DNA of 37,420 nt from Aeromicrobium sp. (lineage in GTDB: Bacteria > Actinomycetota > Coriobacteriia > Anaerosomatales > Anaerosomataceae), in contig JADIIM010000017.1 in the NCBI GenBank assembly GCA_015351705.1, positions 1 through 37,420 on the forward strand. The letters run 5' to 3'. Below, piece by piece: positions 1 through 37,420 of this stretch; within the stretch, counting starts at the first letter, position 1; every line of letters begins with the position of its first letter. The position numbers were made by a program, and so were the translations under genes. Under the pieces are notes generated by a model. That model saw nothing but the letters and a program-made list of their open reading frames with translations. It was not told where the DNA came from and searched no databases.

Positions 1-2
1 TC

Positions 3-680
3 GACAGCGGACTCACCGATGAGAACGGCGAGCTGCTCTTCGAGGGGCTCGAGCCCGGTGAGTACACCGTGACCGAGACGCTCGAGGACGGCTGGACCAA
101 CACCACGCCGCTTTCGCAGGACGTGACGGTGGTCGACGGCCAGACGGCATCGGTGTGGTTCGGCAACATCGAGGAGTTCCTGCCGTACACCGAGCTCGAC
201 CTGGCGATCCTCAAGTCGGTGGACAAGCCGACGGCCGATCCGGGCGAGCTGCTCACTTACACGTTGACCTACTGGAACAATGGCGACCTGGTCGCCACCG
301 ACTTCACCATCACCGATGACTTCGACGAGCGGTATCTGACCATCGTCGATGCCGCCGGTGGGACCGTGGCTGACGGCAAGATCGTCTGGGAGCTTCCTGG
401 CCCGCTGGCCAAGGAGGACGGCAAGAAGACCATCACCTACACGGCCCGCGTGAAGAGCGAGATGCCCGACGGAACCACCAACATCGACAACGTCGTTGTG
501 ATCGAGCATCCGCGTGACGAGGACCCGTCCAACAACACCGATGACGCCCGCGTGGTGGTCAGGGTCGGCGAGCCGTTCCTGCCCTTCACCGGCGGCGAGT
601 ACCTGTTGCTGATCGGACTGGCGGCAGCGGCGGCGACAGCCGGCACGTTGCTCCGGTACCGCAGCGGCGCGGCAGTGTGA
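3..680 (+). CDS. LPxTG-anchored surface protein, C-terminal part
   Basis: The reading frame is open from the window edge, so the N-terminus is missing. The first visible residues, up to the GEYTVTET stretch, look like the end of a SdrD-B/SpaA-type beta-sandwich. A DUF11-like repeat follows (LDLAILKSVDKP to ITYTARVK), of the kind found in actinobacterial and clostridial surface adhesins. The C-terminus has the full sortase sorting signal: LPFTG, a hydrophobic segment and an RYRSG basic tail. The protein is therefore expected to be exported and covalently linked to the cell wall, probably by the sortase at 1720-2391. It converges on the zincin at 838-1404. The exact role (adhesin, pilin or S-layer-like protein) cannot be told from this fragment. 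The sorting signal is certain; the ligand is unknown. Confidence 0.9.
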   Translation, partial: DSGLTDENGELLFEGLEPGEYTVTETLEDGWTNTTPLSQDVTVVDGQTASVWFGNIEEFLPYTELDLAILKSVDKPTADPGELLTYTLTYWNNGDLVATDFTITDDFDERYLTIVDAAGGTVADGKIVWELPGPLAKEDGKKTITYTARVKSEMPDGTTNIDNVVVIEHPRDEDPSNNTDDARVVVRVGEPFLPFTGGEYLLLIGLAAAAATAGTLLRYRSGAAV

Positions 681-732
681 TGGGCGATACCGCCGTGTGA
701 TGCGGTGGTATCCAGGGGCACGTCACCTGCCA

Positions 733-765
733 GAAGGTGCGTCCGGTTCGTCCGGGCGCACCTTC
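733..765. terminator. Hairpin between convergent genes (first of two)
   Basis: A 14-bp stem with one G-U pair closes a 5-nt loop just downstream of the LPxTG gene. There is no clear T-run on either side, as is common in GC-rich genomes. It probably ends transcription of the surface-protein gene. Confidence 0.55.
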
Positions 766-780
766 GGTGTATCCGGGATG

Positions 781-817
781 CGACAAGACCCCGGGGAGGG
801 AGGCCGGGGTCTTGTCG
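781..817. terminator. Perfect 14-bp hairpin between convergent genes (second of two)
   Basis: CGACAAGACCCCGG at 781-794 is exactly complementary to 804-817, with a 9-nt loop. It lies 20 nt beyond the stop of the minus-strand zincin gene and is symmetric, so it can act as a bidirectional terminator. On the minus strand it is the likely terminator of the riboswitch-zincin transcript. Confidence 0.65.
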
Positions 818-837
818 GGTTTCCGAGGGGGTGGGTC

Positions 838-1404
838 CTACAGCGGCGGGATGTTCTCGCCCCAGTCGATGACTCCGTTGTCACGCCAGTCGAGGATATG
901 GCCGACCTCGTGGGCGATGATCGTCTCGAGCGAGCGGGTGTGCGTCGGGCTGATGATGATGCGGCCGGACTTGTAGTAGCAGATCGCCTGGTAGCCCTTG
1001 GCGTCACCGAACGTCACCGTCGAGCCCTTGAGGATCGGGTACTTGGCGATGTAGCGGTTGAGTATCGCTTGTGCTGTCGCAAGGCTGGACGGCGCGCTTG
1101 CGGTCCGTGTGGCGGTCGGCGCCTGTGTGCTCCCACCCGTGCTGACCCGGGTGGCCGTCGGCCGAGGAGCCGCGACGCGGATGACGGTCGCCGAGCGAGC
1201 GTGCGTCGCGGCCGAGAGGTCGGCCGGCTCGGCCGCGATCTTCTCGCCCACGACCGGCGCGGCGAGCTTGCTCTCGAACGTGTCCGCGTACTGGGTGGCC
1301 GACGCGTCCGGCGTCGTCACGAACCCCGCGGCAAGCGCGAGTGCGACGACGGCTGCGATACTTCCGAGGACTGCCCCGGCCCTGCGTACCTTCTTGCGCT
1401 TCAT
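838..1404 (-). CDS. Secreted HEVGH zincin-type metallopeptidase candidate
   Basis: 188 residues. It starts with a basic n-region (MKRKKVRR), a hydrophobic core and an Ala-rich cleavage region, so it is a Sec-exported protein. A low-complexity Thr/Ala/Pro linker spans about residues 70-105. The C-terminal part holds HEVGH at residues 165-169, the zinc-binding and catalytic signature of zincins. The third ligand is not obvious: Asp175 lies where snapalysin-type enzymes (HExxHxxGxxD) have theirs, but the Gly is replaced by Asp172 and only 13 residues follow, with no Met-turn. Glu183 is another candidate. The start is supported by AAGGGG about 7 nt upstream. The leader is a GEMM-I riboswitch (1495-1590). 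Position next to an LPxTG protein and a sortase suggests that it trims or releases a wall-anchored protein; that role is inferred. Confidence 0.82.
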   Translation of the reverse strand: MKRKKVRRAGAVLGSIAAVVALALAAGFVTTPDASATQYADTFESKLAAPVVGEKIAAEPADLSAATHARSATVIRVAAPRPTATRVSTGGSTQAPTATRTASAPSSLATAQAILNRYIAKYPILKGSTVTFGDAKGYQAICYYKSGRIIISPTHTRSLETIIAHEVGHILDWRDNGVIDWGENIPPL

Positions 1405-1405
1405 T

Positions 1406-1482
1406 TCGGATCGCCCCTTATCCGAGTCCTGACGCCCATCGGCCCGACTCCTCCTCTCAGGCGCAGGCGGTGTCGGGCCGAT
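1406..1482 (-). promoter_or_regulatory. Riboswitch expression platform with hairpins over the ribosome-binding site
   Basis: Between aptamer and start codon the minus strand has two hairpins. An 11-bp perfect stem pairs 1472-1482 with 1438-1448 (23-nt loop). A 6-bp perfect stem pairs 1420-1425 with 1406-1411 and puts the AAGGGG ribosome-binding site in its 8-nt loop. No T-run follows the first stem, so control of translation, or Rho-dependent termination, is more likely than simple intrinsic termination. The segment 1406-1417 can also pair with 1587-1600 upstream of the aptamer, which would bury the same ribosome-binding site. Confidence 0.55.
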
Positions 1483-1494
1483 CGTGCGTGGCTC

Positions 1495-1590
1495 GAACCT
1501 TCGGTAGTCCGGCTGCCGTGGGAGGCGGTGCCTCCGTTAGACCCGTGACTTTGCGAAGCCGACCTTTCGGCCGACCGTGCCTTTTCGGGG
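1495..1590 (-). promoter_or_regulatory. GEMM-I (cyclic-di-GMP-I) riboswitch aptamer
   Basis: Read on the minus strand, the leader shows the conserved GEMM-I blocks in order: AAAAGGCACGG, a short stem capped by a GAAA tetraloop (GGCC-GAAA-GGTC), the conserved GCAAAGTCACGGGTCTAA, a variable second stem (GGAGGC-ACC-GCCTCC), then GGCAGCCGGACTACCGA. The order, spacing and tetraloop match the c-di-GMP-I family (Rfam RF01051). Related GEMM variants bind cGAMP; the guanine thought to set specificity appears present, but I cannot fix the ligand from sequence alone. It controls the zincin gene at 838-1404. Confidence 0.88.
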
Positions 1591-1633
1591 AGCGATCCGA
1601 TGTGCGCTTTTCAAACCCTCACGTACACTGGTG

Positions 1634-1661
1634 GTATCGGCAGCGAGGACCGGTGCCTTTA
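1634..1661 (-). promoter_or_regulatory. Sigma28/WhiG-like promoter for the riboswitch-zincin transcript
   Basis: On the minus strand TAAA (1658-1661) is followed after 16 nt by GCCGATAC (1634-1641). The consensus for FliA/SigD/WhiG sigma factors is TAAA, 14-16 nt, GCCGATAA. Transcription would start near 1627 and include the whole aptamer. No sigma70-type box fits better here. Confidence 0.5.
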
Positions 1662-1668
1662 CGGTTTC

Positions 1669-1686
1669 TGTGTGATTCGTCACACA
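1669..1686. promoter_or_regulatory. Palindrome upstream of the sortase gene
   Basis: TGTGTGA-TTCG-TCACACA is a perfect 7-bp inverted repeat between the divergent zincin promoter and the sortase start. It could be an operator for a dimeric regulator or a UUCG-capped RNA hairpin. It resembles a CRP half-site pair but with a 4-nt instead of a 6-nt spacer. Confidence 0.35.
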
Positions 1687-1719
1687 TTCGCGGACACGGT
1701 GAGCGGAGAGGAGGCCGGA

Positions 1720-2391
1720 GTGACGCATGGGGCACGGCGCTGGCGGCGCGCGGCGGGCAACGTGCTGCTCGGCGTCTCTCTCGGGCTGCTCGCGTACTAC
1801 TCGCTCACCACCCTGATGGGCTGGCTCGCCCAGCGTGACCTACGGGAGCAGGTCGCCGACGTCCCGGTGTTCGTCGACGAGCGTCCGGGGCAGACCATCA
1901 CTGACGAGGGCCCGCCACTGGACTTCGACGGCTGGGAAGGCGAAGACCTCGCCTGGTGGTCCGCGCTCGCTCCCGGCGCGCCGTTCGCTCGCCTGGTCAT
2001 TCCTGCGATGGATCTCGATGCGCTGGTGGTCAACGGCGTGACGCCGGCGGACCTTCGTCGCGGTCCGGGCTGGATCGACTGGACCGACCTGCCGGGCCCG
2101 AGCGGGACGGTGGGGATCTCGGGCCATCGCACCACATACGGCGCGCCGTTCCGGAGGCTCGGCGAGCTGGCCGAGGGTGATACCATCGACCTGTTCTCGC
2201 CGTACCGGCGGTACCGGTACGAGGTGACCGCCACGCTCGTGGTCACTCCGGACCAGGTCGAGGTCGTGGCTTCGACCGAACCGCCCACGCTGACGCTCAC
2301 CGCATGTCACCCGCCGTACAGCGCGGCGTATCGGCTCGCCGTGCAGGCCGATCTTGTTGAAGTGCGGCGTCTGGAGTCCGACATCGAGTAA
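1720..2391 (+). CDS. Sortase family transpeptidase (class D/E-like)
   Basis: 223 residues from the GTG at 1720, chosen because GGAGAGGAGG lies just upstream; the longer open frame from 1600 runs back through intergenic sequence and is not supported. A basic N-terminus (RRWRR) is followed by one membrane segment (about residues 10-30), so the enzyme is membrane-anchored with its catalytic domain outside. The sortase core is visible: GISGHRTTYG contains the catalytic His, TLTACHPPYS the catalytic Cys, and the Arg of SAAYRL is the third active-site residue. The TLTACHP context is typical of actinobacterial housekeeping-like sortases. It cleaves LPxTG-type signals between Thr and Gly and links the protein to peptidoglycan or lipid II. 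The LPFTG protein ending at 680 is the obvious nearby substrate. Confidence 0.93.
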   Translation: MTHGARRWRRAAGNVLLGVSLGLLAYYSLTTLMGWLAQRDLREQVADVPVFVDERPGQTITDEGPPLDFDGWEGEDLAWWSALAPGAPFARLVIPAMDLDALVVNGVTPADLRRGPGWIDWTDLPGPSGTVGISGHRTTYGAPFRRLGELAEGDTIDLFSPYRRYRYEVTATLVVTPDQVEVVASTEPPTLTLTACHPPYSAAYRLAVQADLVEVRRLESDIE

Positions 2392-2401
2392 GGAGCACAG
2401 G

Positions 2402-3343
2402 ATGCGCGTACTGGTGACGGGCGGCGCCGGCTTCATCGGGAGCAGTCTTGTCCACGCACTCGTGGGCGGTGGGGCCGAGGTGACCGTGGTCGACGACCTG
2501 TCCACCGGCTCGATGGACAATGTGCACCCGGCGGCCGCGTTCCGCCGCCTCGACATCCTCGCCCCGGATCTGCGCGGCCTCGTCGTCGAGGCGTCGCCCG
2601 AAGTGGTCGTCCATCTCGCCGCGCAGGTCAGCGTGGCGGCGTCGATCGCCGACCCCGGGCGCGACCGGCTGATCAACGTGGAGGGCACGCGTGCGGTCGC
2701 CGAGGCGGCCGCCGCATCTGGCGCGCGCCGCGTTCTGCTCGCGTCTTCGGCAGCGGTCTACGGGGAGCCGGCCGAGCTCCCGTTGCGTGAGACCTCGCCG
2801 ACCCGCCCGGCGGTACCATACGGCTCGTCCAAGCTCGCGGCCGAGAGCGTGCTCGCAGAAGTCCTCCGGCCGGCAGCCGTGGACTTCGCCGCGCTGCGCT
2901 TCTCCAACGTCTACGGGCCTCGCCAGCGCGCGGAGGGCGAGGGCGGCGTGGTGGCCGAGTTCGCATCGCGTATGGTCACCGGCGTGACGCCGACTATCTT
3001 TGGAAGCGGCACCCAGACGCGGGACTTCATCTTCGTGGCCGATGTCGTGAGCGCGATCGTCGCGGCCGCTGAGGTGGAGGAGGCGCTCGCACTTCCGGGG
3101 CCTGACGGTCCCGCGTACAACATCTCCACCGGGCGGCCCACGTCGGTCACGATGCTCGCCGAGGGCCTGCGTGTGGCACTCCGTTACCCGGGAACGATCG
3201 AGCACGCAGAAGCGCGAGCCGGAGACGTCGAGCACAGCGTGCTCTCGCCGGAAAAGGCCGCCGAGCACCTCGGCTGGCGTGCGGCGGTCGACATGCAGCG
3301 CGGCCTGGGCGCGACCGGCGCGTGGTTCACGCATCAGCGATGA
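2402..3343 (+). CDS. NAD-dependent nucleotide-sugar epimerase/dehydratase (GalE-like)
   Basis: 313 residues from the ATG at 2402, preceded by AGGAG at 6-nt spacing and 10 nt after the sortase stop. It is an extended short-chain dehydrogenase: the N-terminal TGGAGFIGS is the glycine-rich NAD-binding loop, VVDDLSTG binds the cofactor ribose, and the active site has SSAAVYG with Y-x3-K in PYGSSK. RFSNVYGPRQ and GTQTRDFIFVADV are typical of UDP-glucose 4-epimerase or dTDP/UDP-sugar dehydratase relatives. It acts in the cytoplasm on a nucleotide sugar, probably for wall or surface polysaccharide, which fits the sortase next door. The substrate cannot be read from sequence. It ends in a 4-nt ATGA overlap with the next gene. 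Confidence 0.88.
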   Translation: MRVLVTGGAGFIGSSLVHALVGGGAEVTVVDDLSTGSMDNVHPAAAFRRLDILAPDLRGLVVEASPEVVVHLAAQVSVAASIADPGRDRLINVEGTRAVAEAAAASGARRVLLASSAAVYGEPAELPLRETSPTRPAVPYGSSKLAAESVLAEVLRPAAVDFAALRFSNVYGPRQRAEGEGGVVAEFASRMVTGVTPTIFGSGTQTRDFIFVADVVSAIVAAAEVEEALALPGPDGPAYNISTGRPTSVTMLAEGLRVALRYPGTIEHAEARAGDVEHSVLSPEKAAEHLGWRAAVDMQRGLGATGAWFTHQR

Positions 3344-3885
3344 GCACCGGGGCGCAAGACGTGGAGGCGGCACGTCTCGAGAAGCTGTACCGTGCCAAGG
3401 CCCGTGATGAGATCGAGTCGGCCGAGGCGCTCCTCGGCGAGGATGTGTTCGTTGCCGCACACGGAGACGAGTTGGCGGACGTGCTGCTGGTCAAGGGCGT
3501 GCCCGGACCGTCCGATGTCGAGGCGGGTCGCGCGCTCGCCGGCGCAGACGGTGAGGCGGCCGGCAAAGCGCTCGATGCGCTCGGCATGCCCGCGGCGCGG
3601 TTCTTCGCGTGCACACGCCCCGCGGAGGTCGATCCGGAGCTCCTGCGGCAACGGCTGCGGCTGCTGATCGAGGCGGTGGACCCGAGGACGATCGTGGCGC
3701 TCGATCGCACCGCAGGCGATGATGTCGCTGCCTCGTTCGCTGGGGTCACGCCCGCATCAGGAGTGCCGGCGAACGTGGGTGGCCGTGTCCTGCTCATCGT
3801 CGACGGGCTCGAAGCGTCGCTTGCCGACGAGGCGGCCAAGCGCCGCGTCTGGCGGCAGTTCAAGGCGCTCGGCCGGGACGACTGA
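3340..3885 (+). CDS. Degenerate uracil-DNA-glycosylase-superfamily protein
   Basis: 181 residues; the ATG at 3340 overlaps the stop of the epimerase gene (ATGA), so translation is probably coupled. The sequence follows the layout of family 4/5 uracil-DNA glycosylases. ADVLLVKGVPG stands where the family has the GEAPG motif, RALAGADG where it has GrPFvGraG, FFACTRPA where it has KCRPP, and LIEAVDPRTIVALDRTA where it has ieaidPkvivaLGrtA. The terminal KRRVWRQFKAL matches the usual end of the fold. However, the catalytic HPS motif is replaced, the acidic residue after PG is lost, and the cysteines that hold the iron-sulfur cluster are missing (one Cys in the whole protein). It is likely catalytically dead and may bind nucleic acid, nucleotide or a partner. 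The homology is from pattern memory, not a search. Confidence 0.6.
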   Translation: MSTGAQDVEAARLEKLYRAKARDEIESAEALLGEDVFVAAHGDELADVLLVKGVPGPSDVEAGRALAGADGEAAGKALDALGMPAARFFACTRPAEVDPELLRQRLRLLIEAVDPRTIVALDRTAGDDVAASFAGVTPASGVPANVGGRVLLIVDGLEASLADEAAKRRVWRQFKALGRDD

Positions 3886-3899
3886 GCCTGGATACCGCG

Positions 3900-3921
3900 G
3901 TGGGCGCCCGAAGGCGCCCAC
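3900..3921. terminator. Bidirectional hairpin terminator
   Basis: GTGGGCGCC and GGCGCCCAC form a perfect 9-bp stem with a CGAA loop. It lies between the plus-strand UDG-like gene (stop 3885) and the minus-strand ferredoxin gene (stop 3946). Confidence 0.65.
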
Positions 3922-3945
3922 TGGTGTCACGGGATGTGGCGTGGA

Positions 3946-4134
3946 TCAGTCCTCTTCGATCTCAGTGATGGCGCCCATAGGACACTCCTCCATGCAGGTG
4001 CCGCAGGCGGTGCAGTCATCCTCGTTCACGGGCTGCGCCACGTCATCCACGAGCTCCAGGACTCCCTCGGGGCAGGCATCCACGCAGATACCACAGCCGG
4101 AGCAGTCGTCCTCGTTGATGATCGGTCGGGCCAT
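3946..4134 (-). CDS. 2[4Fe-4S] ferredoxin
   Basis: 62 residues from the ATG at 4134, supported by AAGGAG just upstream; the longer frame to 4356 crosses the dnaK promoter and is rejected. Two complete CxxCxxCxxxCP motifs are present: CSGCGICVDACP near residue 11 and CTACGTCMEECP near residue 41. This is the clostridial-type small ferredoxin with two low-potential four-iron clusters, a cytoplasmic one- or two-electron carrier for pyruvate/2-oxoacid oxidoreductases, hydrogenases and similar anaerobic enzymes. No partner enzyme is adjacent. It is transcribed divergently from dnaK across a 334-nt gap. Confidence 0.95.
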   Translation of the reverse strand: MARPIINEDDCSGCGICVDACPEGVLELVDDVAQPVNEDDCTACGTCMEECPMGAITEIEED

Positions 4135-4296
4135 GTGTCTCTCCTTCGACGCGGGCGCCACATCACGGTGGCGGCGGTTATGTCGCAGGGGATAGTACCG
4201 AAGCCCCGCAGCGGGTGCAACAGGTGTCGCGCCAGGCGGTCGAATGGCGTGGGCGTGCGGCCTTCCACCGGGGTTAGCCAGAGCCGGACCTGGGTA

Positions 4297-4319
4297 TATC
4301 TCATGAGCGCAGTGAGATA
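4297..4319. promoter_or_regulatory. Palindrome upstream of the dnaK promoter
   Basis: TATCTCA (4297-4303) and TGAGATA (4313-4319) form a perfect 7-bp inverted repeat with a 9-nt spacer, ending 2 nt before the dnaK -35 box region. It may be a second regulator site or part of the divergent ferredoxin promoter (a weak TTATCT, 16 nt, TATACC can be read on the minus strand). The rest of the 4135-4468 gap holds only the elements listed separately. Confidence 0.4.
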
Positions 4320-4320
4320 A

Positions 4321-4350
4321 CTTGACAATAGCGCACTCAGATTTCATACT
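4321..4350 (+). promoter_or_regulatory. dnaK operon promoter overlapped by a HAIR-like operator
   Basis: TTGACA (4322-4327), 17 nt, then CATACT (4345-4350) is a strong housekeeping promoter. CTTGACA-ATAGCGC-ACTCAGA at 4321-4341 matches the HspR-associated inverted repeat (CTTGAGT-N7-ACTCAAG) at 10 of 14 positions with the exact 7-nt spacer. HspR bound here would cover the -35 box, which fits heat-shock repression by the hspR product of the same operon. Confidence 0.8.
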
Positions 4351-4357
4351 ATGCACT

Positions 4358-4380
4358 GGCCCGCTGGAGACAGTCGGGCC
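4358..4380 (+). other. Hairpin at the 5' end of the dnaK mRNA
   Basis: GGCCCG (4358-4363) pairs with CGGGCC (4375-4380), with an inner TG-GAGA-CA mini-stem. It falls at the start point expected from the promoter, so the transcript would begin with this hairpin, which could protect the mRNA from decay. An effect on translation is less likely since the start codon is about 90 nt away. Confidence 0.4.
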
Positions 4381-4468
4381 GAGTCGTCACCGGCGTCTGT
4401 CGCCGCAACCACTGTGTACACGGGTGGCCGTGGTGTCGCCCGCGCGGACGTGAAAGGAGCACCACGCG

Positions 4469-6358
4469 ATGGGAAAGATCATCGGAATCGACCTCGGTAC
4501 CACCAACTCGGCGGTCGCGGTCATGGAGGGCGGCGAGCCCACCATCATCGTGAATGCCGAGGGCGACCGCACCACGCCGTCGGTGGTCGCGTTCCGCAAG
4601 GAGGGCGAGCGCATCGTCGGTAAGCCGGCGAAGAACCAGGCCATCACCAATCCCGAGCACACCGTCACCTCGATCAAGCGTTTCGTCGGGCGTCGCTTCG
4701 AGGAGACCGTGAGCGAGCGCGGCACGATCGCGTACAACGTCGAGAAGGGCAAGGACGGCCGTGCCGTCGTCGACGTCGAGGGCAAGCACTACACGCCCGA
4801 GGAGATCTCGGCGATGGTGCTGCAGAAGCTCAAGGCCGACGCCGAGGCCTATCTCGGCCAGCCGGTGACCGAGGCGGTCATCACCGTGCCGGCGTACTTC
4901 AACGACATGCAGCGCCAGGCCACCAAGGACGCGGGCAAGATCGCGGGCCTCGAGGTCAAGCGCATCATCAACGAGCCCACGGCCGCGGCACTCGCCTATG
5001 GCCTGGACAAGGGCGCGGGCGACCAGACGATCCTCGTGTTCGACCTCGGCGGTGGCACGTTCGACGTGTCGGTGCTTGAGATCGGCGACGGCGTCTTCGA
5101 GGTCAAGAGCACCTCGGGCGACAACCATCTCGGCGGAGATGACTGGGACCAGCGGGTCATCGACTGGCTGGCTGACAAGTTCAAGTCGGACCACGGCATC
5201 GACCTGCGCGCAGACAAGATGGCGCTCCAGCGCCTGAAGGACGCCGCCGAGAAGGCCAAGATCGAGCTTTCCACCACCCAGACCGCGCAGATCAACCTGC
5301 CGTTCGTGACGGCGGACGCATCGGGGCCGAAGCATCTGGACTTCACGCTCACGCGCGCTGAGTTTCAGAAGATCACGAACGACCTGCTCGACCGCTGCAA
5401 GAAGCCGGTGGAGACGGCCATCAAGGACGCGGGCATCAAGGCGGGCGACATCGACCACGTCATCCTGGTGGGCGGATCCACCCGCATGCCGGCGGTCCAG
5501 GAGCTCGTCAAGGGCATCACCGGCAAGGACCCGCACAAGGGCGTGAACCCGGACGAGGTCGTGGCCATCGGCGCGGCCATCCAGGGCGGCGTGCTCGGCG
5601 GCGACGTCAAGGACATCCTGCTGCTGGACGTGACGCCGCTTGCCCTCGGCGTGGAGACCCTCGGCGGTGTGATGACCAAGCTCATCGAGCGCAACACCAC
5701 CATCCCGACCCGCAAGAGCGAGACCTTCACCACGGCCGCTGACGGCCAGACGAGCGTGGAGATCCACGTGCTGCAGGGCGAGCGCGAGATGGCCGCGTAC
5801 AACAAGACGCTCGGTAAGTTCCACCTGATGAACATCCCGCCGGCGCCACGCGGCGTGCCGCAGATCGAGGTCACGTTCGACATCGACGCCAACGGCATCG
5901 TGAACGTCTCGGCCAAGGACCGCGGCACCGGTCAGGAGCAGAAGATCACCATCACCGGTTCGACCGCGCTTTCGGACGAGGAAGTCGAGCGCATGGTCAC
6001 TGACGCGGAGAGCCACGCCGACGAGGACCGCAAGCGCAAGGAAGAGGCCGAGGTGCGCAACACCGCCGACAGCCTCATCTACGGCACCGAGAAGACGCTC
6101 GCCGACCTCGGCGACAAGGTCCCCGAGGACACGCGGACCGAGGTCACCGAAGCGGTCGCGGAACTCAAGAAGGCGCTCGAGGGCGATGACGTCGACGCCG
6201 TCCGGACCGCAAGCACGGCGCTGCAGGAGAAGAGCTACAAGCTGGCCGAGATCGTCTACCAGCAGGTGGCCGAGGAGCAGGAGGCCGCCGAGGGCGGCGA
6301 CGAGCCTGCGGCCGACGAGGAAGTGGCCGACTACGAAGTCGTCGACGAGGACAAGTAG
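4469..6358 (+). CDS. dnaK: Chaperone Hsp70 (DnaK)
   Basis: 629 residues, full length; AAAGGAG lies 9 nt before the ATG. The ATPase domain shows GIDLGTTNS (phosphate loop 1), [28 protein letters not shown] and [10 protein letters not shown]. The substrate-binding domain and lid follow, with an acidic tail ending in EVVDEDK. DnaK binds exposed hydrophobic stretches in an ATP-driven cycle with DnaJ and GrpE, which follow directly. The segment between IKRFVG and YTPEEISA is about 20 residues longer than in Bacillus or Mycobacterium DnaK and resembles the insert found in DnaK of diderm bacteria and Chloroflexi (comparison from memory). Expression is probably controlled by HspR at 4321-4341. Confidence 0.98.
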
Positions 6359-6360
6359 CC

Positions 6361-6999
6361 ATGGACCGCAGACACTCACAGGGCGCGGCCGAGGGTAGCC
6401 CCCTCGGTCGCGGTCCTCGCGAAGCCCACGCTGCGGAGGCGACCTCGAAGGCTCCCTCGGCCGCGCCGGGCCTGACCGATCCGGAGCTGGAGCAGGACCT
6501 GGGTGCGGAGTACGAGTTCCGGGGCGACGTGCTTGAGGGCGAGCTCGAGACCGCGCGTGCCGAGGCGGCTGCGCACCTCGAGACCGCCCAGCGCGTCCAG
6601 GCCGAGTTCGACAACTACCGTCGGCGCGTGGCGCGGGACGCCGAGGACGCGGCGAAGCGGGCAGGGCAGCGGGTCATCACCGAGCTGCTGCCGGCGCTCG
6701 ACAACCTCGAGCGGGCGCTCGCCCACGTGGAGGCGGGCGGCGATGGAGCCGAGCTCACGGACGGCGTGCGCATGGTGCTGGAGCAGGTCCTCGACGTGTT
6801 CGGCAAGGAGGGCGTGGAGCGCATCGATCCGGTAGGCGCTGCGTTCGACCCCAACGAGCATCAGGCCGTCGGGCAGGCCGAGCGTGCCGACGTGCCCGAG
6901 GGGACCGTGGTCGAGATGTTCCAGTGCGGCTACCGGATGCATGGCCGGGTGCTGCGCCCCGCGATGGTCGTGGTGAGCACCGGAGGGCCCCGGGCCTAA
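6361..6999 (+). CDS. grpE: Nucleotide exchange factor GrpE
   Basis: 212 residues, ATG 2 nt after the dnaK stop, so translation is coupled. A long poorly conserved N-terminus (about 60 residues, Ala/Gly/Glu-rich) leads into the coiled coil, with AEFDNYRRRVARD as the recognisable start of the conserved region. The C-terminal beta domain shows FDPNEHQAVG and GYRMHGRVLRPAMVVVS, the family signature. GrpE works as a dimer that releases ADP from DnaK and also acts as a thermosensor. Its place between dnaK and dnaJ is the usual actinobacterial order. Confidence 0.96.
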   Translation: MDRRHSQGAAEGSPLGRGPREAHAAEATSKAPSAAPGLTDPELEQDLGAEYEFRGDVLEGELETARAEAAAHLETAQRVQAEFDNYRRRVARDAEDAAKRAGQRVITELLPALDNLERALAHVEAGGDGAELTDGVRMVLEQVLDVFGKEGVERIDPVGAAFDPNEHQAVGQAERADVPEGTVVEMFQCGYRMHGRVLRPAMVVVSTGGPRA

Positions 7000-7011
7000 G
7001 AGGAGCCGGCG

Positions 7012-8151
7012 ATGGCCGACAAGGACTACTACGACATACTCGGCGTGCCGAAGACGGCGACCGCTGACGAGATCAAGAAGGCGTACCGGAAGCAGGCGCG
7101 CAAGCACCATCCTGACGCCGGAGGCTCCGAGGCGAAGTTCAAGGAGCTCAACGAGGCGTACGAGGTGCTCTCCGACGAGGATAAGCGCACGCAGTACGAC
7201 ACGTACGGGCGCTACTTCGGCGGGAACATGCCGCCAGGCGGCCCCGGCGGCTATCCCGGTGGGACCGAGGCCGGCTGGCCGGGAGGCTTCCCGGGCGGCG
7301 CGGGCGGCTATACCAACGTGGACATGGGTGACCTCGGCGACCTGTTCGGCACCTTCTTCGGCGGAGCAGGCGGCGCGCCGGGCGGCGGCGGGAAGCGTTC
7401 GCACGCGCGGCGTGGCGCCGACCTCCAGTACGACCTCACCGTGGGCTTCGACGAGGCGCTCGAGGGCACATCGACGAAGGTGGACGTGAAGCGCACAGAG
7501 ACGTGTGCGGCGTGCAAGGGAAGCGGGGCGCGTCCGGGAACGAGCCCGACGACGTGCCCGACCTGCTCCGGCAGCGGGCACGTCACGCAGAGCCAGGGTG
7601 TCTTCGGGTTCTCTCGGCCATGTCCGCGCTGCGGTGGGAAGGGCACGATCGTTGAGCATCCGTGCGCGGTCTGTAAGGGCAAGGGCCAGGTCGTCAAGGT
7701 CAAGCCGCTGACGGTGAACATCCCGCCGGGTGTGACCGACGGCGGCAAGCTCCGGTTCGCCGGCAAAGGCGAGTCGGGCACGGGCGGGGCACCGCCCGGG
7801 GACCTGTACGTGGTGACGCATGTCAAGCCGCACGCGTACTACACGCGCGATGGAGCGGACGTGTTGCTCGACCTGCCGGTGACGATCGATGAGGCCGCCC
7901 TCGGCACCGAGGTGATGGTGCCCACGCCCGATGGCGGGCGCGTGAAGCTCAAGGTGCCCGCGGGCACGAGCGACGGCAAGGTACTTCGGGTCCCCGGAAA
8001 GGGCGCGCCCAAGCTGAAGGGCAAGGGACGGGGCGATCTGAAGGTGCGCGTGAAGGTCGCCGTGCCGCAGAAGCTCTCATCGGAGCAGAAGGATCTGCTC
8101 AAGCGCTTCGCGTCGTCACGGCAGGAAGACGTGCGCGCACACATCGTGTAG
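7012..8151 (+). CDS. dnaJ: Chaperone Hsp40 (DnaJ), type I
   Basis: 379 residues with all type I domains. The J domain (1-70) holds the HPD motif in KHHPDAGGS, which stimulates DnaK ATPase. A Gly/Pro/Phe-rich stretch (about 70-130) follows. The zinc-finger domain has four CxxCxGxG repeats: [24 protein letters not shown] and CAVCKGKG. The C-terminal substrate-binding domains follow. The start has GAGG upstream and lies 12 nt after grpE. The zinc repeats also give weak holdase/oxidoreductase activity in this family. Confidence 0.97.
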
Positions 8152-8167
8152 GGAAGGAGGCTCGGCC

Positions 8168-8584
8168 GTGGTCAAGCAACAGCGAGGCGGCTCCGGTAAG
8201 GACCGGCCGGTCTACATGATCAGTGTGGCCGCCGAGCTCGCCGGCGTGCATCCGCAGACCTTGCGGATCTACGAGCGCAAGATGCTCATCCAGCCGAGCC
8301 GCTCGCCTGGCGGGACGCGTCTGTACTCGGAGGCCGACATCGAGAGGCTGAGACTCATCCAGCGTCTGACGCAGGAGGAGGGCATCAACCTCGCGGGGGT
8401 CATGCGGATCATCGAGCTCGAGATCGAGAAGGAGAGGCTAGCGGCGCGACTGGCTGAGGCCGAGGCGCTGGCGACCGACGCGGAGCGCAGGCTCGCGCGG
8501 GAGATCCAGGAGTTCCGGCAGAGCATGCGCGCCGAGATCGTGCATGTCCCGCGGGGTGGCATCGTCCGGCGGGGCGAGCGATGA
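8168..8584 (+). CDS. hspR: Heat-shock repressor HspR (MerR family)
   Basis: 138 residues from a GTG at 8168 with AAGGAGG 7 nt upstream. The N-terminal winged helix (about 15-80) contains [25 protein letters not shown] and [17 protein letters not shown] in the MerR pattern, and the HPQTLR(I/Q)YE form is typical of HspR. A C-terminal coiled coil (about 90-120) makes the dimer. HspR binds HAIR sites and, with DnaK as corepressor, shuts off the dnaK operon; the HAIR-like site at 4321-4341 closes the loop. Its stop overlaps an ATG that opens a 32-codon frame. Confidence 0.94.
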
Positions 8585-8679
8585 GCGGCGGTGGCGCAGG
8601 CGGTGGCGACCGGCGCACGTCGCTCGAGCGCTGGCTTGAGGCGGTCCGTGCGGGCGAGATACCGGGAGGCCCGCTTTGA
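8581..8679 (+). CDS. Possible 32-residue microprotein coupled to hspR
   Basis: The ATG at 8581 overlaps the hspR stop as ATGA, the same coupling used at 3340 and 21174. The predicted peptide starts with a Gly-rich stretch (MSGGGAGGG), then an amphipathic part [20 protein letters not shown]. No known family comes to mind. The codons look like those of neighbouring genes (G or C in nearly all third positions), but the short length makes chance possible. A second tiny frame (18 codons, ATG at 8680) begins one base after its stop. If expressed it would be heat-induced with the operon. Confidence 0.4.
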
Positions 8680-8769
8680 ATGATCGTCGCGTGGGTGTAC
8701 TCACGCGTGGTGAAGAACAGGACGGCGCCGGCTTGAACGGTGAAACGGTAGCCCGTGTGGCTGCCGCAC

Positions 8770-8802
8770 CCGCGAGCCGGATGTGATCGACGCGGCTCGC
8801 GG
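8770..8802 (+). terminator. Hairpin between hspR and clpB
   Basis: CCGCGAGCCG-type arms of 10 bp (8770-8779 with 8793-8802) close a 13-nt loop in the gap before clpB. There is no T-run. It may be a partial terminator or an mRNA processing/stability element that separates the dnaK-hspR part from clpB-hsp20. Confidence 0.4.
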
Positions 8803-8844
8803 CCATCTCCGAAGGCCGGGCGCCGGTCATAGGAGTTGAGTGAG

Positions 8845-11448
<2,604 letters not shown>

Positions 11449-11459
11449 GAAGAGGCGCC

Positions 11460-11484
11460 GTGGGTGGGTCGCCATGCCACCCAC
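11460..11484 (+). other. Hairpin between clpB and hsp20
   Basis: GTGGGTGG (11460-11467) pairs perfectly with CCACCCAC (11477-11484) around a 9-nt loop, ending 27 nt before the hsp20 start. It could attenuate read-through or stabilise mRNA ends. Confidence 0.4.
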
Positions 11485-11511
11485 CGGCAGACGACAGTGG
11501 AGGTGATGATC

Positions 11512-12000
11512 ATGGCGATCGTACGGTGGGACCCGTTCGGCGAGGTGCTGCGCATGCAGCGCGACATGGACCGCATCTTCTCGCGTCTCGGCTCGGCCGA
11601 GGTCGGGAAGGAGTCGGTCGCGTGGATGCCCAAGATCGATGTGAAGCGCAAGGACGATGACATCATCGTGCGTGCGGAGCTTCCTGGAATCGACCCGGCC
11701 GATGTTGACGTCGAGGTCACCGATGGCGTGCTGACCATCCGCGGGGAGCGGCGTCAGGAGGAGCGGCAGGAGGGCGAGGACTGGCTCGTCTGCGAGAGCT
11801 GCTACGGCTCCTTCGAGCGCTCGCTCACCATCCCCGAGAGCATCGACCCGGCGACCATCACGGCCGACTACACCGACGGCATCCTCGTGGTGCACGTCCC
11901 CAAGGCGCTGGAGGCGGCTCGGCCGAAGACCACCAGGATCGAGATCGGCGGAGCAGGCGCGCCGAGCCTGGAGGGGGCCGCCGGGGAGGAGGCCGAGTAG
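11512..12000 (+). CDS. Small heat-shock protein, Hsp20/alpha-crystallin family
   Basis: 162 residues. The ATG at 11512 is chosen because GGAGGTG ends 6 nt before it; an in-frame ATG at 11506 is also possible. The alpha-crystallin domain spans about 40-140: WMPKIDVKRKDDDIIVRAEL, PGIDPADVDVEVTDG, a GERRQEER loop and YTDGILVVHVPK near the end. The IxI-like tail motif is TRIEIGG. It is an ATP-independent holdase that keeps unfolding proteins soluble for DnaK and ClpB, its operon neighbours. The tail is rich in Ala, Gly and Glu. Confidence 0.95.
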   Translation: MAIVRWDPFGEVLRMQRDMDRIFSRLGSAEVGKESVAWMPKIDVKRKDDDIIVRAELPGIDPADVDVEVTDGVLTIRGERRQEERQEGEDWLVCESCYGSFERSLTIPESIDPATITADYTDGILVVHVPKALEAARPKTTRIEIGGAGAPSLEGAAGEEAE

Positions 12001-12016
12001 GGCCCCGGCAGACGGC

Positions 12017-13417
12017 TCACGCGCTGCGCGCCTCGGCAAGACCGAGCGCCCGGCGCACGCGCCGCGTGCCGTCCAGCACGGTCTCAAGGGCCGGCCGGGT
12101 GTAGGGCAGCAGTCCGAGTGCGATGGCTGCGTCCCACACCGGGCCGGCCTTCTTCCACGCTGCGGAGTATGCGAAGTGCCGCACCCGCTCGGCCATGGTC
12201 TCCCGCGCGAGCGAGGCGCTGGCGATGCCCTTCCAGGAGTAGAACATCCGCCGTGCGCGGTGGTATCCGGCCTCGATCTCAGCAGGCGTCATCGTGGGAT
12301 GCGAGATCACGCAGTGCCGGGTGTCGTAGCGGTCCCAGTCGCGGGTGAGGATCCGTCCCTCATGCTCGAGGCGCGCGTAGAGCGCCGTGCCGGGGTACGG
12401 CGTGAGCACGTGGAAGGTCGCGGTCTCGATGCCACGTGAGATCGCCCACTCGGCAGTCCGTTCGAACACGTCGGGGGTGTGGTGGTCCATGCCGAAGACG
12501 AAGCTCGCGTTGACCATGATCCCGGCGTCGTGCAACCGCCTCACGGCTTCATCGTAGTCGCGGCCGACGTTGTGGCCCTTGCCCTGCTCGGCGAGTGCGG
12601 TCTGATCGAGCGTCTCGAACCCGACGAAGAGCGAGCGGAGGCCGGCACCGGCTGCTGCTTCCACGAGCCCCGGGCGAAGCACCGCCTCCACGGTACCGGC
12701 GGCCTGCCAGACACGACCGGAGCCCCGGAGCCCTGCCATGAGCGAGCGCGCGAAGCGGTCATCGGCGAAGAGGTTGTCGTCGAGGAAGTAGAGGTGGCGC
12801 CCCGCAAGCGAGTCGATCTCGCCGAGCGCATCATCCACCTGCATCGTGTAGAAGGACCGGCCGCCGGCGTAGAACGCCTCCTTGTAGCAGAAGTCGCAGG
12901 AGTGCGGGCACCCGCGGGAGACCACGATCGAGTTGGGGACCAGGTAGCGGCCGCGGTCGATCAGGTCGCGCCGCGGACGCGGGAGCCCGAGCAGACTGCG
13001 TCGCTCCGCACGGTAGACGCGCTTCGGGTGCCCGGCGCGATAGTCGCCGAGGAACCTCGGCCAGCTGTCATCACCCGGGCCGAGGAAGATGGAGTCGGCG
13101 TGCTCGGCGGCCTCCAGCGGCAGTGAGGTGGGGTGCAGGCCGCCGATGCACACGTGTGCGCCGCGGGCACGGTAGAGGTCGGCGAGTTCGTAGGCGCGTC
13201 GTGCCGAGGTGATGTAGGTCTCGATGACGACGACGTCGGGCTCGTCGTCGGTGCGTATCGGCCCGACGTGCTCGTCTTCGATGGTGATCTCGTCGTCGTC
13301 GGCGCAGTGACCGGCGAGGGTGGCGAGGCCGAGCGGCGGGAAGAGCGAGTACTTGATCGGCCGGAAGAAGGGGTCGGTCGCCTCGGCAAGGGCGGGGAGC
13401 ACCATCTTTATCCTCAT
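12017..13417 (-). CDS. B12-binding-domain radical SAM protein
   Basis: 466 residues from the ATG at 13417, preceded by GGAGG at 4-nt spacing; the frame is open further upstream without support. The N-terminal half (about 1-160) resembles a cobalamin-binding Rossmann domain (FPPLGLATLAG, DVVVIETYITS, CIGGLHPTSLP). The radical SAM core begins at SRGCPHSCDFC, which provides the CxxxCxxC cysteines for the four-iron cluster, and runs on with LYFLDDNLFAD and LFVGFETL. This is the BchE-like architecture of methyltransferases and ring-forming enzymes; the substrate is unknown. It ends 16 nt from hsp20, tail-to-tail, and diverges from the CHAD gene. Confidence 0.88.
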   Translation of the reverse strand: MRIKMVLPALAEATDPFFRPIKYSLFPPLGLATLAGHCADDDEITIEDEHVGPIRTDDEPDVVVIETYITSARRAYELADLYRARGAHVCIGGLHPTSLPLEAAEHADSIFLGPGDDSWPRFLGDYRAGHPKRVYRAERRSLLGLPRPRRDLIDRGRYLVPNSIVVSRGCPHSCDFCYKEAFYAGGRSFYTMQVDDALGEIDSLAGRHLYFLDDNLFADDRFARSLMAGLRGSGRVWQAAGTVEAVLRPGLVEAAAGAGLRSLFVGFETLDQTALAEQGKGHNVGRDYDEAVRRLHDAGIMVNASFVFGMDHHTPDVFERTAEWAISRGIETATFHVLTPYPGTALYARLEHEGRILTRDWDRYDTRHCVISHPTMTPAEIEAGYHRARRMFYSWKGIASASLARETMAERVRHFAYSAAWKKAGPVWDAAIALGLLPYTRPALETVLDGTRRVRRALGLAEARSA

Positions 13418-13629
13418 GTCGCCTCCGATCGTGGGTGGGCCCGAGCGTACGGCGTCACCGGCGGCCATCGCAGTCTGCTCGCCCGACCCGTTGCCGCCGC
13501 GTCGCCGTGCCGTGACGTGAGGTCCGCAGAAGCAGGACCGGTCTCCGGCCGTGCTTGGGGTACATAACGAGCGAGTGGGCACGGCAGTCCGGGCCGCACT
13601 GGTTGCGTGCCGCTCACGGAGGCACATGC

Positions 13630-14565
13630 ATGGGAAGCAAGCACACGATCGCCGGCGTGAGCGCGGACACCCCGCTTCGCGACGCCGTGCCGCGCATCCT
13701 GCGCGCCAAGGCCGAGCCGCTGTTCGCGCTCGGTGCGCGCGCTGGCGCTGGCCTGGATGCCGACGCCGTCCACGACATGCGCGTGGCGTCCCGTCGCCTG
13801 CGTGAGGTCATGCGGCTGTTCGAGGACGCCTCCGGCACCCGTTCGTTCAAGGTGTGGTACCGGCGTGTGCGTCGCGTGACCCGCGCACTCGGCCCGGTGC
13901 GCGACGCCGACGTCTTCATCGACGCGCTCTCAGGCCTCCTTCCGTCGCTTGACGCCGAGGAGGGCCGGGCCGTCGCGTTCCTCATCGGCCATCGCTTCGG
14001 GCTCCGGGAATGGGCCTCGGCCCGGCTGCGCGACGACCTCGAGCGGGCGGGGCTCGATGGCCGGCGGACATCGTTCGAGCGTATGGCCGCGTCCGCGGGA
14101 GCGGGTGACGGCAGCGTGCCGATGCGCGAGCGCGCGTACGCCTCGATCGCCGAGCGTATGGCCACGGTCAGCGAGGCACAGGCTGCCGCGCTCGACCCGG
14201 CGGCCATCGAGGCGCAGCATGCGCTGCGGATCGCGTACAAACGCCTGCGGTATGCGGTCGAGACGTTCGCACCGTGCTACGCCGATGCGTTCGGGCCGGT
14301 GCACGCGACGCTCACCGCTTTCCAGGACACCCTCGGCGAACTGCACGACGCGCACCTGTTCGCCGAGAGCGTGCGTGTGTCGGCGGGAACGACCGAGTGG
14401 CGCGCGGCAGGAGTGACCGCCGAGGACCTTGAGCGCGTCGCGCGGCGGTTCGACGCGATGGCCGAGGAGCGGTTCGAGGCGTTCAGGGTACTGGCGGGCG
14501 CCCATCCCGACGGTGTGCTGCGCGAGGCACTGCTCACACCGCTCATGGTGACGACGGACGTGTGA
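13630..14565 (+). CDS. CHAD domain protein
   Basis: 311 residues from the ATG at 13630, with GGAGG 7 nt upstream; the frame extends to 13555 without a ribosome-binding site. It has the conserved histidine/arginine helices of the CHAD fold: VHDMRVASRRLREVMRLF near residue 45 and HALRIAYKRLRYAVETF near 200, plus RDADVF and LHDAHLF. CHAD domains bind polyphosphate through these basic faces and are often fused to or next to CYTH phosphatases; here a CYTH gene follows at 14608. In other bacteria such proteins localise to polyphosphate granules. The 13418-13629 gap on its left is a divergent promoter region in which I see only an AT-rich TACATAAC (13561-13568) and no confident -35 box. Confidence 0.9.
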   Translation: MGSKHTIAGVSADTPLRDAVPRILRAKAEPLFALGARAGAGLDADAVHDMRVASRRLREVMRLFEDASGTRSFKVWYRRVRRVTRALGPVRDADVFIDALSGLLPSLDAEEGRAVAFLIGHRFGLREWASARLRDDLERAGLDGRRTSFERMAASAGAGDGSVPMRERAYASIAERMATVSEAQAAALDPAAIEAQHALRIAYKRLRYAVETFAPCYADAFGPVHATLTAFQDTLGELHDAHLFAESVRVSAGTTEWRAAGVTAEDLERVARRFDAMAEERFEAFRVLAGAHPDGVLREALLTPLMVTTDV

Positions 14566-14607
14566 AGCGGGCTCTCGGGCCCGGGACGGACGGGGAGAGG
14601 GCGACGG

Positions 14608-15081
14608 ATGGAGATCGAGCGGAAGTTCCTCGTGCAGGCGTGTCCTGACGACCTGGCACGCCGGCCGTCGGTGTTCCTCCGGCAAGGCTACCTCGCCGCG
14701 GGGCCGGGGGGCGAGGTGCGGCTGCGTGACTCGGGCCGCGTATGCGTGCTTACCGTCAAAGGCGGCGTGGGCCTCGCGCGAGCGGAGCACGAGGTCGCCA
14801 TCTCCCGTACGCAGTTCGATGAGCTGTGGCCTGCCACTGAGGGGCGACGCATCGAGAAGCGCCGGTACTCGATCAAGGCGGGCGCGCACACGTATCATCT
14901 CGACCTGTACGCCGGTGGGCTTGCGGGGCTCATGACCGTGGAGGTGGAGTTCCGCACGATCGACGATGCGCTCGCGTTCGTCCGTCCGCCGTGGTTCGGC
15001 TGCGAGGTGACCAAAGACGAGCGATACCGCAACTCGGTGCTCGCCCTCCGCGGGTCGCCCTGCGGTGACAACGCCCGGTAG
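14608..15081 (+). CDS. CYTH domain triphosphatase-like protein
   Basis: 157 residues. It begins with MEIERKFLV, the ExExK signature of the triphosphate tunnel metalloenzyme fold. Further expected charged strands are visible: QGYLAAGPGGEVRLRD, LTVKGG, EHEVAIS, EKRRYSI, YHLDLYAG, TVEVEF and CEVTKDERYRN. These acidic and basic residues line the tunnel that binds triphosphate and two metal ions. The length and the EVTKDERYRN ending match the inorganic triphosphatase/CYTH group. It lies 42 nt after the CHAD gene with GGGGAGAGGG upstream, so the pair is probably co-transcribed and acts on inorganic polyphosphate or triphosphate. Confidence 0.9.
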   Translation: MEIERKFLVQACPDDLARRPSVFLRQGYLAAGPGGEVRLRDSGRVCVLTVKGGVGLARAEHEVAISRTQFDELWPATEGRRIEKRRYSIKAGAHTYHLDLYAGGLAGLMTVEVEFRTIDDALAFVRPPWFGCEVTKDERYRNSVLALRGSPCGDNAR

Positions 15082-15097
15082 ACACCGCTCCGACGAC

Positions 15098-15117
15098 CGC
15101 TCACCGAGCGGTGAGTG
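15098..15117 (+). terminator. Short hairpin after the CYTH gene
   Basis: CTCACC (15100-15105) pairs with GGTGAG (15110-15115) around GAGC, extendable by one G-U and one C-G pair. No T-run. A weak terminator of the CHAD-CYTH transcript. Confidence 0.4.
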
Positions 15118-15209
15118 CCACCCACCCGTCGGGCGCGACACCCGCCGGGCACCTTCGGCCATACTGGCCTGCGACCGTCTCGTACTCGTGCTGTCTGGGG
15201 GCACTGGGC

Positions 15210-16490
15210 ATGAAGGCATCATCCGCCACGCGCGGCTGGATCGTCACGGCCGCTGGTCTGGGAATCAACCTCGCGCTCGGGGTGCTGTACGCCTGGAGCG
15301 TGATCGCCAAGGTGCTCAAGGCGCCGGTCACCGACGGCGGCTGGGGCTGGAGCGCCGGTGAGGCGAGCCTGCCGTATGCGGTCGCCGTCGGCGTGTTCGC
15401 GCTATCCATGGTCTTCGCCGGACGGGCGCAGGACCGGATGGGTCCGCGCATCGTCGCGACGCTCGGCGGCGCACTCACCGGAGGCGGAATGCTGGTCGCC
15501 GGCCTGGGTACGCCCGAGCGTTCCTGGCCCGTCCTCCTCGGCTTCGGCGTGATGGCGGGCACGGGCATCGGGCTCGGCTACGCGGCCGCCACGCCCGCGG
15601 CCGTCAAGTGGTTCGGCCCGGAGCGCAAGGGGCTGATCACGGGGCTCGTGGTATCGGGGTTCGGTCTGGCGAGCGTCTACATCGCGCCACTCACGCAGTG
15701 GCTGCTCGGCGCCCACGGGGTGGCAGCCACGTTCCGCATCCTCGGCGGAGCGTTCCTCGTCGCGACGACCGCGCTCGCGCAGCTCCTCGTGAACCCGCCG
15801 GCAGGTCACGTGCCTGCGGGGGCCGCGCCGCAGGCGGCCGCCGATGCCGCACCGCCGCGTGTCGAGTACGACTGGCGAGACATGCTCCGCACGAAGCAGT
15901 TCGCGCTCCTGTGGCTGATGTACGCCTGCTCGGCGTTCGCAGGCCTGATGATCATCGGCCACATGGCGACCATCGCCGCGCTGCAGATGCCCGACCTCAC
16001 GCTCGGCTTCCTGCTCGTGGCCGTGCTGGCGGTGGGCAACGCACTCGGGCGTGTGGTGGCCGGCGTGGTCTCCGACAGGATCGGGGGCATCCGCACGATG
16101 CTCATGGTCTTCGTGCTGCAGGCCGCCATGATGGGGCTGCTGTTCGTCGCTGGCACGCCGGGCCTGCTCGTCCCGGTCGCGGCGCTCGTCGGCTTCGCGT
16201 ACGGCGCGAACCTCTCGCTGTTCCCGTCTACGACCGCGGGGTACTTCGGCACGCGGCATCTCGGCGTGAACTACGGCCTCGTGTTCACCGCCTGGGGCGT
16301 GGGTGGTGTCTTCGGCTCGATGACCGCAGGGAGCATCGTCGATTCCACCGGCAGCTACGCGCTCGCGTACACGGCCGCCGCGGTCCTATGTCTGGTCGCC
16401 GCCGGGCTCACGTTCGTCACGCGCCCGCCGACACCGGGCGAGGTCGTGGGCGCGGGGTCCCGCCGTGCCGAGGAGCGGCGCGCGGCGTAG
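15210..16490 (+). CDS. Major facilitator transporter, oxalate/formate antiporter (OFA) family
   Basis: 426 residues from the ATG at 15210 (GGGGG upstream), with about 12 membrane segments in two blocks of six. The first block opens with GINLALGVLYAWSVI, the typical OFA start, and contains FAGRAQDRMGPR, the DRxGPR loop between helices 2 and 3. A charged central loop (about 205-230, Ala/Pro-rich) separates the halves. GYFGTRHLGVNYGLVFTAWG in the second half is also typical of OFA proteins. Members exchange small organic anions such as oxalate/formate or monocarboxylates; the substrate here cannot be deduced. The gene stands alone between short gaps. Confidence 0.88.
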   Translation: MKASSATRGWIVTAAGLGINLALGVLYAWSVIAKVLKAPVTDGGWGWSAGEASLPYAVAVGVFALSMVFAGRAQDRMGPRIVATLGGALTGGGMLVAGLGTPERSWPVLLGFGVMAGTGIGLGYAAATPAAVKWFGPERKGLITGLVVSGFGLASVYIAPLTQWLLGAHGVAATFRILGGAFLVATTALAQLLVNPPAGHVPAGAAPQAAADAAPPRVEYDWRDMLRTKQFALLWLMYACSAFAGLMIIGHMATIAALQMPDLTLGFLLVAVLAVGNALGRVVAGVVSDRIGGIRTMLMVFVLQAAMMGLLFVAGTPGLLVPVAALVGFAYGANLSLFPSTTAGYFGTRHLGVNYGLVFTAWGVGGVFGSMTAGSIVDSTGSYALAYTAAAVLCLVAAGLTFVTRPPTPGEVVGAGSRRAEERRAA

Positions 16491-16595
16491 GCGGCGTGCG
16501 GCGCGTAGGTCGGGCAGTGTCGTGGAGGCGCGCCCGCGGTACCATTCGTCAAGGTCGGTCTGTAGCGAGTGGGTAGGAATGCCGATAGGCAGAGC

Positions 16596-16625
16596 ATGAC
16601 TGTCAACCGGCAACCGCGGGGGTGA
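16596..16625 (+). CDS. Possible 9-codon leader ORF overlapping the phosphatase start
   Basis: ATG at 16596 encodes MTVNRQPRG and stops with TGA at 16623-16625, inside the GTGA of the next gene's start. The phosphatase gene lacks a good ribosome-binding site of its own, so ribosomes ending here could re-initiate at the GTG. Very short, so chance is possible. Confidence 0.3.
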   Translation: MTVNRQPRG

Positions 16626-18322
16626 GCACCTCGAGCGCGCAGCACACCAGTCCCGGCGCGATCGCGGCGCGGCTGCTCGGCGACCCCGCGCGCATCTCGG
16701 TCCTGCTCGCAGGGGCATCGTATCCGGCCGCACTCTGGTCCGGCGCCGACCTGCGCTTCGTCTGGATGAACCGCGTCTTCGAGGACCTGCTCGAGGACGT
16801 GCGGCCGCAATGGGACTTGCTCGGCATGCCGGTCCGTGGCTTCCTGTCGGACTCGCATGCGGCGTCGACGTTCATCAACGTCGCCTACACCGGCGAGCCG
16901 GCGACCGTCCCGGCGTACGAGTACCGTGCGTCCTGGGGCGAGGTGACCTACTGGCAGCTCTCGTATCTCCCGGTCCCGGGCAAGATCGGCGATCCGTACG
17001 ACGTGCTGCTCCTGGCCGTCGACGTCACTCCGGCGGTCATCGCCCGGCGCGTCGACGAGGAGCGCGCCAGCGACCTGCGACGCGCGCTCGACCTCATCGA
17101 CGTCACCGTCCTTTCCTCGCTCGATGCCGAGGACATCCTGCAGCGGGTGCTCATCGAGGCCACCGAAGCGCTCGACGCCGACTGGGGCTGGATCGCCGAG
17201 CGCGACAGTGGCGGCTGGGTGTTCCGCAACGTCCACGGATGGCCCGCCGAGATGACCGGGCTGCGCTTCGCCGAGGACGACCTGTCGCTGCCGGGTCTTG
17301 CGGCCCGGGAGGGCCGCGTGGTCGCGGTTGCGCAGTCCGACGCCAGCGCACGCGAGCACTTCGAGCTCATGCTCAAGCACGACGTGGGCGCCTTCGCGCT
17401 CGTGCCGGTGAAGAGCCGCGGGGAGATCGTGGACGTGCTCGGCTTCTGCTGGGACGCGGACATCACGTTCAGCTCCGCGCACACCGAGTTGCTCCGGAAG
17501 CTCGAGTTGTCGCTTTCGCTTGCACTCGAGAACGCTCGGCAGCATGCCGCTGAGCGGCGACTGAACCGGACGCTGCGGAGCGCCTTCTTCAGCGCGCCGG
17601 CGGCCATCCCGGGCTTTGAGATGGGGCATCTGTACCACTCGATGTCGGGCAGGGGAGCGGTCGGCGGGGACTTCTACGACGTGATGTCGCTGCCCGGAGA
17701 CCGGGTGGGTGTGCTCATCGGCGATGTGTCCGGGCACGGGGCAGAGGCCGCCGGCCTGACGGCGCTCGTCAAGAGCGCGATGCGTGCCGAGGCGCTCCGT
17801 CTGCCGTCGCCCGAGTCGATCATGGACCGCGCCAACGAACTCGTCGTCCACGGTGCGGCGACCAACGAGTTCGTCTCGGCGTTCTTCGGCCTGATCGACG
17901 GCGCGACCGGCTCGATGGCCTACAGCATGGCGGGGCATCCGCCGCCCGTGCTGCTTCGAGCGGGCTCGGAGCCGGTGTTGCTCGCCGCCGACGGGTGCGT
18001 GCTCGGCGTGGCGGGCGGCGCACGCTACGAGAACCACGTCGCCACACTCGACGTGGGCGACCTGCTCGTGCTGTACACAGACGGGTTGACCGAGGCCCGG
18101 TCCCCGTCGGGCGGCGCGTACGGGACCGAGCGTCTTCTCGACGCGGTCCGCGCTGCTGGCGACGGTCCGGCGGACCGGGTGCCGGAGTCCGTCTTCTTCT
18201 CGGCGTTCAGTCACGCCGGCGGGACGCTCACCGACGACATCGCGATCGTCGCGCTCCGGCGCACCGAGCCCGCGCCCGGTGGCCATCAGGAGCGCCTGGA
18301 GCTTGCCTCGGCCGTCGCATGA
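16622..18322 (+). CDS. PAS-GAF-SpoIIE (PP2C-type) serine phosphatase
   Basis: 566 residues. GTG at 16622 is the first possible start after an in-frame stop at 16586. A PAS-like domain spans about 20-140 (FVWMNRVFEDLLE, YWQLSYLPVPG), a GAF domain about 155-305 (DADWGWIAERD, HDVGAFALVPVKSRGEIVDVLGF), and the SpoIIE/RsbU phosphatase domain about 320-545. The latter has GGDFYDVM, VLIGDVSGHG, AGHPPPVLL, LVLYTDGLTEAR and DDIAIVALR, which hold the metal-binding Asp residues. Such enzymes dephosphorylate anti-sigma-factor antagonists, so it likely feeds a partner-switching pathway in response to a signal bound by PAS or GAF. No membrane segment, so cytoplasmic. No antagonist or anti-sigma gene is adjacent. 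Confidence 0.93.
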   Translation: MSTSSAQHTSPGAIAARLLGDPARISVLLAGASYPAALWSGADLRFVWMNRVFEDLLEDVRPQWDLLGMPVRGFLSDSHAASTFINVAYTGEPATVPAYEYRASWGEVTYWQLSYLPVPGKIGDPYDVLLLAVDVTPAVIARRVDEERASDLRRALDLIDVTVLSSLDAEDILQRVLIEATEALDADWGWIAERDSGGWVFRNVHGWPAEMTGLRFAEDDLSLPGLAAREGRVVAVAQSDASAREHFELMLKHDVGAFALVPVKSRGEIVDVLGFCWDADITFSSAHTELLRKLELSLSLALENARQHAAERRLNRTLRSAFFSAPAAIPGFEMGHLYHSMSGRGAVGGDFYDVMSLPGDRVGVLIGDVSGHGAEAAGLTALVKSAMRAEALRLPSPESIMDRANELVVHGAATNEFVSAFFGLIDGATGSMAYSMAGHPPPVLLRAGSEPVLLAADGCVLGVAGGARYENHVATLDVGDLLVLYTDGLTEARSPSGGAYGTERLLDAVRAAGDGPADRVPESVFFSAFSHAGGTLTDDIAIVALRRTEPAPGGHQERLELASAVA

Positions 18323-18338
18323 GGTAGGTCCGCGCGCC

Positions 18339-18367
18339 TTTACACGCCAGCGCCAGACCCATACAGT
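18339..18367 (+). promoter_or_regulatory. Housekeeping promoter for the zinc-ribbon gene
   Basis: TTTACA (18339-18344), 17 nt, TACAGT (18362-18367). Transcription would start near 18374, 26 nt before the ATG at 18400. Confidence 0.65.
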
Positions 18368-18399
18368 CGTGTGAGGGTCACGAGCGAAGGGGGCTGGCG

Positions 18400-19422
18400 A
18401 TGCGCTGTCCGAACTGTCAGGCGGAGCTCCGCGAAGGTGCGGCGTTCTGTGGATCGTGTGGCGCGACCGTGCCGAGTGCGGCGGATGTCCCACCTGCACC
18501 GCCCGTCGAGCCGGAGCCGACTCCACCCGCGCCGCCTGAGCCCGCGCCGTCAAGCCCACCGCAGCCCACCGAGCCGCTGCCCGAGCCCACCCAGCCGCTT
18601 CCCGCAGCGGTCGCTGTGCCCGCGTATGATCAGGGCGCGTACCAGCAGGCGGCCTACGACCCGGCCGCGTATCAACAGCCCGGCGCGCCGGGCGCTCCTG
18701 CTGGACAGCCTCCCAAGAAGAACAAGACAGGTCTCATCATCGCGATCGTCGTGATCGTGCTCCTCGGGCTGTGCGGGTGCACCGTCGCCGGGCTGTTCAT
18801 GTTCACGCCGATCTTCAGCGACATGTCCGAGGTGCCGACCGCGCCTCCATCCGATCCGGTCGTGGTTCCGGAGGAGCCCGTGGCGGAACCGATGGGGTAC
18901 GCGAGCGCCGAAGAGGCGGTCGTGGCCTTCCTCAGTGAGCAAGACATCGGCGACTGGGTGTACCAGGTCTACGATGAGATCGACGACACGGCCGTCTACT
19001 GGGCAGGGCCTCCCAACAGCGAGTGGGCGGTCGAGATCGTCGTGCAACAGGGTCCGGACGGGTCGTGGGAGGTCGTGAGCTACGAGGGTCTCGACTTCGG
19101 TGGCGGGGACGTGGGCGAAGGTGGGCTGTCCCCACAGGACCAGGCCATCGAGGTGGTCGGCGAGCATCTGTATGCGGTCAAGCAGGACCGCGGGAACGAT
19201 GCCCAGGCGCTGACCGTGGACCCGATCCGCTCCGATCCCATCTCGGCGCAGGAGTCGGCCGGGATGCTGGACTCCTTCGAGGTGACCGAGGCGCGCGCCC
19301 AGTCCGATGGCAGCTTCTGGGTCCGCTCGATCCAGTACTGGCAGTGGGGGACCGAGCGCTGGGAGTACTGGGTGGTGCCCACCGACATGGGTTACCGCAT
19401 CGCCGACATCCGGGAGTGGTGA
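18400..19422 (+). CDS. Zinc-ribbon, proline-rich single-pass membrane protein
   Basis: 340 residues; GAAGGGGG lies upstream of the ATG. The N-terminus is a four-cysteine zinc ribbon, CPNCQAEL to CGSCG (residues 3-20). A Pro/Glu/Ala-rich linker (about 28-75) and a Tyr/Gln/Ala stretch with repeated AYQQ/AYDP units (about 76-100) follow. One strong membrane helix (about 110-135, GLIIAIVVIVLLGLCG) has a KKNK stop before it, so the ribbon is cytoplasmic and the C-terminal 200 residues are outside. That outer part looks like a small alpha/beta domain repeated or related to NTF2-like/DUF4878-type domains (ASAEEAVVAFL and later WEVVSYEG), but I do not recognise it with certainty. Function unknown. 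Confidence 0.75.
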   Translation: MRCPNCQAELREGAAFCGSCGATVPSAADVPPAPPVEPEPTPPAPPEPAPSSPPQPTEPLPEPTQPLPAAVAVPAYDQGAYQQAAYDPAAYQQPGAPGAPAGQPPKKNKTGLIIAIVVIVLLGLCGCTVAGLFMFTPIFSDMSEVPTAPPSDPVVVPEEPVAEPMGYASAEEAVVAFLSEQDIGDWVYQVYDEIDDTAVYWAGPPNSEWAVEIVVQQGPDGSWEVVSYEGLDFGGGDVGEGGLSPQDQAIEVVGEHLYAVKQDRGNDAQALTVDPIRSDPISAQESAGMLDSFEVTEARAQSDGSFWVRSIQYWQWGTERWEYWVVPTDMGYRIADIREW

Positions 19423-19524
19423 CCTTCCCGCGAGCTTCGCTGAACGGTGTGTGCCGGACCTGTCGCTGTGGCACAATCGCAGAGGCCGTCTTGAGAGGCC
19501 GACCCGATCGTGCGGAGGTAGCCC

Positions 19525-19650
19525 GTGGAGTTGCGCTTCCATAGCCCGTACCGCGGATGGGTGACCGGTCTGCTCACCGAGCTCGGCGTCTTCTTCGGGT
19601 TCCTCATCGCCATGGCGCTGCTCGCGCTCGTGGCATCGTGGATAGCCTGA
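19525..19650 (+). CDS. 41-residue single-pass membrane peptide upstream of trkH-like gene
   Basis: GTG at 19525 with GGAGGT at 19514-19519, an ideal ribosome-binding site. The peptide begins MELRFHSPYRGW, then an uninterrupted membrane helix from about residue 20 (GVFFGFLIAMALLALVASWI), and stops 9 nt before the transporter gene, which has no good site of its own. Small single-helix subunits are known for other potassium systems (KdpF in Kdp), so a stabilising or regulatory role for the transporter is a reasonable guess. I know no family with this sequence. Confidence 0.7.
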   Translation: MELRFHSPYRGWVTGLLTELGVFFGFLIAMALLALVASWIA

Positions 19651-19659
19651 GCCACGGCG

Positions 19660-21177
19660 ATGTGGGTCGGAGTCCGCAAGCGGGAACTGGGCGCCATCGC
19701 CCACTACACCGGGCTGCTTGTCGCCAGCCTCGCCCTCGTCATGGTCGTTCCGCTCGTGACCGCGCTCCTGTCCGCCGAGTGGGACCCGGCGCTCGACTAC
19801 GCTTGTGGCATCGGCGTGGCCGCCGCGTTCGGCTTCCTGCTCGCCCAGGGAGCCCCTCGCGGCGCTCACATCAATCGGCGCGACGCGCTCATCGTGACGG
19901 CGCTGTCCTGGCTCGCGGGTTCGCTGGTAGCTGCGGTGCCGCTCGCGCTCTCGGGTCACTACGGGAGCTTTCTTGACGCCTTCTTCGACGCGATCTCGGG
20001 TCTCACGACCTCCGGACTCACGCTCGTGCAGGACCTCGACCACCTGGCCTCGGCTCACAACATGTGGCGTCATCTGCTGCATCTGGTCGGCGGGCAGGGG
20101 ATCGTCGTCGCCGCTCTGTCGGTGGCGCTCGGGCTGCGCGGGGGCGGCGCGATGTCGCTCTACATCGCCGAGGGTCGTGACGAGCGCATCATGCCCAATG
20201 TGATGAACACGGCGCGCTTCATCTGGTTCGTCACGGCAGTCTACGTGCTGGCGGGCACGCTTGTCTTGAGCGTCGTCAACATGGTCGCAGGCATGGAGAT
20301 CGGCCGGAGTGTGCTGCATGGCTTCTGGGCGACGGTCGCCTGCTACGACACCGGCGGTTTCGGGCCGACGTCGATGAACGCGCTCTACTACCACAGCCCG
20401 GTCTTTGAGATCGTCACCATGACGCTGATGTTGGCCGGCACACTCAACTTCAACCTGCACGCCGACCTGTGGCGCGGCGACCGCACGGAGATCTTCAAGA
20501 ACCTTGAGGCGCGCGCCCTGGCGATCAACATCGCTATCCTGAGCGTGGCCGTGGGCCTCGGGCTTGCCGTCGCCGGTGCGTATGCGACACCTGCCGAGGT
20601 GCTGCGCAAGGGTCTCTACCATCTGATCTCGGCCAACTCGGGCACGGGGCATCAGACCGTCTACGCCTCGCAGTGGGCGACCGGCTTTGGCGGACTCGCG
20701 TTCGCCGCCATCATCCTCGCGATGGCTTTCGGTGGTATGGCGTCGTCGACCGCAGGCGGCATCAAGGCGCTGCGGCTCGGCTTGATCGTCAAGGGCGTGG
20801 TGCTGCGCATCCGGGAGTCGATCGCACCGGGCAGCGCCGTCATCAGGAGTACGTACCACCACCTCGTTGACGTGCCGCTCACCGCCGATGTGCTCGCCAA
20901 CGCGCTCATGCTGTTCACCCTGTACACGGTGACGTACATCAGCGGCGCGATGATCGGGGCCGCATACGGCTATCCGGCGGGCGACGCCCTGTTCGAGTCG
21001 GTCTCGGCGACGGCGAACGTGGGGCTGTCGACCGGGATCACCGCGCCGGGGATGCCCGCGGGCCTGAAGATCGTGTACATCCTGCAGATGTGGGCCGGCC
21101 GCCTGGAGTTCATCGCGCTGTTCGCGCTCGTGGCGAGCGTGTTCGCAGCCGCGCGGCGCCGGAGGGCCGGGGCATGA
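19660..21177 (+). CDS. TrkH/KtrB-family potassium uptake protein
   Basis: 505 residues, strongly hydrophobic. The four pore loops of the Trk/Ktr/HKT superfamily are visible, each with a filter glycine: DAISGLTTSGLTL, CYDTGGFGPTS, SANSGTGHQT and SATANVGLSTGIT. Between them lie the paired membrane helices of the four MPM repeats. The intramembrane loop region is FGGMASSTAGGIKALR in the third repeat, typical of TrkH/KtrB. It imports K+ (or Na+) down the membrane potential. The usual cytoplasmic TrkA/KtrA subunit is not in the window. The gene overlaps the next one by ATGA (21174-21177). Confidence 0.92.
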   Translation: MWVGVRKRELGAIAHYTGLLVASLALVMVVPLVTALLSAEWDPALDYACGIGVAAAFGFLLAQGAPRGAHINRRDALIVTALSWLAGSLVAAVPLALSGHYGSFLDAFFDAISGLTTSGLTLVQDLDHLASAHNMWRHLLHLVGGQGIVVAALSVALGLRGGGAMSLYIAEGRDERIMPNVMNTARFIWFVTAVYVLAGTLVLSVVNMVAGMEIGRSVLHGFWATVACYDTGGFGPTSMNALYYHSPVFEIVTMTLMLAGTLNFNLHADLWRGDRTEIFKNLEARALAINIAILSVAVGLGLAVAGAYATPAEVLRKGLYHLISANSGTGHQTVYASQWATGFGGLAFAAIILAMAFGGMASSTAGGIKALRLGLIVKGVVLRIRESIAPGSAVIRSTYHHLVDVPLTADVLANALMLFTLYTVTYISGAMIGAAYGYPAGDALFESVSATANVGLSTGITAPGMPAGLKIVYILQMWAGRLEFIALFALVASVFAAARRRRAGA

Positions 21178-21707
21178 GACGCGCGGCTCTCGTACTCGCA
21201 GTCGCCTCGCTTCTTCTGGTTGCAGCGCCGGCGTTCGCGTCCGGGGCGGCGGTCGATGCGACCGGCCCCGAGCTCGTGTCGTCCGACGGCGCACTCGATG
21301 GCAGCACCGTCCGGTTCACCGGTGAGGTCATCAGCGAGCCGCTCGCGGGTGGCGATGGCCACGTCTGGGTGAACGTGCTTGCCGATGGCACGGCCATCGG
21401 CGTGTGGACTCCGCGGGACCTCGCCGAGGGCGTCGAGGTCTTCGGCCGGTACAGCCACACCGGCGATGTCGTACGGGTGACCGGGGTCCTGAACGAGACC
21501 TGCGAAGCGCACGGTGGCGATCTCGACGTGCACGCGCAGCACATCGAGATCATCAAGCGGGGTGAGCGACGGGAGCATCCGGCGGACTGGTGGAAGCTCG
21601 GTGCGGGCCTGGCCGGGCTCTTGGCAGCATACGCGGGTTGGCGGAGGATGCGCCGACTCGAAGAAGGGAGCCTGAGTGACCGCGACGACCCGCGGCTTCG
21701 CCAGTGA
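21174..21707 (+). CDS. Membrane-anchored OB-fold-like exported protein
   Basis: 177 residues from the ATG at 21174, which overlaps the transporter stop. A signal peptide (about 1-24, LVLAVASLLLVAAPAFA) leads into one beta-rich domain (about 30-130): VRFTGEVISEPLAGGDGHVWVNV, AIGVWTPRDLA, GDVVRVTGVLNETC and DLDVHAQHIEII. This is the pattern of an OB-fold of the tRNA_anti/YdeI type. A second membrane helix (about 145-160, WKLGAGLAGLLAAYAGW) anchors the C-terminus. The ligand is unknown; strict coupling to the potassium transporter suggests a shared job. The end overlaps the aldolase gene by 32 nt. Confidence 0.65.
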   Translation: MRRAALVLAVASLLLVAAPAFASGAAVDATGPELVSSDGALDGSTVRFTGEVISEPLAGGDGHVWVNVLADGTAIGVWTPRDLAEGVEVFGRYSHTGDVVRVTGVLNETCEAHGGDLDVHAQHIEIIKRGERREHPADWWKLGAGLAGLLAAYAGWRRMRRLEEGSLSDRDDPRLRQ

Positions 21708-22719
21708 CAACGCCGCCAGCGTGCACCCCGACGTACTCGCCGCGATCGCGGAGGCCAACGTCGGGCACGCGCACGCCTACGGCTACGACCGGTGGACCCA
21801 TCGCGCCGAGGATCTGATCCGGGAGCACTTCGGCGAGCGGGCCGAGGCGTTCTTCGTCTTCAACGGCACCGGTGCGAACGTGACCGCGCTCCAGGCGCTC
21901 ATGCGTACCTACGAGTACGTCATCTGTCCGGTCACCGCGCACATCAACGTGGACGAGTGCGGCGCCCCGGAGCGGTTCACCGGCGCCAAGCTCGTTGCGG
22001 TCCCCACTCCCGACGGAAAGCTCACGCCGGCCCTTGTCGAGGGCGCGATCGACGGCGTGGGATTCGAGCACCACTCGCAGCCCCGCGTGGTCTCCATCAC
22101 GCAGTCGACCGAGTACGGCACGGTCTACACCCCCGACGAGATCGCCGCACTGGCGGCCGTTGCGCGGACTCACGGTCTGGCGATCCACGTGGACGGCGCG
22201 CGGCTCGCCAACGCCGCCGCATCGCTGGGGTGCACGCTCGGCGAGGCGTGCGAGGGCGCGGACGTGGTGAGCTTCGGCGCCACCAAGAACGGCGCGATGC
22301 TCGCCGAGGCGGTCATCTTCCGGGACCCCGCCCTTGCGGAAGGCTTCCGCTACCTGCGCAAGCAAAGCGCGCAGCTCTGCTCGAAGATGCGGTTCGTCTC
22401 GGCGCAGTTCATCGCGCTGCTAGAAGGCGATCTGTGGCGCGACAACGCGGCGCACGCCAACCGCATGGCGACACGTCTGGCCGAGGGCGTGATCGGACTG
22501 CGCGGCGTTCGCGTGACGCAGCCGGTGCAGGCCAACGAGGTCTTCGCCGTGCTCCCGCGGGAGGTGATCGCGCCGCTGCAGGAGCGCTACGACTTCTATA
22601 CGTGGGACGAGCCTGCGAGCGAGGTCCGGTGGGTCACCAGCTGGGACACCACCGAAGATGACGTCGACCGTTTCGTCGGCGCCGTCGCTGAAGCGACGCG
22701 GACGGCGGACGGGGCCTGA
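21676..22719 (+). CDS. ltaE: Low-specificity L-threonine aldolase
   Basis: 347 residues from the GTG at 21676 with AAGGGAG at 6-nt spacing; the start lies inside the previous gene. It is a fold-type I PLP enzyme: FASDNAASVHPDVLAAI is the family N-terminus, FVFNGTGANVTAL holds the phosphate contact, HVDGARLANAA contains the PLP-binding Asp and Arg, and VSFGATKNGAM contains the Schiff-base Lys. It splits L-threonine or allo-threonine to glycine and acetaldehyde in the cytoplasm. The position behind transporter genes looks like packing and not shared function. Confidence 0.9.
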   Translation: MTATTRGFASDNAASVHPDVLAAIAEANVGHAHAYGYDRWTHRAEDLIREHFGERAEAFFVFNGTGANVTALQALMRTYEYVICPVTAHINVDECGAPERFTGAKLVAVPTPDGKLTPALVEGAIDGVGFEHHSQPRVVSITQSTEYGTVYTPDEIAALAAVARTHGLAIHVDGARLANAAASLGCTLGEACEGADVVSFGATKNGAMLAEAVIFRDPALAEGFRYLRKQSAQLCSKMRFVSAQFIALLEGDLWRDNAAHANRMATRLAEGVIGLRGVRVTQPVQANEVFAVLPREVIAPLQERYDFYTWDEPASEVRWVTSWDTTEDDVDRFVGAVAEATRTADGA

Positions 22720-22737
22720 GGGGCGATACGGCCGTGC

Positions 22738-23214
22738 TCAGGCGCGCGTACCGCCTGCCCGTGCCCTGATCTCGGCCACGACTTCGTCGGCGTGGCCCTC
22801 CAGCTTCACATTGTGCCACGCGCGGGCCACGGTCCCGTCGGGCGCTATGAGGAACGTGCGGCGCTTGGCCGAAACCCCGAGTACCTCACGTGCGCCGTAC
22901 GCATCGATGATCGTCTTCGAGGTGTCTGAGATCATCGGGAAGGTGAGGTCGAACTTGTCGATGAAGCGCTGCTGCACCTCCGGCTTGTCCGCCGAGACGC
23001 CCACGACCAGGGTGTTCAAGGACTCCAGTTCCGCGGCGTGCGCCTGGAAGTCCTTGGCCTCGTGGGTTCAACCGGGGGTGTTGGCGCGTGGATAGAAGTA
23101 CACGACGACCCACTTCCCGAGGTGGTCGGCGAGCGTGAACGCGCCGTTGCCAGTGGCGGTCGCCTCGATGGCGGGTGCCGGCATTCCTGCGTCGAGTACC
23201 ACGGTCTCGGGCAT
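22738..23214 (-). CDS. Selenocysteine-containing peroxiredoxin (BCP/PrxQ-like), UGA-encoded Sec49
   Basis: 158 residues if the in-frame TGA at 23068-23070 is read as selenocysteine; a standard caller sees two fragments. Start ATG at 23214 is preceded by GAGGAGGGA. Residues 36-48 read VVVYFYPRANTPG, the peroxiredoxin active-site approach, and the next codon, where all BCP/PrxQ enzymes have the peroxidatic Cys of TPGCT, is TGA. The frame continues without error as THEAKDFQ and VVGVSADKPEVQQRF, then TFLIAPDGTVARAWHNVK, all expected for the family. No other Cys exists in the protein, so the resolving Cys of PrxQ is absent (a 1-Sec type). It would reduce peroxides with an external thiol donor. A nonsense mutation or sequencing error is the alternative. 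Confidence 0.82.
23017..23056 (-). promoter_or_regulatory. Bacterial SECIS-like hairpin
   Basis: Starting 11 nt after the UGA on the minus strand, CAAGGACT-T-CCAG pairs with CTGG-AGTCCTTG: 12 bp with one bulged U. The 15-nt apical region starts with G and can fold further (GCG with CGC). Position, bulged U and a G at the loop start fit elements bound by SelB in bacterial selenoprotein mRNAs. Confidence 0.6.
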
Positions 23215-23321
23215 CGTCCCTCCTCGGGGGCTGGTGTGGCGCGCCGGCGGGAACCGGCACTCGGAGAGTACGTACCACCTGCGGTAGGATACGTCCCAGT
23301 GCATCGAGCGAAAGGCCCCAC

Positions 23322-23807
23322 GTGTCCCGGTTCCCTTCAATGCGGGCGAGCGATCTCGACGGACGCGAGTACGACCTCCCGGGAGGTCTGCCCGCCGGCC
23401 CGCAGGTCGTACTCATCGCCTCCAAGCGGTGGCAGCAGGTCCTCATCGAGATGTGGCGCGCGTGGCTCCGCCGGATCGAGCGGGACGTGCCGGCACTCGA
23501 GATATGGGAACTGGCGCTTCTGCCGAAGGTGTATGCGCCGGCGCGCCCGGTGATCGACGGCGGCATGCGGGCGGGGATCGCCGACCCGGCCGCGCGCCGT
23601 CGCACGCTGACGGCGTACGTGGATCTCTCGCGCTGCGCCGAGGAGATCGGCGTGTCCGACTTCGAGACGGTGCACGCGACGCTGCTGGGTCCGGATGGCG
23701 ACCTGGTGTGGCGGGCGAGCGGCAAGCCGACCGCCGATGACACGGAGCGATTGGAGCACGTGCTGGCCTGGTGGAGCACTGATGCGGCCGCCGGCGTGAA
23801 GGTGTGA
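23322..23807 (+). CDS. Thioredoxin-fold protein without CxxC
   Basis: 161 residues from the GTG at 23322, which has AAAGG at 7-nt spacing; the in-frame ATG at 23340 has no such site. The layout resembles a thioredoxin/ATP10-like fold: QVVLIASKRWQQVLIEMW stands at the usual active-site helix, then ELALLPKVYAPARPVIDGGM, TAYVDLSRC and HATLLGPDGDLVWRASGKPT (the strand-turn-strand of redoxins). No CxxC exists; the only Cys is in LSRCAEE. It diverges from the selenoprotein peroxiredoxin across 107 nt. It could be a non-catalytic redoxin. Function unknown. Confidence 0.65.
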   Translation: MSRFPSMRASDLDGREYDLPGGLPAGPQVVLIASKRWQQVLIEMWRAWLRRIERDVPALEIWELALLPKVYAPARPVIDGGMRAGIADPAARRRTLTAYVDLSRCAEEIGVSDFETVHATLLGPDGDLVWRASGKPTADDTERLEHVLAWWSTDAAAGVKV

Positions 23808-23817
23808 GGTGCACGCC

Positions 23818-24291
23818 ATGCGCTACCTGGTCGATGGCTACAACGTGACGCGTCGTGACCCGGCCACCTCGGGGCTCTCGCTCGAGGAGCAGCGAGTGGC
23901 GCTTGCCGCGCGGCTTGCGGTCCGTGGTGCGGACCTGCTCGGCCGAGGCGCGATCGTCGTGGTGTTCGACGGTCGCAGCGGCGGCGGGGCGGACAGCCGA
24001 CGCGGGAGTGTGGAGGTTCGCTACTCGCGTGACGAGTCCGCCGACGACCTGATCGCCCGGCTTGCCGCACGCGGGGACGTGGTCGTAACCTCCGACAGTG
24101 GCCTTGCCGACCGCGTGACCGGCGCGGGTGCGCGCGTGGTGCCCGCCGAGACGTGCCTCGAGGGTCGGCGGCCGAGGCCCAGGGGCGGCCGCTTCGCTGC
24201 GGCGAGTGCGGGACTGCCGCCGGGCGCTAACGAGATCACGCGCGAGCTCAAGGAGCTCTGGCTGACCGGGGACGACACGGACGGGGAGTGA
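23818..24291 (+). CDS. YacP-like NYN domain ribonuclease
   Basis: 157 residues from the ATG at 23818, with GAGGTG 7 nt upstream. YLVDGYNV at the start carries the first metal-binding Asp of NYN/PIN-like nucleases; VVVFDGR and VVVTSDSGLADRV carry the others. The middle EVRYSRDESADDLI matches the YacP/Rae1 group (DUF901). Bacillus Rae1 cleaves mRNA in the ribosomal A site; in this organism that activity is inferred. The tail is basic and ends with EITRELKELW. It is 10 nt after the redoxin gene and 1 nt before the DUF554 gene, so probably one operon. Confidence 0.85.
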   Translation: MRYLVDGYNVTRRDPATSGLSLEEQRVALAARLAVRGADLLGRGAIVVVFDGRSGGGADSRRGSVEVRYSRDESADDLIARLAARGDVVVTSDSGLADRVTGAGARVVPAETCLEGRRPRPRGGRFAAASAGLPPGANEITRELKELWLTGDDTDGE

Positions 24292-24292
24292 G

Positions 24293-25048
24293 ATGCCGGG
24301 TATCGGCGTGGCGGTGAACATCGGGACGGTGCTGCTCGGGGCTGCGGTCGGGCTCGTCTTCGGCCGCTTGATCAGCGAGCGGTTCAGGACGATCGCGTTC
24401 TCGGCCATCGGGCTGGCGGTGATCGTGATCGGCGCGGCCATCACCCTCGGCGGGCTGGCCGACCTGGGGCAGACCCACCTGGGCGACTACGCGGCGCTCG
24501 TGCTGGTGGGCGCGCTCGTGGTCGGCTCGCTGCTGGGTGAGGCGCTGCGGATCGAGCATGGTCTGGAGCGGTTCGGCAGGTGGCTCCAGGACAAGGCGTA
24601 TCGGGCACCGGCGCTTGCTCCGGGCAGGGCAGACCAGCCCGGAGAGAAGGGCCACACGCTGGTGGAAGGCTTCGTCACCGCGAGCCTGCTCTTCTGCACC
24701 GGGGCGATGACGATCCTCGGCTCTCTGCAAGACGGTCTGGGCGACCCGTCACTGTTGTTTCTGAAGGCGCTGCTCGATGGCATCGCGGCCATCGCGCTGG
24801 CGACCACGCTGGGTGCGGGTGTGGCGCTCTCGGTCGTGCCGATCCTCATCCTGCAGGGCGGCATCGCGCTCGGCGCGCACGCCATCGAGCCGCTGATCAC
24901 GCCTGCGGTCATCGCGGCGATCGAGGCGATCGGCGGGGCGCTCATCCTGGCGATCGGCCTGGACCTGGCGAAGATCAAGCGTCTGCCGGTGGGCAACATG
25001 CTGCCGGCGGTCTTCATCGGGGCGGCGATCGCGCTCGCCCTGGGCTGA
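24293..25048 (+). CDS. DUF554 family membrane protein (YdfK/YqgA-like)
   Basis: 251 residues with 6-7 membrane segments. GVAVNIGTVLLGAAVGLVFGR at the start, EGFVTASLLFCTGAMTILGS in the middle and AIGLDLAKIKRLPVGNMLPA near the end are DUF554 hallmarks. The family is widespread, with no proven function; a transport role is usually assumed. Start ATG lies 1 nt after the NYN gene stop. Confidence 0.88.
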   Translation: MPGIGVAVNIGTVLLGAAVGLVFGRLISERFRTIAFSAIGLAVIVIGAAITLGGLADLGQTHLGDYAALVLVGALVVGSLLGEALRIEHGLERFGRWLQDKAYRAPALAPGRADQPGEKGHTLVEGFVTASLLFCTGAMTILGSLQDGLGDPSLLFLKALLDGIAAIALATTLGAGVALSVVPILILQGGIALGAHAIEPLITPAVIAAIEAIGGALILAIGLDLAKIKRLPVGNMLPAVFIGAAIALALG

Positions 25049-25085
25049 GGGTGCGGCCGCGGTCTCGGCCAGGTCTGGCGGTGGG

Positions 25086-25742
25086 CTATCCGCGCTCGCG
25101 CCAGCCCTTCACGGTGAACGCGCTCGGGCAGATCCCGGAAAGCGTGCACTGGCCGCAGATCGGGCGCTTGGCGTCACAGACAGCGCGTCCGTGCTCGATC
25201 AGGCGGTAGGTCAGGGGGCCCCACTCCTCGCGCGGGAACAGCGCCATCAGGTCGCGCTCGATCTTGTCGGGATCGGTGTGTGAGGACAGGCCGAGGCGCT
25301 GCGAGAGGCGCGACACGTGCGTGTCGACCGCCACGCCCTCGGCCGTGCCGAACGCGTTGTAGAGCACGATGTTGGCGGTCTTGCGCGCGACACCGGGCAG
25401 GGTGATGAGGTCCTCCATGGTGTCGGGGACGCGGCCGCCGTACTCGGCGACGATGCGCCGTGCCGCGCCGATGATGTTCTTGGTCTTGTTCCGGAAAAAG
25501 CCGGTGGGGCGGACGATCTCCTCGACGTGGGCGGGGTCTGCTTCGGCCAGCGCCTCAGGGGTGGCGAAGCGCTCGAAAAGCACCGGGGTCACCTTGTTCA
25601 CACCAACGTCGGTGGTCTGTGCCGAGAGGATCACCGCGACCAGCAGCTGGAAGTCCGTGGCGTAGGTGAGCGCGATGCTCGCACGCGGATAGAGGCTCTT
25701 CAGAGTGGCGTCGACGGCTGCGGCATGGTCAGGCGTGGTCAT
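25086..25742 (-). CDS. nth: Endonuclease III (DNA glycosylase/AP lyase)
   Basis: 218 residues from the ATG at 25742, with AAGGAG upstream. The helix-hairpin-helix LPGVARKTAN carries the catalytic Lys, and VAVDTHVSRL carries the catalytic Asp. The four cysteines of the iron-sulfur loop are present near the C-terminus as CDAKRPICGQCTLSGIC (C-x6-C-x2-C-x5-C). It removes oxidised pyrimidines from DNA and nicks the abasic site. It converges on DUF554 (38-nt gap) and diverges from the L,D-transpeptidase gene. Confidence 0.96.
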   Translation of the reverse strand: MTTPDHAAAVDATLKSLYPRASIALTYATDFQLLVAVILSAQTTDVGVNKVTPVLFERFATPEALAEADPAHVEEIVRPTGFFRNKTKNIIGAARRIVAEYGGRVPDTMEDLITLPGVARKTANIVLYNAFGTAEGVAVDTHVSRLSQRLGLSSHTDPDKIERDLMALFPREEWGPLTYRLIEHGRAVCDAKRPICGQCTLSGICPSAFTVKGWRERG

Positions 25743-25947
25743 CGTATCTCCTTCCGCTGTCGCGCTCACATCGTACCCGAGGAGCGTACAGGTGCGGTTC
25801 AGAACCGGTTAAGCACCCTCGGCGATACTGCTCGCGGGCCGCATCGAGGGGGGATCCTGCGGCTCGGCCGGCGGGCGTCCCTCCTGGTGCCGTGCACCAT
25901 TCCGCCAGCATCGGCCAGTACTGCACAAGAAGAAGAGGGAGATCGTC
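25743..25947. other. Divergent promoter/leader region of nth and the L,D-transpeptidase gene
   Basis: The 205-nt gap holds overlapping dyads near 25796-25810 (GGTTC-A-GAACC and the palindrome AACCGGTT), a CCCTCG (25816-25821) / CGAGGG (25845-25850) stem with a 23-nt loop, and GGTGC-CGT-GCACC just downstream. The structure density suggests a regulated leader. I could not match any known riboswitch. No confident -35/-10 pair. Confidence 0.35.
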
Positions 25948-26886
25948 ATGAGCACGTTCATGCGACGGCGCTGCCGTCTGCTCGGTGTTACCGTTCTGTC
26001 CGTTGCCATGCTCGCCGGGAGCGCAGGCGTGTCCGCGGCTGCTCCAGCGGGTCGTTCCGGTACGGCGGGAGGGCGTTCCAGCTCCTCCGCCGTGGAGCCT
26101 GGATGGCCGGAGAGTCACCTGCCCGAGGCGGACCCGCGGCCCGGGGAGCCTGGCTACCTGGAGGTGCGGCCGACGCTCACGCCGCCGCCCGACGGCATGA
26201 CCGACGAGGAGTTCAAGGCGCGGGACCCCGAGGGTTTCGCTGCGCTGCTTCCCGAGCGGGCGCAGATCGAGCGTCGACTGCTGGAGCGGGCGCGGGGCGC
26301 ACTCGCGAAGGAAGGGCTTCGGGCGGCCGACGGCTCCGTCGCCGCCTCCGACATCCGTGCCGCCGAGACGGTGCTCGCCGCGACCACGTGGTCGCCCTAC
26401 GGCTACCTGCGCTTCAGGCTCGTGCCGAACACCACCAGCCCGTACGCACGGAACGGCTATCTCGGCACGCTGTACTTCATCTACGGCATCTACTACCCGA
26501 CGGTCGACGCCTACAAGTGGTACACGGTGTCGTGGCCGGCGCGCTCCGGCAACAACCGGCCTGCCGACCAGAGCAAAGTGGGTGTGGGGCCGATTCCCGC
26601 GTACACATGGGACTTCGGCTTCATGAACGGCGTCTGGCGGGGTTATGAGGCTGACGGCCGTGACGCGTTCTACCCGGGCAAGTGGCGCCTCGACCCATGG
26701 ACGGGCGGACCATACAACCGGTGCTACCTGGAGGTGCACGGCGGGCGGTACTTGCACGAGTTCGCCGCCACGAGCGGGTGCGTGCGCGTGTATCCCTCGG
26801 CGATCACCGCGCTCAAGAGCTACTACGACACGAAGATGGCGAACAAGAAGGACAAGGCGACCGCCGATCTGCGTGTCGCGTACTGA
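25948..26886 (+). CDS. Exported L,D-transpeptidase-like (YkuD) protein
   Basis: 312 residues with AGAGGGAG upstream. A signal peptide (1-33, basic RRRCR then a hydrophobic stretch ending VSAAAPA) directs export. Residues 35-130 are Pro/Ser/Glu-rich and then helical. The C-terminal domain (about 145-295) shows YLEVHGG and, 12 residues on, TSGCVRVYPSAI: a His and an S-G-C-x-R motif that are the active site of YkuD-type transpeptidases, with the catalytic Cys in SGC. These enzymes make 3-3 crosslinks in peptidoglycan or attach proteins to it. An aromatic-rich insert (FIYGIYYPTVDAYKWYTVSW) precedes the motif. It is followed 25 nt later by a lipoprotein gene. Confidence 0.8.
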   Translation: MSTFMRRRCRLLGVTVLSVAMLAGSAGVSAAAPAGRSGTAGGRSSSSAVEPGWPESHLPEADPRPGEPGYLEVRPTLTPPPDGMTDEEFKARDPEGFAALLPERAQIERRLLERARGALAKEGLRAADGSVAASDIRAAETVLAATTWSPYGYLRFRLVPNTTSPYARNGYLGTLYFIYGIYYPTVDAYKWYTVSWPARSGNNRPADQSKVGVGPIPAYTWDFGFMNGVWRGYEADGRDAFYPGKWRLDPWTGGPYNRCYLEVHGGRYLHEFAATSGCVRVYPSAITALKSYYDTKMANKKDKATADLRVAY

Positions 26887-26911
26887 CGGTAACCGAGGCA
26901 GGGGGGGCACG

Positions 26912-28033
26912 GTGGGACACGGTATTCGGAAGAGGCGTGTTTGGGGAGCCGTGTACGTTGCGGCAGCGCTCGTCATCGCAGTCGTGGCCGGGGCGTGCAC
27001 GGCCGGTCAGGAGGTCGACACGACCGGGGACGAAGAGTCCCGGCCCCCCTCCGGACGAACGGAGCAGGCCGGGAGTCTCGCATGGGATGCGACGGCGCTT
27101 CGAGATGCGGCAGCGTCGCTCGTCGGCTGGCGCACCAGCGTCGGCGATTACGGGTCGCTCGTACTCTTGTCGGACAGTGACGCGCCGGACACTGTGTGGT
27201 CGGCGCCCGGCCCGGGATATGGCGGACCTCTGGCGATCGACGCCATAGAACCGCTGGTCGTCCTTGCCGGCGAGGCGGGAACGCCGGCCGCCGGAGGCGC
27301 GGCAGTGGACGCATTGGTGATCCTTCGACCTGACGGCACCGTCTCGTCCCATGACCTTCCTGCGGAGTTCGGCAGCCTGTCAGGGGCGACGATCAGTCAG
27401 GGGCGTGTGCTCGTGCTGGCGCACCGGGCGACGACTGAGACGTACGACACCGCGCTGTTCGCGCTCGGCGATGACGGCGCATGGCAGCCGGTGCGTCTGG
27501 AGGGCGACGTTCCGGCCCATCAGTTCGTCGAACGCGCGGTCGCAGTGCCGCAGACCGACTCGCTCGCGGTGGTCTTGAAGACCGAAGGGGGGACGGGCGA
27601 CCGCGACGATGAGGCGCTCGTCCTCGCCCGGCTGACAGGCGATGCGCTCGTGGTGTACTCGACTCCGTTCGCCGACGACGCGCTTCCCGGCATCGCTCCG
27701 CTCTGGGCTGAAGAGGGCGTTGTGTTCCCGAGGACCTGGCGGGTCGTCGATGGTGCGCCGGTGCTCGACATCGTGGTCGCTCGGTGGGACGGGGAGTCGT
27801 GGCAGGAGCGGGCGGTGCTCGAAGACGCCGATGTCGCCTCAGGTGTGGAGACGGGCATGGCGGTCACGGCGGGCAGCGAGGGCGTGCTCTGGCTCCGCTC
27901 GGCGCCGAGCGGGGCGCACGGTGAAGGTGCGCAGCTGCTGCGCCTTCCCGAGGGCGCCGCGGCCCCGGAGTCGACCGGGGTGGATCTGTCGGACGTGGGA
28001 TGGTTCGCCTGGGTGGACGCAGGCGGGTCCTGA
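26912..28033 (+). CDS. Predicted lipoprotein, unknown function
   Basis: 373 residues from the GTG at 26912, with a G-rich ribosome-binding stretch upstream; the longer frame back to 26645 lies inside the previous gene. The N-terminus is a lipoprotein signal: GIRKRR, a hydrophobic stretch, then VVAGAC with the lipid-attached Cys. The mature part is Val/Asp/Gly-rich and looks like repeated four-stranded sheets (SGATISQGRVLVLAHR, DTALFALGDDGAW, PVLDIVVARWDG), so a beta-propeller is possible. I do not recognise it. It is probably co-transcribed with the transpeptidase. Confidence 0.65.
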   Translation: MGHGIRKRRVWGAVYVAAALVIAVVAGACTAGQEVDTTGDEESRPPSGRTEQAGSLAWDATALRDAAASLVGWRTSVGDYGSLVLLSDSDAPDTVWSAPGPGYGGPLAIDAIEPLVVLAGEAGTPAAGGAAVDALVILRPDGTVSSHDLPAEFGSLSGATISQGRVLVLAHRATTETYDTALFALGDDGAWQPVRLEGDVPAHQFVERAVAVPQTDSLAVVLKTEGGTGDRDDEALVLARLTGDALVVYSTPFADDALPGIAPLWAEEGVVFPRTWRVVDGAPVLDIVVARWDGESWQERAVLEDADVASGVETGMAVTAGSEGVLWLRSAPSGAHGEGAQLLRLPEGAAAPESTGVDLSDVGWFAWVDAGGS

Positions 28034-28054
28034 TCCAGCATCAGGACGGTGGCT

Positions 28055-28090
28055 GCGGCCCGGCTCCGGCACTTGTGTCGGCCGGGCCGC
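28055..28090 (+). terminator. Strong hairpin terminator before mfd
   Basis: GCGGCCCGGC (28055-28064) is exactly complementary to GCCGGGCCGC (28081-28090). The loop folds further (CCGGCAC with GTGTCGG, one mismatch), giving one long stem. No T-run follows. Confidence 0.65.
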
Positions 28091-28122
28091 GCTGCCTGTC
28101 GTCCGCGAGGTGTGCTGCGGCG

Positions 28123-28151
28123 TTGACCGGTCGCGCCTGCGGCCATACACT
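28123..28151 (+). promoter_or_regulatory. Housekeeping promoter of mfd
   Basis: TTGACC (28123-28128), 17 nt, TACACT (28146-28151). Expected start near 28158, about 60 nt before the GTG of mfd. Confidence 0.7.
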
Positions 28152-28219
28152 CACACGGCTACCCGCCCCGCTGATGCGAGCGCGGGCTGTCGTGTTGTCC
28201 GGATGCAGGGAGTCTGCCC

Positions 28220-31200
28220 GTGAGCGTGTTGTTCGAGACCGTTCGCCCCGCTCTGTCCGCAGAGCCCGTCGTCGGGCGCGCGCTGGCGCGTCTGGCGGAG
28301 GGCGAGGACGTGACGCTCGCTGTGCCGGGCATGGTGCGCCCTGCCCTTGCCGCGATCGTCTCATCCGCGGCCCCGCGGCCGGTGCTCGTCGTGATGGCCG
28401 GGGAGGAGGCTGCTGAGCGTTTCGCCCGCCAGCTCCGGACCTATCTGGACCCCGCTCAGGTCCTGGTCTTCCCGGATCGCGCCGACATGCCCTGGGACCG
28501 CACCTCGCCCGACCTTGAGGTCGTCGGGAGCCGAGCGCGCGCGCTCCACGCGCTCGACCGACGGCGTTCGGTGGTCGTGGTGGCAAGCGGGCGCTCTCTT
28601 GCCCGTGCCCTTCCGCCTCAGGGCTCGCATGTCTTCGCGCCCCTCGTGCTCAAGCAGGGGATGGAACTCGACCTGGCGGAGGTCACGTCCCGCCTGGCAC
28701 GAATGGGATACGAGCGCGTCGACGTCGCCTCGGAGCGCGGGCAGTTCGCGGTACGCGGCGGTACCCTTGACGTCTTCGGATCTGACGCCCCGAACCCGGT
28801 CCGCGCGGAGCTCTTCGGCGACGAGGTCGAGTCGGTCAGACGGTACCTGCCATCGACGCAGCAGCACATCGGGGATGCCGGCACGGTCGAGATCTACCCG
28901 TGCCGTGAGGTCGCCCCCGGCGCGCGCGCTGCCTCGGCGCTTCGTCGCGCACTCGGACACGCCGCTCTGACGAACGACACTCTCAAGCGCGATCTCGAGC
29001 TGGTCGCCGAAGGTGTGACGTTCAACGGCATCGAGCAGTACCTGCCGCACTTCTACAAGTCCACGGCCACGATCATGGAGTACGTGCCGCCGGAGGCGCT
29101 CGTCGTGGTGGCCGAGCCCCGGGCGGTCTTCGACGACCTGGTGCGCGGCCGTGAGGAGCTCGAGGCGCGTGCCGAGTCCGTCGCGCGCACACTCGACGGC
29201 CTGTTCGCCGCCCCCGCAGCCATCGACCTGGGCGGGCGCCAGCGGCTCACGCTGTTGTCGCTCCTGCGGGCGGCCGGAGCGACCGACGGCGAGCTCGCTG
29301 GCCGTCGACCCGAGATCGGGCGCGGCGAGGAGGCGTTCACCGCCGGCCTACGGGCGTTGCTGCAGACGGGATACCGGGTCGTGGCTGCGGCGCGCGACCG
29401 GCAGGGTCGCGAGCGGCTGTCCCGGGTGCTCGTCGATGCGGGCATGACGGTCGCACCGCTTGAGGCGGGATCCGCCGGGCCCCCCGACGGTGTCGTCGGG
29501 CTCTTGACCGCGGACGTTCCCGCCGGGTACGTCGTCCCCTCGGCGCGACTCGCCGTCGTCTCGGTGGACGACGCGTTCCCGCGCGCGGCCGAGCGCCGCC
29601 GACAGGCGGCGGATCCCACGCGTCTGACGTTCGCCTTCGCCCCCGGGGACCACGTCGTCCACGAAGTCCATGGCATCGCGCTCTTCCGGGAGCTGGTGCG
29701 CCAGACCGTCCTCGGCTCCGAGCGCGACTACCTGCTGCTCGAGTATGCGAAGGGCGACAAACTGTACGTCCCCGTCGAGCAGCTCGACCGCGTGACGCGC
29801 TACGTCGGGCCGGAAGGCAGCGTGCCGCGGGTCACCCGGCTGAACACCGCCGACTGGTCCAAGGCGACGGGCAAGGCACGCAAGGCCGCTCGAGCGCTGG
29901 CGTTCGACCTGGTGGACCTGTACGCGCGGCGCTCGACGGTGACCGGGTTCGCGTTCGGCCCCGACACTCCCTGGCAGCGCGAGATGGAGGCGGCGTTCCC
30001 CTTCGAGGAGACGCCCGACCAGTTCGCTGCGATCGAGGACGTCAAGGCGGACATGGAGTCCGAGCGGCCGATGGACCGGCTGGTATGCGGCGACGTGGGC
30101 TACGGGAAGACCGAGGTGGCCATCCGGGCCGCCTTCAAGGCCACGCAGAGCGGCAAGCAGGTCATGGTGCTGTGCCCCACGACCATCCTCGCGCAGCAGC
30201 ACTACACCACCTTCTCGGAGCGTTTCGCGCCGTACCCCGTCCGCGTCGAGGTGCTCTCCCGGTTCCGCTCACGTGCCGAGCAGGCCGCCGCCCTCGAGGG
30301 CTTCGCGACGGGCACGGTCGACGTGCTGATCGGCACGCATCGTCTGCTCTCGCGCGACGTGGTCCCGCGCGACCTGGGGCTCGTCGTGGTCGACGAGGAG
30401 CAGCGTTTCGGCGTCGAGCACAAGGAGCACCTCAAGAACCTGCGCGAGCAAGTCGACGTGCTCACGCTGACCGCCACCCCGATACCACGCACGCTACAGA
30501 TGTCGCTTTCCGGGGTGCGGGACTTCTCGGTCATCGACACGCCGCCCGCCGAGCGTTTCCCGGTGACCGTGCACGTGGGCGAGTACGACGCCGATGTGGT
30601 CTCCGGCGCCATCAGGCGTGAACTGGAGCGCGGCGGCCAGACGTACTACATCTCCAACCGCGTCCGCGGGATCGAGCGTGTGGTCGAGCGCGTGCGTGAT
30701 GCGGTACCCGAGGCACGGATCGGCGTGGGCCACGGCCAGATGTCCGAGCGCGAACTCGAGCGCGTCATGGAGGCGTTCGCGGCAGGTGAGATCGACGTGC
30801 TCGTGGCCACCACCATCGTGGAGTCGGGCATCGACAACCCGCACACCAACACGCTCATCATCGACGACGCCCACCGCCTCGGCCTGGCGCAGCTCTATCA
30901 GCTCAAGGGCAGGGTCGGCCGCAGCCACGTCAAGGCGTACGCGTACTTCCTGTTCCCGCGCGGCCAGGCGCTCACCGACACCGCCTACGAGCGGCTCACC
31001 GCGATCCAGGAGCATGCCGATCTCGGCAGCGGCATCAAGGTGGCCATGCGCGACCTCGAGATCCGCGGCGCTGGGTCGCTTCTCGGCGCGGCGCAGTCCG
31101 GGAACGTGAGCGCGGTGGGCTTCGACCTGTACGCGCAGATGCTGCGTGAGGCGGTCTCGGAGGTCCGCGGGGAGCCGCTTCCGGCGCACCTGGACGTGCG

Positions 31201-31621
31201 CGTCGACCTGCCCGTCGCCGCGTTCCTGCCCGAGGAGTACGTCCCCGACGTCGACGAGCGCGTGCTCCTGTACCGGCGGATCGCGGCGGCGGTCACCCCG
31301 GAGGCTGCCGAGTCGCTCGCCGCCGAGATCCAGGAACGGCACGGTGCGCTTCCGGCCCCGGCTCGCGAGCTGCTGTCCATCGCGCGCATCAAGGCGCGCG
31401 CGGCCGACCTCGGCATCACGAGCGTCTCGCTCGCGCGGCACCGGGTGACGCTCTCGCCGGTGAAGCCGACGCCGGAGCAGCAGGGCGTGCTCGCGGGAGA
31501 GGGCGCCGTGTACGTCTCGCGGTCGAGTTCTGTTCATTTCGTGCAGTCCGCCCATGAGCCGCCGACGGCGGCCGCCGTGCGTGCCCTCGATGCTATACTC
31601 TCGGCAGTCCGCGGCCGGTGA
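28220..31621 (+). CDS. mfd: Transcription-repair coupling factor Mfd
   Basis: 1133 residues from a GTG with GCAGGGAG 7 nt upstream. The UvrB-like N-terminal module comes first (FARQLRTYLDPAQVLVFPDR, RGGTLDVFGSDAPNPVRAELFGDEVES). The RNA-polymerase-interacting CarD-like domain (about 470-560) has GDHVVHEVHGIALFREL. The translocase module follows with GDVGYGKTEVAI (Walker A, about 623), VVDEEQRFG (Walker B) and the TRG region GIDNPHTNTLIIDDAHRLGL. The C-terminal domain 7 masks UvrA binding. Mfd removes stalled RNA polymerase and recruits UvrA to the lesion. Full length and typical. An extended -10 promoter for the next gene sits in its last 30 nt. Confidence 0.98.
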   Translation: MSVLFETVRPALSAEPVVGRALARLAEGEDVTLAVPGMVRPALAAIVSSAAPRPVLVVMAGEEAAERFARQLRTYLDPAQVLVFPDRADMPWDRTSPDLEVVGSRARALHALDRRRSVVVVASGRSLARALPPQGSHVFAPLVLKQGMELDLAEVTSRLARMGYERVDVASERGQFAVRGGTLDVFGSDAPNPVRAELFGDEVESVRRYLPSTQQHIGDAGTVEIYPCREVAPGARAASALRRALGHAALTNDTLKRDLELVAEGVTFNGIEQYLPHFYKSTATIMEYVPPEALVVVAEPRAVFDDLVRGREELEARAESVARTLDGLFAAPAAIDLGGRQRLTLLSLLRAAGATDGELAGRRPEIGRGEEAFTAGLRALLQTGYRVVAAARDRQGRERLSRVLVDAGMTVAPLEAGSAGPPDGVVGLLTADVPAGYVVPSARLAVVSVDDAFPRAAERRRQAADPTRLTFAFAPGDHVVHEVHGIALFRELVRQTVLGSERDYLLLEYAKGDKLYVPVEQLDRVTRYVGPEGSVPRVTRLNTADWSKATGKARKAARALAFDLVDLYARRSTVTGFAFGPDTPWQREMEAAFPFEETPDQFAAIEDVKADMESERPMDRLVCGDVGYGKTEVAIRAAFKATQSGKQVMVLCPTTILAQQHYTTFSERFAPYPVRVEVLSRFRSRAEQAAALEGFATGTVDVLIGTHRLLSRDVVPRDLGLVVVDEEQRFGVEHKEHLKNLREQVDVLTLTATPIPRTLQMSLSGVRDFSVIDTPPAERFPVTVHVGEYDADVVSGAIRRELERGGQTYYISNRVRGIERVVERVRDAVPEARIGVGHGQMSERELERVMEAFAAGEIDVLVATTIVESGIDNPHTNTLIIDDAHRLGLAQLYQLKGRVGRSHVKAYAYFLFPRGQALTDTAYERLTAIQEHADLGSGIKVAMRDLEIRGAGSLLGAAQSGNVSAVGFDLYAQMLREAVSEVRGEPLPAHLDVRVDLPVAAFLPEEYVPDVDERVLLYRRIAAAVTPEAAESLAAEIQERHGALPAPARELLSIARIKARAADLGITSVSLARHRVTLSPVKPTPEQQGVLAGEGAVYVSRSSSVHFVQSAHEPPTAAAVRALDAILSAVRGR
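31591..31599 (+). promoter_or_regulatory. Extended -10 promoter inside the end of mfd
   Basis: TG-C-TATACT is a near-perfect extended -10 element; no -35 box stands 17 nt upstream. It would give the PpiC lipoprotein gene its own transcript, starting near 31606. Confidence 0.45.
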
Positions 31622-31658
31622 GCCGGCCGTTCCGTTCGTTCGTAAGGAAGGTGCACCT

Positions 31659-32549
31659 GTGCGCACACTCCGCGGCATAGCCGCTCTTGTCCTGACCGTC
31701 GCACTTGCCGTCTCGATCGCCGGCTGCTCGAGCCCGAGCGCCGACGTCGTGGCCCGCGTCAACGGGGTCGACATCACCCGCGCCGAGTTCGACCGTCTCT
31801 ACGCGCAGATCGAGCTGCAGTACGCCGGCGCGATCACCGAGGAGCAGGCGCCCGAGTACCGCAAGATGGTGCTCGACTACATGATCGAGTCGATCCTCGT
31901 CCGGCAGGAGGCCGAGCGCCTCGACGCCGACCTGTCCGATGCGGCCGTCGATGCCGAACTTGCGACCATGATGGGCGCCGACGCGGACCCTGCCGAGTTC
32001 GAGGCCCGCGTTGAGGAGGCAGGCCTCACCATGGAAGACCTGCGCAACAGCGTGCGCGACTCGCTCGCGAGCGAGTTCCTCGCCGAGTACGCGGTTTCTC
32101 AGTCCGACGCCACGACCGTGCCGGACGACTACGCGCTGCTCGAGCACATCCTCGTGGATGAGGAGGCCCTCGCCGATGAGCTCGTCAGCCGTATCGAGGC
32201 GGGTGAGGAGTTCGGCGCACTCGCCGAGGAGTACTCCACCGACACGATGAGCGCCGTTCAGGGCGGCAGCCTTGGCTGGGCCCAGAACAGCATGTATGTC
32301 GCCGAGTTCGCCGCCGCGGCCGACGCGCTTGCGGTGGGCGGCGTGAGCGAGCCGGTCCAGTCCGATTTTGGCTGGCACATCATCCGTAAGGTGGACGAAG
32401 TCGCTGCCGGTTCCGCCATCGATGAGGCGCCCGAGGAGCTGCGGGCTGAGATCGATCTCAACAGCGTGGATCTCGCGCTTCTCGAGTACGTGCGTGGGCT
32501 GCGCGAGGCGGCCGAGATCGAGTATCTGGACGAGTCGCTCGCACAGTAA
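31659..32549 (+). CDS. PpiC/SurA-type peptidyl-prolyl isomerase lipoprotein
   Basis: 296 residues from the GTG at 31659, with AAGGAAGGTG upstream; the longer frame from 31554 overlaps mfd. The signal ends in VSIAGC, a lipobox, so the protein is tethered outside the membrane. A SurA-like helical region follows (VARVNGVDITRAEFDRLYAQ, about 28-130), then a parvulin domain (about 165-260): LLEHILVDEEALADELVSRI, GEEFGALAEEYSTD, QGGSLGWAQ and SDFGWHIIRKVDE. Such proteins (PrsA-like) help secreted and wall proteins fold. This suits the secreted proteins in the window. Confidence 0.9.
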   Translation: MRTLRGIAALVLTVALAVSIAGCSSPSADVVARVNGVDITRAEFDRLYAQIELQYAGAITEEQAPEYRKMVLDYMIESILVRQEAERLDADLSDAAVDAELATMMGADADPAEFEARVEEAGLTMEDLRNSVRDSLASEFLAEYAVSQSDATTVPDDYALLEHILVDEEALADELVSRIEAGEEFGALAEEYSTDTMSAVQGGSLGWAQNSMYVAEFAAAADALAVGGVSEPVQSDFGWHIIRKVDEVAAGSAIDEAPEELRAEIDLNSVDLALLEYVRGLREAAEIEYLDESLAQ

Positions 32550-32572
32550 GCCACACCGCCGGAGGGGGAGCT

Positions 32573-35322
<2,750 letters not shown>

Positions 35323-35336
35323 CCGGAGGCGGCCGC

Positions 35337-36734
35337 GTGCGACGGACGAAGCTGATAGCCACGCTCGGACCGGCGACCGAGGCGCCGGGAGTGCTCGACG
35401 CTCTCGTGGCCGACGGGCTGGACGTCGCCCGGCTCAACACCTCCCACGCCGGACCGGAGGCGCTCGCGGCCCAGCTCGTCGCCGTGCGTCAGGCCGCGGC
35501 TCGTGCCGGTCGGCACGTGGCCGTCATGGTGGACCTCTCCGGGGCCAAGATACGCCTCGGCGAGGTAGCTCCCGGCACTGTGCTCGAGGCGGGAGCGAGC
35601 TTCGAGTTGCGCGCCGTGGGCGGCACCGGTGACGCGTCCGGTGCGACGGTCAGCCACTCCGGGCTTGCCGACGACGTCTCTCCCGGTGATCGCGTGCTGC
35701 TGGACGATGGCCGGATCGAACTCGTCGTCACCTCGGCAGAGCCCGGGTGCGTGGGCACGCGCGTCGAGACCGGGGGACCGCTTGCCAGCCGCAAGGGCGT
35801 GAACGTGCCCGGCGTGCATCTCAGCGTCCAGGGCGTCACCGAGCGCGACGTGACCACGCTCCACTGGGCACTTGATGCCGGCGTCGACATGGTCGCGCAG
35901 TCGTTCGTCCGCTCGGCCGACGACATAGCGGGGCTCAGAGCGCACATGGGCGACCGCACGGTGCCGGTCGTCGCCAAGATCGAGAAGCACGAGGCGGTGG
36001 CCGACCTCGAGGCGATCGTCGAGGCTGCCGACGCGGTGATGGTCGCCCGCGGCGACCTGGGTGTGGAGGTCTCGCCCGAGCGCGTGCCCGTCATCCAGCG
36101 GGAGATCGTCGCGGCGTGTCGCGCGGCGGGCCGTCCCGTCATCGTCGCCACGCAGATGCTCGAGTCGATGACCGTTGCGCGGCGTCCCACGCGTGCCGAG
36201 GCGTCGGACGTGGCCAACGCGATCTTCGACGTCGTCGACGCGGTCATGCTGTCCGGTGAGACCGCCGTCGGAGCCGATCCGGCGCACGTGCTCCGGACGA
36301 TGTCGCGCATCGTGTCTGCCGCCGAGGAGGTGGTGGTGGACAGCCCCTGGCATCGCCAGCGCTCGGCCGCTGACGACGTCGCCGCTGCCGTCAGCCGTGC
36401 GGTGTGCGAGCTGGCCGAGCACCTGGACGTGGCAGCGATCGTGACAGCCACGCAGTCGGGCGCAACGGCCCGGGCGGTCGCGGCCCATCGGCCGCGCGTC
36501 CCGGTGCTCGCAGCCACTCCGGACGAGGCCGTCGCGCGACGCCTCGCCCTTGTCTGGGGAGTACGCCCCGCGGTGATGGGGTCGTACGAGACCATCGATG
36601 AGATGATCGCCGCTGCCGCCGCGGTCGCCCGGGAGACCGGCATCGCAGCGGCGGGGGAGCTGATCGCGGTCACCGGCGGCGTGGCGGTGCACGTGGCCGG
36701 ATCGACCGACCTGATCCAGGTGCATCGCGTCTGA
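35337..36734 (+). CDS. pyk: Pyruvate kinase
   Basis: 465 residues from the GTG at 35337, with CCGGAGGC upstream. RRTKLIATLGPAT opens the protein. The substrate and metal site is present: VVAKIEKHEAV (catalytic Lys and Glu), MVARGDLGVEV (metal Asp), ATQMLESM and LSGETAVG. The C-terminal PK domain (about 350-465) is complete. Two loops depart from the usual form: RLNTSHA in place of RLNFSHG, and DLSGAKIRLG in place of D-x-x-GPKIR-x-G. The key Arg, Asn, Ser and Asp remain, so it should be active. It makes pyruvate and ATP from phosphoenolpyruvate and ADP. A plain gap of 139 nt follows, with the ftsB promoter. Confidence 0.93.
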   Translation: MRRTKLIATLGPATEAPGVLDALVADGLDVARLNTSHAGPEALAAQLVAVRQAAARAGRHVAVMVDLSGAKIRLGEVAPGTVLEAGASFELRAVGGTGDASGATVSHSGLADDVSPGDRVLLDDGRIELVVTSAEPGCVGTRVETGGPLASRKGVNVPGVHLSVQGVTERDVTTLHWALDAGVDMVAQSFVRSADDIAGLRAHMGDRTVPVVAKIEKHEAVADLEAIVEAADAVMVARGDLGVEVSPERVPVIQREIVAACRAAGRPVIVATQMLESMTVARRPTRAEASDVANAIFDVVDAVMLSGETAVGADPAHVLRTMSRIVSAAEEVVVDSPWHRQRSAADDVAAAVSRAVCELAEHLDVAAIVTATQSGATARAVAAHRPRVPVLAATPDEAVARRLALVWGVRPAVMGSYETIDEMIAAAAAVARETGIAAAGELIAVTGGVAVHVAGSTDLIQVHRV

Positions 36735-36785
36735 ATCGCAGGTCGGCGCCAGCGTCTCTGCTCAGGCTCAAGTAGAGATTCAGTG

Positions 36786-36814
36786 TTCTCAGGTGTTCTC
36801 CACGGTGCTATCAT
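36786..36814 (+). promoter_or_regulatory. Promoter of the FtsB-like gene
   Basis: TTCTCA (36786-36791), 17 nt, TATCAT (36809-36814), with TG one base before the -10 (TGCTATCAT). A direct repeat GTGTTCTC (36783-36790 and 36793-36800) overlaps the -35 box and might be a regulator site. Confidence 0.5.
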
Positions 36815-36873
36815 CGGGCCAGAGCGGTTGATCCGCTCCCGGATATCGGTCGCTGGCCTGGTCACACCACGGA

Positions 36874-37420
36874 ATGCGCATGCCTGCAGCACGAACGCAG
36901 AAGAAGGCGTCAGCGAACACGAGGAAGGCGTCCCCGAAGCGGGGGACCGCCACTCGTTCTGTGTCGCGTACCCGAAGCGCAGCGGCCCGGAGCTCGGCGA
37001 CGCGCACCCCCCGTTCACGTTCCGCCTCCGCTCGCGGCGCGAAACGCTCGCCTGCGCGGTCCACGTCCCGCACGCGCGGGCTCGACCCGCGCATCACCGC
37101 GGCCGCACTCATCGCGTCGATCGTGATCGCCGCGTGGACCGTCTACCCGGTCCTGCGGCTGCAGTACCAGCAAGAGCGCGAGCGCCAGACACTGGAGGCC
37201 GAGCTCGAGGGCCTCAAAGACCGCAACGCCGAGCTGCGACAGCAGGTGGAGGACCTCAAGACCCCCGAGGGCGTCGAGCGCCTTGCGCGCGAGACGCTCG
37301 GCCTGGCGCGACCCGGTGAGGCCGTCTACGTCGTGACGGGCGGCATGTCCGCCGAGACGTCGGTGACCGCCTACGGCCCCGCACCGGACGAGCGCCCACT
37401 CGGCCAGCGCGTCTTGGACG
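36874..37420 (+). CDS. Septum-formation initiator FtsB/DivIC-like protein, cut by the window end
   Basis: The frame is open to the window edge (182 codons seen). Start ATG at 36874 is the first after an in-frame stop at 36829; a second ATG at 36880 has slightly better spacing from a weak GGA. Residues 1-70 are a tail rich in Arg, Lys, Ser, Thr and Ala with no acidic residue. One membrane helix (about 73-91, TAAALIASIVIAAWTVYPV) and a coiled coil (QQERERQTLEAELEGLKDRN) follow, then TPEGVERLARETLGLARPGE, the DivIC/FtsB signature. These proteins join FtsL and FtsQ in the divisome. The acidic-free tail is longer than usual. The rest of the C-terminus lies outside the window. Confidence 0.85.
   Translation, partial: MRMPAARTQKKASANTRKASPKRGTATRSVSRTRSAAARSSATRTPRSRSASARGAKRSPARSTSRTRGLDPRITAAALIASIVIAAWTVYPVLRLQYQQERERQTLEAELEGLKDRNAELRQQVEDLKTPEGVERLARETLGLARPGEAVYVVTGGMSAETSVTAYGPAPDERPLGQRVLD

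Follow-up and report, generated by a model that had tools for sequence, protein, structure and literature searches.

A probable c-di-GMP-controlled display/release switch for a wall-anchored surface protein in the Anaerosomatales

Main finding

Members of the Anaerosomatales, a little-studied, subsurface and partly iron-reducing order, appear to control a wall-anchored protein and a protease inversely by two RNA sensors of c-di-GMP. The locus described here is probably one half of a display/release switch governed by this signal, in which a class-II riboswitch would turn on an adhesin and a class-I riboswitch would turn off the protease that clips it. The argument is built from sequence comparison: the genes and aptamers themselves, their conserved linkage, covarying helices in the leaders, and terminators that overlap the class-II aptamers. 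The window, i.e. the whole 37,420-nucleotide stretch that was analysed, is the start of a contig of Aeromicrobium sp. (assembly GCA_015351705.1; order Anaerosomatales, Coriobacteriia), base 1 being the contig end. A preliminary description had named an LPFTG protein, an exported HEVGH protein (a zincin), a GEMM-I leader and a sortase, and all of these were found where it had placed them (Table 1).

Table 1. Features of the locus in window coordinates
Feature	Position	Strand	Basis or remark
LPFTG surface protein, 3' part (SdrD_B/SpaA-like end, DUF11, sorting signal)	3..680	+	ORF, profiles
Internal LPYT, no G after	180..191	+	linker ahead of last DUF11 domain
LPFTG sorting motif	579..593	+	context GEPFLPFTGG conserved across order
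GC-rich inverted repeat between convergent genes	781..817	+	sequence inspection; probable shared terminator
Secreted zincin, 188 aa	1404..838	-	signal peptide, A/T/S-rich linker, C-terminal catalytic domain
Zincin catalytic domain, about 86 aa	about 1098..841	-	AlphaFold2 model, mean pLDDT 85
HEVGH zinc-binding motif	898..912	-	45-sequence alignment
Shine-Dalgarno AAGGGG of zincin	1414..1419	-	conserved across order
Expression-platform hairpin (PH)	1420..1499	-	leader folds and covariation
c-di-GMP-I (GEMM-I) aptamer of zincin mRNA	1591..1500	-	RF01051, 55.1 bits
5' flank CGGATCGCTCCCC	1587..1599	-	able to pair with Shine-Dalgarno region 1417..1407 (P0) or PH hairpin
TGTGTGA-N4-TCACACA inverted repeat between divergent promoters	1669..1686	.	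sequence and family alignment
Sortase, the genome's sole one	1720..2391 (ORF 1600..2391)	+	Pfam Sortase; start codon inferred

Results

Arrangement and conservation of the locus

The zincin gene is convergent to the surface-protein gene and divergent from the sortase gene. According to a genome scan, the 2.07 Mb genome contains one c-di-GMP-I aptamer, one sortase and 14 GGDEF domains. The layout is kept in relatives, as the preliminary description would lead one to expect: the whole arrangement was met again in about 33 further loci within the Anaerosomatales, and among the 46 zincin-bearing genomes of the order, 40 have the c-di-GMP-I aptamer in front of the zincin (by-hand comparison of aptamer and zincin coordinates), which places the association far beyond chance. 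Wherever an LPFTG neighbour adjoins and the leader is visible, the aptamer is present (34/34 zincin loci), whereas three of the five zincin loci lacking an adjoining LPFTG gene also lack the aptamer (p ~0.001, without correction for relatedness). Among zincin-less genomes, the orthologous sortase-epimerase block was found on only two contigs, both ending before the zincin position.

The surface protein and its class-II leader

The surface-protein ORF is open at the contig edge and its 5' part is missing from the window. Its remainder matches DUF11 (E 9.1e-16) and SpaA (E 1.1e-4) in Pfam and has orthologues in 33 related loci. The sequence LPFTGGEYLLLIGLAAAAATAGTLLRYRSGAAV shows the characters of an LPXTG wall anchor, namely a C-terminal LPFTG, a hydrophobic stretch and a basic RYRS tail, and we propose a large, adhesin-like protein that the neighbouring sortase would fix to the wall via LPFTG. 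The visible part is devoid of Pro-Pro, in agreement with the preliminary description, which had noticed no obvious target of this kind. LP[FY]T not followed by G occurs 24 times in 39 surface-protein sequences (1.2 expected), and the internal LPYT of the window may be a recognition site of the zincin.

In relatives, a c-di-GMP-II-GAG aptamer (RF03169) lies directly upstream of 28 of the 31 surface genes with an intact 5' end. The genome under study has an RF03169 match at C38:10507-10593 (50.9 bits; cut-off 40), on a contig other than that of the window and ahead of the matching 5' part of a surface gene. Another class-II match, on contig C60, was rejected as the lost start of the gene because it precedes a haem-protein-like gene, and C38 is the real candidate. 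In 25 of 25 class-II leaders a terminator hairpin overlaps the aptamer by using its 3' strand GGTGAGACCG, the alternative partner of which is CGGTCACC inside the aptamer; this overlap argues strongly that the class-II leader should be an ON switch. We know of no verification of the ligand of the GAG variant so far, and c-di-GMP-II variants might, as Weinberg et al. reportedly suggested in 2017, recognise other signals; for the present leaders we infer c-di-GMP.

The class-I leader of the zincin

The GEMM-I aptamer of the preliminary description is accepted by the covariance model (cut-off 35 bits; E 2.9e-08), with a full-length match in which every pair is standard. Its ligand is presumably c-di-GMP; the GEMM-I class includes variants of differing ligand specificity, e.g. 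for cAMP-GMP (PMC7266159). P0 is the strongest covarying element of Anaerosomatales class-I leaders (cognate pairs -16.2 versus swapped partners -13.2 kcal/mol; 0/20000 permutations) and appears in almost every predicted fold; the PH stem likewise covaries strongly. The aptamer 5' end finds its complement in the loop segment of PH (about 1464..1448). Over 17 nt, this pairing of aptamer 5' end and hairpin is not better than with swapped partners in Anaerosomatales (p 0.42), and a 22-nt version gives p 0.006. Leader foldings with the aptamer core enforced or free yielded nearly identical ensembles and therefore carry no information on switch direction. The direction of the class-I leader is ambiguous and, with moderate confidence, best read as OFF.

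The pairing of zincin and aptamer extends to Actinomycetota outside the order, where a c-di-GMP-I aptamer lies upstream of the zincin in five of nine loci. In four distant leaders a U-run comes after a long hairpin whose loop is complementary to the aptamer 5' end, and this, as read from their folds, is an OFF-switch arrangement; the consensus terminator scan, which takes only loops of 3-8, missed these long-loop hairpins. The distant loci have a different neighbourhood, with a sortase at L163 and L164 and a sortase-signal surface protein at L158 and L164.

The zincin

HExxH, a downstream Asp, the Trp and Glu of WGE, and a Pro are invariant in the 45-sequence alignment, and motif position eight is Asp, not Gly, in nearly all of these zincins. 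The Glu of WGE is a candidate zinc ligand, yet its place is variable in distant homologues, and it lies at the weak end of the AlphaFold2 model (pLDDT 44-74). The zincin matched no family in profile searches of Pfam and NCBIfam or in sequence searches of the PDB. The "unrelated-looking, smaller peptidase" of the preliminary description agrees with the profile search, which found no M34 or snapalysin match. By sequence, PPEP/M34 is unsupported (no profile match for the window protein at E <= 1 or for 35 relatives at E <= 10), and the PDB sequence searches returned no PPEP chain. In structure comparison, PPEP-3 took rank 39 (E 1.5, probability 0.15) and one M34 relative reached a VIA Z of 5.4, neither of them distinguishable from other zincins. 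M7 snapalysin and aspzincin were discarded, as the HExxHxxGxxD pattern is broken by Asp for Gly and no snapalysin profile matched.

In Foldseek (best E 0.039) and VIA-align (Z up to 7.9), the predicted domain came closest in fold to minigluzincins (selecase/projannalysin, proabylysin) and SprT/Wss1-type zincins (6mdx, 4qhi, 4jiu), at 16-19% identity and Z < 8. Unlike the window zincin, these proteins are archaeal or nuclear and without an export signal. The model suggests a minimal zincin scaffold in common, with no claim of family identity, and we do not count the lack of a clear fold match as a sign of a new fold. By function, the zincin would be a protease.

Discussion

Proposed mechanism and alternatives

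Under the preferred reading, the sortase would anchor the exported adhesin-like protein in the wall through LPFTG, and c-di-GMP would turn its gene on via the class-II-type riboswitch. With ligand bound, the class-I aptamer would keep its own 5' end, so that the downstream hairpin forms, the Shine-Dalgarno sequence is occluded and the zincin is off; without ligand, the aptamer 5' end would invade the hairpin and zincin expression would go ahead. High c-di-GMP would thus give surface protein and no protease. At low c-di-GMP, synthesis of the surface protein would stop and the released protease would, most likely, clip the protein already on the cell, its inferred substrate.

The class-I riboswitch could also be an ON switch, in which the 5' flank hides the Shine-Dalgarno sequence by pairing with it (P0) in the ligand-free state and a ligand-formed P1 frees it. 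That would have the zincin produced at the same time as the surface protein, with a role in processing or assembly instead of release. The strong covariation of P0 and the PH stem, and the presence of P0 in nearly all predicted folds, fit this somewhat unlikely alternative. However, the extended P1 needed as ligand-bound competitor of P0 lacks covariation (p 0.97), and its pairing does not exceed that of shuffled partners in strength, for which reason the ON reading ranks as a rival. In distant homologues, moreover, the partner of this 5' strand is a hairpin that either carries a U-run or precedes the Shine-Dalgarno sequence, pointing to OFF. A clear U-run after the hairpin is missing from most Anaerosomatales class-I leaders; U4-U5 ends the hairpin in some of them (L083, L086, L088).

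A different view of the substrate is that the zincin acts as a general dispersal or matrix protease, co-regulated with a surface protein that it does not cut, the neighbourhood being a c-di-GMP surface regulon. Other c-di-GMP-I aptamers of the order do lead secreted enzymes, including glycoside hydrolases of family 26 (L043, L047, L052, L053) and family 5-like ones (L045, L048), a pectate-lyase-like protein (L046) and a subtilase (L061). We nevertheless regard this view as unlikely, given the one-to-one, convergent pairing of zincin and LPFTG genes in many genera and the joint absence of LPFTG gene and aptamer at three zincin loci; the very small zincin domain, too, suggests a narrow substrate range. 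That the neighbourhood is a chance one, held together by the housekeeping block of epimerase, UDG-like gene and dnaK, is extremely improbable: this block is syntenic at nearly every locus, but the two cis-regulators are opposite riboswitch types for one signal, and the zincin reappears with this type of class-I aptamer in other classes, where its surroundings differ (L158, L163, L164).

Comparison with known systems

In Clostridioides difficile, a class-I OFF riboswitch on PPEP-1 and class-II ON riboswitches on its substrates exert inverse control (PMC11477304). As with PPEP-1 (Zmp1, CD2830) and its CD2831 and CD3246, a secreted zinc protease gene adjoins the gene of a sortase-anchored adhesin, and, as with PPEP-1/CD2831, the protease has the class-I and the adhesin the class-II riboswitch. 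In contrast to C. difficile, the Anaerosomatales belong to a different phylum, their zincin domain of ~86 aa is matched by neither M34 nor any other Pfam profile, the surface protein has an LPFTG sorting motif and LPFT-like repeats in place of Pro-Pro sites, the locus includes the sortase gene, and the class-II aptamers belong to the GAG variant. The PPEP-1-like logic put forward in the preliminary description is supported by the aptamer, the conserved layout, the unrelated peptidase and the opposite-type riboswitch on the surface gene. Its "motile" half found no support: the order's two cultured members have been characterised as non-motile (PMC9686372), and "attach/release" therefore fits better than "sessile/motile". 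Vibrio and Geobacter GEMM-I riboswitches, among them cAMP-GMP-sensing variants, share the aptamer class RF01051 with the window and differ in gene target and expression platform. A bolder version, quite unlikely in our judgement, would have a separately evolved dual-riboswitch switch, a new small zincin family cutting LPFT-like linkers that mimic the sortase signal, and riboswitches that may sense different cyclic dinucleotides.

We found no earlier description of this system, and among the open-licence papers searched none joins c-di-GMP, riboswitch and Coriobacteriia. If the preferred reading of a display/release switch is true, the C. difficile logic is no peculiarity of a pathogen, having evolved or persisted with another protease in a phylum far removed from that of C. 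difficile. One could then ask whether the dual-riboswitch adhesin/protease design has two separate origins, which features close to a sortase signal a release protease has to recognise, and by what means non-motile subsurface bacteria attached to minerals detach from a surface. An annotation-free peptidase family would gain a function, and the c-di-GMP-II-GAG variant a testable host.

Sortase and intergenic repeat

The sortase matches Pfam Sortase (E 1.3e-28; 99.7 bits, cut-off 26.6); its nearest NCBIfam model is class E (NF033747), at 101.1 bits and below the curated cut-off of 160. Translation probably starts at GTG 1720 rather than at 1600, since 1600..1719 is intergenic and a signal-anchor helix follows 1720. 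The TGTGTGA-N4-TCACACA repeat is partially conserved within the family and is possibly a CRP/FNR-type operator.

Results

Layout and conservation of the zincin locus

The preliminary description had placed an LPxTG surface protein, a riboswitch-led secreted zincin and a sortase side by side, and this layout is present in the window (see table), with the sortase gene divergent from that of the zincin and with a leader aptamer that the covariance model accepts. In the 2.07 Mb genome to which the window belongs (97% complete; 14 GGDEF domains) this is the only c-di-GMP-I (class I) aptamer and the sortase is likewise the sole one; base 1 of the window is the end of its contig.

Coordinates of features in the window (no prefix), on other contigs of its genome (G000) and in related loci (L)
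Feature	Position	Description
Surface protein, 3' part	3..680 (+)	ORF; DUF11 domain; C-terminus EPFLPFTGGEYLLLIGLAAAAATAGTLLRYRSGAAV
LP[FY]T without sortase Gly	180..191	
Zincin, 188 aa	1404..838 (-)	Convergent to surface protein; signal peptide, low-complexity Ala/Thr/Ser linker, C-terminal HEVGH domain
c-di-GMP-I aptamer, zincin leader	1591..1500	55.1 bits (cut-off 35); all pairs standard
Inverted repeat TGTGTGA-N4-TCACACA	1669-1686	Between divergent zincin and sortase transcripts
Short protein	3340-3882	Resembles family-4 uracil-DNA glycosylases, though weakly (E 6e-4); no Pfam match
Class-II-GAG aptamer	G000:C38:10507-10593	50.9 bits; precedes surface-protein match
Class-II riboswitch	G000:C59:19425-19507 (L172)	Directly before haem-motif protein gene
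Class-II riboswitch	G000:C60:8738-8825 (L171)	Directly before haem-motif protein gene
Tandem zincins	L096:8728-10490	Class-I aptamer before each of the two
Second sortase	L098:8089-8865	In the surface gene's place

Among 61 genomes (the window's own and its relatives, which are Coriobacteriia by their named records, several of them Anaerosomatales) the zincin occurs in 46 and the c-di-GMP-I aptamer in 50, and comparison of coordinates by hand puts the aptamer immediately before the zincin in 40 of the 46 zincin-bearing genomes; contig ends truncate two of the six exceptions. Nearly throughout the 40 loci fetched with flanks, the genes follow one another as surface protein (convergent), zincin, sortase, epimerase, uracil-DNA glycosylase-like gene and dnaK, so that the three-gene layout with its aptamer is kept in relatives. 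The aptamer is found in all 34 loci, the window counted in, that have a visible leader and an LPFTG gene next to the zincin, and is absent from three (L080, L092, L095) of the five in which lon or a second sortase is the convergent neighbour, an association of about p = 0.001 if the loci were independent (two of the three aptamer-less ones share one family). A search of genomes without the zincin found the orthologous sortase and epimerase together on two contigs only, both ending before the zincin position; the parts of the locus thus appear to be gained and lost together.

A lon-like protease gene takes the convergent position where the LPFTG gene is missing in L080, L092, L094 and L095. Most family members possess a repeat similar to the window's (TGTGAC...CACA) between the zincin and sortase transcripts, possibly a CRP/FNR-type operator. 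The gene of the short glycosylase-like protein always lies between epimerase and dnaK.

The peptidase domain and its candidate sites

By sequence the zincin looks unrelated to M34/PPEP, as had been supposed: no match was found in Pfam, NCBIfam or PDB sequence families, the best Pfam hits (E about 0.1) covering the HExxH helix only. The domain comprises ~86 aa, and 45 sequences share HExxH, the following Asp, Trp-Gly-Glu (the Gly nearly so) and a Pro. An AlphaFold2 model (pLDDT 85) displays a helix-beta-helix zincin nearest to minigluzincins and SprT/Wss1-type zincins, with middling Z scores of 6-8 at 15-19% identity; PPEP-3 and an M34 relative are among the weak structural matches only.

Across 39 sequences of related surface proteins, 24 copies of LP[FY]T lacking the Gly of the sortase signal were counted where 1.2 would be expected. 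Most of them lie, as at 180..191 of the window, at the boundary that precedes the final DUF11 domain, and some form tandem series immediately ahead of the genuine sorting signal (L076, EPFLPFTEPFLPFTGA; L164, LPYTP..LPYTS..LPYTG). This excess is suggestive of a candidate recognition site of the zincin; in C. difficile, too, the protease sites are repeated at the anchored C-terminus of the surface proteins (PMC11477304). Alternatively, the motif may be a relic left by domain duplication.

Predicted direction of the two riboswitches

Two helices covary in the Anaerosomatales zincin leader after removal of near-duplicates, in statistics that ignore kinship: P0, which joins the 5' flank to the Shine-Dalgarno region (cognate pairs -16.2, swapped partners -13.2 kcal/mol), and the stem of the expression-platform hairpin PH, which joins the 3' flank to the bases just before the Shine-Dalgarno sequence (-16.1 against -12.0 kcal/mol), each with 0 of 20000 permutations; the same test gave no covariation signal for an extended P1 (p 0.97). 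An ON switch acting through P0 is one way to read this leader, though we regard it as rather unlikely. Complementarity links the 5' flank to the PH loop and 3' arm as well, with p 0.006 for a 22-nt and p 0.42 for a 17-nt version in Anaerosomatales. This pairing is clear in distant homologues, where it involves the ligand-binding GGC (shuffle test: p at most 0.01 in four leaders and 0.03 in a fifth) and where in four of the five leaders the hairpin ends in a U run, as a normal terminator does. There the 5' end of the ligand-free aptamer would break the terminator and ligand would restore it, giving an OFF switch, and by homology we infer the same direction for the window.

The surface gene carries a riboswitch of its own: Rfam scans of the related loci place a c-di-GMP-II-GAG (class II) aptamer (RF03169) directly upstream of 28 of 31 surface genes with their 5' end on the contig, one of the remaining three being a contig-edge fragment. 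Where two surface genes are present, both can carry it (L067, L071). L097 and L101 possess two such aptamers ~600 bases apart before a single surface gene. On contig C38 of the window's genome, the stretch that best matches the N-terminus of the surface protein follows such an aptamer and is truncated by the contig end. This end of C38 and the window's start have 153 bases of a repeat module in common (97% identity), so the two pieces very probably belong to a single gene split within its repeats, the C38 piece possibly being a paralogue instead. In all 25 class-II leaders examined, that on C38 included, pairing of the 3' aptamer strand GGTGAGACCGnCCC with a downstream arm of the type GGnCGGTCTC would give a hairpin of -15 to -28 kcal/mol, and in most a T-rich stretch comes next. 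That strand is also complementary to CGGTCACC in the aptamer itself, so the folded aptamer should prevent the terminator, which would make this uniformly an ON switch.

Discussion

We consider it reasonably probable that high c-di-GMP yields surface protein and no protease, and low c-di-GMP a protease that clips the surface protein; the weakest points are the substrate, the direction of class I and the ligand of the GAG variant. On paper this system, known here from sequence, works like that of C. difficile, in which a class-I OFF switch governs PPEP-1 and class-II ON switches its adhesins CD2831 and CD3246 (PMC11477304), although the zincin, unlike PPEP-1, falls by sequence outside PPEP/M34. 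The PPEP-1-like switch of the preliminary description is supported in part, and reinforced by the class-II riboswitch, but its motile half is not: the two cultured Anaerosomatales are non-motile and bear pili-like appendages, and one clusters densely on ferrihydrite (PMC9686372), which makes attachment to and release from mineral surfaces the natural setting. In the open-licence literature we found no paper that joins c-di-GMP, riboswitches and Coriobacteriia.

A profile of the zincin recovered homologues in nine further genomes from other classes, among 296 sampled across Actinomycetota, and a c-di-GMP-I or c-di-GMP-I-GGC aptamer precedes the zincin in five of these nine loci. A sortase lies alongside in L163 and L164, the latter also with an LPYTG protein, and the convergent neighbour is an SdrD_B protein ending in EPFLPYTGG in L158 and a protein with SdrD_B repeats in L165.

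Elsewhere in the order, c-di-GMP-I aptamers (L043, L045, L046, L047, L048, L052, L053, L061, L032) precede genes other than the zincin, for glycoside hydrolase family 26 or family 5-like, pectate-lyase-like, subtilase and HD-domain proteins, several of these genomes being devoid of the zincin. The two further class-II riboswitches of the window's genome stand before genes of secreted CxxCH haem-motif proteins, a 464-aa multihaem cytochrome-like protein and one of 1427 aa, so that c-di-GMP or a relative may also control extracellular electron transfer.
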